A DNA stretch of 64,000 nucleotides from Litoreibacter ascidiaceicola. GTDB lineage: Bacteria > Pseudomonadota > Alphaproteobacteria > Rhodobacterales > Rhodobacteraceae. The stretch is from positions 496,001-560,000 of the forward strand of contig NZ_FQUV01000002.1 of the NCBI RefSeq assembly GCF_900129235.1, given 5' to 3'. The translations under genes and the position numbers were made by a program. How positions within the stretch are numbered: the first letter of the stretch is position 1; each line of letters opens with the position of its first letter. Positions 1 to 64,000 of this stretch are shown here, in pieces. Under the pieces are notes generated by a model. That model was not told the DNA's origin and did no database searches. It saw nothing but the letters and a program-made list of their open reading frames with translations.

Positions 1-1315
1 CCGAGAAATATCCGCAGCCGCCGCCATAGATGCCGCGCTTCTCCGGCTCTAACTCGTCGATGATCTCCATCGCACGTACCTTCGGCGCACCGGACACGGT
101 GCCCGCAGGCAGTCCTGACAGCAGCGCAGACAGGGCGTCTTGGTCGTCAGCCAGCTCTCCGGTGACGTTGGAGACGATGTGCATCACGTGGCTATAGCGC
201 TCGATGATGAATTTTTCTGTAGGTGTCACCGTGCCGATCTTCGAGACCTTGCCGGTATCGTTGCGCCCAAGGTCCAACAGCATCAGATGCTCTGCACATT
301 CTTTCGGATCACCTAACAAATCGGCTTCCAACGCGCGGTCTTCCTCCGGCGTGGCTCCGCGCGGTCGCGTACCTGCGATCGGTCGGATGGTCACCTCGCG
401 CCCGAAGACCCGCACCAGAATTTCAGGGCTGGCCCCGACGATCTGGAACCCGCCCATGTTGAAGTAGAACATGAAGGGCGACGGGTTGGTGCGCCGCAAC
501 GCGCGGTACAGCGAAAACGGCGGCAGCGGGAAATCCTGCGTCCAGCGCTGTGACGGGACAACCTGGAAAATATCGCCCGCGCGGATGTAATCCTTGGCCT
601 TCTCGACCGCATCCAGATAGCCGCTATGGGTGAAGTTCGAGACCGGATCAGCGACCGCAGTCTCCTCGCCCAGATCGCGCGCATCTGTGGGCACCGCGCG
701 GTCCAGATCACGCACCGCATCCATCACCCGTTCAGCCGCTTGCGCGTAGGCTGCGCGCGCGGACAAGCCGGAGGCCACCCACGCAGGGCTGACGACGATC
801 ACTTCGCCTTTGACACCGTCCAACACCACCACGACCGACGGGCGCTGCATCACCGCGTCGGGCAGCCCCAACGGATCGGGGTTCACATCGGGCAGATGTT
901 CGACCAACCGGATCATGTCATAGCCCAGATAGCCGAACAGCCCTGCAGAGGCCGCAGGCAAACCTTCCGGCAGATCAATCCGGCTTTCGGCCAGCACTTC
1001 GCGCAACGCGGTCAACGGATCGCTTGCGCATGGCTCGAACGCATCGGGGTCGAAGCGGGCGGAGCGGTTCAGCTCGCTCGTCTCGCCACGACAACGCCAG
1101 ATCAGGTCGGGCTTCATGCCGATAATCGAATACCGTCCGCGCACCTCGCCGCCAGTCACCGATTCCAGCACGAAACTGTCGGGCTGCGCAGCGGTCAGCT
1201 TCAGCATCAAAGAGACCGGCGTATCCAGATCAGCGGCAAGCCGCGTGTAGACCACCTGATTTTCGCCTGCCTCGTACCGCTCGGCGAAACCGTCATATTC
1301 CGGAAACAAGGCCAT
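1..1315 (-). CDS. trpE: Anthranilate synthase component I, 3' end cut by window edge
   Basis: Makes anthranilate from chorismate with ammonia from the glutaminase partner, the first committed step of tryptophan synthesis in the cytoplasm. The frame is open from an ATG at 1315 to the window edge, about 438 residues of a family usually near 500, so only the C-terminal part is missing. The N-terminal FVLES resembles the LLES tryptophan-feedback motif. Chorismate-binding signatures follow: IVGASPEILVR, RPIAGTRPRG and PAGTVSGAPK near the visible end. It starts 2 nt after the ppiD stop, so it is probably co-transcribed with ppiD and has no room for its own leader or attenuator. The identification is secure. 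Confidence 0.95.
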   Translation of the reverse strand, partial: MALFPEYDGFAERYEAGENQVVYTRLAADLDTPVSLMLKLTAAQPDSFVLESVTGGEVRGRYSIIGMKPDLIWRCRGETSELNRSARFDPDAFEPCASDPLTALREVLAESRIDLPEGLPAASAGLFGYLGYDMIRLVEHLPDVNPDPLGLPDAVMQRPSVVVVLDGVKGEVIVVSPAWVASGLSARAAYAQAAERVMDAVRDLDRAVPTDARDLGEETAVADPVSNFTHSGYLDAVEKAKDYIRAGDIFQVVPSQRWTQDFPLPPFSLYRALRRTNPSPFMFYFNMGGFQIVGASPEILVRVFGREVTIRPIAGTRPRGATPEEDRALEADLLGDPKECAEHLMLLDLGRNDTGKVSKIGTVTPTEKFIIERYSHVMHIVSNVTGELADDQDALSALLSGLPAGTVSGAPKVRAMEIIDELEPEKRGIYGGGCGYFS

Positions 1316-1317
1316 GC

Positions 1318-3174
1318 TTAGCGCATGCTCGCGTTCACGGCATTGATCGCAACTTGGTCAAGGCTCAGGCCGTGGCGTGCTTGCACCGCTTGACCGTACA
1401 ACTCGAACACATCCGCCGCGAGGCCCGCGCTGCCCTGTTGGGACAGCTGTGTTAGGAAGTTTTGCGCCTCATCAGCCGAAAGGTCGGCAGCCGAGATGTC
1501 CAGCAGCTCCACCAATATCGCGCCATCATCCGTCGGGATCAGGGCCGTGTCGGAGGCTTTTTCCAGATCAAACGCAGTGACCAGCAAAGCTGGGGGCGTG
1601 CCTTCGATGAACTCTGTGCGGCCACGGTCGGTTTCTGTGCGGCCCACAAGGCCCAAAGCTTCCATCGCGGTGCCTGCATCCAGTTGCGCTTTCAAGCTCT
1701 CGCCCAACTCGCTCAACCGGCGCTTGGTTTCCGCCGCATCCCAAGCCGCCGCAACATCGTCACGGATATCGGCCAACGGGGGTAGGGCGGGTGGCACCAC
1801 CTCGTCCAGACGCGCAGCAAAGATGCCGCCATCAGACAGCTCGCGCGCCTCGGGGAAGTCACCTTCGCGCAACAACAAAGCCTCTTCGCGGAAGTTGTCG
1901 TAGCCCGCGATCCCTTCGTGTTCGTCGTCAGAGAAGTTGATTTGGCCAAACTCAAGTTCCGTATCCGTGCCCAGTTCTTCCAAAGTCGCACCACCGGCCA
2001 GCAGGTCTTCCACTTCGGTCAGTTTATCAAGAACTGCGCGACGTGCCTGATCCTCTGCAGCTTCGGCGACCAAATCATCGCGGACCTCCTCGAAGCTGGT
2101 TTCTTGTGCTTCCAAAACGGCGTTCACACGGTAGAGCGCGGGACCAAGCGAGGTTTCGACCGGATCGGTGATACCCGGTTCCGTCAGTGCAAAAACCGCG
2201 TCGGCAATCGGCCCGTCCAGATCGTCGCGCGATACTTCGCCTTGGTCCACATCTTCCAAGGTCAGGCCGCGCTCTGTCACGAGGTCGTCATAACTGGTCT
2301 CACCCGCATCAATCGCCGCTTTGGCGGCCGTCGCAGCATCTGTGTCGGCAAAGCCCAGACGTTCCACAATACGGCGCTCGGGCTGGTTGAACTCGCCGGA
2401 GCGCTCTTCATAAAGCGCAAGCAGCTCGTCCTCGTTAGGGGTGATGTCGTCAACCAGCATATCCGGTGTCAGCCAAGCATAGCTGATCTTCCGCACCTCT
2501 GGCGTTTCGAACTGGGTTCCGTTTTCGTCATAGAACGCTTGCAATTGGGCATCGGTCGGCGCGGCGTTCGGGGATGCCAGCAGATCGGCATTCAACTCGG
2601 CCCACCGGAAAGACCGGCGCTGGCCAAGATAGCCATACAGCGTTTCGGCGTAGGATTTATTCAGGGTCAGCCCACCGGTCACCGCTTGCTGCAACAACTC
2701 GCGTGCGGCAGTCTTGCGCAGGTCGTCCTCAAAGTCGGCAGGGCGCAGGCTACTCCGTTCCAGCGCAAACTCGTAGGCGTCGCGGTCAAACGCGCCGCTT
2801 GGCCCTTGGAACGCGGGAACCTGTTGTAATTGGCGCAGCACTTCGGCGTCACCAACGGACAGGCTCATCACGCGGGCTTCCTCGGTCAACGCGGTGGAGG
2901 CCGCCAGACGTTCACGAACGCGGATATCCAGACCTTCTTGCAAAGCGGTTTGCATCGAGACCGGCTGCTGGCGACGGCGGGTTTCGAAATCCAGCTCCTG
3001 TTGCAGACCGCGTTGGTATTCCTGAACGGTGATTGGCGTATCGCCAACACTGCCGACGGTCTGAATGTTGCCGCCAAGACCGCCGGAGCCAAAGCCCGCC
3101 AACCCTGCCACCAACAGAAGCAAAATACCCCACACCGCGATGCGCGATGCGCTAGATTTGCCTGACTTGGCCAT
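1318..3174 (-). CDS. ppiD: PpiD/SurA-type periplasmic folding factor (peptidylprolyl isomerase)
   Basis: A membrane-anchored periplasmic chaperone with a parvulin-like isomerase region that helps envelope proteins fold. The 618-residue protein has a short basic N-terminus and one membrane segment (about residues 12-30, IAVWGILLLLVAGLAG), then a SurA_N-like helical region to about residue 180 and a parvulin-like region around 230-380. The C-terminal part is acidic. Length agrees with PpiD (about 620). Transcription runs into trpE with a 2-nt gap. The parvulin domain looks diverged, so chaperone rather than isomerase activity may dominate; that is inference. Confidence 0.88.
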   Translation of the reverse strand: MAKSGKSSASRIAVWGILLLLVAGLAGFGSGGLGGNIQTVGSVGDTPITVQEYQRGLQQELDFETRRRQQPVSMQTALQEGLDIRVRERLAASTALTEEARVMSLSVGDAEVLRQLQQVPAFQGPSGAFDRDAYEFALERSSLRPADFEDDLRKTAARELLQQAVTGGLTLNKSYAETLYGYLGQRRSFRWAELNADLLASPNAAPTDAQLQAFYDENGTQFETPEVRKISYAWLTPDMLVDDITPNEDELLALYEERSGEFNQPERRIVERLGFADTDAATAAKAAIDAGETSYDDLVTERGLTLEDVDQGEVSRDDLDGPIADAVFALTEPGITDPVETSLGPALYRVNAVLEAQETSFEEVRDDLVAEAAEDQARRAVLDKLTEVEDLLAGGATLEELGTDTELEFGQINFSDDEHEGIAGYDNFREEALLLREGDFPEARELSDGGIFAARLDEVVPPALPPLADIRDDVAAAWDAAETKRRLSELGESLKAQLDAGTAMEALGLVGRTETDRGRTEFIEGTPPALLVTAFDLEKASDTALIPTDDGAILVELLDISAADLSADEAQNFLTQLSQQGSAGLAADVFELYGQAVQARHGLSLDQVAINAVNASMR

Positions 3175-3241
3175 GTCTCACCTTCCTAGAAGAAAACCAG
3201 TTGGAACCTGTTAAACCGTCCCCCCCAAAGGGGCAAGCGGA

Positions 3242-4414
3242 TCAGAGGGTTTCCATGCGTGTAAACAGCTCTGCGATGCCGTCCGCGTCGATATTGGCAA
3301 ACGCGATGCGCAGCGACGTCGCGCCGGACGGATCGCCTTCGGGAACGAACATCGTCCCGGGCAGGCACAAAACGCCGATGTCACGCACCATTCGCTGGGC
3401 CAGTTCATTGGACGGCTCGTCGAACGGGTGGGTCATATAAGCGAAATACGCGCCGTTGCCTTGAAGCGTCCAGCCTTTGGCGGCGAGCTTGGGGAATTGG
3501 TCCTCGATTGCCGCGCGGCGGGCGAGAATTTCGGCACGCTGCTCCCCCAGCCACGCGGCAAGGTTCTGCATCCCCCACAAAGCGGCCCGTTGCCCCAACT
3601 GGTTGGGGCAGATCGTCACCGTATCCAGAAACTTCTCCGCCTCTGCCAGACGGGCGACCGAGGCCACCATCGCTCCGACACGGTGCCCCGTCAGCCGGTA
3701 GGCCTTGGAGAAGGAATAAAGCTGGATCAGCGTCTCGTCCCAGTTTTGACGGGTAAACAGGTCATGTGGTGCACCGCTGCGGCTGTCAAAGTCGCGATAG
3801 GTTTCATCTACGATCAACGCGATGCCGTGCGCCTCGCACAGGTCGTAAAATGCGCCAAGCAGGTCGGATGGATACTCCACGCCACCTGGATTGTTTGGTG
3901 ATACCAACGTGATAGCGCGCGTCTTTGATGTGATGAGCTTTGCGGCCTCATCGACCGACGGCAGCAATCCGGCACCTGTCTTCAACGCCACCGAAGAAAT
4001 TCCGCCCATATCAAGCCACATCTTATGGTTGAAATACCACGGGGTCGGGATGATCACCTCGTCCCCCGCAGCACAGAGGGTCGCGATCATCGACGCAAAC
4101 GCCTGATTGCAGCCGGAGGTGATTGCGACCTGCTCGGCTGCGACCTTCCCACCATAGGCCGTAGTCCATTGCGATGCGACCTCCGCCCGCAGTTCTGGCA
4201 ACCCCAGAACGGGGCCGTATAGATGCGTGCCGTCATCCTCGAGGACGAACTTCGACATCGCTTCGCGCAAGGGCGCAGGGGGCGGATCGACAGGTGCGGC
4301 CTGCGAGACGTTGATCAGCGGGCGATCTGCCGGGAATTCAACCCCGTCAATCCAGCGCCGCGCCTCCATCACCGGAGGCGGAAAGGTGGCGGCCATATTC
4401 GGATTGAGACGCAT
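3242..4414 (-). CDS. PLP-dependent aminotransferase (class I/II)
   Basis: A 390-residue fold-type I aminotransferase. Visible landmarks are the SGCNQAF segment near the cofactor phosphate, the VSPNNPGGVEYP segment, the IVDETYRDF aspartate that contacts the pyridine ring, and the lysine in YSFSKAYRLTGHRVG that forms the Schiff base. Substrate cannot be read from sequence; aspartate-, alanine- or aromatic-type activity are all possible. It follows gpt on the minus strand with a 37-nt gap and may be the last gene of the fabI-lysE-gpt run. The ATG at 4414 gives a normal family length. Confidence 0.85.
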   Translation of the reverse strand: MRLNPNMAATFPPPVMEARRWIDGVEFPADRPLINVSQAAPVDPPPAPLREAMSKFVLEDDGTHLYGPVLGLPELRAEVASQWTTAYGGKVAAEQVAITSGCNQAFASMIATLCAAGDEVIIPTPWYFNHKMWLDMGGISSVALKTGAGLLPSVDEAAKLITSKTRAITLVSPNNPGGVEYPSDLLGAFYDLCEAHGIALIVDETYRDFDSRSGAPHDLFTRQNWDETLIQLYSFSKAYRLTGHRVGAMVASVARLAEAEKFLDTVTICPNQLGQRAALWGMQNLAAWLGEQRAEILARRAAIEDQFPKLAAKGWTLQGNGAYFAYMTHPFDEPSNELAQRMVRDIGVLCLPGTMFVPEGDPSGATSLRIAFANIDADGIAELFTRMETL

Positions 4415-4451
4415 GATTTAACATTCCGTATAGAGGGTTAGAGCCGAAAGC

Positions 4452-4952
4452 TTATTCGCCGCGATAGGGCTTCACATATTGCATCGCCATGTCCCACGGG
4501 AAGAAAATCCATGTGTCCTGCGAGACCTCCGTGATGAACGTGTCCACCTGCGCGCGACCCTTTGGCTTGGCGTAAACGGTGGCGAAATGCGCGTTGGGAT
4601 AGAGGTCGCGAACGATCTCCAGCGTTTTGCCGCTGTCGACCAGATCGTCGATGATCAGGATACCTGTGCCGTCCCCCATCAAGGCGTCGTCCGGCTTCTT
4701 CAGAACGCTGGCCTCGGACTGGGTCTGGTTGTCGTAGGATTTCACCGAAATCGTGTCCACCGTGCGGATGTCCAACTCCCGCGCGGCGATCATCGCAGGG
4801 GCCATGCCGCCTCGGGTGATGGCGACCACGGCCTTCCATGCGCCGTTATCCGGTCCATGCCCGTCAAGACGCCACGCAAGCGCGCGGCTGTCGCGATGGA
4901 TTTGATCCCAGCTGATGTGAAAGCCTTTTTCGTGGGGCAGGCGGTCGGTCAT
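4452..4952 (-). CDS. gpt: Xanthine-guanine phosphoribosyltransferase
   Basis: Salvages guanine and xanthine to their nucleotides with PRPP. The 166-residue length matches bacterial Gpt. The PRPP-binding loop is [13 protein letters not shown] (about residues 98-110), and [10 protein letters not shown] near residue 43 is the conserved N-terminal loop. It is 13 nt downstream of the LysE-family gene on the same strand, so co-transcription is likely, although no functional link between the two is obvious. Confidence 0.9.
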
Positions 4953-4965
4953 TGGTCAGGTTCCC

Positions 4966-5576
4966 TCAGGTGATGGCAATTTTGGCGCCTAGAACGGCAA
5001 TCAGACCGCCAAAGCTGCGATCCAGTTTCGATTTGAAGCGGCCGTAAGCCGTGCGGGCGCGGGGCAGCGAGAAGACGCGCGCCACAAACATATACCACGC
5101 GGTTTCGACCCAGAAGATATTGAACAAGACAAAAAGCTTGTCCGCCAAGGAGGCCTCAACCGGCACCAAGCCGACGAAAACTGCACCGAAAAACACGGCT
5201 GGCTTGGGATTGGCAAGCATCGCTATGAGACCCAGCCAAACCGCCCCGAATACAGACCGTGGCGCGGTGCCTTCGGCGATAACGGGCAAAGGCTCGGAGG
5301 CGTGTTGCCACATCTTCCATGCGATATAGGTCAGGAACAACCCGCCCACGACTTTCAGCGCGGTGAACAGGGCAGGGACCACTTCAAACAGCAAGGACAG
5401 GCCAAGCAAGGCAGCCGCCGCCCAAAGTGTCGCTGCAAGGCCGAACCCGACAGCAAGCCCCATCGCCGTTCGCAGACCTTCGGACGCGGCGGACCGGACG
5501 CTCAACACGAAAGACGGCCCCGGCGAGATCGCCGCAAGCAAATGGATAAGGGCGACGCTAACGAAGCCCGCTAATG

Positions 5577-5580
<4 letters not shown>
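4966..5580 (-). CDS. LysE/RhtB family amino-acid exporter
   Basis: A 204-residue inner-membrane protein with about six hydrophobic segments. The N-terminal HLLAAISPGPSFVLSVR is the hallmark of the LysE/RhtB family, which exports amino acids such as lysine, threonine or homoserine. Later segments include MLANPKPAVFFGAVF, also conserved in the family. The substrate is not predictable. Its ATG overlaps the stop of fabI by 4 nt (ATGA), which indicates translational coupling. Confidence 0.88.
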
Positions 5581-6380
<800 letters not shown>

Positions 6381-6602
6381 ATTGTCCCCCAGGGCCACTT
6401 CTTGTTTTGTTTGGGATGGTTTAGGCGAAAGCACAGGCTGCATCAAGTCGCGGCAGAGCCTTCAGGCGCAGATATGAAACAGAACTGCGTCATTGCTGGC
6501 GTAGGCATAATTTTGCCAATTGGTCAAAAACGACGCCGCGTCAGGGTTGAGCCCTTAATTCATTGGCGATAGTGCGGCGATGAAACACGGTGGGAATATA
6601 GA

Positions 6603-7208
6603 GTGACTGACAGATCAGGAATATTCGCAGGCGAAGATCCTTTTGAGATCGCACGTCATTGGCTCACTGAGGCCGAGAAGGTCGAGCCCAACGATCCAAA
6701 CGCAATAGCGTTGGCGACCGTGGATGCAAACGGGCTGCCGAACGCACGTATGGTGCTTTTGAAGGACATCGAAAGCGACGCCTTCGTCTTCTATACCAAC
6801 TTTGAAAGTGCAAAAGCGCGCGAGTTGGACAGTTCCGGCACCGCTGCTTTCGTGATGCATTGGAAATCTTTGCGCCGTCAGGTGCGTGTTCGTGGTATAG
6901 TGTCGCGCGAAGACGGTGAACAAGCGGACGTCTATTACAAGTCGCGGTCGCTCAAAAGCCGGTTGGGGGCTTGGGCATCGAAGCAATCTCAACCTTTGTC
7001 ATCGCGTGGCGCTTTGATGGCAAAAGTTGCGAAAGTGACGGCGGAGAAGGGTTTAAACCCCGACAGGCCGCCGTTTTGGGGCGGGTTTCGAATCCAACCC
7101 GTTGAAATTGAATTCTGGGCTGATGGGCCTGCGCGGCTCCACGACCGATTCCGCTGGACACGCAATGATCCGGAAAGTCCGTGGAAAACCTCGCGGTTGA
7201 GCCCGTAA
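6603..7208 (+). CDS. pdxH: Pyridoxamine 5'-phosphate oxidase
   Basis: An FMN enzyme that oxidises pyridoxamine- or pyridoxine-5'-phosphate to PLP. The 201 residues begin at GTG with MTDRSGIF. Conserved parts are [19 protein letters not shown], the FMN/PLP-binding [31 protein letters not shown] and the C-terminal RLHDRF, all in family order. It is divergent from fabI, with a shared 222-bp intergenic region. PLP made here would serve the aminotransferase and HemB-pathway enzymes nearby, but no operon link exists. Confidence 0.95.
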
Positions 7209-7301
7209 CTACGTCATAAATATACAAAATTGACGTACACGTAAGGGGTGAGGGCAGGAAACCCTTACCTATCTTGAAACCTCTCGATGTGAGAACGTGG
7301 A

Positions 7302-7325
7302 CCCAACATTAGTTGGGAGTACTCC
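7302..7325 (+). promoter_or_regulatory. Foldable ribosome-binding region of the cold-shock gene
   Basis: The Shine-Dalgarno GGGAG sits inside a perfect hairpin CCCAAC-ATTA-GTTGGG (7302-7317) and inside the adjacent palindrome GGAGTACTCC (7316-7325) that runs up to the ATG. Either fold would hide the ribosome-binding site. A further pair, GTAAGGG (7241-7247) and CCCTTAC (7262-7268), lies upstream in the likely leader. A temperature-responsive leader is an inference. Confidence 0.4.
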
Positions 7326-7898
7326 ATGGGCAGTCTTGGAGGCGTCGAAAAATTCGACGCAGTGTGGATGACACAGAATAGTGAAGTTGCTGATACCACG
7401 CGATTTGTCGTGGGTCAGGTTAAGTGGTTCGACGCGGTGAAAGGCTTTGGCTTTGTTGTCGCCGACGAGGGTGGTCCCGACATTTTGCTCCATGCAAATG
7501 TGCTGCGTAACTTTGGCCAAGGCTCCGTCGCGGATGCCAGCAAGGTAGAGCTGCGCGTGCAGGAAACCGATCGCGGGCTGCAAGCCGTCGAAGTTTTGTC
7601 GCTCACGCCACCGGAAACAGATCCGAACGACACGGGCATCGCCAACGTCATCGCCGACTATGATAACGTAGAAATGATACCGGCCCGGGTGAAATGGTTT
7701 GACAAGGGCAAAGGCTTCGGATTTGCCAATGCATATGGTTCAAGCGAGGACATTTTCCTTCACGTCGAGGTTCTGCGCAGATGCGGCCTTGCCGATCTTC
7801 TGGCGGGTGAAGCCGTCTGCGTTCGGGTCGTCGATGGAGAACGTGGCCAGATGGCTGCGGAAATCCACGCTTGGGACCACGCTATCAACCACAACTAA
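7326..7898 (+). CDS. Cold-shock protein with two cold-shock domains
   Basis: A single-strand RNA/DNA-binding chaperone. The 190 residues hold two cold-shock domains: the first at about 27-95 (GQVKWFDAVKGFGFVVAD, then DILLHANVLR) and the second at about 119-185 (ARVKWFDKGKGFGF, then DIFLHVEVLR). Both RNP1 and RNP2 motifs are intact in each. Two-domain proteins of this kind are common in Rhodobacterales. The ATG at 7326 has GGGAG 8 nt upstream. Its 3' end overlaps the DUF192 gene by about 65 bp in another frame. Confidence 0.9.
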   Translation: MGSLGGVEKFDAVWMTQNSEVADTTRFVVGQVKWFDAVKGFGFVVADEGGPDILLHANVLRNFGQGSVADASKVELRVQETDRGLQAVEVLSLTPPETDPNDTGIANVIADYDNVEMIPARVKWFDKGKGFGFANAYGSSEDIFLHVEVLRRCGLADLLAGEAVCVRVVDGERGQMAAEIHAWDHAINHN

Positions 7899-8364
7899 AG
7901 CTGCCGCATTTGCGATCATCCTAACCGGTTTTATCGGTGTAGGCTCTGTTGCGGCCGCATGCTCGGAAAACCGCGTCAGCATCAAGGGTGGTTTCGGTTC
8001 AATCTCGTTCCGTGTCGAAATCGCAGACGACGCACGCGAACGGGCTGTTGGTTTGATGAACCGCGAAACGCTGCCCAAGCTCGCCGGAATGCTGTTTGTT
8101 TACCAGCGCCCTCAACCTCTGGCGTTCTGGATGCGAAACACGCTGATTCCGCTTGATCTCATTTTCGTCGAACCGACAGGTCGCATTGCGCATATACATG
8201 CCAACGCGGTTCCGCATGATGAAACGCCCATTCAAGGTGGGGATGGTTTGACTCATGTTCTGGAGATCGGCGGCGGTCTGGCTGCTAAATTTGGCATTTC
8301 GACAGGCGATATTTTGCAGCATTCGAGCTTTAATCAAAATGAAGCGCTTTGGCCCTGCGGTTAG
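7834..8364 (+). CDS. DUF192 family secreted protein
   Basis: Function unknown; DUF192 proteins are small beta-rich exported proteins. From the ATG at 7834 it has 176 residues: a basic start (RWLRK), a hydrophobic signal core ([15 protein letters not shown], about residues 23-37) ending near VAAACS, then the DUF192 domain with [29 protein letters not shown] and ILQHSSF. No usable start codon exists between the cold-shock stop (7898) and the signal core, so the overlap with the preceding gene is forced. GTG at 7843 or TTG at 7870 are alternative starts. Confidence 0.85.
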
Positions 8365-8409
8365 GGCTTTTCAAACCCGAAGAAGGTGTTTAGGAAGCCC
8401 TCAGATCGT

Positions 8410-8486
<77 letters not shown>

Positions 8487-8763
8487 TCTAAAGCTCTGAA
8501 ACATCAGAGTAAAATTACCCCCATATTCAAGCATCAATACTAGAGCCCGTTTCGGAGGCTTCCCTAGCGTCATGTTTGGCGTGACAGTCACGTGGCGCGA
8601 TCTGGTGCCTCCACGCGTCCGGAGCGATTCTGTTTCCAAATGCCGTTTAACCCCAATTGGGCGTGACATAATCGCAAAAAACTCCACTCAGCTACATATA
8701 GATGCAAATTCTTTCATCACCCCCTACATGTGGGGCCATTGCATCGAAATGTGTTCCGAGCGC

Positions 8764-8784
8764 TGTGGATAAGCCTGTGGATAG
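8764..8784 (-). promoter_or_regulatory. Two DnaA-box-like sites in tandem
   Basis: TGTGGATAA (8764-8772) is the exact complement of the DnaA box TTATCCACA. TGTGGATAG (8776-8784) differs from it by one base. They are direct repeats 12 bp apart, about 410 bp upstream of nrdJ. DnaA is known to act on ribonucleotide reductase promoters in some bacteria; here the role is inferred. Confidence 0.5.
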
Positions 8785-8909
8785 TTCACTCAATACCCTA
8801 GCTTAAAGTGGTAAGTTGGCCAATTTGATTGGTTTTTCTTTTTGGCACGCCTGTGCACATTTTTGGGCCTCATGGAGCCAGAGAATCGCGGCAACCCCGA
8901 CCAGCCAAA

Positions 8910-8955
8910 GGTCAACAGATTTTTGTCCCCTAAACTGGTAAAAATTCCGTTGACC
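8910..8955. repeat. Long inverted repeat upstream of nrdJ
   Basis: GGTCAAC (8910-8916) pairs with GTTGACC (8949-8955), and the inner arms ATTTTT (8919-8924) and AAAAAT (8940-8945) also pair, leaving a 15-nt loop. It could be an operator or an RNA hairpin; the sequence does not decide. Confidence 0.5.
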
Positions 8956-8998
8956 CGATGGGGGTCGATACGTCAGGTTGTGCAGGCTGATGCCCAAG

Positions 8999-9014
8999 CC
9001 ACCACATATAGTGG
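8999..9014. promoter_or_regulatory. NrdR-box-like site upstream of nrdJ
   Basis: CCACCACATATAGTGG has the 16-bp spacing and the CAC-N8-GTG frame of NrdR boxes (consensus ACACWATATATWGTGT), matching about 12 of 16 positions. It lies 178 bp upstream of the nrdJ ATG, which is where a repressor of a ribonucleotide reductase would act. I did not find the usual second, phased box. Confidence 0.45.
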
Positions 9015-9054
9015 CGGGTAGCAGCAACGGGACGGGGCAACACTCCAGACACAT

Positions 9055-9090
9055 TACATCGCAAGATGTCAGCCCATGCTCATGCATGGG
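9055..9090 (+). promoter_or_regulatory. Two compact hairpins in the nrdJ leader
   Basis: ACATC-GCAA-GATGT (9055-9069 region, GNRA-type loop) is followed by CCCATGC-TCAT-GCATGGG (9073-9090). They lie about 100 bp before the nrdJ start. I could not match them to the cobalamin riboswitch consensus. Confidence 0.35.
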
Positions 9091-9191
9091 ACGAGAGAGT
9101 TTGTCTCCGATCCGGCACCACGGCCCGCATGAGGCAGGTCAAACGGATTTATTACGCGCAATGTTGCGCCTGGGTATCGGGGAACAGACGA

Positions 9192-12100
9192 ATGAAGATC
9201 GACCGCAAGCTTACGAAAGCCGGACAAGACGCCTACACGGCGCTGGAATTTACCACCACAACGTCCGAGATTCGCAACCCAGACGGTACGATCGTTTTCA
9301 AGCTTGATAGCGTCGAAATCCCCGCAGGATGGAGCCAGGTCGCCTCCGACGTCATCGCACAGAAATACTTCCGCAAAGCAGGTGTTCCAGCGGCCACCAA
9401 GAAGGTCAAAGAAAAGAACGTCCCCGAGTTCTTGTGGCGCTCCGTCCCTGACGAAGCTGCGCTCAATAAACTTCCCGAAGATCAACGTTTTAGCGGCGAG
9501 ACCTCATCCAAGCAGGTGTTCGATCGCTTGGCTGGCGCATGGTGCTACTGGGGCTGGAAAGGTGGCTACTTCACCACCGAAGCCGACGCGTCTGCCTACT
9601 ACGACGAAATGCGCGTGATGCTGGCCAAACAGATGGCCGCTCCGAACTCCCCGCAATGGTTCAACACAGGTCTGCACTGGGCCTACGGCATCGACGGTCC
9701 GGCTCAAGGCCACCACTATGTCGACTTCCAGACCGGCAAGCTGACAAAGTCGAAATCCTCCTACGAGCATCCGCAGCCACACGCCTGCTTCATCCAGTCC
9801 GTTTCTGACGATCTGGTCAATGACGGCGGCATTATGGACCTGTGGGTCCGCGAGGCGCGCCTGTTCAAATACGGTTCCGGCACTGGCACAAACTTTTCCT
9901 CCCTGCGTGCTGCTGGCGAAAGCCTGTCAGGCGGGGGGAAATCCTCCGGCCTGATGGGTTTCCTGAAAATCGGTGACCGCGCAGCAGGGGCGATCAAATC
10001 TGGCGGCACAACACGCCGCGCGGCCAAGATGGTGATCGTCGATGCGGATCACCCCGATATCGAAGAGTTCATCAACTGGAAGGTTCTTGAAGAGCAGAAA
10101 GTGGCGTCCATCGTCGCAGGCTCTAAAATGCACGAGCAGAAGCTCAATGTGATCTTCCAGGCGATCAAAGGTTGGGACGGCAAGCTAGAAGACGCCGTGG
10201 ACCCGAAGGCAAACGAGCAGCTGAAAGACGCAATTCGCGAAGCGAAGAAAGTCGCGATCCCAGAAACTTACGTCAAACGCGTTCTGGATTATGCAAAGCA
10301 GGGTTACACGTCGATAGAGTTCCCGACATACGACACCGATTGGGACTCTGAAGCGTATAACTCGGTCTCCGGTCAGAACTCCAACAACTCCATCCGCGTT
10401 ACCGACGCCTTCCTGAAGGCGGTCGAGGCCGATGGCGACTGGGACCTGATCAACCGCAAGGACAACAAGGTCTGCAAAACCATCAAGGCTCGCGACCTGT
10501 GGGAACAAGTCGGTCATGCCGCATGGGCCTGCGCCGATCCGGGCATCCAGTACCACGACACCGTCAACGCGTGGCACACTTGCCCCGAAGATGGCCCGAT
10601 CCGCGGCTCCAACCCGTGCTCCGAGTATATGTTCCTCGACGACACGGCCTGTAACCTCGCCTCGATGAACCTGCTGACCTACCAAAAGGACCAGAAGTTC
10701 GACGCAGAGCTGTATATGCACGCCAGCCGCCTGTGGACACTGACGCTGGAAATCTCCGTCACCATGGCGCAATTCCCGTCCAAGGAGATCGCGCAACGCT
10801 CCTACGACTTCCGCACCTTGGGTCTGGGCTACGCCAATATCGGCGGTCTGCTGATGAACATGGGTTACGGCTACGACAGCAAAGAGGGCCGCGCGATGTG
10901 CGGTGCCCTGACCGCGCTGATGACAGGTGTGTCTTACGCCACCTCCGCCGAGATCGCCAAAGAGTTGGGGCCTTTCCCGGGCTACGCGAAAAACTCCGAG
11001 CATATGCTCAAAGTGATCCGCAACCACCGCAACGCGGCCTATGGCAATGATGAAGGCTACGAGAAGCTGGACATCAAGCCACTGGCGCTGGACCACGCGA
11101 ACTGCCCTGACCAAGACCTGGTCAACCTCGCAATGGCCGCATGGGACGAAGCACTGGATCTGGGCGAGAAGCACGGCTACCGCAACGCCCAATCCACCGT
11201 GATTGCGCCGACCGGCACCATCGGTCTGGTCATGGACTGCGACACTACGGGCATCGAGCCTGACTTCGCACTGGTGAAGTTCAAGAAGCTGGCCGGTGGT
11301 GGCTACTTCAAGATCATCAACCGCGGTGTGACAGGCGCGCTGGAAAACCTCGGTTATGCCAGCAATCAGATCGAAGAAATCGTGTCCTACGCAGTGGGCC
11401 ATGGCACAATCGGCAACGCGCCGGGCATCAACCACACCTCGCTGGTCGGTCACGGCTTCGGCGAGGCCGAGCTGGCGAAGATCGAAGCAGCACTTCCAAG
11501 TGCCTTCGACATCCGCTTCGTGTTCAACCAGTGGACCTTGGGCGAGGAGTTCTGCACGCAGACCCTCGGCATCCCGGCGAAAGAGCTGAACAACCCCAGC
11601 TTCGACATGCTGCGCCACTTGGGCTTTAGCAAAGAGCAGATCGAGCACGCCAACGACCACGTATGCGGCACGATGACATTGGAAGGTGCACCGCACCTGA
11701 AAGAAGAGCACTACAAAGTGTTCGACTGCGCCAACCCATGCGGCAAGAAGGGCAAACGCTTCTTGTCCGTCGACAGCCACATTTACATGATGGCAGCAGC
11801 GCAATCCTTCATCTCGGGTGCGATCTCCAAGACGATCAACATGCCGAACGACGCCAATATCGAGGACTGCCAGAAAGCCTACGAGCTGTCCTGGTCCTTG
11901 GGCATCAAGGCCAACGCGCTCTACCGTGACGGCTCCAAACTGTCGCAACCTCTGGCCGCAGCACTTGTCGAAGACGATGACGAGGCAGCCGAAATCCTCG
12001 AGAGCGGCTCAAACCACGAGAAAGCCACCGTGCTGGCCGAGAAGGTGATCGAGAAGATCATCATCCGCGAAGTCGAAAAAGCCACTGCACGCACCAAGAT

Positions 12101-12881
12101 GCCGGAGCGCCGCAAGGGCTACACCCAAAAGGCTGTCGTTGGCGGGCACAAGGTTTACCTGCGCACCGGTGAGTATCAGGACGGCCAGTTGGGTGAAATC
12201 TTCATCGACATGCACAAAGAGGGTGCGGGCTTCCGCGCCATGATGAACAACTTCGCCATCGCGGTGTCCGTTGGTCTTCAATACGGCGTGCCGCTGGAGG
12301 AGTTCGTGGACGCCTTCACCTTCACCAAGTTCGAGCCTGCGGGCATGGTCCAAGGCAATGACAGCATCAAGAACGCCACGTCGATCCTTGACTACATCTT
12401 CCGCGAACTGGCGGTGTCCTATCTGGACCGCACCGATCTGGCCCATGTGAAGCCAACGGGCGCTACCTTCGATGACATCGGTCGCGGCGAGAACGAGAAC
12501 CTGCAGAACATCGACGATCTGTCGGAAAGTGCAGCGTCCAAATCGCTTGAAGTGTTGAAGCAAATCAGCTCCACCGGCTACCTGCGCAAGCGCGTGCCGC
12601 AAGAGTTGAAAGTGCTGCAAGGCGGCATGGGCATGGGGCACGCGACGATGGGGGCCACAGCGCTCGATAGTGCGGCCGATCCGGTTGCAGCCCTGCAAAC
12701 GCTGGTGCCGGAAGTCACGAACGCAATCGCCTCTGGAGCCACGTCCTTGGACGCACGGACCAAAGCGAAGATGCAAGGCTATGAAGGCGAAGCCTGTGGC
12801 GAATGCGGCAACTACACGCTGGTGCGCAACGGCACCTGCATGAAGTGCAACACCTGCGGCGGGACATCCGGCTGTAGCTAA
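9192..12881 (+). CDS. nrdJ: Vitamin B12-dependent (class II) ribonucleotide reductase
   Basis: Reduces ribonucleotides to deoxyribonucleotides with adenosylcobalamin, independently of oxygen. The 1229 residues are typical of the long NrdJ form. Visible signatures are [15 protein letters not shown] (about residues 162-176), [24 protein letters not shown], the active-site region [40 protein letters not shown], and a C-terminal zinc-ribbon-like end ([20 protein letters not shown]) that holds redox cysteines. I start at [12 protein letters not shown] (9192); a longer frame from 9066 adds 42 residues of non-family sequence. It stands alone, with a strong terminator behind it. Confidence 0.96.
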
Positions 12882-13011
12882 ACAAGATACCGGCGCTGCC
12901 CCTGCGGGGCGGTGCTCGGGTTCCGGGGCGGGTGCGCTCGCCCCTGACGCAGATCAGGCCGCAGGCAAAAAAACTTGAGCGGTATAATTACGAGCCTGAT
13001 CAGTGAACCTC

Positions 13012-13041
13012 GGCCCCTTCTTCGGAAGGGGCCTTTTTCTT
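13012..13041 (+). terminator. Rho-independent terminator of nrdJ
   Basis: A perfect 9-bp stem GGCCCCTTC / GAAGGGGCC closed by a TTCG tetraloop is followed by TTTTTCTT. It points with nrdJ. Two more GC-rich hairpins occur just after the nrdJ stop (12898-12948 region). Confidence 0.92.
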
Positions 13042-13092
13042 ATTAGGTAGTTGTTCGCGCTCGATTGCGCCGCAATTTGTCGGCGCGGTCCG

Positions 13093-13770
13093 CTAGAACC
13101 GTTCGTAGTCGAACAAAATTGTCCCATCGAGAATTTTTCGAAGATACCCACACTGATCATTGCGTTGTGAGAGATGCGCCCATGACTTTCGGGCGAACAG
13201 GGTAGGGGCCATAAAGAGAATTATCGCACTTAATTCATCGCGTGTAATCTTCCGGTCCAAGTCAGAATTCGCTACGAATTCGGCTTTTTGCTGGGGAGTC
13301 AGCGACATGATCTGCATGGAATAAGCGATATATTCGTCCGCAGCGATACACGATTCAAACGGGCAGGGCGCATCGTCAAAGTTCGAATGCGCTAGTTCAT
13401 GCACTATAACGCTCTGAAAATATGGGGTGATCTCGAGAAACGCAAAGGCATCTTTGGGGCTTCGCCGGGCTTGCATCTTCTGAGGCTCAAGCACCTCAAT
13501 CCGGTCTTTCCCGCAATGATATAGCGCGACGCATCCCGGTTTCAGGTCTTCAACAATGTCTATTCTCAAAGGTCGACTGAGCGGTGGCAGGTCACATTGA
13601 TCAAATAATGCTTCAGCTTGTTCAACGGCGTTGCAGGTCAGTTCGGCAATGTCTCGTTGGTGGAATCTGACACTCACGTTGGGGTTATCGCAAAGGAGCG
13701 TTTCCGACACAGCGATAGACGCCAGAAACGGAACAAGAAGAGCCCAGCAATATAGACCTCGTCGCATCAA
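13093..13770 (-). CDS. Secreted hypothetical protein with a HELAH metal-site motif
   Basis: I do not recognise a named function. The 225-residue protein has a signal peptide (about residues 1-22, LYCWALLVPFLASIAVSE) and eight or more cysteines, suiting a periplasmic location. VIVHELAHSNF (residues 121-131) has the HExxH layout of zinc metallopeptidases, and the glutamate in AADEYIAY about 18 residues later could be the third ligand. Base composition is near 50% GC, lower than the genes on both sides, which may mean transfer. It is a single gene facing nrdJ. Confidence 0.6.
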   Translation of the reverse strand: MMRRGLYCWALLVPFLASIAVSETLLCDNPNVSVRFHQRDIAELTCNAVEQAEALFDQCDLPPLSRPLRIDIVEDLKPGCVALYHCGKDRIEVLEPQKMQARRSPKDAFAFLEITPYFQSVIVHELAHSNFDDAPCPFESCIAADEYIAYSMQIMSLTPQQKAEFVANSDLDRKITRDELSAIILFMAPTLFARKSWAHLSQRNDQCGYLRKILDGTILFDYERF

Positions 13771-13951
13771 TAACCTCGCGTTTCTTACAATCCCTTCTTC
13801 TGTTTAGCCTCACGAATTCCTGTTTTCTTTTTTGAGTATCCATGGGATTCGTGGCAAGAACGATGGGAATAGGATACAAGAAAAACAGATCGCCCGCGTT
13901 GCCCTACGTCAATTTCAGAGATTTTCGAAACACGCGGGGGGAGCGTTAGGT

Positions 13952-14158
13952 TTACAACCGCCCCTGCACACGAAGTCTCTCCGCCAGCCCCTCGGCCCGC
14001 GCGTCACCTGCCTCCAGCGCAAACACATAGGCGTGGGTCAAGTAGAACCCCTGTGCGACGTCTTTCACAGCTTCTTCCGAGGCCCGCGTATATAGCGTGA
14101 TCAATGCCTCAACATCACCCGCCGCATGCGCGGCGAGCAACTCGGCATCAAGGCTCAC
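13952..14158 (-). CDS. Small protein coupled to the Rieske oxygenase
   Basis: A 68-residue protein of unknown function, alanine-rich and probably all-helical (AELLAAHAAGDVEALITLY, then EGLAERLRVQ). I choose the GTG at 14158 because it overlaps the stop of the upstream oxygenase gene as GTGA, a typical coupled start; a longer reading from 14224 would run inside that gene. It could be an accessory or assembly protein of the oxygenase, which is inference from position only. Confidence 0.6.
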   Translation of the reverse strand: MSLDAELLAAHAAGDVEALITLYTRASEEAVKDVAQGFYLTHAYVFALEAGDARAEGLAERLRVQGRL

Positions 14159-15309
14159 TGCGCCGCGACGGCGTGGCTTTGCCGGTAATCCAGTATCCGC
14201 TGCGCCACCCATGCGTGGAAGCAATGGGTCGGGCCGTCCATCGCGGGGGAGAACCGCCCGCCATCAAAGCCCGGTCCGTAACGGCCGCGCTGCATACCCT
14301 CGACCACGAAGATGTCCTCCTCGAACACCTCCTTCCAAAGCGCGGTGTTCTTCACCCGCATCGCATCATCCACCTGAGGGGCGGCGTAGTAGATATGAAC
14401 ATGCTCCAGCGTCTGGTTGATCGACTTCGGCTCTAGAATGATCGCGTAGCCATGATCGCGCTGTGCGGCGAGCAGCACGTTGGGGTAGAGCGTGATATAT
14501 TCCGCGCCCTCGTTCCACATCTCGCTCAGGCCTTTAAAATCTGGGAACCGCTTGCCACCTTCGCCTTCAAACTGGCGATAGACCAAGGTGCCTTGGCCCG
14601 AATACTTGTCCGGTTCGTTGATATTATAATGGTCCTCCAGCCGCGAATAGCTGTTCAGGCCGGGGTGGACCCAAGGCAGGTGGTAGCTTTCGCAGTAGTT
14701 CTCCACCGCCAGCTTGTAGTTGGTGTTGGCCGCCAGCGTGAAACTGCTGTCCGCACCGCCGTGATACATCGGCTGGTCGAACTCGGACCAACGGGCGATC
14801 AGGTCGGCATGCATCTCCTCGAACGGGGCGGCGGTGCCGGAGATGTTCACGAACACCACGTCGCGCCAAATATGGGAGCGGACCTCGATCAGCCCCAGCG
14901 TGGCGTTGTCTATCGCCTCATGGGTATTCATCCCCGGTCCACCCACATGCGGGGTCGCCACCAGTTTGCCTTTGGTCGAATAGCACCAGGAATGGTAGGG
15001 GCAGCGGATGGCGCCCTCGATCTTGCGTGGCTCGGAGACCAAAATCATCCCCCGATGGCGACAGGTGTTCTGGAACACCCGCACATCGCCGTCCTTGTCG
15101 CGGATCAGCAGCAGCGGCAGGCCCAGAAACTCCATCGGTTTCGCATCGCCGTTTTCCGGCACGTCAGCCCCTACGGCCAATCCCGCCCAAGTGGCGTGCA
15201 GGACAGCGGCGGTTTCCTCGGCAAAAGTCGCCTCGTCGATGTAATGGGCGTTCGGCAGGCCCCGGGCCTGTTCAATGGGTGCTATAACGGCGGTGAGATC
15301 AGTAGACAT
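14155..15309 (-). CDS. Rieske-type ring-hydroxylating oxygenase, alpha subunit
   Basis: A 384-residue non-haem iron oxygenase. The N-terminal Rieske 2Fe-2S ligands are in NTCRHRGMIL and IRCPYHSWCY (about residues 80-110). The C-terminal catalytic domain has the mononuclear iron region ENYCESYHLPWVHPGL (about residues 205-220). Relatives act on aromatic acids or demethylate quaternary amines; the substrate is not predictable. No reductase gene lies nearby, so electrons must come from elsewhere. The following 68-residue gene overlaps the stop. Confidence 0.88.
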   Translation of the reverse strand: MSTDLTAVIAPIEQARGLPNAHYIDEATFAEETAAVLHATWAGLAVGADVPENGDAKPMEFLGLPLLLIRDKDGDVRVFQNTCRHRGMILVSEPRKIEGAIRCPYHSWCYSTKGKLVATPHVGGPGMNTHEAIDNATLGLIEVRSHIWRDVVFVNISGTAAPFEEMHADLIARWSEFDQPMYHGGADSSFTLAANTNYKLAVENYCESYHLPWVHPGLNSYSRLEDHYNINEPDKYSGQGTLVYRQFEGEGGKRFPDFKGLSEMWNEGAEYITLYPNVLLAAQRDHGYAIILEPKSINQTLEHVHIYYAAPQVDDAMRVKNTALWKEVFEEDIFVVEGMQRGRYGPGFDGGRFSPAMDGPTHCFHAWVAQRILDYRQSHAVAAQ

Positions 15310-15659
15310 AGCGGCCTCCCAACAACTGAATTTGGAAAACCCTCCCAGATTCGGGGCCAGATCACTTGTATCACTGCGACATGGTTTGCCTCACCGCGAC
15401 GCGTGAACGGCTTCCTGCCGAAACTGGTGCGAGCCGTAGGAAGGTTCCCGCCGAACGGCTTATGAGGGGGCTTGCTCGGCAATCCCATGCCTGCGTCCAC
15501 GCAGCGAAACGGCAGCGAATGGCTTGTTTTCAGCGGTTTAGCACGGACCTCTCCCCATCGGACGGGGCAGGGTCCATCTACAGTCCCGAGACCACCAACG
15601 AGGTGGCTCGGCCCAGAAGGACGGGCCTAAACCTGAAACGACCAAATGGAGAGAGTTCA
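15310..15659. other. 350-bp gap between the oxygenase and EF-hand genes
   Basis: No convincing gene is visible. It must hold the divergent promoters of the oxygenase (minus) and the EF-hand gene (plus). The clearest structure is a bulged hairpin at 15586-15611: CCGAG-A-CCACC, loop AACGA, GGTGG-CTCGG, about 50 bp before the EF-hand start. A second short stem, CTCCCC / GGGG, lies near 15550-15567. Confidence 0.5.
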
Positions 15660-15896
15660 ATGAAAACCGCTCTTATTGCACTGACTACCGCAACTGTAAT
15701 GGGCACCTCGGCATTCGCCGCTGTGGCTGATCTGGACAGCGACGGCGACGGCGTCGTGTCCTTCACCGAGATGCTGGCCGTGTATCCAACCCTGACCGAG
15801 GAAGGCTTTTCCGCAGTCGACACCAATGGTGACGGCGTTGTGGACGAAGAGGAGCTGACAGCAGCAACAGAAGGCGGCCTGATCCCCGAGGCCTAA
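15660..15896 (+). CDS. Small secreted EF-hand protein
   Basis: A 78-residue calcium-binding protein with a signal peptide (KTALIALTTATVMGTSAFA, cut near residue 20). Two EF-hand loops follow: DLDSDGDGVVSFTE (about 24-37) and DTNGDGVVDEEE (about 53-64), each with acidic residues at the ligand positions. GGAGAG sits just upstream of the ATG at 15660. Likely periplasmic or extracellular; partner unknown. Confidence 0.85.
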   Translation: MKTALIALTTATVMGTSAFAAVADLDSDGDGVVSFTEMLAVYPTLTEEGFSAVDTNGDGVVDEEELTAATEGGLIPEA

Positions 15897-15901
15897 CCAA
15901 A

Positions 15902-15942
15902 TTTCGCCACGGCGAGAGCCAGCACTGTTCGTCGTGGCGAAA
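15902..15942 (+). terminator. Hairpin after the EF-hand gene
   Basis: TTTCGCCACG (15902-15911) and CGTGGCGAAA (15933-15942) form a 10-bp stem with a 21-nt loop right after the EF-hand stop. No T-run follows, so it may end transcription weakly or protect the mRNA. Confidence 0.5.
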
Positions 15943-15998
15943 GGTCCGTGCCCCTGTACTTACTCGATCTGCCTCGGGTTGCAGGGGCGCGGATCGCT

Positions 15999-16562
15999 CT
16001 ACTTGGCGCCGCGCGACAGCGCCGCGACGCCGGTACGGGCCTGCTCGACCAAGCCCAAAGGGCGCATAAGGTCAGCAAAAGCATCAATTTTTTCGGAATG
16101 ACCCGTCATCTCGAAGACGAAGCTTTCCAGTGTGCTGTCCACCACATTGGCGCGGAAAATTTCGGCCAGACGCAGCGCTTCGATCCGGTCGCTGCCAGTG
16201 CCAGTGACCTTGAACAGCGCCAATTCACGCTCGACGCTGGCACCTTCTTCGGTCAGATCGTGGACGTCATGGACGGGCACCATCCGCTCCAGCTGCGCCT
16301 TGATCTGGGTGATCACGGCGGGTGTCCCCACGGTTACGATCGTGATGCGGGAGCGGTGACCTTCATGGTCCACCTCCGCCACGGTCAGGCTTTCGATGTT
16401 GTAGCCGCGTCCCGAGAACAACCCGATTACCCGTGCTAGAACCCCGGCCTCGTTGGTGACGACGCAAGCTAGCGTGTGGCGTTCGATATAGTCGGCGTTT
16501 GGGTCCTTGAGGTCATAGGCCGAATGCTTGGACGAGCCTTTTTTGATTTTCAGCGGGGACAT
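15999..16562 (-). CDS. ilvH: Acetolactate synthase small (regulatory) subunit
   Basis: Regulatory subunit that activates IlvI and gives valine feedback inhibition. Of 187 residues, an ACT domain follows a short basic lead, with LACVVTNEAGVLARVIGLFSGRGYN at about 30-55 (seen as LACVVTNEAGVLAR and GLFSGRGYNIESL). The C-terminal domain contains FEMTGHSEKIDAF. I start at MSPLKIKK (16562) with GAGG upstream. It is separated from ilvI by two unknown genes on the same strand. Confidence 0.94.
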   Translation of the reverse strand: MSPLKIKKGSSKHSAYDLKDPNADYIERHTLACVVTNEAGVLARVIGLFSGRGYNIESLTVAEVDHEGHRSRITIVTVGTPAVITQIKAQLERMVPVHDVHDLTEEGASVERELALFKVTGTGSDRIEALRLAEIFRANVVDSTLESFVFEMTGHSEKIDAFADLMRPLGLVEQARTGVAALSRGAK

Positions 16563-16652
16563 TTTGGGCCTCTTTTCGGTGTCTGATTTCTGTCTGCAAT
16601 GCGTCTGCAAAACGTATGGCATGAAGTGTGTCTGTGTGTGCGTCGCATTTTT

Positions 16653-17021
16653 CTATCTTATGTCGATCACGGGGGTGCCGGATTTGGCCGGATAGCCCGC
16701 TTGTGTCAGGAGTGTCAGGCGCAGCGGTTCTTGCGCTGGCTTGTCGAGGCAGATGCTCGCGGGCCTCACGGTCACGGGCAGGCCGTCAATTTCGATCCGG
16801 TCCGAGAAATGCAACACTTGCGCATCCCCCGAGCCCGTTGCGGTGGCCGTCACCAGATAGCCGCCGTCGGGTGCATCTTGACATCCCACGCCGCAAACGC
16901 AGACCTCGGCGGCCTGAGCGAAGCGCAATTCCTGCTGGTAGACGTCGCGGTTCAGGTCGAAGTCCGGCACCACCGCCGGGGGCAGGGCGGCAGCGAAGAG
17001 GGAGGTGAGCCACTCGAACAT
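16653..17021 (-). CDS. Hypothetical protein in the ilv operon (small)
   Basis: A 122-residue protein I do not recognise. It has a hydrophobic N-terminus (FEWLTSLFAAALPPAVVP) and a short cysteine cluster CVCGVGC near residue 41, followed by beta-type sequence. Its ATG overlaps the stop of the preceding unknown gene by one base (TGATG), so the two are translated together. Its function in relation to branched-chain amino-acid synthesis, if any, is unknown. Confidence 0.6.
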   Translation of the reverse strand: MFEWLTSLFAAALPPAVVPDFDLNRDVYQQELRFAQAAEVCVCGVGCQDAPDGGYLVTATATGSGDAQVLHFSDRIEIDGLPVTVRPASICLDKPAQEPLRLTLLTQAGYPAKSGTPVIDIR

Positions 17022-17653
17022 CAGTTAAACCCGCCCGGCTCGTAGAATTTCTGTTCGCTTTTATGAGTGGTGAACCTTTCGAGTTCTTCTCTGGCTTGCA
17101 ACTTAGCCTCCTCAACTGTCGTGCGTTCAACAAATGCCGGTCCCCGATATGTGTTTGCACCAATGTCGACCATAGCTTTGCAGGTCTGGCACTCGAATGT
17201 GTGAGACACCAAATCATTGCCCAGAAACTTGTCGCTCGGGAACTGTGCCATCAGTTCATCCAATGCGGCTTCGATGTCTTCTTCTCGTACGGGTAGGTAT
17301 AGGGCTTTCACCAACTGAAAACAGCCTTGTCTCGCGCCTTCGGTGAGCTTTCCTGCCTCATCCCGATAGCCATTTTTGCTCAGCGTGGCGCGGGTCAACG
17401 GCAGCCCACACTCACAAGCAAGACAACCTTCCTCGGTCACGGCTCCGTCCGTCCACAAGTAAAACCAGCGCCAACGCTCGCCATTGCGTCTAAAGGACGC
17501 GGCCGCATAAATCTTGTCCCATGGCCCGCTCTTTTTAGGAGTGACTATTTTCAAACCTTCCTTGGGAGCAGACAAGACTTCGCCATCCTCGAACACCAGC
17601 TCATAGGTGTCCAAGGTCTGGCGAAATGTCACTCCGTCAGCCGGTTCGAGCAT
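17021..17653 (-). CDS. Hypothetical protein with two cysteine-pair motifs, inside the ilv operon
   Basis: A 210-residue protein without a recognised family. CLACECG (about residues 78-84) and CQTC (about 156-159) could form a zinc-ribbon-like site. The remainder looks soluble, with a charged helical C-terminus. It starts 3 nt after the ilvI stop, so it is certainly in the same transcript. Several stretches are clearly lower in GC than ilvI, which hints at later insertion into the operon. No function can be assigned. Confidence 0.6.
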   Translation of the reverse strand: MLEPADGVTFRQTLDTYELVFEDGEVLSAPKEGLKIVTPKKSGPWDKIYAAASFRRNGERWRWFYLWTDGAVTEEGCLACECGLPLTRATLSKNGYRDEAGKLTEGARQGCFQLVKALYLPVREEDIEAALDELMAQFPSDKFLGNDLVSHTFECQTCKAMVDIGANTYRGPAFVERTTVEEAKLQAREELERFTTHKSEQKFYEPGGFN

Positions 17654-17656
17654 GGA

Positions 17657-19417
17657 TTACACCATCACCGCGCCTTTGGTGCCTATGGCGTCCTCGCCGG
17701 TGTCCTCGCCCATGAGCATCTCGTTATGAGGTGCGCCCGAGGGGATCATCGGGTAGCAGTTTTCGTGCTTCTCGACGCCGCAATCGAACACAACTGGCCC
17801 ATCATGGTTCAGCATCTCCATGATCGCGTCATCCAGATCGGACGGGTCGGTGCACTTGATGCCTTTCGCCCCAAAAGCCTGCGCCAGAACGACGAAATCG
17901 GGCAGGGCCTCGGACCATGAATGGCTGTAGCGGTTGCCGTGCAGCAATTGCTGCCACTGGCGGACCATGCCAAGGCGCTCGTTGTTCAGAATGAACTGCT
18001 TGATCGGCAGGTTATACTGCCGCGCGGTGCCCATTTCCTGCATGTTCATCAGCCATGACGCTTCGCCCGCCACGTTGATCACCAGCGCGTCGGGATGCGC
18101 CACCTGCACGCCGACGGAGGCGGGCAGGCCATAGCCCATGGTGCCGAGGCCGCCGGAGGTCATCCAGTGGTTCGGGTCCTCGAAGCCCAGATACTGCGCC
18201 GCCCACATCTGGTGCTGGCCCACTTCGGTGCAGATGAAGCGGTCCTTGCGGTGCTTGGTTAGGGCCTCCAGCCGTTGCAGAGCGTATTGTGGCTTGATGA
18301 TGGTTTCGGAATTTTTGTATTCCAAACAACGCTTTGTGCGCCACTCTTCAATCTTGGTCCACCACTTGGCCAGCCCTTCTTTATGGGTCTTGCGCCCGCG
18401 TGATTTCCACACCCGCAGCAGGTCTTCCAGCACATGCGCCACGTCGCCGATGATTGGCACGTCCACATGAATGATCTTGTTGATGGAGGACGCGTCGATG
18501 TCGATATGCGCCTTCTTGGACTGGGGCGAAAACGCATCCACGCGGCCCGTGATCCGGTCGTCGAACCGCGCGCCGATATTGATCATCAGATCGCAGCCAT
18601 GCATCGCCATGTTAGCCTCGTAAAGCCCGTGCATGCCCAGCATGCCCAGCCATTGGTCACCGGACGCAGGATATGCACCCAGACCCATCAAAGTGGAGGT
18701 CACGGGGAAGCCGGTTTCCTTCGCCAACTCGCGCAGCAGCGCGGTCGCGCTGTCGCCGGAGTTGATCACGCCGCCGCCGGTATAGAGGATCGGGCGCTGC
18801 GCCTTTTCCATCATCTCTGCCAGCTCGGTGATCTTCTCGATGTCGCCCTTCACTTTGGGCGCATAGTGCTGCGTGCTGGCGGCTTTCGGTGGCGTATAGG
18901 TGCCTTTGGCGAATTGCACATCCTTTGGAATATCCACCAGAACGGGACCAGGGCGGCCACTGGTCGCCACATGGAACGCCTGATGGATCACGTTGGACAA
19001 CTGGTCGGTGTCCTTCACCAGCCAGTTATGCTTGGAGCAAGGCCGCGTGATGCCGACGGTATCAGCTTCTTGGAAGGCGTCATTGCCGATCATGAAGGTC
19101 GGCACCTGACCGGTCAGCACGATCATCGGGATGCTGTCCATCAGCGCGTCGGTCATGCCGGTTACCGCGTTGGTGGCGCCGGGACCGGAGGTCACCAGAA
19201 CAACGCCCGGCTTGCCAGTGGAGCGCGCGTAGCCTTCGGCGGCATGGGTCGCACCCTGTTCGTGGCGCACGAGGATGTGGTTGATCTTCTCCTGCTGGAA
19301 AATCTCGTCATAGATCGGTAGCACGGCGCCACCGGGATATCCGAATACCGTGTCCACGCCTTGATCAATCAGGGCCTGAACCACCATCTCCGCGCCGGTC
19401 ATTTGCTTGTTCGCCAT
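17657..19417 (-). CDS. ilvI: Acetolactate synthase large (catalytic) subunit
   Basis: The ThDP enzyme that condenses pyruvate to acetolactate or, with 2-oxobutyrate, to acetohydroxybutyrate: the first common step for valine, leucine and isoleucine. The 586 residues carry VFGYPGGAVLPIYD and the catalytic glutamate in RHEQGATHAAEGYAR near the N-terminus, and in the C-terminal domain the ThDP/Mg motif region around MGYGLPASVG and NVAGEASWLMN. In that motif (usually GDGSF) the first residues are AGEAS, a variant seen in AHAS enzymes. I start at MANKQMTG (19417) with AAGGAC upstream. Expression is probably set by the attenuator in front. Confidence 0.95.
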   Translation of the reverse strand: MANKQMTGAEMVVQALIDQGVDTVFGYPGGAVLPIYDEIFQQEKINHILVRHEQGATHAAEGYARSTGKPGVVLVTSGPGATNAVTGMTDALMDSIPMIVLTGQVPTFMIGNDAFQEADTVGITRPCSKHNWLVKDTDQLSNVIHQAFHVATSGRPGPVLVDIPKDVQFAKGTYTPPKAASTQHYAPKVKGDIEKITELAEMMEKAQRPILYTGGGVINSGDSATALLRELAKETGFPVTSTLMGLGAYPASGDQWLGMLGMHGLYEANMAMHGCDLMINIGARFDDRITGRVDAFSPQSKKAHIDIDASSINKIIHVDVPIIGDVAHVLEDLLRVWKSRGRKTHKEGLAKWWTKIEEWRTKRCLEYKNSETIIKPQYALQRLEALTKHRKDRFICTEVGQHQMWAAQYLGFEDPNHWMTSGGLGTMGYGLPASVGVQVAHPDALVINVAGEASWLMNMQEMGTARQYNLPIKQFILNNERLGMVRQWQQLLHGNRYSHSWSEALPDFVVLAQAFGAKGIKCTDPSDLDDAIMEMLNHDGPVVFDCGVEKHENCYPMIPSGAPHNEMLMGEDTGEDAIGTKGAVMV

Positions 19418-19455
19418 CGTGCTGTCCTTAGCTATCCATCTTTTCATCTGCTCAC

Positions 19456-19482
19456 AAAAAAGCCCCCGTGTTTGGCGGGGGC
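19456..19482 (-). terminator. Attenuator terminator before ilvI
   Basis: On the minus strand GCCCCCG and CGGGGGC pair around a 7-nt loop and are followed by TTTTTT. It ends 39 bp before the ilvI start and after the leader peptide gene. A competing antiterminator pairs 19513-19524 with 19480-19492, taking up the last three bases of the terminator's first arm. Confidence 0.88.
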
Positions 19483-19507
19483 GCATGGGGTCCAGTATGG
19501 AGTGTCG

Positions 19508-19555
19508 TTACCGACCCATGCACCGTTTGACTAGAATGACGACTACATCGGCCAT
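19508..19555 (-). CDS. ilv leader peptide (attenuation)
   Basis: A 15-codon reading frame, MADVVVILVKRCMGR, with a good ribosome-binding site AAGGAG 8 nt upstream. Six consecutive codons are Val-Val-Val-Ile-Leu-Val, the end products of the pathway. Ribosome stalling at these codons would leave the downstream 5' antiterminator arm (19513-19524, codons 11-15) free, whereas reaching the stop would cover it and let the terminator form. The sequence layout is seen directly; the mechanism follows known ilv/leu/his leaders. Confidence 0.85.
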   Translation of the reverse strand: MADVVVILVKRCMGR

Positions 19556-19584
19556 GCCAGATGCTCCTTCGTGAGTGTGCGGGG

Positions 19585-19612
19585 ACATTACCAGCCGATT
19601 CAGGGGGGTCAA
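19585..19612 (-). promoter_or_regulatory. Probable sigma-70 promoter of the ilv operon
   Basis: On the minus strand TTGACC (-35, 19607-19612) and TAATGT (-10, 19585-19590) are separated by 16 bp. The predicted start near 19578 leaves a short leader before the leader peptide's ribosome-binding site, as expected for an attenuated operon. Confidence 0.65.
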
Positions 19613-19714
19613 CCGCCAATTGGCTGAATTTTGTGTCTCTGGGTGCGGTTTTTTGGTATTTTTCTTTCACAAACACCCCTCAACGGGGAAGGTTCGCAAA
19701 ACGAGAGGCGCAAA

Positions 19715-20092
19715 ATGGCCGAAATGACCCAGATCACCCCGTTCGTAAACTGCCGTGACCTTGCGGCGCAAAGGCGCTTCTTCGAGGACATGCTCGGCTT
19801 CACCTGCGGCTTTCAGGCGGACAACTACGCATTCCTTCGGCGCGACAATGTGGCCGTACGCTTGCTGGAGGTCGATTTCAACCTCGACGATCCGGCGCGC
19901 CAGCAGATGGTGTATATAGACGTCGATGATGTCGACGCGCTTTGGGCGGAGTTGGAACCGGCTTTGTCCAAGCTGCCAGAGGGCAGGGCGCGCGCGCCGT
20001 TCAACCAGCCCTATAACCAACGCGAATTTCACGTTAGCGACGAAGGCGCGTGCCTGTTTCTGTTCGGTCAGGGCATCGAGCCTTCGGCGTAG
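19715..20092 (+). CDS. VOC (glyoxalase/bleomycin-resistance) family protein
   Basis: A 125-residue single-module VOC protein. ITPFVNCRDLAAQRRFFEDMLGF at the start (seen as PFVNCRDLAAQRRFFED) and REFHVSDEGACLFLFGQ at the end are the two halves of the beta-alpha-beta fold. Members bind metals or bind drugs; the activity here is unknown. I start at MAEMTQIT (19715), preceded by GAGAGG; a longer frame from 19631 lacks support. It is divergent from the ilv operon. Confidence 0.82.
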   Translation: MAEMTQITPFVNCRDLAAQRRFFEDMLGFTCGFQADNYAFLRRDNVAVRLLEVDFNLDDPARQQMVYIDVDDVDALWAELEPALSKLPEGRARAPFNQPYNQREFHVSDEGACLFLFGQGIEPSA

Positions 20093-20168
20093 AGCCGCGC
20101 ACATTCCTGTGAAACCGCAACCCTTTCGTGTCCGGCGCGTTAGGTAGTTAATGACCTAAAGAGGACAA

Positions 20169-21215
20169 GTGTGCGTGACGGTATATCTTAACGGGCTTGG
20201 CACAGCGGTGCCGCCCCACATCCTGCCCCAGACACTCGCTGAAGACACCGCACGGCGTCTGTTGGGCCCGCGTTATTCTCAATTCGAGCGACTGGCACCC
20301 AGCTTCGCCACCTCCGGCGTCGAGACGCGTTATTCCGTGGTGCCCATCGACTGGTTCACCCATGACAAAGGCTGGCGCGAGCGCAGCGCTACTTATGTCG
20401 AAGGGGCCACCGAGCTGTTCATCAACGCCGCCCGTGCAGCCCTTGACGACGCAGGGCTGCGTGCGGATCAGGTAGACACCGTGGTGACAGTCTCGACCAC
20501 CGGCATCGCCACGCCAACGCTTGAGGCGCGCGCCTTCACCCGCATGGGCTTTCGCCGCGACATCCAGCGCGTGCCGGTTTTCGGCCTCGGCTGCGCGGGT
20601 GGCGTCAGCGGGCTTGGTATTGCGCAGCAACTGGCCGCGGCCAGCCCCGGCTCCAACGTGCTGATGGTCTCGGTCGAGGCCTGTTCGGTGTCGTTCCGCA
20701 CCGACCGGATGCAAAAGGCCGATATTATCGCAACCGTGCTGTTTGGCGACGGGGCCGCCGCCGCGGTGTTGTCCACAGACGGGCAGGGGCCAGAGCTTGG
20801 AGTTGCGCGCCAGATCCTGTGGCCCGACACGCTGGACATCATGGGCTGGGACGTGGACGAGGTGGGCCTTGGCGTGATCTTCGACCGCTCTATCCCTGAC
20901 TTCGTGACGTCTAACCTGCGTGAAGCCGCGCTCAAGGCGTTGGGCCTCAGCGGCCTGAGCGAGAAGGACATCACACGCTTCGTCTGCCATCCGGGCGGCG
21001 CGAAGGTCGTCACGGCCATCGAGCAAGCGCTGTCCTTGGCGCCCGATAGCCTGACGGCAGAGCGGGACGTGCTGCGCGATTTCGGCAATATGTCCGCGCC
21101 GACGGTTTTGTTTGTGCTAAAGCAGGTGTTGGAGCGCAATCAATCAGGCCAGATGATGTTGGCCGCCCTCGGTCCCGGTTTTACCGGTGCCTTCCTGCCA
21201 CTGAAGATCAAATGA
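20169..21215 (+). CDS. Type III polyketide synthase (chalcone-synthase-like)
   Basis: Extends an acyl-CoA starter with malonyl-CoA and cyclises the product, typically to alkylpyrones or alkylresorcinols in bacteria. In 348 residues the catalytic triad is visible: Cys142 in GLGCAGGVSG, His in FVCHPGGAK (about 281) and Asn in FGNMSAPT (about 314). The start is GTG at 20169 or at 20175; AGAGGA lies just upstream. It is the first of four same-strand genes with the ICMT-like methyltransferase and two Lin0512 proteins. Product unknown. Confidence 0.9.
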   Translation: MCVTVYLNGLGTAVPPHILPQTLAEDTARRLLGPRYSQFERLAPSFATSGVETRYSVVPIDWFTHDKGWRERSATYVEGATELFINAARAALDDAGLRADQVDTVVTVSTTGIATPTLEARAFTRMGFRRDIQRVPVFGLGCAGGVSGLGIAQQLAAASPGSNVLMVSVEACSVSFRTDRMQKADIIATVLFGDGAAAAVLSTDGQGPELGVARQILWPDTLDIMGWDVDEVGLGVIFDRSIPDFVTSNLREAALKALGLSGLSEKDITRFVCHPGGAKVVTAIEQALSLAPDSLTAERDVLRDFGNMSAPTVLFVLKQVLERNQSGQMMLAALGPGFTGAFLPLKIK

Positions 21216-21225
21216 GGGAGGTCAC

Positions 21226-21717
21226 ATGAGCCCCGCCATTCTGTTCCTTGCCTTCATCATCGCACAACGCCTGTCCGAGCTGGTCATCGCCAAGCGCAAT
21301 ACCGCGCGGCTTATGGCGGACGGTGCCACCGAGATCGGCGCGGCACATTATCCGGCGATGGTCACGATGCACGCCGCGTGGATCGCGGCGCTGGTGGTTT
21401 TCGGCTGGCAAAACCCCGTCTCGATCCCGTGGCTGGTGGTCTTTGTGGCCCTGCAAGGGCTCAGGCTCTGGATCCTCGCCACGCTTGGGTCGCGCTGGAC
21501 CACGCGCATCATCCTCACCGACACGCCCTTGGTCACCACTGGCCCATTCCGTTACCTGCGTCACCCCAATTATACGCTGGTGGTGGCCGAAATTATCGTC
21601 GCCCCGATGGTGCTGGGCCTGGTCTGGGTGGCCGTGGTCTGGACGGCCTTGAACGCGGCCATGCTCTATGTCCGGATCAGCGCCGAGAACGCAGGGCTTG
21701 CGCCACAACGGGACTAG
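21226..21717 (+). CDS. ICMT-family membrane methyltransferase
   Basis: A 163-residue membrane protein of the isoprenylcysteine carboxyl methyltransferase type. The family signature is in TTGPFRYLRHPNYTLVVAEI (about 104-123), followed by a final segment with RISAENAGL. GGAGG lies 6 nt before the ATG, 10 nt after the polyketide synthase stop. In Bacillus a homologous pair (type III synthase plus ICMT-like BpsB) O-methylates alkylpyrones, so the same is likely here; that is inference. Confidence 0.87.
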   Translation: MSPAILFLAFIIAQRLSELVIAKRNTARLMADGATEIGAAHYPAMVTMHAAWIAALVVFGWQNPVSIPWLVVFVALQGLRLWILATLGSRWTTRIILTDTPLVTTGPFRYLRHPNYTLVVAEIIVAPMVLGLVWVAVVWTALNAAMLYVRISAENAGLAPQRD

Positions 21718-21755
21718 GGCCACAACCGCCAAAGACCTAATTGAGGAGCAGAGCC

Positions 21756-22103
21756 ATGCCCAAAACCCGCATGATCCATGAATTCGGCATGGGCACGTCG
21801 CTGCGCCGTCGCGACTATACCGAGGCCGCCGCCCGCGCCATCCGTGACGCGCTATGGCACAATTCGGTCAATCTGGCCGAGGCGTTTGGTTTCGACAAAT
21901 CCGACATGATCATCGACGTGGAAATCGGCGCACAGGATCCCGACGCGGTGGACACGTCAAAACTCTTGGGCATCTTTCCCTATGGCACACCCGCGATCAC
22001 GGTCAAACACGGCGGCCTCGATATCCCGAAGCCAGACGGCTCCGGCGTCACAGTCATCGTCAACGCCGCCATCATGGTCAGCTTGGACATGGAGGCCGCG
22101 TGA
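21756..22103 (+). CDS. Lin0512 family protein, first copy
   Basis: A 115-residue member of the uncharacterised Lin0512 family. The signature is EFGMGTSLRRRDYTEAAARAIRDAL (seen as GMGTSLRRRDYTEAA). A second conserved part is PYGTPAITVKHGGLDIPKP. I start at MPKTRMIHE (21756), which has GAGGAG 10 nt upstream. Soluble, no known activity. Third gene of the polyketide synthase unit, 38 nt after the methyltransferase. Confidence 0.82.
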   Translation: MPKTRMIHEFGMGTSLRRRDYTEAAARAIRDALWHNSVNLAEAFGFDKSDMIIDVEIGAQDPDAVDTSKLLGIFPYGTPAITVKHGGLDIPKPDGSGVTVIVNAAIMVSLDMEAA

Positions 22104-22462
22104 TGGAGCATCGCATCATCTTGGAAATGGGCACCGGCAACGACCTCTACGGCCGCGATTATACCAGAGCCGCCAAGCGTGCCATTCAGGACGCGCTGCA
22201 TCATTCCTCCATCGTGATGTTTAAATCCCTCGGCATAGATCACACCGAGATGCGGGTGCAGGTCACAATCGCGGTGCAACAGCCCGACCAGCTTGACCTC
22301 AAGGCGCTCACCGCCGAATTACCAAGAGGCCGCGCCGAAGTCACAGCGGTCAAAGGCGGCCTCGACGTGCACGATGCCCAGAACAACCAAACCCATGTCA
22401 TCGCCACAGCCGCGATCGAGGCTTTCGTGCCAATAAACGCGAAAGACTGGAAACTCTCCTAA
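22103..22462 (+). CDS. Lin0512 family protein, second copy
   Basis: A 119-residue paralogue of the preceding gene. It keeps the motif EMGTGNDLYGRDYTRAAKRA and the C-terminal GRAEVTAVKGGLDVHD. Its ATG shares one base with the preceding stop (TGATG), so the two are coupled and may form a heteromer. The pair is diverged, about a third identical by eye. An 84-bp interspersed repeat begins right after the stop. Confidence 0.82.
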   Translation: MEHRIILEMGTGNDLYGRDYTRAAKRAIQDALHHSSIVMFKSLGIDHTEMRVQVTIAVQQPDQLDLKALTAELPRGRAEVTAVKGGLDVHDAQNNQTHVIATAAIEAFVPINAKDWKLS

Positions 22463-22546
22463 CCCCATCATTGCTTCAAAAATACCTCGGAGGGGTCCGG
22501 GAAGGCAGCGCCTCCCCGGCGGATCGACGGGCCGAAGGCACGGCGA
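22463..22546 (+). repeat. 84-bp interspersed repeat, copy 1
   Basis: Matches the copy at 24068-24151 in 83 of 84 positions and in the same orientation. The centre, from CCGGGAAGGC to GCCTCCCCGG, forms a 10-bp stem with one mismatch and a 3-nt loop. It begins at the base after the Lin0512 stop. REP-like elements of this look are common 3' of genes in Rhodobacterales; it may act as a terminator or mRNA end. Confidence 0.9.
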
Positions 22547-22638
22547 TAATCTCAACCCTGCCACTACGCCATCAGGAACAAAGACCGCATTTGCCGCGTT
22601 TAACCGGAGAGGCACACCCGCGACCGACCGGAGGCAAC

Positions 22639-23160
22639 ATGCCCGAACACGATCCGAAACAGCACGGCAATTCCATGAAATACGGGCGATTCTTCGCGAT
22701 GATCGGCACCTCGACCATCGTGATGTACGCCTTGATGTATCTCAACACCTACGCGCTTGATCACGTCTTCTACTCGCAAACACGCATGTGGATGGCCCTT
22801 TACATGGGGGCGGTGATGGCGATCATCATGCTTGCCTTCATGTTGGGCATGTATACCAACCGCGCTGTGAACGGGGCAATCTTTATCGGTGCTGCGATTG
22901 TGTTCGCCCTGTCGCTTTGGCTGGTCCGTAGCCAGCAGACCGTCGACGACCTCGCGTGGATGCGTGCGATGATCCCGCATCACTCCATCGCAATTCTCAC
23001 CAGCGAGCGCGCCGAAATCTCGGATCCACGGGTGCAAGCTCTGGCTGACGCGATTATCGAGGCGCAACGCGGTGAGATCGCCGAGATGAAGCGCTACATC
23101 GCCGACATCGAAACCAATGGCGACGCCGCACCGGGTACGCCACGCACAACAGACAACTAA
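22639..23160 (+). CDS. DUF305 membrane protein
   Basis: A 173-residue protein with about four membrane segments between residues 14 and 100, then a C-terminal DUF305 region with DLAWMRAMIPHHSIAILTS, whose histidine pair is characteristic of the family. DUF305 proteins often occur with copper or other metal-handling genes. I start at MPEHDPKQ (22639) with GGAGG upstream. It is followed 18 nt later by the glutaredoxin-MauE gene, and the two together sit between the 84-bp repeats. Confidence 0.83.
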   Translation: MPEHDPKQHGNSMKYGRFFAMIGTSTIVMYALMYLNTYALDHVFYSQTRMWMALYMGAVMAIIMLAFMLGMYTNRAVNGAIFIGAAIVFALSLWLVRSQQTVDDLAWMRAMIPHHSIAILTSERAEISDPRVQALADAIIEAQRGEIAEMKRYIADIETNGDAAPGTPRTTDN

Positions 23161-23178
23161 AATGGCACGGAGGACAGC

Positions 23179-23988
23179 ATGACCGACACCAGCGCCAGTA
23201 CCGTTGTCCAAAGCGACGGTCGAAAAAAATCAACCCGCGATAGCCCGAAGCGGGCTACGCTTTACCGCATGGCGATGCCAGGCCACCTCTGCCCGTTCGG
23301 CCTCAAAAGCAAATCTCTGCTGACACGAAAGGGCTACACCGTCGAAGACCACCTGCTGACCACCCGCGACGCGGTGGACGCCTTCATGCTCCGGCATGAT
23401 GTGGATACGACGCCCCAGACATTTATCTCGGGCACACGGGTCGGCGGGTACGCCGCGCTGAAAAAGCATCTCGGCCTGCGCGTTTTAGGCAAGGACGAGA
23501 CCACCTATCGCCCGGTCATGGCCATCTTCGGCGCGACCGCCCTCATGGCCTTGGCCCTGATGATCAACCTGTATGACAGCTTCGCGCCGCTCATCTGGCT
23601 CAAATGGTTCTTCGCCATGTCGATGGTCGCGCTGGCCATTCAGAAATTACAGGATGTCGGCAGTTTCGTGAACGGCTTTCTGGGTTATGACCTGCTGGCG
23701 CGGCGCTACGTGCCTTATGGATATGCATACCCGTTTCTGGAACTTTACGCAGGCGTCGGAATGATGGCTCTAATCGGGGCAGGCAGTCCGTTGATCTGGC
23801 TTGTTGCACCGGTGAGCATTGCAATCGGTGCCATCGGCGCGGTCTCTGTCATCAAGGCGGTGTATATCGACGGGCGAGAGCCGACCTGTGCGTGTGTCGG
23901 CGGCGCGTCGAACGTGCCTTTAGGGGCCATCTCGCTGAGTGAAAACCTGATCATGCTGGGGATGGGTGTCTGGATGCTGCCCACGTAA
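23179..23988 (+). CDS. Glutaredoxin-MauE/DoxX fusion protein
   Basis: A 269-residue fusion. Residues about 25-100 are glutaredoxin-like: RATLYRMAMPGHLCPFGLKSK with a CPFG site in place of CPYC, and TTPQTFISGTRVGGY. Residues about 112-265 form four membrane segments of the MauE type, with the paired cysteines in TCACVGGASNVPLG near the end. MauE proteins pass electrons for periplasmic disulfide chemistry in methylamine dehydrogenase maturation; this protein may carry thiol electrons across the membrane. There are no mau genes nearby. Confidence 0.85.
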   Translation: MTDTSASTVVQSDGRKKSTRDSPKRATLYRMAMPGHLCPFGLKSKSLLTRKGYTVEDHLLTTRDAVDAFMLRHDVDTTPQTFISGTRVGGYAALKKHLGLRVLGKDETTYRPVMAIFGATALMALALMINLYDSFAPLIWLKWFFAMSMVALAIQKLQDVGSFVNGFLGYDLLARRYVPYGYAYPFLELYAGVGMMALIGAGSPLIWLVAPVSIAIGAIGAVSVIKAVYIDGREPTCACVGGASNVPLGAISLSENLIMLGMGVWMLPT

Positions 23989-24067
23989 AGCGCGGCCTGT
24001 CCTCAAAGCCGACATACTGCCGAGACCACCTAAATCCGCCATATCAAACGCCGGAAACCCCAACCAA

Positions 24068-24151
24068 CCCCATCATTGCTTCAAAAATACCTCGGAGGGG
24101 TCCGGGGAGGCAGCGCCTCCCCGGCGGATCGACGGGCCGAAGGCACGGCGA
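24068..24151 (+). repeat. 84-bp interspersed repeat, copy 2
   Basis: One mismatch relative to 22463-22546, same orientation. Here the central hairpin is perfect: CCGGGGAGGC-AGC-GCCTCCCCGG. It lies 80 bp after the glutaredoxin-MauE stop and 21 bp from the end of the convergent ClbS/DfsB gene. Confidence 0.9.
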
Positions 24152-24172
24152 CATATGGCCAAACCCATACAG

Positions 24173-24664
24173 CTACCCCGCGCGCATCACCGCCCGAATG
24201 AACTTCGCGGCAGAACGGAAATGGCTCGCTCCGGCAGCTTCCGCCCAGCGTCCCGTCGTCCATGCGTTATTGCCACCTTTCATCGGCCCGCCATAAAGCT
24301 GGCCCTCGGACAAGCTGTTGATTAGCCCCACCAATGCGCGCTTTCGATCTGTCAGCAGTGTCCTGACCTCATCCCAACTCAACCCCGCCTGCCGCATCCG
24401 CAAATCCGCGTTGTAGCGCTTTAAATCGTTCCACTTGTAGCCTTCGGCGGGAAAGAACACCGGCTTGCCCTCTTGACCGTCGCCATACCAGCCCAGAAAC
24501 AGCGCGATCCAATGTGCGCGATGGCCGATTACATCCTTGATCGACGTGCCATCCTCGCCGGCCGCCGCCTGATCCGCATCCAACGGCGCGATCAGTTTTT
24601 CAAGTTTTTCGTATTCTTTTTCAGTGACGGCAAGAAGCGCCGCCTTGTCGGTTGCTGCTGGCAT
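24173..24664 (-). CDS. ClbS/DfsB family four-helix-bundle protein
   Basis: A 163-residue protein of the ClbS/DfsB (formerly DUF1706) family, which belongs to the DinB-like helical fold. Typical parts are IKDVIGHRAHWIALFLGWY (about 42-60), FPAEGYKWNDLKRYN and WTTGRWAEAAGASHFRSA. ClbS protects against colibactin by hydrolysing it, but most relatives have no known substrate. It may be transcribed after the response regulator, 60 nt upstream on the same strand. Confidence 0.85.
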   Translation of the reverse strand: MPAATDKAALLAVTEKEYEKLEKLIAPLDADQAAAGEDGTSIKDVIGHRAHWIALFLGWYGDGQEGKPVFFPAEGYKWNDLKRYNADLRMRQAGLSWDEVRTLLTDRKRALVGLINSLSEGQLYGGPMKGGNNAWTTGRWAEAAGASHFRSAAKFIRAVMRAG

Positions 24665-24724
24665 GATCCGTCTCCTTTGACGACCATCCTAGCCACAATC
24701 CCCCTCAATCCGCGTTGACCTTGG

Positions 24725-25369
24725 TCAAAACTCCACGCCCGTTCCTTGCAGAACGCCATGTTCCATCGCGTAGCGGGTCAGTCCGGCCGTAGAGTTGATG
24801 CCCAGCTTTCGCTTGATATTCTTGCGGTGCGTCTCGACGGTATGAACCGAAATATCCAGATCGACCGCGACCTCCTTGTTCGACTTGCCTTGTGCCAGTT
24901 GCAGCAGGATCGTTTGCTCGCGCGCCGTCAGCGACTCGCGCCCGTCGTTCGTGTTCGGGGACAGCGAGGCGGTTGCCCCGCCACACAGATATGTCTCCCC
25001 GCGCATTACCGCCTGAATGGCCCGGTGGATTTCATCCGTTGGCACGTCTTTCAACAGGTAGCCGCGCGCGCCATGCGACATTGCTGTGGAAACATATTCC
25101 GGCGCATCATGCATCGACAGGATCAGAATGCGGATATCGGGTTTGCGCTCCAGCAAAAACTCCGTCGCCGTCAGTCCGCCCATCTGCGGCATGTTCAGAT
25201 CCATCAAAATCACGTCCGGCGACAGCTCGTCCACACGGTCCAGCGCTTCCTGACCGTTGCTTAAGGTCGCGACCACCTCGATGTCGTCATAGCTTTCCAG
25301 AATGGCGCATATCCCGTCGGCCACCATCGGGTGATCGTCGACCACCAGCACTTTTACAGCGTCACTCAT
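24725..25369 (-). CDS. NarL/FixJ-type response regulator
   Basis: A 214-residue DNA-binding response regulator. The receiver domain (1-120) has VVDDHPMV at the acidic pocket, the phospho-acceptor aspartate in VILMDLNMP (D56) and the lysine in YLLKDVP. The LuxR-type HTH (about 145-205) reads LTAREQTILLQLAQGKSNKE and HTVETHRKNIKRKLG. Its ATG overlaps the kinase stop (ATGA), so the pair is coupled. The likely target is the divergent TRAP operon, where the inverted repeat at 26913-26928 lies. Confidence 0.93.
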   Translation of the reverse strand: MSDAVKVLVVDDHPMVADGICAILESYDDIEVVATLSNGQEALDRVDELSPDVILMDLNMPQMGGLTATEFLLERKPDIRILILSMHDAPEYVSTAMSHGARGYLLKDVPTDEIHRAIQAVMRGETYLCGGATASLSPNTNDGRESLTAREQTILLQLAQGKSNKEVAVDLDISVHTVETHRKNIKRKLGINSTAGLTRYAMEHGVLQGTGVEF

Positions 25370-26805
25370 GCAGATTTCCTTGGTTTGAGGGCAGGGGGCT
25401 TGGCCTCGGGCGACAGCATATGGGTCAGCGGGACCGAGGCCTCGATAATCGTACCCTTATCGCTCGACAGGACCCGCAGCGTGCCTTTGAGCTGGTCGAT
25501 CCGTTCTTGCATGTTGCGCAGGCCAAGCCCGCCGATGGTCTCTGAGCTGGGGCGCGCCGCGATGCCGGTGCCGTTGTCGGTGATCCGCATGGTAGCCCCC
25601 GACCTATGACCGAACACTTCGATTGACACGTGGCTGGCATCCGCATGACGCTCCACATTGGTCAGCGCTTCCTGCGCGATCCGATACAAAGCAATTTTGG
25701 CGTCCTTGTCCAGCCGGTTGCGGAACACCACGGTTTTGAACTCGACCTCGGTTCCGGTGCGGCGGGAAAACTCCTCGATCAGCGATTTCAGCGCCGGACC
25801 AAGCCCCAGATCATCCAGCACGCCGGGGCGCAAGTCGGCAGAGATGCGGCGCACCTCGTGAATGGCCTCGGTCAGCCCGCCAATGCCTTTGTCGAGGCTT
25901 TCCGACGCCCGCGGATCGCCACCCATGACCCGCTTTGCGGCCAGCTCCAGCGTGTAGCGCACGCCGACCAGAATCTGGCTGATACTGTCATGCAGCTCCC
26001 GCGCCACGCGGCCGCGCTCTTCCTCTTGCGTGTCGATAATCCGTTCGGTCAGCGCCCGCAGCTTGGCATCCGCAAGGCGGCGTTCGCGCAAATTCAGCAA
26101 TAACCCCGCAACGAACACCCCGAACAGAGCAAGACTGGTGATCAGCACGATATAGACAAAGGTTTTCTGGATGCGGGCCTGCACCTCGGCCTCGGCGGCG
26201 GCCACCGTGCTGAGGACATCGTCGATGAAGATACCCGTCCCAAGAGCCCATTTCCAATCCTGAAGCCCGATAACATAGGTGACCATCCGCGCCGTCTCGC
26301 GGGTCGAGGGCTTGGCCCAGTCATAGGCATGATAGCCCCCGCCGGAGCGCGCGGTGTCGATAATCGTGTCGACCACAGGCACGCCGTTCAGATCGCTGAG
26401 CCCTTTCCAGTTCTTGCCGATCAGGAAGGTCTGGCGGGGCGAGACCAGATTGTTCCCGTCGTAATCATAGACAAAGAAAAACCCGTCCTGACCATAGATC
26501 ATCGCGCTAAGTGTCTGGGTTACCTGAAGTTTAGCCGCCTCGTCGTCAGGGGCTGCGTTGCCGTAGATCGACCCGATGGCGGTGCGTGCCAATGACAGGT
26601 AGTTCTTCAGCTCCGCGCGTTTTGCCTCGATCAGCTGGCTTTCAAGCTCGCGGATTTCGCGCTCTGCAAGCTGGCGCGACTGCACGGTCACCATGACCGA
26701 AATCGCAGCCATGGCCAGCACAAGCGGCAGGCTGGTCAGCAGAAAAATCTTCTGACGGTAAGACAGCGCAAAACGCTTTTTGATAGAGGTCCACAATCGG
26801 GACAT
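25366..26805 (-). CDS. Cache-domain sensor histidine kinase
   Basis: A membrane kinase partnered with the adjoining regulator. From MSRLWTS (26805) it has about 479 residues: membrane segment one (about 16-38), a periplasmic single-Cache sensor domain (GQDGFFFVYDYDGNNLVSP, then DWKWALGTGIFIDDV), membrane segment two (about 215-240), a HisKA_3 dimer domain with the phospho-histidine in GRVARELHDSISQILVG, and an HATPase with DNGTGIA and GGLGLRNMQERI. An earlier ATG would add 15 residues. Cache domains bind small carboxylates, fitting a role in sensing the TRAP substrate. Confidence 0.92.
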   Translation of the reverse strand: MSRLWTSIKKRFALSYRQKIFLLTSLPLVLAMAAISVMVTVQSRQLAEREIRELESQLIEAKRAELKNYLSLARTAIGSIYGNAAPDDEAAKLQVTQTLSAMIYGQDGFFFVYDYDGNNLVSPRQTFLIGKNWKGLSDLNGVPVVDTIIDTARSGGGYHAYDWAKPSTRETARMVTYVIGLQDWKWALGTGIFIDDVLSTVAAAEAEVQARIQKTFVYIVLITSLALFGVFVAGLLLNLRERRLADAKLRALTERIIDTQEEERGRVARELHDSISQILVGVRYTLELAAKRVMGGDPRASESLDKGIGGLTEAIHEVRRISADLRPGVLDDLGLGPALKSLIEEFSRRTGTEVEFKTVVFRNRLDKDAKIALYRIAQEALTNVERHADASHVSIEVFGHRSGATMRITDNGTGIAARPSSETIGGLGLRNMQERIDQLKGTLRVLSSDKGTIIEASVPLTHMLSPEAKPPALKPRKSA

Positions 26806-26912
26806 TTGCTGACCGTCCCTCCCTGAGATGGCCATTGCAAGATGCGCCACGGCGCAATTCGCGTCAATGAGGGGCGATAAGCCTGCGCATTCAGCGAATT
26901 ATTTTTTCAATC

Positions 26913-26928
26913 TACCCAGCGATGGGTA
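26913..26928. promoter_or_regulatory. Inverted repeat between kinase and TRAP genes (possible operator)
   Basis: TACCCA-GCGA-TGGGTA is a perfect 6-bp inverted repeat, roughly midway between the two divergent starts. Its TACC...GGTA form resembles sites of NarL-type regulators. It is the best candidate site for the neighbouring response regulator. Confidence 0.5.
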
Positions 26929-27030
26929 TTTAGCTTCCTGAAAAGCCTGCGTAAGGTCGCGACACTTGTAACGATCCGTCGAGTCACCGCGTAGCCTGTG
27001 ACCCGATGAAACCTTTGGGAGGAGACACCT

Positions 27031-28116
27031 ATGGATCGTCGTTCTTTTTTGAAAACATCCGCACTTGGCGGCACCGCAGCGGCAGCAACGACTGCGCTGG
27101 CCGCACCGGCCTATGCGCAAGGTAAGCGCACGCTGACCATGGTCACCACGTGGGGACGTGGCCTTGCAGGCGTGTTCGACGCCGCTCAGCACGCTGCTGA
27201 CAGCATCACCGCGATGTCCGACGGCAACCTGACCGTCGACGTGAAAGCCGCAGGCGAGCTGGTTGGCGCGTTCGAGGTGTTTGACGCCGTGACCTCCGGT
27301 CAGGCTGACATGTATCACGGCGCGGACTACTACTTCGTAGGCCAGCACCCGGGCTATGCGTTCTTCACCTCCGTGCCGTTCGGCATGACGGCGCAAGAGC
27401 TGGCCAACTGGTACTACCACGGCAATGGCGCAGCTTTGCATGACGAGCTGGGCGAAATTTTCGGCCTGAAATCCTTCCTCGGCGGCAACACCGGCGCGCA
27501 GGCTGGTGGCTGGTTCCGCAAGGAAATCAACGGCCCCGAAGACTTCAACGGTCTGAAATTCCGTATGCCCGGCCTTGGCGGTCTGGCTTTGGGTAAACTC
27601 GGCGCATCCGTGCAGAACCTTCCCGGCGCGGAAGTGTACCAAGCGCTGGCATCCGGCGCTATCGACGGCACCGAGTGGATCGGCCCATGGGCGGATGAGA
27701 AAGCCGGCTTCCAAGAGATCACCAAGACCTACTACACCGCAGGCTTCCACGAGCCGGGTGCAGGTCTGTCGATCGCAACCAACCGCGAAGTCTACGACTC
27801 GCTGTCGCCTGCACATCAGAAGATCGTCGAGATCGCATCCGCCGAGGCCCACCAGTGGAACCTCGCGCAGTTCCTCAACAACAACGGTGCGGCTTTGCAG
27901 CGCCTGCAGTCGGCCGGCGTGAAAACGCTGGAATTCCCTGACAGCGTTTGGGATGCGTTTGGTAAGGCGTCCGATGAAGTGCATCAGGAAAACATGGGCG
28001 ACGAGCTCTACAAGAAGATCTTCGACGACTACCAAGCGTCAATGAAAGCCTCTTCGGGCTGGATCCAGAAATCTGAAAGCGCCTACCGTTCGCAGCGCGA
28101 CCGCGTATTGGGCTAA
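27031..28116 (+). CDS. TRAP transporter substrate-binding protein (TakP-like)
   Basis: Periplasmic DctP-family binding protein of 361 residues. It starts MDRRSFLKTS, with a twin-arginine type signal peptide ending near AAPAYAQ (about residue 30). Conserved parts are VKAAGELVGAFEVFDAV, GGNTGAQAGGWFRKEI, LKFRMPGLGG and the carboxylate-binding arginine-containing region, then SGAIDGTEWIGPW. The arrangement resembles TakP of Rhodobacter, which binds 2-oxo acids, so a 2-oxo or related monocarboxylate is the likely ligand. GGGAGGAG lies upstream. A strong hairpin separates it from the permease genes. Confidence 0.92.
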   Translation: MDRRSFLKTSALGGTAAAATTALAAPAYAQGKRTLTMVTTWGRGLAGVFDAAQHAADSITAMSDGNLTVDVKAAGELVGAFEVFDAVTSGQADMYHGADYYFVGQHPGYAFFTSVPFGMTAQELANWYYHGNGAALHDELGEIFGLKSFLGGNTGAQAGGWFRKEINGPEDFNGLKFRMPGLGGLALGKLGASVQNLPGAEVYQALASGAIDGTEWIGPWADEKAGFQEITKTYYTAGFHEPGAGLSIATNREVYDSLSPAHQKIVEIASAEAHQWNLAQFLNNNGAALQRLQSAGVKTLEFPDSVWDAFGKASDEVHQENMGDELYKKIFDDYQASMKASSGWIQKSESAYRSQRDRVLG

Positions 28117-28153
28117 GGTCAGCATTGCCACATAAGGCACTGATTTAAATATT

Positions 28154-28190
28154 GTTTCGGCCCGTTCTTGTCATGAGAACGGGCCGAAAC
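28154..28190 (+). promoter_or_regulatory. Intercistronic hairpin between TRAP binding protein and permeases
   Basis: GTTTCGGCCCGTTCT and AGAACGGGCCGAAAC form a perfect 15-bp stem with a 7-nt loop. No T-run follows. Such a stem after a binding-protein gene usually stabilises its mRNA and gives a higher level than the permeases. Confidence 0.75.
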
Positions 28191-28246
28191 GCCAACCAAG
28201 CCGCCATGGGGATTGGCGGGTACGGGGACATCAGGGGGGGCACGCC

Positions 28247-29173
28247 ATGCTGGACGCAATCGTCTGGTTTTTCACCAACATCGCCATGTCATTCTACAAC
28301 TTTGCCTATGCGGTTACGCATCCCGGGCAATGGCTGTCTTGGGTGCCCTATATCAACCAATCCTTGCCAACGACCGAGCATAAGGAAGCGCTGATGCGCT
28401 TCATCTATTACGGTGCCTCGGTGGAGCTGTTCTTCGTTGTCATCACCGCGTTTCTTGTGCTGCTGGCCATCGGGCTGTGGCGCAACGCGTTCATGTGGGG
28501 CTGCGTGCGGGCCTTGGAAGGTTTTGCCAATTTCATCGGCCGGATCGCCGCTTGGGCGGGCCTGATCATGGTCCTGCAACAAATCGTCATCATCTTCATG
28601 CAGCGCATTTTTGCGCGCGCCGAAATCTCCATGGGCTTCGGTATGAGTTTTTCCAAGGACATCAGCTGGTGGGCGGAGGAGCTGAAGCTCTACAACGCCC
28701 TCGTGGTGGCCTTGTGCGTCACCTATACATTTGTCCAAGGCGGGCATGTGCGGGTTGATCTGGTCTATTCCGCCGTCAGCTACCGCACCAAAAAGACCAT
28801 CGACATGGTCGGATCGCTGCTGTTCATGATGCCCGTCGCGGCGCTGACATGGCTTTATGGCTGGTTCTTCTTGTGGCGGCATCTGGTGGTGCCGAACCCG
28901 TCGGCCTCCGACGCGCTGGAGAAGCTGATGCTGAAATCGCGCGCCTTGCGCTGGAATATCGAGACCATCGGGTTCTCGCCCAACGGCTTCAACGCATACT
29001 TCCTCTTCAAGATCCTGCTGTGCATGTTCACCGCCTTGGTGTTCTTGCAAGCGATCGCCTTCTTCATGCGCTCCTATCTGGAACGCAAGGAAGGTCCGGA
29101 GAGTGAGGGCAAATACCTCGACAAAGACCTGCTGGGCGACGAAGACGCCGAGCTTGTCGCAAATATTCACTAA
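28247..29173 (+). CDS. TRAP transporter small permease (DctQ family), long form
   Basis: The small membrane subunit that joins the binding protein to the large permease. At 308 residues it is clearly longer than the usual 160-200. About five membrane segments are visible: FFVVITAFLVLLAIGLW (about 63-80), WAGLIMVLQQIVIIFMQ, LVVALCVTYTFVQGGHVRVDLVYS (the conserved DctQ segment), GSLLFMMPVAALTWLYGWFFLW and ILLCMFTALVFLQAIAFF. The extra length is at the N-terminus and between the last segments. It starts 130 nt after the dctP stop and ends 12 nt before the large permease gene. Confidence 0.87.
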   Translation: MLDAIVWFFTNIAMSFYNFAYAVTHPGQWLSWVPYINQSLPTTEHKEALMRFIYYGASVELFFVVITAFLVLLAIGLWRNAFMWGCVRALEGFANFIGRIAAWAGLIMVLQQIVIIFMQRIFARAEISMGFGMSFSKDISWWAEELKLYNALVVALCVTYTFVQGGHVRVDLVYSAVSYRTKKTIDMVGSLLFMMPVAALTWLYGWFFLWRHLVVPNPSASDALEKLMLKSRALRWNIETIGFSPNGFNAYFLFKILLCMFTALVFLQAIAFFMRSYLERKEGPESEGKYLDKDLLGDEDAELVANIH

Positions 29174-29185
29174 GGGGCTGAACCA

Positions 29186-31540
29186 ATGCTTTTCGGATTA
29201 GATGGCGTCGAAATCGGCCTGATTATCGTGTTCCTTTGCCTGTTTGGCGGGATCCTGTCTGGCTTTCCAGTGGCCTTTGCAATCGGTGGCGCGGGGATCA
29301 TTTCCTTCGCGATCATCGCGGCGCTCGACTCGGGCGGGTTGTTGATCCACCAAGCGATTGACACAGGCTCCGCCGAATACGCCGCCTTGGTGGCGGAAGG
29401 GCTGAAACCCGAAACCATATCCATGTTCCGATACCCCGACTTGCCAAGACTGGCGGAGCCGGTTTTCGTGCAAGGCTGGGAAGTCGCACTGGACCGCAAC
29501 GTGTCGTTCATCGTGAACCGCATCAACGAGCGTGTGCTGGCAGGGGCGTCCATCGAAACGCTGTTGGCCGTGTTGATGTTCGTGCTGATGGGCATCACGC
29601 TGGAACGTTCCAAGATCGCCAACGACCTGCTGACAACGATGGCCCGCGTCTTCGGCCCGCTGCCCGGCGGTCTGGCCGTGTCCGTGGTTGTTGTGGGCGC
29701 GTTCCTTGCGGCGTCCACCGGGATCGTGGGGGCCACGGTTGTCACCATGGGCCTGCTGTCGCTGCCGACCATGTTGAAAAACAACTATTCGCCGGAGCTT
29801 GCCACGGGTGTGATCGCGGCCTCCGGTACGCTGGGGCAAATCATTCCGCCGTCCATCGTGATTGTGCTTTTGGGCACATTGGCCGGTGATCTTTATTCCG
29901 CCGCACAGGAAGCCCGCGCGCAAGAGGTCGGCTGCTCCGACGCGCTGACCTATCTGGGCGAGCCTGCGGTGGTGTCCGTCGGCACCTTGTTCCAAGCAGC
30001 GCTTCTGCCCGGCATCATGCTGGCCTTGCTTTATGCGCTATACGCCTTCGGGTACGCGGTGCTGAACCCGTCCAAGGCCCCCGCGGTCGAGCTTGGCGCT
30101 GCCAATGCCGAGCCGATCCGCCGGTCCGAGGCCCTGACATGGTTCCTGTTCGCGCCTATCGGTTTGATTGTCGGCCTGATCCTGCTGATGCAGGTGAATG
30201 TGATCGGGTCGCAGAACTTCCAGGTGGACAGCTTCTCTGACGCCGGTGAAACAGCATCGCTGCGCACCAATGTGTCGGAGCAATGCCAAGGGGCGATGAT
30301 CGAGCTGCACGGCGAAGAGGCGTGGGCCACCGCGCTGGCCGAACAAGAGGTCATCAACGCCGCTGGCGGTGTCGCCCAATCGGTCAAACTGACCGAGGAA
30401 GAGCTGGCCACCGCCATCGACACCAAAGTCGCCGCAGCTGCCCCCATTGGTACAGGTATCGCTGTGGGCTTGCTTCTGATCAGCCTGATGATCGTCGTGG
30501 CACGTGGCGTATCCCCGACCGCCGATCCGGTGCCGCTGATTGTGGGTGTCGCGGGTGTCTTGCTGGCGATGCTGGTCGACACGCTGTTGATTGCGCCAAC
30601 GACATCACCCGGCACGACCTTCTTGCTGTTGCTCGTCCCGTTGGGCCTGATGCTGTACGGGGCCAAATACGCCGCCGGAATCCTCGGGCGCAACGACCTG
30701 ATCCGCGTGGTGTTCCCGCCGCTGGTTCTGATCGTCGCCGTTCTGGGCTCGATCCTTGGCGGGATTACCAACCCGACACCCGCGGCGGCACTCGGGGCAG
30801 GCGGGGCAATCATGCTCGCCGCCTACCGCAAGCTGCAAGACGAGGGCCGGTCGGGGCGCATGGTGATCCTGACGACCTTCGCGATCATCATCATGATCCT
30901 TGTCGGGGTGAACTTTGACCTGCGCGTTAACATCGAGGTGGTCAGCTTCGAGAACACGCTGGCCTTCCTCGTCGCCCAAGCCGCCTATCTGTTCGCCATG
31001 TTCGGGTTGTTCTTCGCCTGCTACGTGTTGTGGAACTACGGCGTGCTGAGCCCTGTGGTGCGGGAGACGGCCAAGGTCACATCCATGGTCTTCACCATCC
31101 TCATCGGCTCGCAGCTGTTGAACCTTGTGGTGATTTCCTTCGGCGGGGAGCACTATATCCAGCAGTTCCTGAAGTCCTTTGACAGCGAGCTTCAGGTCTT
31201 CATCATCGTCATGCTGGTGCTGTTCGTGCTGGGCTTCGTGCTCGACTTCCTCGAGATCATCTACATCGTGATCCCGATTGTCGGGCCGGTGATCTACGGC
31301 GGTACGATGGACCCGAAATGGGTGACCATCATGATCGCGGTGAACCTGCAAACGTCGTTCCTGACACCGCCCTTCGGTTTCGCGCTGTTCTACCTGCGCG
31401 GCGTCGCCCCGAAAGAGGTCACGACGGGACATATCTATCGTGGCATCATCCCCTTCGTGCTGATCCAGGTGATGGCATTGGGCCTTTTGGCCTTGTTCCC
31501 GTCGGTCGTGACTATCCTTCCGAACCTGATCGGGAACTAA
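29186..31540 (+). CDS. TRAP transporter large permease (DctM family), long form
   Basis: The transport channel subunit of the TRAP system. It has 784 residues where most DctM proteins have about 430. The N-terminal family blocks are present (GFPVAFAIGG, VVVGAFLAASTGIVGATVV, GTLGQIIPPSIVIVLLG), as are the C-terminal ones (GSILGGITNPTPAAALGAGG, VLGFVLDFLEIIYIVIPI, NLQTSFLTPPFGFALFYLRG). Between them, about residues 300-510, lies an insertion with four further hydrophobic segments and a soluble stretch containing one cysteine. It probably works with the equally enlarged small subunit. Confidence 0.9.
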   Translation: MLFGLDGVEIGLIIVFLCLFGGILSGFPVAFAIGGAGIISFAIIAALDSGGLLIHQAIDTGSAEYAALVAEGLKPETISMFRYPDLPRLAEPVFVQGWEVALDRNVSFIVNRINERVLAGASIETLLAVLMFVLMGITLERSKIANDLLTTMARVFGPLPGGLAVSVVVVGAFLAASTGIVGATVVTMGLLSLPTMLKNNYSPELATGVIAASGTLGQIIPPSIVIVLLGTLAGDLYSAAQEARAQEVGCSDALTYLGEPAVVSVGTLFQAALLPGIMLALLYALYAFGYAVLNPSKAPAVELGAANAEPIRRSEALTWFLFAPIGLIVGLILLMQVNVIGSQNFQVDSFSDAGETASLRTNVSEQCQGAMIELHGEEAWATALAEQEVINAAGGVAQSVKLTEEELATAIDTKVAAAAPIGTGIAVGLLLISLMIVVARGVSPTADPVPLIVGVAGVLLAMLVDTLLIAPTTSPGTTFLLLLVPLGLMLYGAKYAAGILGRNDLIRVVFPPLVLIVAVLGSILGGITNPTPAAALGAGGAIMLAAYRKLQDEGRSGRMVILTTFAIIIMILVGVNFDLRVNIEVVSFENTLAFLVAQAAYLFAMFGLFFACYVLWNYGVLSPVVRETAKVTSMVFTILIGSQLLNLVVISFGGEHYIQQFLKSFDSELQVFIIVMLVLFVLGFVLDFLEIIYIVIPIVGPVIYGGTMDPKWVTIMIAVNLQTSFLTPPFGFALFYLRGVAPKEVTTGHIYRGIIPFVLIQVMALGLLALFPSVVTILPNLIGN

Positions 31541-31548
31541 TGCTTGCG

Positions 31549-31579
31549 CATCTGCCACCTTGGGCCGAGGTGGCAGATG
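31549..31579 (+). terminator. Hairpin terminating the TRAP operon
   Basis: CATCTGCCACCT and AGGTGGCAGATG form a perfect 12-bp stem around a 7-nt loop, 8 nt after the large permease stop. No T-run follows, so stopping may need Rho. Confidence 0.65.
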
Positions 31580-31774
31580 TGACACAACGGAATGATTAAT
31601 TCCTTGGAATTGCTTAGAAAACGGGCTGCTCCTGTCAACTAGCCGACAACGCCTTGCATTGAGACCCGTATATGCTGAAACTGTTCGGTAACGAGTGATT
31701 TGTTTCCCCATTTTCTTGCTTCGGATGCGTCAAGTCAGGCATTTTGAGCGGGATAGGACCCTAAAAGGTAGCAA

Positions 31775-32473
31775 TTGGCCTTGAGAAATTCTGCTCGCTT
31801 CCCGCATCTGCTAAACGCCAACCTCCTTTGCGACCTGCCGCGCGAAACGCAGGAGTTTTTTCTCGACAGCTGCAAACGCCGTACCTTCAAAGCTGGCGAA
31901 ACCATGCTTTGCCAAGGCGAGCAAACCGATAGCATGTTGATCGTCGCGGAGGGTCGCATCGAGGTCAGCTATGTGAATGAAACGGGGCATCACTCGATCA
32001 TTTACCACGCCTTTTCCGGCAATGTTTTGGGGATGGTCGAAACCCTGTCAGAGCGCCCCTGTGCGGGAACCTGTAAAGCACTGTCCGACACCACAGTTCT
32101 TGTTTGCCGACGCTCCGACCTGATCAAGAAAATGACCTCCAAGGTGTTCGTCCGGAATTTTGCAGCCGATTTGCACGACGTCCTTTCCCATGACAACCGG
32201 TTCAAGTCTGTCGACCAGTTCTTCAGCGCAGAGCAGAAAATCTGCGTCTATCTGGAAAAGCTGTCGCAAGACGGCACCGTGTTCACGGAAAGCCAAGGTT
32301 ATCTGGCGGATGTCACGGGCTGTTCGCGTCAAACCGTGAACAAGGAGCTCGGGCGTTTGCGTGATCGCGGGATCATCGAGTTGACCAAAGCGGGCATCAC
32401 GATACTGGATATCAATGCCCTGTCGGATCGCTGTTCGGAATTGGGCGATCCCAAAGCCACCGGTACGGGCTAG
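31775..32473 (+). CDS. Crp/Fnr family transcription regulator
   Basis: A 232-residue regulator with an N-terminal cyclic-nucleotide-binding-type beta-roll (FKAGETMLCQGEQTDSMLIV, seen as AGETMLCQGEQTD) and a C-terminal winged helix: QGYLADVTGCSRQTVNKELG is the recognition helix region. It lacks the N-terminal four-cysteine cluster of FNR, so an iron-sulfur oxygen sensor is unlikely. The start is TTG at 31775 with AAGG upstream. Its stop overlaps the end of a convergent VOC gene by 4 nt. Effector and targets are unknown. Confidence 0.87.
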   Translation: MALRNSARFPHLLNANLLCDLPRETQEFFLDSCKRRTFKAGETMLCQGEQTDSMLIVAEGRIEVSYVNETGHHSIIYHAFSGNVLGMVETLSERPCAGTCKALSDTTVLVCRRSDLIKKMTSKVFVRNFAADLHDVLSHDNRFKSVDQFFSAEQKICVYLEKLSQDGTVFTESQGYLADVTGCSRQTVNKELGRLRDRGIIELTKAGITILDINALSDRCSELGDPKATGTG

Positions 32474-32862
32474 GATTTCAGCTGGAGCAAATCCCACCGG
32501 TTGCCCCAAGGATCCCGCCACACGGCAACCTTGCCGTAAGGCTCGTCACGCGGGGCTTCCTCGAAGATGACGCCTGCGGCTGACATCTGTTGAAAGTCGG
32601 CGTCGAAATCATCGCTGTGCAGGAAGAACCCGACACGCCCGCCGGTTTGGTTGCCAATGGCAGCGACCTGCGTGTCTCCCTTGGCCTCCGCCAGCAAAAT
32701 GCGGGTCTCGGCGTCGGGCGAGGGGGCAATCAACACCCACCGCTTCCCGTCGCCCATGTTGGTGTCTTCAATCAGGGAAAAGCCAGCGCGCTTCACATAG
32801 AATGCAATCCCGTCATCATAGCTCGGCACCACAATGGCGAAGGCCGAGATATGCCGGCTCAT
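32470..32862 (-). CDS. VOC family protein (glyoxalase-like)
   Basis: A 130-residue VOC protein. [21 protein letters not shown] at the start (seen as [17 protein letters not shown]) and [21 protein letters not shown] at the end are the paired halves of the fold. Substrate unknown. Its ATG overlaps the stop of bpt (ATGA), so the two are co-translated. Confidence 0.83.
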
Positions 32863-33686
32863 TCTTTCGGGGCGCGGGTGTCGGGCAGGCTGATGCGGGC
32901 GACCTGTTCGGCGATCGGGTCCACGGATAGCGGGTGCGTGTCCTCGTCATAGTCCTCGGCGTCAGTCATCGACTGCCATGCCCCGCCGCGGAAAATCTCC
33001 AGCGCGCCGAAACCGGCCTTGTAGCCCATCTTCGGGGAGCCGGGCACCCAGTAGCCCAAATAGACATAGGGCAGGCCCGCTTCTTGCGCGATCCGCACAT
33101 GATCCAGAATGATATAGCTGCCAAGCGAATTGCGCGCCCAATCGGGGTCGTAGAACGAATAGACCATCGACAACCCGTCATCGAGCACATCAGTCAAGCA
33201 GGTCGCAATCAGCTCGGGACTATCGCCGGAGCGGTCCCAATATTCGATGACGCGGCTTTTGACCGGCGTCTCCTCGATCATCGCGGCGAACTCGAAAATA
33301 TCCATATCTGCCATGCCGCCATCGGCATGACGCGAATCCAGATAGCGGCGGAACAGCTCGTATTGCTCTTCCGTGGCCCAAGGCGATGTCGCTTCGCGCT
33401 CCAGCACCTTGTTGCGGTTCAGGCACCTGCGCTGGCTCCGGCTTGGCTTGAAATCGGCCACTCGGATGCGGGCCGACAAACAGGCGGAACAATCAGCGCA
33501 AGACGGGCGGTACAGCACGTTCTGGGACCGCCGGAAGCCTTGCTTGCTCAGGGTATTGTTCAAGGTATTCGCGTGCTCGCCCTGCAACGCCGTGAACAAC
33601 TTGCGTTCGCGGCGTTTGTCCAGATACGGGCAGGCCTGCGGGGCCGTTACGTAGAACTGGGGGGCAATGGGTAGTGTGTGGCGCAT
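32859..33686 (-). CDS. bpt: Aspartate/glutamate leucyltransferase (Bpt)
   Basis: Adds leucine from Leu-tRNA to proteins with N-terminal Asp or Glu, marking them for ClpS/ClpAP. The 275 residues have the N-terminal cysteine region [18 protein letters not shown] and the [12 protein letters not shown] motif, with the acyl-transferase part containing [18 protein letters not shown]. It is usually annotated arginyltransferase in Rhodobacterales. I start at MRHTLPIA (33686) with CGAGGC upstream; a longer frame to 33779 is unsupported. Confidence 0.92.
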
Positions 33687-33809
33687 GGAGCCTCGGGCAA
33701 GAGCAGTTCGACCAGAGCCTACCAATGCCCCTCGCGACTCACAAATGCTTTTTGGGGAGGGTCTCCGCACAGCCGTCATTTCTTTGAACTGTGCGGAGAA
33801 AAGGTCTCT

Positions 33810-34271
33810 TTAGTACCGGCTGGGCGCGTTGATCGCCACGACGCCGGTAAACATGTCATGCAGACCTTGCCCGCGTTCGGTCATCAGCATCAAAAACACC
33901 GATGCAATTTGCGGGATGAAGAAGGCGCTGGCGATCATGAAGGCAATGGTGTGCAAAGCCGCCGCAGACCCGTCCAGTCGCTGGCCGTCATGGGCGCGCA
34001 ACTCAATGTTGAACAAGCGCATGCCCGGTGTGGCCGAGGCCGCCCGGATCGAGCCGATGCGGTAGACCAGAGACACCACCAAAAACACCAGCGGGAACAC
34101 GAACCATAGCAAAAACAGCGGGATGCTGGCGATCACGGCAGCAATTATGCCGATCAGAACCGTATCCACGACCCACGCCAACAGGCGTTTAACGCCGACG
34201 CCTTCATAAAAGGCGGGCTGGGTGTGCGGGTCGGGCAGGGCGTCGAAGGTGTCATTCATAGTGAAAGACAT
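33810..34271 (-). CDS. RDD family membrane protein
   Basis: A 153-residue membrane protein with three to four hydrophobic segments. The N-terminal part AGVDTVLIGI-type arginine/aspartate signature appears as RLLAWVVDTVLIGI, and RAASATPGMRLFNIEL is the conserved middle. Function unknown. A shorter start at MNDTFDAL (34259) is possible. Confidence 0.82.
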   Translation of the reverse strand: MSFTMNDTFDALPDPHTQPAFYEGVGVKRLLAWVVDTVLIGIIAAVIASIPLFLLWFVFPLVFLVVSLVYRIGSIRAASATPGMRLFNIELRAHDGQRLDGSAAALHTIAFMIASAFFIPQIASVFLMLMTERGQGLHDMFTGVVAINAPSRY

Positions 34272-34334
34272 GGGGGTGCGTCTCCGGATTTAAAAGGGGG
34301 TGCCGCGCCCCGAACAGGGGCGCAGCGGGTAGGT

Positions 34335-34748
34335 TCAGGCGTCTTCGCTGGATTTAGCGGCGTCTGCACGCTCATCCATGAAGGCGTCGAACTCAGATTT
34401 GTCCTTGGCCTCACGCAGACGCTCCAAGAAGGTCTCGAACGCGTGCTGCTCATCCTCAAGGCGTTTCAGCATGTCTGCCTTGTAGGAATCAAACGCTGTG
34501 TTGCCGGAGGTTTTGAACCCGTGGCTAGAACGGTGCGCCATGGCGCGGCTGCGGCAGGAAGAGTTGAACATGCGTTTGCTCCAGATCATATATGCAAGAA
34601 TGGCGAGGCCAACGGGCCACACGAAGATAAAGCCAAAGACCATGGCTGCGATCCATGCGCCCTTACCGCGCTCGTCCAGCCAGGCTTCAGCCCGGGCGAA
34701 CCAGCCCATGCGGGGCATCGTGTGGGTGGCTGTTGGGGTAGGGGTCAT
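34335..34748 (-). CDS. DUF2852 domain protein
   Basis: A 137-residue protein with one membrane segment (IAAMVFGFIFVWPVGLAILAY, seen as FIFVWPVGLAILAY) and a basic region, then a helical charged tail (FETFLERLREAKDKSEFDAF) that resembles a coiled coil. The DUF2852 signature FDSYKADMLKRLEDEQ is clear. Widespread in alphaproteobacteria, function unknown. Its neighbours do not suggest a role. Confidence 0.82.
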   Translation of the reverse strand: MTPTPTATHTMPRMGWFARAEAWLDERGKGAWIAAMVFGFIFVWPVGLAILAYMIWSKRMFNSSCRSRAMAHRSSHGFKTSGNTAFDSYKADMLKRLEDEQHAFETFLERLREAKDKSEFDAFMDERADAAKSSEDA

Positions 34749-34834
34749 CTGTCGCTCCTTTATGTGAATGTTATTTACATTTACATATTTGGGTATTGCT
34801 GGCGCGCTTTCAAGTATTATCAGTCGAAAAACAC

Positions 34835-34860
34835 AAAAAAGGGCGCAGTTTCCCGCGCCC
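34835..34860 (-). terminator. Terminator after amt
   Basis: On the minus strand GGGCGC and GCGCCC pair around an 8-nt loop and are followed by TTTTTT. It lies just after the amt stop. Confidence 0.88.
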
Positions 34861-34887
34861 TCATTGAATTTGTTTAGATATTTCAGC

Positions 34888-36069
34888 TTAGGAGGTCAGC
34901 TCGTAAGCCCGTTCCCCATGCGACGCGAGGTCCAAACCGGTGATTTCGTCCTCTTCCGACACGCGGATTGGCAGGATCATCCTGACCAGAACCACCAAAC
35001 CGGCGGTCACAACAGCCGTCCAGATGCCAACGACCAGCAACCCGCCCAGTTGCGCGGTCCAGCTTGCGTGACCGAACACCGCCAGCATAATGATGCCGAA
35101 GATACCGCCCACACCATGCACCGCAAAAACGTCCAGCGTATCGTCGATTTTGAGGAGGTTCTTCACCACGCCGCATAGCTCTTGGCACATGATACCCGCG
35201 ACGCCGCCAATCAGCATGGCCTCCATCGGCCCGACCGAGCCGGAGGCAGGCGTGATCGACGCCAGCCCCGCAATCGTACCGGTCACCATGCCGACCAGCG
35301 ACGCTTTGCCAAACCGGAACCGCTCCCAAGCGGCCCAAGTTATAGACGCCATCGCTGCCGAGATATGCGTGACCGTGATCGCCATCGCCGCACCGCCATC
35401 CGCCGCCAGTTGCGAGCCGCCGTTGAAGCCGAACCAGCCGACCCACAACATCGCCGCCCCGATCATCACCATGCCGGGATTATGCGGCGGGGTGGTGGCC
35501 TTGCGGCGCGGCCCAAGGAAGACCGCAAGGATCAACGCTGCAATGCCTGCGGTCTGGTGCACCACGATGCCGCCCGCAAAATCGTTGACGCCGTCTTCAA
35601 ACAGCGACCATTCCGCGCCTGCCAGCAAGCCGCCGCCCCAGATCCAATGCGCCACCGGAGCGTAGCAGATCAGCATCCACAGCGACGAGAACACCATGAT
35701 GAACGCGTAGCTGATCCGTTCCACATAGGCGCCGACGATCAGGGCAGGGGTGATGATGGCGAAGGTCATCTGAAACGCAAAGAACAGCACTTCGGGGATC
35801 GTCCCCGACAGGCTGTCCGCTGTCACACCGTTCAGGAACGCCTTATCCAAGCCACCCCAAAACGCGTTGCCTTCGCCGAAAGCGATGGAATAACCGGCGA
35901 CGAGCCACAGGATGCTCATCACACAGGCGATCGAGAAACATTGCATAAAGACGCTGAGCACGTTTCGTGCCCGCACAAGCCCGCCATAAAACAAGGCAAG
36001 CCCCGGCAGGGTCATAAACAACACCAAGGCTGTTGCGACGAGTATCCAGGCGGTATCCGCTCCGTTCAT
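34888..36069 (-). CDS. amt: Ammonium transporter
   Basis: An Amt-family channel of 393 residues with about eleven membrane segments. FYGGLVRARNVLSVFMQ and DFAGGIVVHQTAGIAALI are conserved, with pore histidines in HQTAG and in DVFAVHGVGGIFG. It starts at MNGADTAW, without a recognisable signal peptide. No glnK gene lies beside it, unlike the usual pair. An inverted repeat upstream (36147-36180) may be an operator, and the Ntr regulators are 2 kb away. Confidence 0.9.
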   Translation of the reverse strand: MNGADTAWILVATALVLFMTLPGLALFYGGLVRARNVLSVFMQCFSIACVMSILWLVAGYSIAFGEGNAFWGGLDKAFLNGVTADSLSGTIPEVLFFAFQMTFAIITPALIVGAYVERISYAFIMVFSSLWMLICYAPVAHWIWGGGLLAGAEWSLFEDGVNDFAGGIVVHQTAGIAALILAVFLGPRRKATTPPHNPGMVMIGAAMLWVGWFGFNGGSQLAADGGAAMAITVTHISAAMASITWAAWERFRFGKASLVGMVTGTIAGLASITPASGSVGPMEAMLIGGVAGIMCQELCGVVKNLLKIDDTLDVFAVHGVGGIFGIIMLAVFGHASWTAQLGGLLVVGIWTAVVTAGLVVLVRMILPIRVSEEDEITGLDLASHGERAYELTS

Positions 36070-36146
36070 GAGTTCATCCCTCGTATTTATCCGTTACAGG
36101 GGAGAAACAGGGCAGCGGGCGCGACATAAAGAGGCAAGTGGCCCGC

Positions 36147-36180
36147 GCACTGCTGAAAACCTGAGCGATTCCAGTAGTGC
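36147..36180. repeat. Inverted repeat upstream of amt
   Basis: GCACTGCTG (36147-36155) and CAGTAGTGC (36172-36180) pair in 8 of 9 positions, 16 bp apart. It may be an operator or terminator hairpin; there is no T-run in the amt direction. Confidence 0.35.
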
Positions 36181-36226
36181 TACATTTTTAGGCTGAAACC
36201 ACGGGCGATGCTTTGAAATAGGGCGG

Positions 36227-36697
36227 TTACGAAAGCGCAGCTTTCAGCAACGAATCCAGCGCGTGTGTCACAGTCGCCTGTCGCACCTGCGCCCGTCCAA
36301 GCGGGCCGAACTGCACGGTTTCGGTCACAACACCACGCGCCGTTGCCACGCCGAAGCACACCATGCCTTCGGGTTTGAACTCCGAGCCACCCGGTCCCGC
36401 AATCCCCGTCACGGACACCGCCAGTTCTACGCCGGAGGCCCTTAACGCGCCTTCCGCCATTTCCCGCGCGACCTGTTCGGACACCGCGCCATGCGCTTCC
36501 AGCGACGTCTCGGTCACGCCCAGCATCTTTTGCTTGGCCGCGTTGGAATAGGTCACAAACCCGCACTCCACCACGTCCGATGATCCTGCAATTTCGGTCA
36601 AAGCCCCCGCGATCAGGCCGCCCGTGCAGCTTTCCGCTGTGGCGATGCGCCAGCCTTTGGCGCGCGCCGCCTGCAAGACCTGTGCCGCGTCAGCCAT
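36227..36697 (-). CDS. CinA C-terminal type nicotinamide-nucleotide amidase
   Basis: Hydrolyses nicotinamide mononucleotide to nicotinate mononucleotide in pyridine-nucleotide recycling. Only the C-terminal CinA domain is present, as in PncC, in 156 residues: TAESCTGGLIAGALT (about 21-35), VVECGFVTYSN, SVTGIAGPGG. I start at MADAAQVL (36697), which overlaps the pgpA stop by 8 nt. Confidence 0.9.
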   Translation of the reverse strand: MADAAQVLQAARAKGWRIATAESCTGGLIAGALTEIAGSSDVVECGFVTYSNAAKQKMLGVTETSLEAHGAVSEQVAREMAEGALRASGVELAVSVTGIAGPGGSEFKPEGMVCFGVATARGVVTETVQFGPLGRAQVRQATVTHALDSLLKAALS

Positions 36698-37178
36698 GGG
36701 CCAGCCACGCGCCAATTGCCACGACGATGGCCGCCAGCAGGCCCGCAATCACGTCGTCCAGCATCACGCCCAACGGCCCTTCCTTGCGGTCCGCCCAACC
36801 CACGGGGCCGGGTTTCCAGATGTCGAACAACCGGAACGCGATAAACGCCGTCACCACGCCGGGCCACAGGGTCCAGAACGACGCGCCGGAATGGCTCAGG
36901 CCGACGGCGAGGGGCAAAAGCGCGATCCACTGTCCCACGACCTCGTCGATCACAATCTCGGAGGGGTCGTGGTCGTCCTTGCCTTTGGTCTCCAGCGCGG
37001 TGACGTACCAGCCCAGAACGAACATGATCACCGTCAGCGCCGCCAGCGCCGTGTAGCCACGCCATTCCACGATGCCCCACGCCGCGATCACCGCTGCCGC
37101 CGAGCCCCAAGTGCCGGGGGCAGGGCGCAACAGGCCCACATAGAAGAAGGTCGCCCAGAATTTCGAGACAGAGAACAT
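36690..37178 (-). CDS. pgpA: Phosphatidylglycerophosphatase A
   Basis: Inner-membrane enzyme that dephosphorylates phosphatidylglycerol phosphate. The 162 residues have the family's GLLRPAPGTWGSAAAV at the start, the acidic motif IVIDEVVGQWIALL (about 76-89) and FRLFDIWKPGPVGW, then DDVIAGLLAAIV. It lies between ispDF (4 nt upstream) and cinA (overlapping) on one transcript. Confidence 0.91.
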   Translation of the reverse strand: MFSVSKFWATFFYVGLLRPAPGTWGSAAAVIAAWGIVEWRGYTALAALTVIMFVLGWYVTALETKGKDDHDPSEIVIDEVVGQWIALLPLAVGLSHSGASFWTLWPGVVTAFIAFRLFDIWKPGPVGWADRKEGPLGVMLDDVIAGLLAAIVVAIGAWLAHG

Positions 37179-37182
37179 TCAG

Positions 37183-38322
37183 CTATCCTTTAATCAGCGT
37201 GGCAGACGCCATGCAGGCAATGCCCTCGCGCCTGCCGGTAAAGCCCAGCTGCTCGGAGGTGGTGGCTTTGACACTTACACGGTCCAGCGAAATATCCAGC
37301 AGTTCCGACACCTTCTGACGCATTTTTAAAGCATGCGGCCCGATCTTCGGCTCCTCGCAGATCAGCGTGCAATCCACGTTGGAGATCGCAAACCCCATCT
37401 CGCCCGCCAGATCCCGCGCGTGTTCCAGAAACACATGGCTGGCCATGCCTTTCCATTGCGGATCGCTTGGCGGGAAGTGCTGCCCGATGTCGCCTTGCGC
37501 CAAGGCGCCGTAAATCGCGTCCGTGATGGTATGTAGTCCCACATCGGCGTCCGAGTGGCCTTGCAGCCCGCGTCCATGCGGCACCTCGACCCCGCACAGC
37601 ATCACATGATCGCCGTCTCCGAAGCGGTGCACATCAAACCCGTTGCCAACCCGTATATCCACGGTGTTCTCCATATATTGCTCGGCCCGCGCGAAATCCT
37701 CGGGCGTGGTAATCTTCAGGTTCCGCTCGCTGCCTGCCACGATGACCACGTCCAAGCCCGCCGCGCGGGCGATTTCCACGTCATCGGCCGCGCCTCCGGT
37801 ATGTGCGCGGTGCGCCGCCAGAATGTCCGCCAGATGAAACCCTTGCGGGGTCTGTGCGCGGTATAAATCGGTGCGGTCCTGCGTACCGGAAACTTTGCCG
37901 CCGTCACCGCGCCACAGCGCATCCGTCACCGCCAAGGCAGGGGCCGCGCCTTGTGCTTCGCCCAACGCATCTAACACGCCGTCAATAACGTCAGCGCTCA
38001 CCAAAGGCCGCGCGCCGTCATGGATCAGCACCAGATCAAAGCGGTCCTCGACAGTCTGCAACCCGTTCAGGACCGAGGCGTCACGGGTATCCCCACCAAC
38101 GACCACGCAAACCCCGTCCGGCATCCAGTCCGCAGGCGCGTCGTTAGGGACGACCAAGACAATTTCGTCCACAAACGGGTGCGCGGCGAAGGCGGCGCAG
38201 GTCCAGTCGATGACGCGACGACGCCCAAGCGCTTGCCATTGCTTGGCAATTTCGCCACCCGCGCGGGTGCCACGACCTGCCGCCACGATCACGGCGGCCA
38301 CAGAGGGGCGGTTCAAATCCAT
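37183..38322 (-). CDS. ispDF: Bifunctional IspD-IspF enzyme of the MEP isoprenoid pathway
   Basis: A 379-residue fusion catalysing two steps: formation of CDP-methylerythritol (IspD) and of methylerythritol cyclodiphosphate (IspF). The IspD half (about 1-215) has [18 protein letters not shown] and [10 protein letters not shown]. The IspF half (about 220-379) has [13 protein letters not shown] (metal ligands), [12 protein letters not shown] and [15 protein letters not shown]. The fusion is typical of alphaproteobacteria. The next gene, pgpA, starts 4 nt after the stop. Confidence 0.95.
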
Positions 38323-38493
38323 GAAATTTGTCTATGATGTGCGCGTCCGGAGAACAATGCCCCCGTTACCACCGCCTAATTTTTAGGCAAACTCAAATAA
38401 AGCGGCGTGTTATCGCGAATTCCCTTGCCCCACACGTTGCCAGCACCCTGCGAAGCGGGTAGCCAAGTGATCAAATGCACAAGGATTAGGCGT

Positions 38494-39471
38494 TTGCACA
38501 TCCAACTGGCAAATCATCAGATCGACCCTCCGGTATTGCTCGCCCCTTTGGCGGGGATCACCGATTTGCCGTTCCGCAAGCTTGTGTCGAGCTTCGGCGC
38601 GGGGCTGGTGGTGTCGGAAATGGTCGCCAGTCAGGAAATGGTGCAGGCCAAACCGGGCGTGCGCGAAAAGGCCGAGCTGGGCATGGAATTTGCCAACACC
38701 TCCGTGCAACTCGCGGGCCGCGAAGCCCGCTGGATGGCCGAGGCCGCCCGTGTCGTCGCCGCAAACGGCGCCCGCGTTATCGACATCAACATGGGTTGCC
38801 CCGCCAAGAAGGTCACCAACGGCTATTCCGGCTCCGCGCTGCTCAAAGACCTCGACCACGCCTTGACGCTGATCGACGCGGTGGTCGCGGCGGTGGACAT
38901 TCCCGTGACGCTCAAAACCCGCCTTGGCTGGGATGACGCGCTGCTGAACGCGCCGACGCTGGCGATCCGTGCACAGGATTCAGGGATCCAGATGATCACA
39001 ATCCATGGCCGCACCCGCTGCCAGTTCTACAAAGGCCGCGCTGACTGGACAGCCATCCGCGCGGTAAAGGACGCGGTCACCATCCCCGTCGTGGCAAATG
39101 GCGATATAACAGATGCCGCCACGGCTTTCACCGCCCTCGACGCGTCCGGCGCGGACGGGGTGATGATCGGGCGGGGCGCACAGGGCCGCCCTTGGGCTTT
39201 GGCACAGGTGGCGCACAAGCTTCATGGCACCGACGCGCCGAACGTCCCGAAAGGCACCGCGCTGGCCGATATGGTCGCGGCACATTACGAGGACATGCTC
39301 GATTTCTACGGCCCCGAGCTTGGGCTGCGCGTCTCCCGCAAGCATTTAGGCTGGTATATGGACGTGGCAGGAACCGCCGCCCCGCAGCGCCGCGAGGTGC
39401 TCACCGCAAAATCCGCCGCACATGTCCTCAAGTTGCTGCCGCTGGCACTGCAAAACGGGGCCGCCGCATGA
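38494..39471 (+). CDS. dusB: tRNA-dihydrouridine synthase (DusB/NifR3)
   Basis: An FMN enzyme that reduces uridine in tRNA. Typical blocks are PVLLAPLAGITDLPFR, DINMGCPAKKVTNGYSGSAL (catalytic cysteine in GCPAKK), TIHGRTRCQFYKG and VVANGDITD. I prefer the TTG at 38494 (325 residues) because AAGGA lies 8 nt upstream and the resulting start matches the family; GTG codons at 38467 or 38407 are alternatives. Its stop overlaps the ntrB ATG (ATGA). The nifR3-ntrBC order is the standard Rhodobacter one. Confidence 0.92.
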   Translation: MHIQLANHQIDPPVLLAPLAGITDLPFRKLVSSFGAGLVVSEMVASQEMVQAKPGVREKAELGMEFANTSVQLAGREARWMAEAARVVAANGARVIDINMGCPAKKVTNGYSGSALLKDLDHALTLIDAVVAAVDIPVTLKTRLGWDDALLNAPTLAIRAQDSGIQMITIHGRTRCQFYKGRADWTAIRAVKDAVTIPVVANGDITDAATAFTALDASGADGVMIGRGAQGRPWALAQVAHKLHGTDAPNVPKGTALADMVAAHYEDMLDFYGPELGLRVSRKHLGWYMDVAGTAAPQRREVLTAKSAAHVLKLLPLALQNGAAA

Positions 39472-40544
39472 CCGCCAGCTTCTTTGACACCTTGTGGATT
39501 TCGCTTCCGATCCCGTGTTTGGTCATCGACGGCCAAAGCAACATCGCCGAGATCAATCCGGCGGGCGAGACCTTCATGAACGCCTCCGCCAAATCCCTGC
39601 GCGGCGCTCCGGTCTGGGACAAGCTGCATGTCGACGCGCCACTGGACGAAGCCGTCACCCGTGTGCGTCGAGACAATTCTGCCCTGTTTGTGAACACGGT
39701 CGATGTCGGGTCGGGCGAAAAGCCCCCTGTGCAATGCAACGTGCAGTTGACCACCATCGTCGATCGCCCCGGCTACATCATGATCCTGCTTGAGCCGCGC
39801 GAGATCGCCCATAAAATGGGCCGCGACCTGCAATCCAAAAGTGCGGCCCGTTCTGCCATCGGCATGGCCGAAATGCTGGCCCATGAAATCAAGAACCCGC
39901 TGGCTGGCATTACCGGTGCCGCGCAGTTGCTGGGTATGAACCTGAGCGGCGATGACGTTGAGTTGACCGATCTGATCGTCGAGGAATCCCGCCGTGTGGT
40001 GAAACTGCTCGAACAAGTCGAACAGTTCGGCAATCTGCGCCCGCCCATGCGCACCGCCGTTAACCTTCATGATGTACTTGATCGCGCGCAAAAAAGCGCC
40101 GCCGTAGGCTTTGCTGCACATATGAAGATCAAGGAAAACTACGACCCGTCGCTGCCGTCCACCTTTGCCGATTCCGACCAACTGCTTCAGGTCTTCCAGA
40201 ACCTGCTGAAAAACGCATCGGAGGCCGCAGACAAATCCGGCGGCACGATCGAAATCCGCACCTTTTACGAGATGTCCCTGCGCGTGGAGCGCCCCGACGG
40301 CACCCGCGCCGCAGTGCCGTTACAGGTCGAAATCATCGACGACGGCCCCGGACTGCCGCAAGACCTTGTAGGCGAGGTGTTCGAGCCATTCGTCTCTGGC
40401 CGCGAAAACGGAACCGGCCTTGGGCTGGCGCTGGTCTCGAAAATCATCTCGGAGCATGACGGCTGGATTTCCGTCTCCTCCGTTCCCGGGCGCACAGTGT
40501 TCCGCATCTCGCTGCCCGTCGCCCCGAAACAGCACGACCTATGA
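39468..40544 (+). CDS. ntrB: Nitrogen regulation histidine kinase NtrB
   Basis: Soluble kinase that phosphorylates NtrC in nitrogen limitation and is controlled by PII. The 358 residues have an N-terminal PAS-like region, the phospho-histidine in MLAHEIKNPLAGITGAAQLL (about 140-155), and an ATPase with NLLKNASEAA, DDGPGLPQDL and GTGLGLALVSKI. The ATG at 39468 overlaps dusB. It runs into ntrC. Confidence 0.94.
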   Translation: MTASFFDTLWISLPIPCLVIDGQSNIAEINPAGETFMNASAKSLRGAPVWDKLHVDAPLDEAVTRVRRDNSALFVNTVDVGSGEKPPVQCNVQLTTIVDRPGYIMILLEPREIAHKMGRDLQSKSAARSAIGMAEMLAHEIKNPLAGITGAAQLLGMNLSGDDVELTDLIVEESRRVVKLLEQVEQFGNLRPPMRTAVNLHDVLDRAQKSAAVGFAAHMKIKENYDPSLPSTFADSDQLLQVFQNLLKNASEAADKSGGTIEIRTFYEMSLRVERPDGTRAAVPLQVEIIDDGPGLPQDLVGEVFEPFVSGRENGTGLGLALVSKIISEHDGWISVSSVPGRTVFRISLPVAPKQHDL

Positions 40545-40570
40545 CCCACCCGAAAGAGAGCACCTGACCC

Positions 40571-41941
40571 ATGGACGGCACCGTACTTGTCGCAGATGAC
40601 GACCGCACCATTCGCACTGTTTTAACCCAAGCGCTGACGCGGGCAGGGTGCAAGGTTCACGCCACCTCGTCGCTGACCACGCTGATGCGGTGGGTCGGAG
40701 AGGGGAAGGGCGATCTGGTAATCTCCGACGTGATGATGCCGGACGGGAACGGACTGGAAATGCTACCCGCCATTCGCGACCAGCGTCCGTCCTTGCCGGT
40801 GATCATTATCTCGGCTCAAAACACGATCATGACCGCCATTCAGGCGACCGAGGCTGATGCCTATGACTATCTACCCAAACCATTCGACCTGCCAGATCTG
40901 ATGAAGCGCTCGGCGCGTGCGCTGGACCGCAAGCGGGTCGTCTCCAAACCGCGCAACGCGGACGAGCCCAGCAGCGAAGGCAGCGACTTGCCCTTGGTGG
41001 GCCGTACACCGGCCATGCAGGAGCTCTACCGTCTGGTGGCCCGCGTGATGAACACCGATCTGTCGGTGATGATCACCGGCGAAAACGGCACTGGCAAGAG
41101 CCTGATCGCCCGCGCCATTCATGACTTTTCCGACAGGCGCAATCTGCCGCTGGTGACCGCCACGCCCAGTGATCTGGCCGCGATGGAGGGGCCTGCAACC
41201 ATGCTCAGCCGCGCCCGTGGTGGCTCGATCCTGTTTGACGAAGTGTCCGATCTTGATGGCGACGCCCAAGCGCGCATCGTACGGATGCTCGACAGCTTAA
41301 CGGATGACGCACCGCGCATTCTGGCGACATCACAGCAGGACCTGATGGCCAAAATGGAATCCGGTGACTTCCGGCAAGACCTGTTTTATCGCCTTTGCGG
41401 CGTGACTGTGAACGTGCCCTCCTTGCGCGAACGAGTCGAAGATATTCCGCTTCTAACCCAGCATTTCTTGCTGAAAGCTGAACGCGACGGCACACCTTCG
41501 CGACAATTTTCCAACGATGCGTTGGAAATGGTGCGCACTTACAGCTGGCCCGGCAATGTGCGGCAGCTGGAAAACACCGTGCGCCGTTTGATGGTCACCG
41601 CCGCCGAGGACGAGATCGGGCGCAGCGATGTCGAGCAGGTTCTCGGCAGTCAGCCCGAGACCGAACCCTTGATGGGTGGTGCCACGGCCGACAAGTTATC
41701 TGCGTCGGTCGCCCTCCATCTGCGGCGCTACTTCGATCTGCATGGCGGCGTGCTGCCACCACCCGGCCTGTACCAGCGCATTTTGCGCGAGGTGGAGCTG
41801 CCATTGATGGAAATCGCCTTGGAAGCCACAGGTGGAAATCAGGCTAAATGTGCCGATTTACTTGGCATCAACCGCAATACCTTGAGAAAAAAGGTGACAG
41901 ACCTCGATATTCGCGTGACACGGCGCCGCAAGTTGATGTAA
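40571..41941 (+). CDS. ntrC: Nitrogen regulation response regulator NtrC without GAFTGA loop
   Basis: A 456-residue activator. Receiver (1-120) with D53 in [10 protein letters not shown] and K103 in YLPKPF. AAA+ domain (about 142-370) with Walker A GENGTGKS (170-177) and Walker [10 protein letters not shown]. The sigma-54 contact loop GAFTGA expected near residues 195-217 is absent, that segment being shortened ([12 protein letters not shown]). A Fis-type HTH ends the protein ([16 protein letters not shown]). In Rhodobacter capsulatus NtrC also lacks this loop and works with the housekeeping sigma factor, so the same is likely. Confidence 0.93.
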
Positions 41942-41973
41942 AACCGCAACAGTCACCGTGACGATTGAGCCGC

Positions 41974-44286
41974 ATGGACGGTCCAACGATCACATCAACA
42001 AGACGTGGCAAGGCGGTAAGAAAACAGATGAAAACCCAAAACGGGAACCACAGTCGCGCTGCGACTTGGGACAGGCTGAATCGGTTGCGCAAGCAACGCC
42101 GGGTGCAGAATTTTGCCACCTTCGGGCTTGTTGCAATGGGTCCTGTGCTGGCCGTTCTGACCTATATGGGTCTTGGCCCGTTCGAGTTGGACCCGACATC
42201 CCACGGCATCCGCCTGATCCTTTTGGCCGATCTGGTCTACGTCCTCGCCGTGGCCACGCTGGTGGCGCAGAAGGTCGGGAAAATTGTCGCTTCCCGCCGT
42301 GCCAATTCTGCCGGATCGCAGTTGCATTTGCGCCTCACAGGGGTTTTTGCCCTCGTCGCCCTGATCCCGACCATTCTGGTGGCAATTTTTGCAGTGGTGA
42401 CCCTCAATTTCGGCTTGGAGGGCTGGTTTTCGGATCGTGTAAGAAACGTCGTCGGCACTTCACTATCTGCCGCGCAGGCCTATGAGCAAGAGCAGCATGA
42501 CGACCTCAGCGAGGACGCATTGCGTCTGGCGGGTTACATGAATATCGCCAAGCAAACCACGAATTTCATTTCAGATTCTGACCTCCGGCAGGTGTTGACC
42601 CAAGCGCAGGAACAAGTGCAGCGCGGGTTGAAAGAAGCGTTTATTGTCGACGGGGCCGGCAACCTCAAAGCGCGCGGCAACCGATCGTACCGCTTCGATT
42701 TCGAGCCGGTGCCGGAAGCCGCGTTCAAGGAAGCGCAGAACAATAAACCCGTGGTCATCGAAGACTGGCCGAATAACGAGTTCCGGTCCCTGTTGCGCCT
42801 GACCGCCTATCCCGACCGCTATCTCTATATCAGTCGCACGGTGGACGGCGAAATCCTCAGCTTGCTGGATCAAACGCAAGAAACCGTCCGTCTGTATCAG
42901 CAATTGGAAAACGACCGGGGCAGGCTGCTGTTCGAGTTCGGTCTGATCTATCTGGGCTTTGCTTTGATCCTGATCCTCGCCGCAATCTGGCTTGGCCTGT
43001 GGTTTGCGGAACGCCTTGCGCGGCCTGTTGGCCAGCTTGCAAGTGCCGCGCAAAGGGTCGGCGCGGGAGATCTGGATGTGCAGGTCATCGAGGCGAAAAG
43101 CGACGACGAGATTGCCCTTTTGGGGCGTCTTTTCAATCAGATGACCCGCGAACTTAAAGTCCAAAGAGACACGCTGCTCAGCACGAACGAACAAATTGAG
43201 CGTCGCCGCCGACTGTTTGACTCGGTGCTATCCTCGGTGACCGCCGGGGTGATTGGCCTCGACGCAGACAACCAGATCACATTCATGAACCGGTCCGCCT
43301 TGCGCCTGCTTGATCTGGAGGACGAGACCGACCTTTCATCGACCTTGGATGACGTGGTGCCGGAATTCGGATCGGTGCTGACCAACCTGATCGAAACCGG
43401 TGCTGAAACAGCGCAAGAAGAGATCAAGGTCACCCGCCGGGGCCAGTTGGAAAGCCTGCTTGTGCGCATTGCCACACGGACTTCCGAATACGGCGATCTG
43501 GAAGGCTACGTGTTGGCCTTTGACGACGTGTCGGAGCTGGTCAGCGCGCAAAAGATGGCGGCCTGGGGCGATGTGGCCCGCCGGATTGCCCATGAAATCA
43601 AGAACCCGCTCACTCCGATCCAGCTGTCCGCCGAGCGGCTCAAGCGTAAGTTTACCCCGCTTGCAGGTGATCAACTGGAAAGCCTAGAGCAATACACCGA
43701 CGTGATTATCCGCCAAACCAACGATTTGCGGCGCATCGTTGACGAATTCTCGAAATTCGCGCGAATGCCGGAACCCGAACTGCGCGAGACTGATCTGATG
43801 AAACTGATCAAGGACGCTGTGGTGCTTCAACAGTCCGGCCAGCCCGGCGTTGAAATCACTTTGGACAGCAGCGAGCCAGAAATTCTCGCGGAACTGGACC
43901 AGACGATGATCGGGCAGGCGCTGACCAATCTGATCAAGAACGCCGGCGAGGCGATCGAGAGCTATCAGGAAGCGGGCGCGCCGGAGGGCCACACGCCGCA
44001 AATCAAACTGGCGGTCAAAACCAGCGAGAAGGACGTGACATTGACCATTTCGGACAATGGCGTCGGTCTGCCGGAAGACCGCGCGCGGCTGTTCGAGCCG
44101 TATGTAACCACCCGCGCGAAGGGCACCGGCCTTGGCCTGCCCATCGTGAAGAAGATTATCGAAGAGCATGGTGGCAGTCTTGTGCTGCGCGACGCCGATC
44201 CCTTCGACGACACAGGCCATCAGGGCGCAAAGGCAGTGGTAAAACTGCCGCGCCTGTCAGCCGCTAAACGCAAAAACGTGGCCTGA
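41974..44286 (+). CDS. ntrY: NtrY membrane sensor kinase
   Basis: Membrane partner of NtrX, sensing nitrogen or redox state. About 770 residues: three to four membrane segments (about 35-150), a periplasmic region, a further segment (LIYLGFALILILAAIWLGLWF, seen as LILILAAIWLGLWF), HAMP (ERLARPVGQLASAAQRVG), a PAS domain (GLDADNQITFMNR), the phospho-histidine in IAHEIKNPLTPIQLSAERL and an ATPase with NLIKNAGEAI and DNGVGLP. Starts at 41965 (TTG), 41974 (ATG) or 42028 (ATG) are all possible. Confidence 0.93.
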   Translation: MDGPTITSTRRGKAVRKQMKTQNGNHSRAATWDRLNRLRKQRRVQNFATFGLVAMGPVLAVLTYMGLGPFELDPTSHGIRLILLADLVYVLAVATLVAQKVGKIVASRRANSAGSQLHLRLTGVFALVALIPTILVAIFAVVTLNFGLEGWFSDRVRNVVGTSLSAAQAYEQEQHDDLSEDALRLAGYMNIAKQTTNFISDSDLRQVLTQAQEQVQRGLKEAFIVDGAGNLKARGNRSYRFDFEPVPEAAFKEAQNNKPVVIEDWPNNEFRSLLRLTAYPDRYLYISRTVDGEILSLLDQTQETVRLYQQLENDRGRLLFEFGLIYLGFALILILAAIWLGLWFAERLARPVGQLASAAQRVGAGDLDVQVIEAKSDDEIALLGRLFNQMTRELKVQRDTLLSTNEQIERRRRLFDSVLSSVTAGVIGLDADNQITFMNRSALRLLDLEDETDLSSTLDDVVPEFGSVLTNLIETGAETAQEEIKVTRRGQLESLLVRIATRTSEYGDLEGYVLAFDDVSELVSAQKMAAWGDVARRIAHEIKNPLTPIQLSAERLKRKFTPLAGDQLESLEQYTDVIIRQTNDLRRIVDEFSKFARMPEPELRETDLMKLIKDAVVLQQSGQPGVEITLDSSEPEILAELDQTMIGQALTNLIKNAGEAIESYQEAGAPEGHTPQIKLAVKTSEKDVTLTISDNGVGLPEDRARLFEPYVTTRAKGTGLGLPIVKKIIEEHGGSLVLRDADPFDDTGHQGAKAVVKLPRLSAAKRKNVA

Positions 44287-44311
44287 GGGCCGTTTATTAA
44301 GGAGCAGAAAT

Positions 44312-45736
44312 ATGGGCGATATTCTGATCGTAGACGACGAGCGGGACATTCGGGAGCTGATCTCGGACATCCTCATTGATGAAGGGTTTACCACGCGGCT
44401 GGCTGGCACGTCCGAGGCGTGCATGGCCGAAATCAACGCCGAGCCTCCGGCGCTGATGATCCTCGACATCTGGCTCAAAGACAGCGCCATGGACGGGATC
44501 GACATTCTCAAGCACGTCAAACGCGACAATCCAGATGTGCCGGTGGTGATCATCTCCGGCCATGGCAATATCGAGATCGCCGTCGCCGCCATCAAGCAAG
44601 GCGCTTACGACTTTATCGAAAAGCCGTTCAACATTGACCAGCTGATGGTCGTGATCACCCGCGCCATGGAAACCTCGCGGCTGCGTCGCGAGAACAACCA
44701 GTTGAAACGCGGCGAAGTCGCATCGGCTGAAATCATCGGCGAAAGCTCCGCCTTCAAGACACTTCAGGCACAGCTCGACAAGGTCACAGGCTCCAATGGC
44801 CGCGTGATGCTGACCGGCGGGGCAGGGGCTGGCAAGGATGTGGCCGCCCACTATATCCACGCCAATTCCAACCGTGCGCAGGCACCGTTCGTCACCGTCA
44901 ACTGCGCAACGGTCGAGCCCGAGCGCATGGAAGAGGTGCTATTCGGCCGCGAAAGCAAGGAACGCGGCATCGAGCCGGGCCTGTTGGAACAAGCCCATGG
45001 CGGCATCATCTTCTTTGACGAGGTGGCGGACATGCCCCTTGGCACCCAGTCCAAAATCCTGCGGGTTCTGGTGGAGCAGCAGTTCCAGCGCGTCGGCGGC
45101 AACGACATGGTGCGCGTCGATCTGAGGGTGATTTCCTCGACCAACCGCGACCTTGAGACGGCGATCAAGGAAGGCACCTTCCGTGAGGAGCTGTATCACC
45201 GCCTGAACGTGGTTCCGATCGCCGTTCCAAACCTTGAGGAGCGTCGCGAGGACATCCCGACGCTGGCCTCCTATTTCATCGAGACCTTCAACAAATCGCA
45301 AGGATTGCCCCTGCGCAAACTGGCCGACGACGCGGTTACCCTGCTGCAAACCATGCAATGGCCCGGCAACATCCGCCAACTCAAGAACGTGATCGAGCGG
45401 GTGCTGATCCTTGGCCCTGACAAGGGCGAAATCGAAGCCAAGGAACTGCCGCAATCCGAAGGCGCGCCCGCAAGCGAAAGTGGCGTGACCATTGGCGGCA
45501 ATCTGGCGACCTTGCCCCTGCGCGAGGCCCGCGAATTGTTCGAGCGCGAGTATCTGATGACCCAGATCAACCGCTTTGGCGGCAATATCTCCCGCACCGC
45601 CGCCTTTGTGGGCATGGAGCGCAGCGCCTTGCACCGCAAGCTCAAATCCCTGGGCGTCGTGACCTCCAATAAAGCGGGGGCGCGGGTGGCTCAGGTACAG
45701 GACGAAGACATGGCCGATACGGGTTCCGACACGTAA
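44312..45736 (+). CDS. ntrX: NtrX response regulator without GAFTGA loop
   Basis: A 474-residue NtrC-type regulator: receiver with D52 (LMILDIWLKD) and K104, AAA+ (about 140-370), and a Fis-type HTH (FGGNISRTAAFVGMERSALHRKLKS). Walker A reads GGAGAGKD. In the AAA+ domain LFGRESKERGIEPGLLEQ stands where NtrC-type proteins have LFGHEKGAFTGA, so the sigma-54 contact loop is missing. It probably controls sigma-70 promoters. AAGGAG lies upstream of the ATG. Confidence 0.94.
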   Translation: MGDILIVDDERDIRELISDILIDEGFTTRLAGTSEACMAEINAEPPALMILDIWLKDSAMDGIDILKHVKRDNPDVPVVIISGHGNIEIAVAAIKQGAYDFIEKPFNIDQLMVVITRAMETSRLRRENNQLKRGEVASAEIIGESSAFKTLQAQLDKVTGSNGRVMLTGGAGAGKDVAAHYIHANSNRAQAPFVTVNCATVEPERMEEVLFGRESKERGIEPGLLEQAHGGIIFFDEVADMPLGTQSKILRVLVEQQFQRVGGNDMVRVDLRVISSTNRDLETAIKEGTFREELYHRLNVVPIAVPNLEERREDIPTLASYFIETFNKSQGLPLRKLADDAVTLLQTMQWPGNIRQLKNVIERVLILGPDKGEIEAKELPQSEGAPASESGVTIGGNLATLPLREARELFEREYLMTQINRFGGNISRTAAFVGMERSALHRKLKSLGVVTSNKAGARVAQVQDEDMADTGSDT

Positions 45737-45812
45737 CGGCCATGCGCTATCCAATTGACCGGCGCTCGGCCATCTGCCATGCCTTGGCACTCGAATTAAC
45801 GGGGTTTATCTG

Positions 45813-47189
45813 ATGAAGGTTATCATCTGCGGGGCCGGTCAGGTCGGCTGGCAAATTGCCCGCCACCTGTCGAGCGAGAAAAACGACGTCACCGTCGTGG
45901 ACAACAACCCGGAACTGGTCGCCCGCGCCACCGAGACGCTGGACGTGCAAGGCATCACCGGTTTTGCCAGCTACCCCGACGTGCTGGACCGTGCAGGCGC
46001 GCGCGACGCCGACATGATCATCGCCGCGACCCATTCGGACGAGGTCAACATGGTCACCTGTCAGGTGGCGCATTCGGCCTTTTCCGTGCCCCGCAAGATC
46101 GCGCGTCTGCGCTCGCAAAGCTATCTGACCGCGATCTATTCCGACCTCTACCGCCGCGATCACATGCCCATCGACGTGGTGATCAGCCCCGAAAAGGAAG
46201 TGGCCGAGGCCGCGTTGCAACGCCTTGCCGACCCCGCGGCCTTTGACACCGAAAACTTCCTGTCGGGGCAGGCACAATTGCTGGGCATCCAGCTTGAAGA
46301 AGACTGCCCCGTTCTTAACACGCCGCTGCGCCAGTTGACGGAGTTGTTCTCGACCCTGCGCGCGGTGGTCGTCGGTGTACGGCGTGAAGGTACGCTGTTC
46401 TCGCCAGACCCCAATGACCAGCTGTTTGACGGCGATCAGGTCTATGTCTGCGCCCATCGTGAAGACGTGCCGCGCACCATGGAAATCTTCGGCAAGACCC
46501 AGTCCAAACAAGAGCGTGTGGTCATCATCGGCGGCGGCAATGTCGGCCTTGCGGTCGCTCAGGCACTAGAGGCGCGCACCGACCGCATCCGCGCCAAGAT
46601 GATCGAGAAGAACCGCACCATCGCCGAACGCGCCGCCAACCTGCTGGAGCGCACCATCGTGCTGCATGGCGACGGGCTAAGCGCCGACTTGCTGAACGAG
46701 GCCGGCATCAAACGCGCCGACGCCGTGCTCTGCGTGACCGATGACGACAAGACCAACCTGCTGGCCGCCGTGCGCGCCAAGGCCGAAGGCTGTCCCATGG
46801 CCATCGCGCTGGTCAACGACCCGACGCTGGTGCCGTTGATGGAGCCGCTGAACGTCGACGCCTATATCAACCCGCGTGCCACCACCGTGTCGTCAATCTT
46901 GCGCCATATCCGCCATGGCCGCGTGCGCCAGATCTACTCCATCGGCGACGCCGAGGCCGAGGTGATCGAAGCGCAAGTGCTGTCCACATCGCCAATTTCC
47001 GGCCAGCGCATCCGTGACATGAACTTCCCTGAAGGCGTGCTGATCGGCGCGATCCAGAAGGGCCAAAAGATCGTGCGCCCCGAAGGTGGCACACGGATCG
47101 AGGAGGGCGACATCATCGTGATTTTCGCACTGGCCGCCGACGTGCCGGAGGTGGAGCGGCTGTTGCAGGTCTCGGTCGACTTCTTCTGA
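45813..47189 (+). CDS. trkA: Trk potassium uptake regulatory protein TrkA
   Basis: Peripheral NAD-binding subunit of the Trk system. The 458 residues hold two repeats of an RCK domain, each with a Rossmann motif: VIICGAGQVGWQIARHL (residues 3-19) and VVIIGGGNVGLAVAQAL (about 232-248), each followed by a RCK_C part. It precedes trkH, 2 nt apart. Confidence 0.95.
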   Translation: MKVIICGAGQVGWQIARHLSSEKNDVTVVDNNPELVARATETLDVQGITGFASYPDVLDRAGARDADMIIAATHSDEVNMVTCQVAHSAFSVPRKIARLRSQSYLTAIYSDLYRRDHMPIDVVISPEKEVAEAALQRLADPAAFDTENFLSGQAQLLGIQLEEDCPVLNTPLRQLTELFSTLRAVVVGVRREGTLFSPDPNDQLFDGDQVYVCAHREDVPRTMEIFGKTQSKQERVVIIGGGNVGLAVAQALEARTDRIRAKMIEKNRTIAERAANLLERTIVLHGDGLSADLLNEAGIKRADAVLCVTDDDKTNLLAAVRAKAEGCPMAIALVNDPTLVPLMEPLNVDAYINPRATTVSSILRHIRHGRVRQIYSIGDAEAEVIEAQVLSTSPISGQRIRDMNFPEGVLIGAIQKGQKIVRPEGGTRIEEGDIIVIFALAADVPEVERLLQVSVDFF

Positions 47190-47191
47190 TC

Positions 47192-48739
47192 ATGGGCCAG
47201 ACTTCCAAAGCCTCAACAATCCCCGTGCTGCTCCGCCTGCCTTTGTTTGTGCAGCTGATGGGGGCAGGGGCCACAGCCATGTTGATCCCCGCCATCCACG
47301 CCTTTTCGCTGAACCAGCACCGCGTGGCACAGCCGTTTTTCTACGGGGCCATCCTGTTTTTGACCCTATCCGCGCTGATCGCGCTGGCCACCTTTCGCCA
47401 GCCCGTCCGCAACGTCGCCCGCAGCCAGCTTCTGACCCTTGTCGCCGCGTTTTTGGTGTTGCCCGTCATGCTGGCCATCCCGCTGCACGAGGCGCGGCCC
47501 TCGATGTCATTCTTCAACGCCTATTTCGAGATGGTCTCCAGTATCACCACCACCGGCGCGTCCATTCTGGACACCCCGCGCGTCGTGCCTGATCCGGTGC
47601 ATCTGTGGCGCGGGTTGGTCGGCTGGATGGGCGGTTTTCTGGTGATTGTGGCCGCCGTCGCCGTGCTGGCCCCGATGACCCTAGGCGGGTTTGAGGTTCT
47701 GCGCCCGACGGCCTCTGGCGGCGGGCGTCCGGGCTCCGGCGCGCAACTTGCAAAAGCGACCGAACCCAATCAGCGCATCGCGCGCTACACCGCGAAGATA
47801 TTGCCGATTTATCTGTCGCTGACCGTGATCATCTGGCTCCTGCAAGTCATCTGCGGCACCGGCAGTTTCCACGGGTTGATGATCGCGCTGGCGACCATGT
47901 CGACCAGTGGCATCCTGCCGTTGAAAACCATGATTGACGTCGGAATGTCGGTGCCGGGCGAGGTGGTGATCTTTGCCTTCATGCTGGTTGCCGTCACCCG
48001 TCAGGCCATCGCCCTGCCGCTGGACAAGCACTACCTGCCCAGCCTCAAGGAAGACGCCGAAATGCGGGTGGCGCTGGTGTTCGTGGTCGTCGTTCCGCTG
48101 GCCCTGTGGTTTCGCCATTTCATTGGCGCGATTGAAGTCAACGAGGAGGCCGACGTGCTCGCCTCGGTGCGGGCCTTCTGGGGCGCCATGTTCACCGTGC
48201 TATCCTTCCTGACCACCACCGGCTTCGTCTCGACCGATTGGGAAGCCGCGCGGGACTGGTCCGCGCTGCCCACACCGGGGCTGATCCTTGCAGGGTTGGC
48301 GATCATGGGGGGCGGGGTGGCCACCACGGCGGGCGGGGTGAAACTGCTGCGCTTCTACGCGCTCTACAAACACGGGCTGCGCGAGATGGAGCGGCTGGTC
48401 CACCCGTCATCAGTCGGTGGCGGCGGCAGGCTGGGGCGGGGTATGCGCCGCGAGGGCGCATTTATCGCGTGGATATTCTTCATGCTGTTCGCGCTGTCGA
48501 TTGCCGCCGTAGTCGTGGCGCTGGCCTTTGCAGGCCTCAGCTTCGAGAACGCGGTGATTTTCGCCATCGCGGCGCTATCGACCACGGGGCCGCTGGTGAA
48601 CGTGGCGCTGGATAACGGCGCAAGCTACGCCGACCTGTCCGTTCAGGCCAAATCCATCCTGATCGCGGCGATGGTCTTGGGCCGGATGGAAACCCTTGCC
48701 ATCATCGCGCTGTTCAACCCCGACTTCTGGCGGCGCTAA
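47192..48739 (+). CDS. trkH: Trk/Ktr-type potassium channel subunit TrkH
   Basis: Membrane pore of the Trk system, 515 residues with about ten membrane segments. Filter-like loops are in VSSITTTGASILD (about 112-124), ALATMSTSGILPL (about 228-240), FLTTTGFVSTDWE and AALSTTGPLVNV, the four P-loop positions of the family. The ATG is 2 nt after the trkA stop. Confidence 0.93.
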   Translation: MGQTSKASTIPVLLRLPLFVQLMGAGATAMLIPAIHAFSLNQHRVAQPFFYGAILFLTLSALIALATFRQPVRNVARSQLLTLVAAFLVLPVMLAIPLHEARPSMSFFNAYFEMVSSITTTGASILDTPRVVPDPVHLWRGLVGWMGGFLVIVAAVAVLAPMTLGGFEVLRPTASGGGRPGSGAQLAKATEPNQRIARYTAKILPIYLSLTVIIWLLQVICGTGSFHGLMIALATMSTSGILPLKTMIDVGMSVPGEVVIFAFMLVAVTRQAIALPLDKHYLPSLKEDAEMRVALVFVVVVPLALWFRHFIGAIEVNEEADVLASVRAFWGAMFTVLSFLTTTGFVSTDWEAARDWSALPTPGLILAGLAIMGGGVATTAGGVKLLRFYALYKHGLREMERLVHPSSVGGGGRLGRGMRREGAFIAWIFFMLFALSIAAVVVALAFAGLSFENAVIFAIAALSTTGPLVNVALDNGASYADLSVQAKSILIAAMVLGRMETLAIIALFNPDFWRR

Positions 48740-48892
48740 GGTCAGGGATTTTTGGGCAACAACCTGCCGGAAAACCTTTATTTCGGGGCTGGACCTCTCA
48801 GAAATCCCAAGACATACTGCCAATTCATCAGGGACAGTGTGCCCACTTCACAGGCACTCGCACAGCAAGCGCAAAAACAAAGGCAATAAAAA

Positions 48893-49132
48893 ATGGCCGC
48901 TGATAAGCAAAACCTTCAAGACGCATTTTTGAATAACGTTCGGAAAACCAAAATTCCAGTTACGATCTTTTTGATCAACGGCGTCAAATTGCAGGGCGTC
49001 ATCACGTGGTTTGACAATTTCTGCGTGCTCCTGCGTCGCGATGGACAGTCGCAGCTTGTCTACAAGCACGCGATCTCCACGATCATGCCATCGCAGCCCA
49101 TCAACCTTTACGACGGTGAAGAGAATTCTTGA
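48893..49132 (+). CDS. hfq: RNA chaperone Hfq
   Basis: A 79-residue Sm-like hexamer that pairs small RNAs with mRNAs. [28 protein letters not shown] is Sm1, and the Sm2 motif is [14 protein letters not shown]. The short C-terminal tail (YDGEENS) is typical of alphaproteobacteria. GGCAA lies ahead of the ATG. Followed, with overlap, by hflX. Confidence 0.95.
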
Positions 49133-50402
49133 AACCGAGGAAGCTGGCCTCACCCGCGCTTGGGTGATCCACCCCGACATTAAAGACGTTAAGGCCCGCA
49201 GGCTGTCCAGCATGGCACTGTCTGAGGCCGTGTCCTTGGCCGACGCCTTGCCCGGACTGGAAGTCGCGGGCTCTGAAATTGTGCCTTTGCCGAAGGTCAA
49301 AGCTGGCACGCTGTTCGGCACCGGCAAAATCGTCGAGTTGAAGAACCGCCTGAAAGAGGCCGAGGTCGAGCTTGTTCTGATCGACGGCCCTGTCTCGCCC
49401 GTGCAACAACGCAATCTGGAAAAGGAATGGGGGGTCAAGATCCTCGACCGCACCGGCCTGATCTTGGAAATCTTCTCCGACCGCGCAGCTACCCGCGAAG
49501 GCGTGTTGCAGGTCGAACTGGCCGCCCTCAGCTACCAGCGCACCCGCCTTGTCCGCGCCTGGACCCACCTTGAACGCCAGCGCGGCGGGCTCGGTTTCGT
49601 CGGTGGCCCCGGCGAGACACAGATCGAGGCCGACAGACGCGCCATCGACGACGCCATCGTGCGCATCCGCCGCCAGCTAGAGAAAACCGTCAAAACCCGC
49701 GAGTTGCACCGCGCCGCCCGCGCCAAGGTGCCCTATCCGGTGGTGGCCCTCGTGGGCTACACCAACGCGGGCAAATCCACGCTGTTCAACCGCCTGACAG
49801 GGGCGGAGGTGCTGGTCAAAGACATGCTGTTCGCCACGCTGGACCCGACCATGCGCTCGGTCGAGCTGCCGGACGGGCTGGAAATTATCATGTCCGACAC
49901 GGTGGGTTTCATCTCGGACCTGCCGACGCAGCTTGTCGCCGCCTTCCGCGCCACGCTGGAAGAAGTGTTATCAGCCGATCTGATCCTCCATGTCCGCGAT
50001 ATTTCGCATCCTGAAAGCGAAGGCCAAGCCCGCGACGTGCGCGCCATCATGACCGATCTGGGCGTCGACAAGGACGTGCCGGTGCTGGAGGTCTGGAACA
50101 AGTCCGACAAGCTGGCGACCGACGCGCTGGAAGCTGCGACCAACAAGGCGGACCGTGACGAGCATATCTTCCTGACCTCCTCGATCACGGGGGCAGGGGT
50201 CGACGGGCTGCTGGACGCGGTCACGGCCTTGCTGCGCGCAGGCTCAACCACCGAAGTGATCGAGCTGGGCTTCGCCGACGGCAAGGCGCGCGCATGGTTG
50301 TTCGGGCAGGAAGTCGTGGACAACGAGGAGCAGACAGAGACCGGATTCAACCTGACGGTGACATGGAATGCGGCCCAAAAAGGCCAGTTCGAAAAACTGT
50401 AG
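49116..50402 (+). CDS. hflX: Ribosome-associated GTPase HflX
   Basis: A GTPase that splits stalled 70S ribosomes. 428 residues from a GTG at 49116, which overlaps the end of hfq by 17 nt. The N-terminal HflX domain has [20 protein letters not shown] and [12 protein letters not shown]; the G domain has [18 protein letters not shown], the G3 region [10 protein letters not shown] and NKSDKL. Typical hfq-hflX pair. Confidence 0.94.
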
Positions 50403-50469
50403 CCCAAGCGTGGCCCTGTCCGTTTCCCGCTCTATATGCGTCAGGTAACGCAAAGGAGCATTTTCTCAT

Positions 50470-50877
50470 ATGGCCAGCACCTACCTGATCCTCTACGCAG
50501 CAACCTTCGGGCTGTTCTTGATCCTTGATTACATCGGATTGAGCTACCTCATTAAACCCGTCTTCGAGCGCTATATTCCTGACCTGCTTCTGGATCAGCC
50601 CCGCTACGGCCCCGCGCTGCTGTTCTATGCGTTCTACATCGTGGCCTTGCTGTGGTTCGTCTCCATCCCCGCGCTGTCAGAGGACAAATCCTTGCTTTGG
50701 GTCTTCGGCACCGCCGCCCTTCTGGGGGCGTTCGGCTATGGCACCTACGAATTCACCTCGTTGGCGGTGATGAAGGGCTGGACATGGACCATGGTCGCCA
50801 CCGATCTGACTTGGGGCACGCTGCTGACCGCGACCTCTGCCACCCTTGGCGTCATGATCACGCGGGCGGTCGGCTAG
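50470..50877 (+). CDS. DUF2177 membrane protein
   Basis: A 135-residue protein with four hydrophobic segments. Features shared with DUF2177 are FLILDYIGLSYLIKPVFE at about 16-33, GTYEFTSLAVMKGWTWTMV and WGTLLTATSATLG. Function unknown. It stands alone, 67 nt after hflX, with AAAGGAG upstream of the ATG. Confidence 0.82.
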   Translation: MASTYLILYAATFGLFLILDYIGLSYLIKPVFERYIPDLLLDQPRYGPALLFYAFYIVALLWFVSIPALSEDKSLLWVFGTAALLGAFGYGTYEFTSLAVMKGWTWTMVATDLTWGTLLTATSATLGVMITRAVG

Positions 50878-50955
50878 GGGGCATTCTCGCACGGGAGTAT
50901 TTGACGCGGAAACTGGTCAGCCCTACGGTCGAAAATGATCTTGAGGGTATGATTT

Positions 50956-52020
50956 ATGAACCGACGCCAAGCACTTAAAGGAGGGGCCGCCATGACTCTC
51001 GCCGCCTCATTGCCCACATCCGTTCTGGCCGGCGACGGCTTCTACTTGCCACCAGAGGAAAGCCCGCATCAACGGACGTTTATGCAATGGCCCGTCAGCC
51101 GGAAGGTCCATCCCGATCCGGTCTTTCTGGACATGACGCAAGACGCAATCGCACGGATCGCCAACGCCATTTCCGAATTCGAGCCTGTGACCATGCTGGC
51201 AGCGAAATCTGACCATGCCCGCGCGCGCAAGATGCTGTCCGCCAAGGTCGAACTTTGGGACATCCCGACCGAGGATTTGTGGTGCCGCGACGCAGGCCCG
51301 ATCTTCGTCACCAATGGCAAGCAATTGGCCATCCGCCATATCCAGTTCAACGGCTGGGGTGAAAAGCAGGTCAACACCCGCGACGCCCGTATTGCCGAAG
51401 CCGTGGCCGCTCGCCTCGACCTGCCGCTGTTGCCCACGCCCTTGAAGGGCGAGGCTGGTGGCGTGGAGCAGGACGGGCACGGGCTGCTGGCCGCCCATGA
51501 AAGCTCGTGGGTGAATGACAACCGCAACCCCGCTATGAGCCGCGACCAGATCGAAGCCGCGTTGCTGGACGCCTACGGAGCCGACCGGATGATCTGGTCC
51601 GAAGGCGTCTGGGGCGAGGATATCACCGACTACCATATCGACAGTCTGGCACGGTTCACCGGACCGGGCAGGGTCCTGATCAACCTGCCCGCAGAACCGG
51701 ACAAGTCCGACCCGTTCCACATGGCCGCCCTCGACACCCATGACGCGCTGGAAGCCGCAGGGCTGGATGTGGACGTGATCTACGAGCCGGACCGCCGTCG
51801 GGTCAAATCCGCCGACTTCGTTGCGTCCTATGCCAATTACTACGTTTGCAACGGCGGTGTGGTCGCCGCACAGTTCGGCGACAAGCAAGCTGATGCGGAG
51901 GCGGTCGCGGCTCTGAAGCGGCACTATCCGGGGCGGGAAATCATCACGCTGAATGTTGATCCGTTGGGCGAATTGGGCGGCGGCATCCACTGCGCGACCC
52001 AGCAGATGCCCGCGATATGA
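50956..52020 (+). CDS. Tat-exported agmatine deiminase / peptidyl-arginine deiminase family enzyme
   Basis: A 354-residue guanidine-group deiminase. The N-terminus is a twin-arginine signal (NRRQALKGG, then a hydrophobic core ending LPTSVLA), so the enzyme is exported folded. Catalytic features are DLWCRDAGPIFV (about 109-120), GGVEQDGHGLL and the C-terminal GGGIHCATQQMP with the nucleophilic cysteine. Agmatine deiminases are normally cytoplasmic, so the signal is unusual. A small gene overlaps its stop (ATGA). Confidence 0.88.
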   Translation: MNRRQALKGGAAMTLAASLPTSVLAGDGFYLPPEESPHQRTFMQWPVSRKVHPDPVFLDMTQDAIARIANAISEFEPVTMLAAKSDHARARKMLSAKVELWDIPTEDLWCRDAGPIFVTNGKQLAIRHIQFNGWGEKQVNTRDARIAEAVAARLDLPLLPTPLKGEAGGVEQDGHGLLAAHESSWVNDNRNPAMSRDQIEAALLDAYGADRMIWSEGVWGEDITDYHIDSLARFTGPGRVLINLPAEPDKSDPFHMAALDTHDALEAAGLDVDVIYEPDRRRVKSADFVASYANYYVCNGGVVAAQFGDKQADAEAVAALKRHYPGREIITLNVDPLGELGGGIHCATQQMPAI

Positions 52021-52463
52021 GCTGGTTCAAACGGAACGCCGAAGGGATCGAGGCGGGGGCGGCAATCGTCACCGCCTGCGTTGCAGTGATCGCGCTGATC
52101 GGCGTGAAAGTGCAACTGGACGAGGCCGACCGCATCGCCGCCGCGACCTCTGCCCGCGAGGCATATCGCAGCCACCTCACGTTGTCAGTCAGCCATCCGG
52201 ATTTTGCAGCGCCCGTCGATGCCTGTGCCTTGATGGAGGGCAACACGGCAGGGGCCTATCGCGCCTTCGTGGATCACTTGCTTTACTCAGCCGAGCAGAT
52301 GCTGGAGGTCAGCGAAGGCTGGGAGGCCACCTTCACCGACGCGCTTATGCCGCATCAGGCCGCGATCTGCGCCGTGGGCCAGCATCTGGGCGAGACGGAT
52401 GCCATGTCGACCTTGCTCAACCAGTTCCGCGCGGCGAACTGTCCTGCAACGCCGTCCTGCTAG
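52017..52463 (+). CDS. Hypothetical membrane-anchored protein
   Basis: A 148-residue protein with one N-terminal hydrophobic segment (AAIVTACVAVIALIGVKV, about 14-31) followed by a helical, mostly soluble region with three cysteines. Not recognised. It starts at ATGA overlapping the deiminase stop, so the two are co-translated. Confidence 0.6.
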   Translation: MSWFKRNAEGIEAGAAIVTACVAVIALIGVKVQLDEADRIAAATSAREAYRSHLTLSVSHPDFAAPVDACALMEGNTAGAYRAFVDHLLYSAEQMLEVSEGWEATFTDALMPHQAAICAVGQHLGETDAMSTLLNQFRAANCPATPSC

Positions 52464-52475
52464 CGGGCAGCGTAT

Positions 52476-53012
52476 CTAGTCCCGTAGTTCCACAATGCCG
52501 CAATTGTCGGGATGCGTGCCTGTCAGCGCTTCAATCACATGACCGTGGCAGACCACGGCCAGCGGGCGGGCATCGCGGGCGCGCAGAGCGCTTGCAAGCA
52601 GCACCATCCGCGCCTCGAACACATCCGCGGGCTCAACCGGCACCCCGACGGCATTCAGCTCCCCTTGATGCCACCAGATATCAGGCAGATGCGCGAAAGG
52701 AATATCCGGAAACACCGCCTGCAATTCGGCAGGTGCGCGGCCCACGTCACAACTATGCCCCAGATGCTCCCGCGTCTCGGCGACCACATGAATATCCTCG
52801 GTCGGGAAGATCAGCCGCGCGGTTTGGAGCGCGCGGGTCAGGGGCGAGCAGACCACCTCTCGGATACCCAACTCCACCACTTTGTGACGTGCTTCCTGCG
52901 CTTGGCTTGCGCCTAGCTGCGTCAGCGGGGCGTCAAAGATCATCGGGTCGGCACCGCCGAAAAAGACCGCATTAAAGGCTGACTGCCCGTGGCGGATCAG
53001 GTGAATGCTCAT
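52476..53012 (-). CDS. Histidine phosphatase family protein
   Basis: A 178-residue phosphoglycerate-mutase-like phosphatase. The catalytic RHG motif is HLIRHGQSAFN (about 4-14), and a second histidine lies in VVCHGHVIEAL (about 153-163). Substrate unknown. I start at MSIHLIRH (53012), whose ATG overlaps the stop of the upstream acylase gene. Confidence 0.88.
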   Translation of the reverse strand: MSIHLIRHGQSAFNAVFFGGADPMIFDAPLTQLGASQAQEARHKVVELGIREVVCSPLTRALQTARLIFPTEDIHVVAETREHLGHSCDVGRAPAELQAVFPDIPFAHLPDIWWHQGELNAVGVPVEPADVFEARMVLLASALRARDARPLAVVCHGHVIEALTGTHPDNCGIVELRD

Positions 53013-55471
53013 TCCGGCTGCAATGTGATCGTGCCGACTGCGCCAGCGCGCGCCAGTTCGGGGTCCAGCGACATGGGAATGTATTCCCCGCGCCGCCACA
53101 GCACGCCCAGATCGTCGTAATGGCGTGACAGCGGGTGACCGGATTGACCCGTCGCCATTACAAAGAGCGAGCTGTCAGGGTCGCCGAAATCATAGACCCC
53201 GCGATAGCCCGCCGCATGCACGTTCTGGAACGGCTCCGGCCCCTTGCCGGAGGTCCGCCCGCGCAGCAATGTGTTGTCCCCGCCCGAGGTCGATTGACGG
53301 ATATTCACGAAGGCCGACAGCAACGGAATACTGCCCAACACTTGGTGATCATGGGTCGCCTCATGCGCGTCGCCCCACCGCCAGCTTTCAATGGCAGTGC
53401 CGTATTTGTCGCTCAGCCACACCAATGCATCGTCCAAGGCCAGACGCGAGATATCGCTGCAGGTCTCGACGGGCGCCGATTGCAACACGTCGCACCAGAC
53501 CGAGGCCCCGTCCGCATCGCGGAACACGCGTTCGATGAACAGCGGCTCCACATGGGTGAACTCGGACTCAAGCGGGCCAAGCTCGTCGCGGATCAGCCGC
53601 GATTGCAGCGCGCGCAGCCACGCGGCGTAGATCAAGGGCTCGGGCAAATGCTCTGACATCTCGCCGTTCCATTCGGCCATCAGGTCCAGCGCGCGCTGCC
53701 GTTGCCGTTCCGGCGTGCCATCGGGCGCAGCCTCGCCGGTGAACCACAAATCGGCGGCGATCAGCGGCAACAAGGAGCGCGCGGTGAACGAGACCGTGTC
53801 CAGTTGCGCCTCGACGAAGCTGTCGCGGGTATGCACCTGACGGTTCAGCATCAGCCGCCGCCAGCGCTGCACGCGCTGCGTGTCGCCATAGGTGTAGCTG
53901 ACATGGTCGGGGAAGGGGCGTTCGATCACCTTGTTGTTGGTGTTGCCCAGAATGCCGCCCGCCGGACGGGTAAACTCGGGGTTCGACGCGTAGGGCATGA
54001 CCCCCAGCCAGCGGTTCTGCTCCAGCCAGCCCGGCGCAGGGATGCGCCCGCGCGACTGGTGCGCGGGGGTGCGACGCGGCACATGGCCGATGGTTTTCAG
54101 CGCGATGCCGTTCTGGTCCACGATCGTCAGGTTCTGCGCCGGGGCGACATAGTCCGACGCCGCTGAAATCACCTCCGCAGCGCTACCCGCCCGCATGATC
54201 CGGAGCGCGGCCTGAATGGAGGTGTCTTCGTCCGTCAGCAAGGTCCAGCTTAGCGCAGCCTCATGGCCCAAGGGTGTGATCGTGCCAAGGTTGTAATGCG
54301 TGTCCGGCAGCACGGGGCCGTTATCGGTCCAGCGCAGGCTGATGGTCTCGGACATCGCGTCCTTGACCTCGATGATCGACTGGCCGGTGCGGAACGGCTT
54401 GTAGCCGTCCGGTGTCAGGTATTCGTTCGGGTTGTCGGGGTTGAGCTTTTCGATCAGCAGGTCCTGATCGTCGACATAGGCCGTGGTTAGCCCCCAGCCC
54501 ACCTTGTCGGAGCGCCCCGTGAGCACCACTGGCATCCCCGGAATGGTGCCGCCAATCACGCCGCCCGAGGCCAGATCCAGCCGCGCCAGATACCAGATCG
54601 ACGGGGCCGACAGGCCCAGATGCGGATCGTTGGCCAGCAATGTGCCACCCGCAGCAGACCGCTCCGGTGCAGCGGCGAAGGCGTTCGATGCGCCGGCCAG
54701 TTCACGCTCGGGGAAAGGCGACAGCGGGTCTTTCGGCCCGCTGGTATTGGCGGCATAACGCGGCAGGCCAAGCCCTTGCATCAGACCCGCGTAATCCAGC
54801 GCGGCAATGCCCTTGCCGGGGGTGTCGGGCAGCAGGTCACGCACCCGTTCCGGTGTCAGCAGCAGCGAGGCACGGGCGCGAATGACTTCTTCCTCCAGAT
54901 GGCCGGACAGCTGCAACCCCATGATCTTGATGACGGCGATGCTGTCGGCGGGCTGCCACGGGGCAATCTGTGGCGAGAAGATGAAAAACTCCGGTGCGCC
55001 ACGGCCCAAGGCCTGTTGGTTCACCGTGCGCAGCCATGCGTTGACACCTGCCGAATACGCCTCAAGCGCGGCCGTGGTATCCGCATCCTGCGCGGCGACC
55101 GAGCGTTGCGCGAGGCCGTAAAGATCAAGCCGCCGGATCAGCTTGTCGACATTCAACGTACGCTCCCCGAACAGCTCGCTCAGGCGACCTTGTGCGGTGC
55201 GGCGCAGCATGACCATTTGCCACAAACGGTCTTGGGCATGGGCAAAGCCGAGGCCGAAATACACATCTTCATCCGCGTCGGCGAAGATATGCGGAACACC
55301 GGAATTGTTGCGGATAATCTCGACCTCACCGCTGATCGCAGGCACGGAATACTCGGCGTTGTAGTCCACCAGAGACCGCGACGCGAGGTAGTACACCGCC
55401 GCCAGAGCAAGTCCCGCCAGCAGCGCAAGCAGCATGAAAAGCCGCAACGACCATTTGAATATCAGACCCAT
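53009..55471 (-). CDS. Penicillin acylase family hydrolase
   Basis: An N-terminal-nucleophile amidase of 820 residues. It has a membrane-anchor or signal segment at about 8-28 (FMLLALLAGLALAAVYYLA). An N-terminal alpha-chain part follows (GVPHIFADADEDVYFGLGFAHAQDRLWQMV, visible as FGLGFAHAQDRLWQM), then the serine nucleophile in GASNAFAAAP (about 262) where maturation cuts, and LLANDPHLGL. Relatives cleave penicillin or acyl-homoserine lactones; the substrate is not predictable. Followed, overlapping, by the phosphatase gene. Confidence 0.9.
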   Translation of the reverse strand: MGLIFKWSLRLFMLLALLAGLALAAVYYLASRSLVDYNAEYSVPAISGEVEIIRNNSGVPHIFADADEDVYFGLGFAHAQDRLWQMVMLRRTAQGRLSELFGERTLNVDKLIRRLDLYGLAQRSVAAQDADTTAALEAYSAGVNAWLRTVNQQALGRGAPEFFIFSPQIAPWQPADSIAVIKIMGLQLSGHLEEEVIRARASLLLTPERVRDLLPDTPGKGIAALDYAGLMQGLGLPRYAANTSGPKDPLSPFPERELAGASNAFAAAPERSAAGGTLLANDPHLGLSAPSIWYLARLDLASGGVIGGTIPGMPVVLTGRSDKVGWGLTTAYVDDQDLLIEKLNPDNPNEYLTPDGYKPFRTGQSIIEVKDAMSETISLRWTDNGPVLPDTHYNLGTITPLGHEAALSWTLLTDEDTSIQAALRIMRAGSAAEVISAASDYVAPAQNLTIVDQNGIALKTIGHVPRRTPAHQSRGRIPAPGWLEQNRWLGVMPYASNPEFTRPAGGILGNTNNKVIERPFPDHVSYTYGDTQRVQRWRRLMLNRQVHTRDSFVEAQLDTVSFTARSLLPLIAADLWFTGEAAPDGTPERQRQRALDLMAEWNGEMSEHLPEPLIYAAWLRALQSRLIRDELGPLESEFTHVEPLFIERVFRDADGASVWCDVLQSAPVETCSDISRLALDDALVWLSDKYGTAIESWRWGDAHEATHDHQVLGSIPLLSAFVNIRQSTSGGDNTLLRGRTSGKGPEPFQNVHAAGYRGVYDFGDPDSSLFVMATGQSGHPLSRHYDDLGVLWRRGEYIPMSLDPELARAGAVGTITLQPE

Positions 55472-55572
55472 TGACCCGCCATGCTTATGCGCCTTGCTAT
55501 TGACGCCTCAGCCCCTGTCGTTACATCGGTTGGCAGGCATAATCAAACAGATGAAACAGGGAGGGCCCTCAC

Positions 55573-56448
55573 ATGGCCAAAGTTAGTTTTCTAGGGTTGG
55601 GCGTCATGGGCTACCCGATGGCGGGGCATCTGGCAAAGGCGGGCCATGAGGTGACCGTTTACAACCGCACCTCGGCCAAGGCCGAGAAATGGGCGTCCGA
55701 GCATGGCGGCAGCTTTGCAGCCACCCCGCGCGAAGCGGCAGAGGGTGCGGATTTCGTGATGGCCTGTGTCGGCAATGACGACGATTTGCGCGCGGTGTGT
55801 CTGGGCGACGACGGGGCGTTCGCAGGCATGTCCGCCGGCTCGATCTTTGTGGACCACACCACCGTGTCCGCCAAAGTCACCCGCGAGCTGTATGCCGTGG
55901 CAGACGCCAAGCAGATCAGCTTTGTCGATGCGCCGGTGTCCGGCGGGCAAGCCGGAGCCGAGAACGGCCAGCTGGGTGTCATGTGCGGCGGCGACCAAGG
56001 CGCTTATGACCGCGCGGAGCCTGTGATCGACGCCTATGCTAAGGCCTGCAAGCGACTGGGCGAAAACGGGGCAGGGCAGTTGACCAAGATGGTCAACCAG
56101 ATCTGCATCGCGGGACTGGTCCAAGGCCTGTCCGAGGCGCTGCATTTCGCCGACAAGGCGGGGCTGGACGGAAAAGCGGTGGTCGAGGTGATCTCCCAAG
56201 GCGCGGCAGGATCATGGCAGATGTCGAACCGCTTCGAGACGATGATCGACGACGAATTCAACCACGGCTTCGCGGTCGACTGGATGCGCAAGGATTTGGG
56301 GATTTGCCTCGACACGGCGGATGAAAACGGCGCGTCCCTGCCGGTGACGGCGCTGGTGGACCAGTTCTACAAGGACGTCCAGAAGCTGGGCGGCGGACGT
56401 TGGGACACGTCGTCGCTGATCAAGCGGCTAAGGGCGCTGGACGGGTAG
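55573..56448 (+). CDS. NAD(P)-dependent beta-hydroxyacid dehydrogenase
   Basis: A 291-residue member of the 3-hydroxyisobutyrate dehydrogenase family. Rossmann motif LGLGVMGYPMAGHL (residues 7-20), substrate loop FVDAPVSGGQAGAENGQL (about 117-134) and catalytic lysine in AGQLTKMVNQ (about 175). Substrate may be hydroxyisobutyrate, tartronate semialdehyde or similar. Confidence 0.9.
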   Translation: MAKVSFLGLGVMGYPMAGHLAKAGHEVTVYNRTSAKAEKWASEHGGSFAATPREAAEGADFVMACVGNDDDLRAVCLGDDGAFAGMSAGSIFVDHTTVSAKVTRELYAVADAKQISFVDAPVSGGQAGAENGQLGVMCGGDQGAYDRAEPVIDAYAKACKRLGENGAGQLTKMVNQICIAGLVQGLSEALHFADKAGLDGKAVVEVISQGAAGSWQMSNRFETMIDDEFNHGFAVDWMRKDLGICLDTADENGASLPVTALVDQFYKDVQKLGGGRWDTSSLIKRLRALDG

Positions 56449-56489
56449 GGGCCTCGGTCGTGCAACTTAACCGTGACTGTTTTCCACGC

Positions 56490-58127
56490 CTACTGGCAAC
56501 GCTGCACATACAGATCGCAGAATTTGCAATTGCGGGCATTGCTGAAGAAGTTGCCCTGCGAGCCGCGGCGGCAGGTGCGGGTGGCGCATTGGCGGTTGGC
56601 GGCGCAGAATTGCTTGTACTTGGCCGCAGGCTTGGAGACTTTCGTTTGCGCAGGGGCCGGGGCGGGCGCTGGCTGGACCACCTTGGGAGCCGGGGCTGGC
56701 GCAGGCTGGGCCGCCTTGGGTGCCGCCGCCACGGGTTTCGGGCGGGTTCTGACCGGCGTTTTCGCCTTGGTTTTGGTCCGCGTCGCGGCTGGTTTCGGCG
56801 GGGTTACCCGCGAGGCCTGGGTGTTGCGCCAGATGGCAAGCTCTTCTTCCCCGATCCGCGCACGCAACGCCGTTATCAGCGACAATGTCGGCTGCCCCCG
56901 CACCGGCAACGCTTCCTCGCGCTCGAACACGCGGATCGCGGCCTTGGTCTTGCGGCCGGCCACCCCGTCGGCGCGGCCCAGACTGTGTCCGAGGGCCGAC
57001 AAGCGTTCCTGCAATTCCACGATCTCGTCGCGGGTCAGGGCGCGGTCGATCTCTTGCGCCTTCGGCTGAAGCCGAACTTGCGGCTCCTCGGGCGTCAGAA
57101 CCTCGCCGCCCGCCCGCGCGATACGGGCACGGGCCAATTCGGCAAAGAAGCCCTCGGGGTATTTCTGTAGATAGGTTTGCAGCTCTTCCACCGCATGCTG
57201 GTCGGAGATGGATTTCCAGAACACAATCTCGGCGGCGCTGGTATCCGGCACGTCCTCCACCACATCTTCCATGATCACAAAGGCGGGTTGCGTGGCGTTC
57301 CCGCCATCCGGATCATTAAGATAAATCTCGTCGGCAGAAAGCGAGCCGTAGACAAAAGGCTCCTGCTGCCCGCCCGTCGAGGCCAGCACCTTATCGCGCA
57401 CCTGCCGCATCATCAGCCCGACTTCCAGCTTGGGCGTCTTCAGCGAGGAGATCAGCGCATCCGCATAGGGGCTGTTGCGCCCTTTGCCGTCGGCGGCGGT
57501 CGTGCCTTCCTTGGCGGCGTAGGCGACAAGGGTGTTCTTCGACGGCTCAACAGCCGTCAGCCCGCGCCCGATGGAGCGGTTGGGATTGTTACGTTTCATC
57601 GACGCGGCAAATGGATTGTTCCGGCAGGCATCCACGATGACCATGCTCAACTGGTCCGCGCCGCTGGCGGCAAAGATCATGGTTTCCAACTTCACCGCCT
57701 CGAAATTGATATCGGAATCGGTTTCCAGAACGGCATCCACCGGCAGCAGGTAGTTCACACGGTCGATCTCGATGCCGTGGCCTGCAAAATAGATCAGGGC
57801 CACATCTGCCTCGCTGGCGCGGCGGCGAAAGCCCCGCAGCGTGTCGAGCATGGTGCCTTGGGTCAGGTCGGTGTGCAGCAGCACCTCGAAGCCGACCTGC
57901 TTGAGGGCGGCGGCCATATCCTGAGAGTCGTTGCGCGGGTTTTTCAGCTCCGCCACGTTCTTGTAGGCCGCGTTGCCGATTATCAGCGCAATGCGTTTTT
58001 CGGCGCTGCCGTCCTGCGCTTGGGCTTGCGACGACAGCAACAGGGCGAGCGCCAGAACAGCCAAAAGCCGCACGCGCCGAAGCGCGCGGGTGAAATGTCG
58101 TGCAAACTGGGTAACGCCGGTCCTCAT
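56490..58127 (-). CDS. Caspase-like (peptidase C14) protein with peptidoglycan-binding domain
   Basis: A 545-residue exported protein. The signal segment is LAVLALALLLSSQAQAQ (about 22-38). The caspase-like p20 domain carries the histidine H117 in YFAGHGIEI and cysteine C168 in IVDACRNNP. A short linker leads to a PG_binding_1 domain (about 391-450), a Pro/Ala/Lys-rich stretch (about 468-508) and a cysteine-rich tail (six or so cysteines, KQFCAAN to CDLYVQRC). I start at MRTGVTQF (58127). The target is unknown. Confidence 0.88.
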   Translation of the reverse strand: MRTGVTQFARHFTRALRRVRLLAVLALALLLSSQAQAQDGSAEKRIALIIGNAAYKNVAELKNPRNDSQDMAAALKQVGFEVLLHTDLTQGTMLDTLRGFRRRASEADVALIYFAGHGIEIDRVNYLLPVDAVLETDSDINFEAVKLETMIFAASGADQLSMVIVDACRNNPFAASMKRNNPNRSIGRGLTAVEPSKNTLVAYAAKEGTTAADGKGRNSPYADALISSLKTPKLEVGLMMRQVRDKVLASTGGQQEPFVYGSLSADEIYLNDPDGGNATQPAFVIMEDVVEDVPDTSAAEIVFWKSISDQHAVEELQTYLQKYPEGFFAELARARIARAGGEVLTPEEPQVRLQPKAQEIDRALTRDEIVELQERLSALGHSLGRADGVAGRKTKAAIRVFEREEALPVRGQPTLSLITALRARIGEEELAIWRNTQASRVTPPKPAATRTKTKAKTPVRTRPKPVAAAPKAAQPAPAPAPKVVQPAPAPAPAQTKVSKPAAKYKQFCAANRQCATRTCRRGSQGNFFSNARNCKFCDLYVQRCQ

Positions 58128-58191
58128 TGACCTAGCGTAACACGCTAGGCCATATCTCACCAAGAACCTTAATTCCGGAGGGTTTAACCGC

Positions 58192-58749
58192 TTACGGAAT
58201 GATGCGGTTGTACTTGTTGCCTTCAACCTGTGCGCCGGCGATCAGGCCGGATTGGCCAAAGACCACGGCAATCACCGGGGTCAGGGCAGTTGTCGTGTCG
58301 ACACCCAGATTGCCCGCGTCATTGGCCACCGCATACCGCGCATCCGCGCCCAGGGTCCAGCCGGGAGAGCGGCGGAAGTCGGACAGGGCTTGCTCGGTCA
58401 TGAAGAACAGGGCGTGAGAATATTGCTGCGCCCCGATCTGGAAGCCGAAGCTGGCGGCGGTGGTCGAGTAGTAATCCACGGTCACATCATTGACCCGCAG
58501 CGCGCCGCGCCCGTAGGAGCCGCCAACGCCAAAGCCCGCCTCGGAGACCAGCGGCATCATCAAAATGCCGGTGGCCTTGTTGGACAGGTCGGTCGTTCCG
58601 CCGACATTGTTATACATAAAGTCAAACGCGCTATCCACGCGGGCGTCGATTTTCGAGCCACCTTGGGAGTTTACGCCATTGCCGCAGGCCGCCAACATGG
58701 TTGCGCTGCCGGAAGTCGCAAGAAAATTGCGCCGAGTGAGAATGCTCAT
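58192..58749 (-). CDS. SYLF/YSC84-type lipoprotein
   Basis: A 185-residue protein with a Tat signal that ends in a lipobox (TRRNFLATSGSATMLAACG, cysteine about 22), followed by a SYLF-type domain that includes GILMMPLVSEAGFGVGGSYG and FGFQIGAQQYSHALFFMTEQ. SYLF domains bind lipids in eukaryotes; bacterial role unknown. It lies upstream of the caspase-like gene on the same strand, 64 nt apart. Confidence 0.85.
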   Translation of the reverse strand: MSILTRRNFLATSGSATMLAACGNGVNSQGGSKIDARVDSAFDFMYNNVGGTTDLSNKATGILMMPLVSEAGFGVGGSYGRGALRVNDVTVDYYSTTAASFGFQIGAQQYSHALFFMTEQALSDFRRSPGWTLGADARYAVANDAGNLGVDTTTALTPVIAVVFGQSGLIAGAQVEGNKYNRIIP

Positions 58750-58877
58750 GGGATCCGCCTATATTTAATTTACTGCCGTTGACCTCTGAAATTCGGGCCT
58801 TGTGGATAAATTACGGCAAGCCGTGCGCGATGTCACGCAAATTGCGCCCCTTATGGGCGGGGGACCGCCGAGCGTGC

Positions 58878-59264
58878 TTAGTCGCGGTCCGCGAACATTT
58901 GCAAGATCGCGGCGTAGGCCTCGGGCGGGGCAATCGTGAATACGCCCGCATTGCCCGCATCAAACGCGGCGCGCCATGTCTGGTAGCCTTCGGCGAACCC
59001 CTCGGAGGGCGAGACCCCGTCCATCACCAACTCGCCCGTGCCATCCGCGTTGAAGGCGGTTTCGGCAATCGGTGTGTGGTCGACGTCCGGCCAGTCCAGC
59101 TTGCGCGCGTCCTCGTCGGGGGTCATGGAGACCGACAGCACCGCCGAGTTGGACGCATCCGCCCCCAGATCGGTGGCGGTGTCGATGCGCCCGATGGTGA
59201 CGATCAGTTGCGGGTGCTCTTGCGTCTCGGGGAAAGTCCAGACCTGACCGACAGCATAACTCAT
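58878..59264 (-). CDS. Hypothetical protein coupled to hemB
   Basis: A 128-residue protein without recognised domain. It opens MSYAVGQVWTF and contains beta-type sequence with PQLIVTIGRID. Its ATG overlaps the hemB stop (ATGA), so it is translated from the same message. No signal peptide or membrane segment. Confidence 0.62.
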   Translation of the reverse strand: MSYAVGQVWTFPETQEHPQLIVTIGRIDTATDLGADASNSAVLSVSMTPDEDARKLDWPDVDHTPIAETAFNADGTGELVMDGVSPSEGFAEGYQTWRAAFDAGNAGVFTIAPPEAYAAILQMFADRD

Positions 59265-60265
59265 CCGTTCAACAGCTTTGCGGCGCGGGGGGCAAAGTAG
59301 GTCAGGATGCCGTCGCACCCTGCGCGTTTGAAGCCGATCAGGCTTTCCATCATCACTTGTTCTTCATTGATCCAGCCATTGGCCCCGGCCCCCGCAATCA
59401 TCGCGTATTCGCCGCTAACTTGATAGGCATAGGTCGGCACCCCGAACTGGTCTTTCACACGGCGGCAGATGTCCAGATAGGGCATGCCCGGCTTGACCAT
59501 CACCATATCCGCGCCCTCCGCCAGATCACGGGCCACAAGGCGCAGGGCCTCGTCGGAATTGGCGGGGTTCATCTGGTAGGTTTTCTTGTCCCCAACCAAA
59601 GCGCCGGACGCGCCCACGGCATCCCGGAACGGACCATAGAAGGCAGAGGCGTATTTGGCCGAATAGCTGAGGATCGCTATGTCTTGGAAACCGTCAGCCT
59701 CCAGCGCGCGGCGCATGGCGCCAATGCGGCCATCCATCATGTCGGACGGGCCGAGGATGTCCGAGCCCGCCGCCGCCTGTGCCAGCGCCATTTTCACCAA
59801 GGCCTCTACGGTCTCGTCATTGACGATCACCCCGTCGCGGACGATGCCGTCATGGCCGTTGGCGTTATACGGGTCCAGCGCCACGTCGGTCATCACGACG
59901 ACCTCCGGCACCGCCGATTTGATCGCTGCCGTGGCGCGGTTGGACAGGTTGTCGGCGGACCATGCGAGCTTGCAGTCTTCGGTTTTGAACGACGCTTCCA
60001 CATAGGGAAAAATGCAGATTGCGGGGATACCCAGATCGCGGGCTTCCTTGGCCGCATTCACCGCGCGGTCAATCGTCAGGCGCGACACGCCGGGCATGGA
60101 GGGGATGGGATGGGCGTCGTTGTCGCCCTCCATCACGAAGATCGGCCAGATCAGATCATCCACCGACAGCACGTTCTCGGCGGCCAGCCCACGCAAGGCA
60201 GGATTGCGCCGCAAACGGCGCAAGCGGGTGGACGGGAAGGGCGCGTTGATGGGGGTGAGGGACAT
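59261..60265 (-). CDS. hemB: Delta-aminolevulinic acid dehydratase (porphobilinogen synthase)
   Basis: Condenses two aminolevulinate molecules into porphobilinogen in haem and (bacterio)chlorophyll synthesis. 334 residues from MSLTPINA. Schiff-base lysines are in LSYSAKYASAFYGPFRDA and MVMVKPGMPYLDI; the metal-site region has VALDPYNANGHDGI, where the second-half cysteines of zinc-type enzymes are replaced, as in magnesium-dependent forms. An earlier ATG would add 14 residues. Confidence 0.94.
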   Translation of the reverse strand: MSLTPINAPFPSTRLRRLRRNPALRGLAAENVLSVDDLIWPIFVMEGDNDAHPIPSMPGVSRLTIDRAVNAAKEARDLGIPAICIFPYVEASFKTEDCKLAWSADNLSNRATAAIKSAVPEVVVMTDVALDPYNANGHDGIVRDGVIVNDETVEALVKMALAQAAAGSDILGPSDMMDGRIGAMRRALEADGFQDIAILSYSAKYASAFYGPFRDAVGASGALVGDKKTYQMNPANSDEALRLVARDLAEGADMVMVKPGMPYLDICRRVKDQFGVPTYAYQVSGEYAMIAGAGANGWINEEQVMMESLIGFKRAGCDGILTYFAPRAAKLLNG

Positions 60266-60438
60266 GGCAGAACGGCTTTCGTCGTGGGATTTCGCCAGTG
60301 GTCGCATGATATCCGTACCGCCTCAAGCCCCACGCCCCAATCGGTGCCTGAAAACCCGCAGCCTTGGTCTTTCCATCGCCTTAATCCGCGACTAGGGTGC
60401 GCGCTCACGACAACTCCGACCAAAGAGGCGCCTCAAGC

Positions 60439-60960
60439 GTGGATTTTTACTCAACCGCTTTCGAGCTGATCGACATGCGCTCTTTCTCCAACCTGTGGTT
60501 CTGGATCATGCTGGCCTACGCGTGGAGCGCTGCGTCGCATTACGTGATCGGTGTGCCTTATGACGTGGTTGCCCGCGCTGTGAAATATGGCGGGCAGGTG
60601 GAACAGGACCTGAAAGACCTTGTCCGCGTCAACGCCAACCGTCTGACCTATATCGCAGACACGGCTGGTAACTGGTTGGTAGGGTTTGGTTTTTTCGCCC
60701 TGACCGCACTGGCCCTGCTGGGCTTCTACTACGGGCTGGAGTTCTCGCAGGCGCTGTTCCTGATCTTTGCGCCAATGTCGCTGGTGTTCGCGCTGTCGGT
60801 GCGTTGCGCGCGGCGGATCAACCACAGCTCGCTTGCCGATATTCGCCTGAAACTGCGCCGCCAGAGGCTGACCATTCAGGTGATCGGGATGCTGTCGATC
60901 CTTGTGACGTCGATGTGGGGGATGTTCCACAACCTGTCCGTGGGCGTGCTGGGCGGTTGA
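60439..60960 (+). CDS. Membrane protein upstream of mfd
   Basis: A 173-residue protein with four hydrophobic segments: FSNLWFWIMLAYAWSAASHYVIGV (seen as WFWIMLAYAWSAASHYVIG), WLVGFGFFALTALALLGFYYG, ALFLIFAPMSLVFAL and VIGMLSILVTSMWGMF. I start at the GTG at 60439, with AGAGG upstream. Related proteins in Rhodobacterales are often labelled as a component of SufBCD, but from memory and without support. Divergent from hemB. Confidence 0.65.
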   Translation: MDFYSTAFELIDMRSFSNLWFWIMLAYAWSAASHYVIGVPYDVVARAVKYGGQVEQDLKDLVRVNANRLTYIADTAGNWLVGFGFFALTALALLGFYYGLEFSQALFLIFAPMSLVFALSVRCARRINHSSLADIRLKLRRQRLTIQVIGMLSILVTSMWGMFHNLSVGVLGG

Positions 60961-60991
60961 CACCCGCCCCCGATAACTTAGGTCAGCCGCC

Positions 60992-63900
60992 ATGGATATG
61001 ATCACAATTTCCGGCGCCCCCGAGGGCTTTGACGCGCAACTCTTGCTCAAAGAGTTGAAGCGCGGCCCCGTGGTGCATGTGGCCCGCGACGACAAGCGCA
61101 TGGCCGCGATGCGCACGGCCTTGGCCTTTTTCGCACCCGAGGTGCCGGTGCTGGATTTCCCCGCCTGGGATTGCCTGCCTTACGACCGCGTGTCGCCCAA
61201 CGCCGATGTGGCCGCCGCGCGGATGGCGACTTTGGCGGGGTTGGCGGGTGGCATTCCGGGGCCGTTCATCCTGCTGACGACGCTGAACGCCGCGACCCAA
61301 TATGTGCCTGCGCGGGAGGTGTTAGCGGGCGCGTCCTTCGTGGCCGAGGTGGACCGCCAGATCAACGAAACCGCCTTGCGCGAATACCTTGTGCGCATGG
61401 GGTTCTCGCAAAGCCCCACGGTGATGGAGCCGGGCGACTACGCCATTCGCGGCGGCATCATCGACATCTACCCGCCCGGCGAATCCGGCCCTGTGCGGCT
61501 GGACCTGTTCGGCGACGTGCTGGACGGCGCGCGGCGGTTTGATCCGGCGACGCAACGCACGACCGAGAAGCTGACGCGGGTGGAGCTAGCGCCTGTCTCC
61601 GAAATCATTCTGGACGAGGCGGCGATCACGCGGTTCCGCCAGAACTACCGGATTGAATTCGGCGCGGCGGGGACGGATGACCCGCTGTATGAAGCAGTCT
61701 CGGCGGGGCGCAAGCATCAGGGCGTGGAGCATTGGCTGCCCTTCTTCCACGAGAAGCTGGAAACCATCTTCGACTATTTGCCCGACGCCGTTGTGGCGCT
61801 GGACGACCAGACTGCGCCCGCACGATTGGCGCGGTGGGAGAGCATTGCCGACCAGTATGAAAATCGCACCGAGGCGCTGAAATCCAAAGCGCGGATGGAC
61901 AGTGTTTATAAACCCGTGCCGCCGCAGCTTTTGTATCTGGACGACTCTGCGTTCAAGAAAGCGTTATCCAATACCCGCGTGCTGCAACTGGCGGTTCTGC
62001 CGCAAGCGACGGGCGCAGGTGTCGTGGATGCAGGCGGGCGCATCGGGCGCAACTTCGCGCCGGAGCGCCAAGCCGAAGACCGCAACATATTCAGCGCCTT
62101 GGCGGATCATGTAAATGCGCTCAAGGCAGAGCGTGCAGTGGTCATCGCCAGCTTCTCGGACGGGGCGCGGGAGCGGCTGCACGGGTTGCTGCAAGATCAG
62201 GATATCCACGACGTCAAGCTGGTCTCGTCGTTCAAGGATGTGCGCAAAAGCGGCGTTCATCTGACGGTCTGGGGGTTGGAACAGGGCTTCACCGCTGCGG
62301 GTCTTGCCGTGATCTCGGAGCAGGACGTACTGGGCGACCGTCTGATCCGCCGCGCCAAGAAAACCAAGCGGGCGGAGAACTTCCTGACCGAAGCGCAAGG
62401 GCTGTCGCTGGGAGAGCTGATCGTTCATGTGGACCACGGCATCGGGCGTTATATCGGCTTGGAAACCGTCACCGCCGCCGGTGCGCCGCACGAATGCATC
62501 CTGCTGGAATATGCGGGCGGGGACAGGCTGTATCTGCCGGTCGAGAACGTGGAACTTCTGTCGCGCTACGGCCACGAGGAAGGCTTGCTGGACAAGCTGG
62601 GCGGCGGTGCGTGGCAGGCCAAGAAGGCCCGCCTGAAACAGCGCATCCGCGATATGGCCGACCGCCTGATCCGCATCGCCGCCGAACGCGAACTGCGCCG
62701 TGCGCCAATTCTGGAAGCCCCTGCGGATATGTGGGAAGCCTTCTGCGCCCGCTTCCCCTACGAGGAAACCGAGGACCAGTTGACCACCATCGAGGCGGTG
62801 ATGGACGATCTGGCAAAGGGCCGCCCGATGGACCGCTTGGTCTGCGGCGATGTGGGCTTCGGAAAAACCGAAGTCGCCATGCGCGCGGCCTTCATCGCGG
62901 CGGCGTCGGGCTTGCAGGTGGCGGTTGTCGCGCCCACGACGCTGCTGTCGCGCCAGCACACGCAAAGCTTCAAAGACCGCTTCCGCGGCTTCCCGATCAA
63001 CGTGCGGCAATTGTCGCGCTTTGTCGGGACCAAGGAGGCCGCCGAGACCCGTAAAGGGCTGGCGGATGGCACCGTGGATATCGTCGTCGGCACCCATGCA
63101 GTGCTGTCGAAACAGGTCAATATCAAGAACCTTGGCCTGCTGATTATTGATGAAGAACAACACTTTGGCGTGCAACATAAAGAGCGGCTGAAGCAGTTGC
63201 GCTCGGACATTCACGTGCTGACCCTGTCGGCCACCCCGATCCCGCGCACGTTGCAGCTGAGCCTGTCGGGCGTGCGGGAGTTGTCGATCATCGGCACGCC
63301 GCCCATCGACCGGCTGGCGATCCGCACCTATGTGTCGGAATTTGACACCGTCACCATGCGCGAGGCGCTGTTGCGCGAACACTATCGCGGCGGGCAAAGC
63401 TTCTACGTCGTGCCGCGCGTCACCGATCTGCCGGATATCGAGGCGTGGATGAAAGAGCATGTGCCGGAGGTGACCTATCTGGTCGCCCACGGGCAGATGG
63501 CGCCGGGCGAGTTGGATAGCCGGATGAACGCCTTTTACGACGGCAAGTATGACGTTCTGCTGGCGACCACGATCATCGAATCCGGCATCGACATTCCGAC
63601 CGCCAACACGATGATCATCCACCGCGCGGATATGTTTGGCCTGAGCCAGCTTTACCAGATACGCGGACGGGTGGGGCGCTCGAAAACGCGGGCCTATGCC
63701 TATCTGACCACCAAGCCGCGCCAGAAACTGACGCCGACTGCCGAGAAACGGTTACGGGTGCTGGGGTCGATTGACAGCTTAGGGGCGGGCTTTAACATCG
63801 CCTCCCAAGACCTTGATATCAGGGGCGCAGGGAATGTTCTGGGCGAGGAGCAGTCCGGCAATATGCGCGAGGTTGGTTATGAGCTGTATCAGTCGATGCT

Positions 63901-64000
63901 GGAAGAGGCCGTGGCCAAGATACGCTCCGGCCAGATGGAAGGTCTGACCGACGATGACGACCAATGGGCACCGACGATCAACCTTGGCGTGCCGGTGCTG
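60992..64000 (+). CDS. mfd: Transcription-repair coupling factor, 3' end cut by window edge
   Basis: Removes stalled RNA polymerase at damage and recruits UvrA. 1003 residues are visible of about 1150, all in frame to the edge. The N-terminal UvrB-like part has [15 protein letters not shown] and [16 protein letters not shown]; the RNA polymerase interaction domain has [14 protein letters not shown] and [11 protein letters not shown]; the helicase has [14 protein letters not shown] (Walker A), [25 protein letters not shown] and RGRVGRS. It starts 31 nt after the membrane protein. Confidence 0.96.

Follow-up and report, generated by a model that had tools for sequence, protein, structure and literature searches.

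In Escherichia coli, the trp, leu and ilvBN attenuators depend on a ribosome coupled to RNA polymerase, on control codons in the leader, and on the choice between an antiterminator and a terminator. Attenuators in front of ilvIH were reportedly predicted in the alphaproteobacteria by Vitreschak in 2004. Like the locus studied here, they reportedly have a branched-chain leader before the acetolactate synthase operon. An excerpt of PMC2573895 refers an "ilvIH cis regulatory" element of S. meliloti to the 2004 work, which is also cited in an excerpt of PMC6123439, where the ilvBN, ilvGMEDA and leu leader attenuators of E. coli are mentioned. An attenuator of ilvBN/ilvIH is described in Caulobacter crescentus (Tarleton 1994, as cited in an excerpt of PMC4117421); by its description there, it shares with the present locus tandem Ile and Val leader codons, a rho-independent terminator, the enzyme encoded and the bacterial class. 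The same excerpt states that ilvBN attenuation is known in Caulobacter, as the original prediction had said.

The ilvB-II and ilvB-OMG RNA motifs, as described in an excerpt of PMC10272879, are likewise conserved RNAs in which a uORF rich in branched-chain residues lies ahead of acetolactate synthase, in ilvB-II together with a terminator, but they come from Corynebacterium and from various phyla, respectively. The rnTrpL/peTrpL leader of Sinorhizobium meliloti is also an alphaproteobacterial attenuator leader, of 14 codons; it differs in concerning tryptophan and in its leaderless start, and trans roles are cited for it in an excerpt of PMC10117765. The ilvI attenuator described below is thus not a new kind of regulator, its type having already been reported for alphaproteobacterial ilvBN/ilvIH.

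We analyzed a window of 64,000 nucleotides from Litoreibacter ascidiaceicola (contig NZ_FQUV01000002.1, positions 496,001 to 560,000). The features of the locus, in window coordinates, are as follows.

19585..19612, minus strand: sigma-70-type promoter-like pair, TTGACC (19612-19607), a 16-nt spacer and TAATGT (19590-19585)
19564..19570, minus strand: ribosome-binding site of the leader peptide, GAAGGAG, read from the sequence
19508..19555, minus strand: leader peptide ORF MADVVVILVKRCMGR, 15 codons, with the stop codon TAA at 19510-19508
19529..19546, minus strand: control codons GTA GTC GTC ATT CTA GTC, encoding Val Val Val Ile Leu Val at codon positions -12 to -7 relative to the stop
19513..19524, minus strand: antiterminator 5' arm (arm 2) GGTGCATGGGTC, within the last leader codons and nearly invariant among relatives
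19504..19515, minus strand: stop-codon hairpin GTCG-GTAA-CGAC, with the stop codon inside a GNRA-type loop
19480..19492, minus strand: antiterminator 3' arm (arm 3) GACCCCATGCGCC, the last 3 nt of which are part of the terminator stem
19456..19482, minus strand: intrinsic terminator, GCCCCCG (19482-19476), loop, CGGGGGC (19468-19462) and six T's (19461-19456)
17657..19417, minus strand: ilvI, acetolactate synthase large subunit, the putative regulated gene, with Pfam TPP_enzyme N, M and C domains and its ATG at 19417
15999..16622, minus strand: ilvH, acetolactate synthase small subunit, with Pfam ALS_ss_C and ACT_AHAS_ss domains, downstream of ilvI on the same strand

The promoter-like pair, the good ribosome-binding site, the 15-codon frame with its Val-Val-Val-Ile-Leu-Val run, the terminator hairpin with six T's ahead of ilvI, and the competing arms, the first of them at the end of the leader peptide, are all present as the original prediction had claimed. 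The fold of the window's leader was more stable than those of dinucleotide shuffles (z = -2.42), with 3 of 200 shuffles equally good. When the window's leader is folded free, the ribosome-binding site pairs over a long range with the U-run; this was set aside as likely generic purine/U pairing. The covariance models of Rfam 15 gave three chance matches in the window between 18800 and 20200, all under their cut-offs, and none at five loci. Immediately 3' of ilvI, on the same strand, lies a 210-residue ORF without a Pfam match (17021-17653, minus strand). Across the divergent region is a gene for a type III polyketide synthase of the chalcone/stilbene synthase family (20169-21215, plus strand).

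A DNA search matched the leader region in 144 of the 198 genomes of the family, with 146 matches in total. We fetched 110 of these places, the 36 omitted being mostly weaker matches, and found an ilvI start at 109 of them (108 genomes including the window's own, with G024 contributing two). The remaining place, L091, is an additional match in G135 whose stretch contains no ilvI. Each of the 109 ilvI loci has a leader containing Val, Ile or Leu codons, both antiterminator arms, the terminator and a TTGAC promoter-like pair. Because this complete layout recurs in relatives, at 109 of the 110 fetched places, the leader is far beyond chance. The original prediction had made conservation of the peptide and stems in relatives the sequence part of its own refutation test; in the alignment of the leaders, both are conserved. 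The promoter-like pair, TTGACG or TTGACC with a passable -10, occurred in 109 of 109 leaders, compared with a mean of 9.9 and a maximum of 16 in 50 mononucleotide shuffles. It ends 20-34 nt upstream of codon -15 in 107 of the 109; the -10 and the spacer (15, 16, 17 or 18 nt) are variable. Purine-rich stretches precede many of the leader ORFs among the relatives.

A covariance model built from the ilvI-type leaders, R1, gave a single strong match in the window's own genome (E = 6e-23; next best, 0.05). The next-best matches there (L112-L114) resemble plain terminators by eye. Across the order, R1 had matches in 107 of 112 genera (264 of 292 genomes). At all 12 additional matches checked (L115-L126), from this search and from the class sample described below, ilvI was the downstream gene. 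No R1 match was obtained in the remaining 28 of the 292 genomes; among the 20 of these that were listed, 13 belong to genus g24. Four missed genomes were inspected, and three (L147-L149) carry a diverged leader and terminator. The fourth, G023 of genus g24 (L150), has neither such a leader peptide nor a terminator ahead of ilvI. Genus g24 may have lost the ilvI leader and terminator, a suggestion based on one of its 13 listed non-matching genomes.

Among the 109 ilvI loci, the best seven codons of the leader hold three (2 loci), four (11), five (70) or six (26) Val, Ile or Leu codons, counts that are favored by our choosing the frame richest in these codons at each locus. Despite this choice, the fixed RMGR tail indicates that the same frame was taken at each locus: it is 15-16 codons long in 101 of 109, and its C-terminal end is MGR in 97 and RMGR in 94. 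Positions in the tract ahead of ilvI exchange freely among Val, Ile and Leu. The tract over-uses codons that are rare in the downstream gene. The share of GTA among the tract's Val codons is 51% (152 of 296) versus 5.2% in the ilvI coding sequence, that of CTA among Leu codons 42% (58 of 137) versus 2.4%, and that of GGA among Gly codons 72% (66 of 92) versus 5.9%, the ilvI values being from 30 loci. An excerpt of PMC1183508 names CUA, for E. coli, as the Leu codon best suited to control and expects sensitive attenuators to over-use codons such as this one. At codon -7, after the tract, 65 of the 109 leaders have Gly encoded by the rare GGA, often within an AGGA-like purine stretch; the window has GTC at this position. 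A pausing role for this over-used codon was considered as one possible reason.

We consider the leader to be, with little doubt, a ribosome-mediated transcription attenuator of ilvI, and probably of ilvIH. RNA polymerase would start near 19578, the presumed start site, with a ribosome following it on the 15-codon leader. When Val-, Ile- and Leu-tRNA are plentiful, the ribosome would reach the stop codon and mask arm 2, after which the GC hairpin with its U-run would end transcription. When these tRNAs are short, the ribosome would stall in the V-V-V-I-L-V run and the arm would stay free to pair with 19492-19480 before the terminator 3' arm is made. The antiterminator would thereby remove the base of the terminator stem, and transcription would proceed into ilvI. 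The stop-codon hairpin may form first, in which case it might pause RNA polymerase or shorten the antiterminator loop.

The classical model of attenuation put forward in the original prediction is supported by the conserved peptide and stems and by the geometry of ribosome stalls in silico. We computed partition functions for the 109 leaders with a ribosome assumed to mask 13 nt, beginning with the A-site codon's first base, a type of folding that the original prediction had proposed. The mean probability of the antiterminator was 0.73-0.80 when the ribosome stalled at any of codons -14 to -8, 0.19 when it stalled at -7, and 0.00 from -6 to the stop, so that stalls at -14 to -8 free the antiterminator in these folds and a ribosome at the stop codon masks the arm. 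The tract of Val, Ile and Leu codons is mostly at codons -12 to -8 (-12 to -7 in the window). In the model, a ribosome stalled at most of the control codons would leave the antiterminator arm unmasked, which is the pattern that attenuation needs. The last Val codon in the window (-7) is too far downstream, with a stall there giving an antiterminator probability of 0.06. At equilibrium, stalls at -14 to -9 still leave the base of the terminator paired, with a mean probability of 0.58-0.70 over the 109 leaders and values of 0.93-0.97 in the window. From -8 onward, the mean over the leaders is 0.97-0.98. A stall at -8 may fail to give read-through, because the terminator base is paired at 0.98 there.

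The original prediction had held that the competing stem shares three bases with the terminator arm and that the two folds exclude each other. The last 3 nt of the window's arm are shared as claimed; across the leaders, no more than 2-3 nt belong to both helices, and the terminator base is paired at equilibrium alongside a shortened antiterminator. Given this small overlap and this coexistence, exclusion of the two folds can only be kinetic. Before the terminator 3' arm is made (stall at -10), the antiterminator holds both shared pairs in 109 of 109 leaders. The mean energy of the terminator is -8.3 kcal/mol without its two basal pairs versus -14.8 kcal/mol when complete, and we take the loss of these pairs to be sufficient for antitermination.

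The ilvI leaders share with the E. coli trp, leu and ilvBN systems the coupled ribosome-polymerase logic, the control codons, and the opposition of antiterminator and terminator. Unlike in those systems, the antiterminator 5' arm is inside the leader ORF, its helix overlaps the terminator to just the small extent given above, and no consistent 1:2 protector was found in the leaders, with an early hairpin possible around the stop codon. We looked among the 109 leaders for a segment 1 that consistently protects arm 2 and did not find one; arm 2 pairs upstream with a probability above 0.5 in 49 of the 109 before arm 3 is made, a count that has no shuffle control.

Covariation supports the terminator helix, in which 99.7% of cells are paired and three of seven pairs have a double change. 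At the seven antiterminator pairs counted, no compensatory changes occur among the 108 distinct rows, and covariation therefore gives that helix no support.

The stop codon of the leader can lie in the loop of a small hairpin, typically CCG-GUAA-CGG, with the variant GUCG-GUAA-CGAC in the window. In all 109 ilvI leaders, a potential stem of 3 bp or more encloses the stop codon in its loop. GUAA is the loop sequence in 75 of them and GUGA in 12; the usual loop is of GNRA type and consists of a G followed by UAA or UGA. The stem score was at least 6 in 107 of the 109, versus a mean of 58.8 and a maximum of 69 when the 12 nt after the stop were shuffled. Among the 31 rows with uncommon letters, 29 keep the stem, compared with 23.3 (sd 1.7, maximum 28 in 500 trials) when the downstream parts were dealt out among them. 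Each of the three pairs has a double change (in 5, 1 and 1 sequences), and 93.5% of cells are paired. In the diverged ilvI leaders L147-L149, a stem around the stop is kept, by eye, with quite different letters. The RNAalifold consensus of the whole alignment did not contain the stop-codon hairpin. Before arm 3 is made, the hairpin forms with a probability above 0.5 in 92 of 109 leaders (0.99 in the window); with arm 3 present, the minimum-energy fold of the segment from arm 2 to arm 3 has a hairpin loop around the stop codon in 65 of 109, the window's leader not being one of them. If the hairpin has a role, these folds would place it early in transcription. A second small hairpin, between the stop hairpin and arm 3, was rejected, its stem varying among the 25 leader structures inspected; this region folds slightly better than its shuffles (mean -1.34 versus -0.29 kcal/mol). 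In the E. coli trp leader, the stop codon is also within the loop of the 1:2 hairpin. By analogy, the stop-codon hairpin may be a local form of a pause hairpin.

The same RNA family occurs in front of a second kind of gene. Run on a 190-genome sample of the class (E = 0.01), R1 matched 16 genomes outside the family. Three strong matches (E = 5.7e-17 to 2.1e-16) and L130 (7.3e-6) precede an MFS transporter. The transporters at these four loci (L127-L130) are of the Bcr/CflA type, three being above the TIGR00710 cut-off and one just below it. L130 was kept because it precedes the same MFS transporter as the strong matches; L131 (9.0e-6) was dropped. By eye, the other 12 outside matches (L131-L142) and four extra ones (L143-L146) resemble plain terminators behind unrelated genes, and tblastn found no ilvI at them. 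The regions upstream of ilvI in the L127-L130 genomes, searched by script and by eye, have no such leader.

A pattern scan of named genomes, leaning to the transporter type, gave 50 loci, of which 35 are before ilvI and 14 before a transporter; the remaining one, L169, lies where its stretch ends. The 14 transporters are 50-100% identical to that of L129, three of them being the same records as L127-L129. They come from Kiloniellaceae, Pelagibius, Sneathiella/Sneathiellales, Minwuiaceae, Rhodospirillales, other alphaproteobacteria, and two records named otherwise. L167, in a record titled Paraburkholderia fungorum LMG 16225, and L186, in a MAG titled Mesoflavibacter, have the attenuator and the MFS gene under record names from outside the alphaproteobacteria, which could be caused by transfer, by contamination or a binning error, or by misnaming.

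We built a second covariance model, R2, from the 14 MFS-type leaders. R2 finds the window's ilvI leader (E = 2.3e-17); of the diverged ilvI leaders, L148 was matched only at 0.0064, and L147 and L149 were not found. Since R1 finds the MFS leaders and R2 finds the window's leader, both belong to one RNA family. In 385 genomes of the class, R2 gave 15 matches (E = 1e-4). All five in the window's family are before ilvI and all 10 outside it are before the transporter, a sparse distribution for the transporter type outside the family. These outside matches and L130 span ten families (f2, f16, f34, f41, f65, f82, f105, f107, f148 and f155). A search of the order of G439 for further copies returned G439 alone. 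Within the window's family, two R2 matches are carried by 11 of 36 genomes, a set chosen as the 35 listed with more than one R1 match plus G825, from which the frequency for the family is not readable. In each of the 11, one match is before the transporter, and the other was before ilvI in all three inspected (L243, L253 and L255).

In total there are 33 transporter-type loci (L127-L130, L165, L167, L170, L175, L182, L186, L196, L201, L204-L206, L220, L222-L227, L229, L244-L252 and L254), with the transporter identified by a family scan at four and by similarity to one of these four at the rest. A tree placed the 33 transporters on one side of a fully supported branch from 11 paralogues, these being from the window's genus only and without the attenuator, so that the clade may include attenuator-free members. 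At 14 loci, no conserved gene neighbors of the transporter were found beyond pairs of loci. The stop hairpin is present in 32 of the 33 leaders, with a score of at least 6 in 30, versus a mean of 15.7 and a maximum of 22 in 200 shuffles. The Val run and Arg-rich tail are kept, with fewer Ile and Leu codons; the ATG within RMGR, considered as a site of internal re-initiation, is absent from 13 of the 33.

On sequence grounds, the shared RNA suggests that one starvation signal serves both synthesis and a transporter. The simplest reading of the transporter copies would be that they help against a shortage of branched-chain amino acids, the protein acting as an importer or as an exporter of the cause. 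As a tentative and more specific proposal, the RNA family could define a small alphaproteobacterial starvation regulon, made up of ilvI in the Rhodobacterales and the Bcr/CflA-type MFS clade in part of the Rhodobacterales and at least ten other families of the class. The stop hairpin might synchronize polymerase and ribosome, and the transporter might take up branched-chain amino acids or precursors of these, or might export compounds causing the starvation, acetolactate synthase inhibitors being one possible example. The transporter-linked copies look new, as does the stop-codon hairpin, which the original prediction did not mention. Neither was found in the literature searched, which mostly did not extend to subscription papers and is weak evidence of absence.

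The main rival for the transporter copies is a sensor of translation inhibitors. The leader might respond to any slowing of the ribosome, with the run of Val, Ile and Leu codons acting as a stalling peptide and not as a tRNA sensor. The 33 copies before an MFS gene resembling the Bcr/CflA efflux family would suit such a role, as would the scarcity of Ile and Leu in the transporter-type leaders and their weaker codon bias compared with the ilvI leaders (GTA, 15 of 61 Val codons; CTA, 2 of 11 Leu codons, in 21 leaders). At ilvI, however, the tract swaps Val, Ile and Leu and over-uses rare codons, as tRNA sensing predicts, and the downstream enzyme makes exactly these three amino acids. We consider it unlikely that the leader is mainly a sensor of ribosome slowing.

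Slightly less probable still is that the leader and terminator serve mainly to yield a short trans-acting RNA or peptide, with the near-invariant arms GCGCATGGG and CCCATGCGC as pairing sites. The antiterminator helix is near-invariant beyond what pairing alone demands (window arms 19480-19492 and 19515-19523), its arms barely varying over the 109 leaders without compensatory change, and the ATGCGCC of arm 3 is invariant across the 109 aligned leaders. The same motif is kept in 27 of the 33 transporter-type leaders, and even in four leaders (L165, L175, L181 and L182) that have TTG as codon -3 and a mismatch in the arm-2 partner, which indicates that pairing alone does not account for the conservation. 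The trans roles of rnTrpL/peTrpL in Sinorhizobium (excerpt of PMC10117765) provide a precedent. Against this, the cis layout alone accounts for the position, the codons and the terminator; moreover, arm 2 doubles as coding sequence, and the terminator makes use of the end of arm 3.

The near-invariant arms would also be expected if a trans-acting RNA-binding protein read them and decided between termination and read-through, with the peptide secondary. We regard this as improbable, as the Val, Ile and Leu codons and their distance to the arm fit control by a ribosome, and none of the Rfam families matched. Small ORFs and GC hairpins are common, and weak R1 matches elsewhere resemble plain terminators by eye, but an ordinary promoter, a small ORF arising by chance and a terminator belonging to the upstream region, with no switch at all, can be dismissed for practical purposes, being already contradicted by the conservation of peptide tail, arms and terminator together at 109 of 109 ilvI loci.

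The window's order, the Rhodobacterales, includes common marine and soil bacteria. The ilvI attenuator extends a known regulatory principle to this order, in most sampled genomes of which the R1 model finds it. The transporter copies are the more useful part of the finding, since sharing a regulatory RNA hints at the function of a clade of proteins that otherwise resembles generic drug efflux. The stop-codon hairpin, kept where its letters change, would offer a compact natural system for studying the coordination of polymerase and ribosome, and in particular how the two may keep step when an attenuator has no evident protector hairpin upstream.
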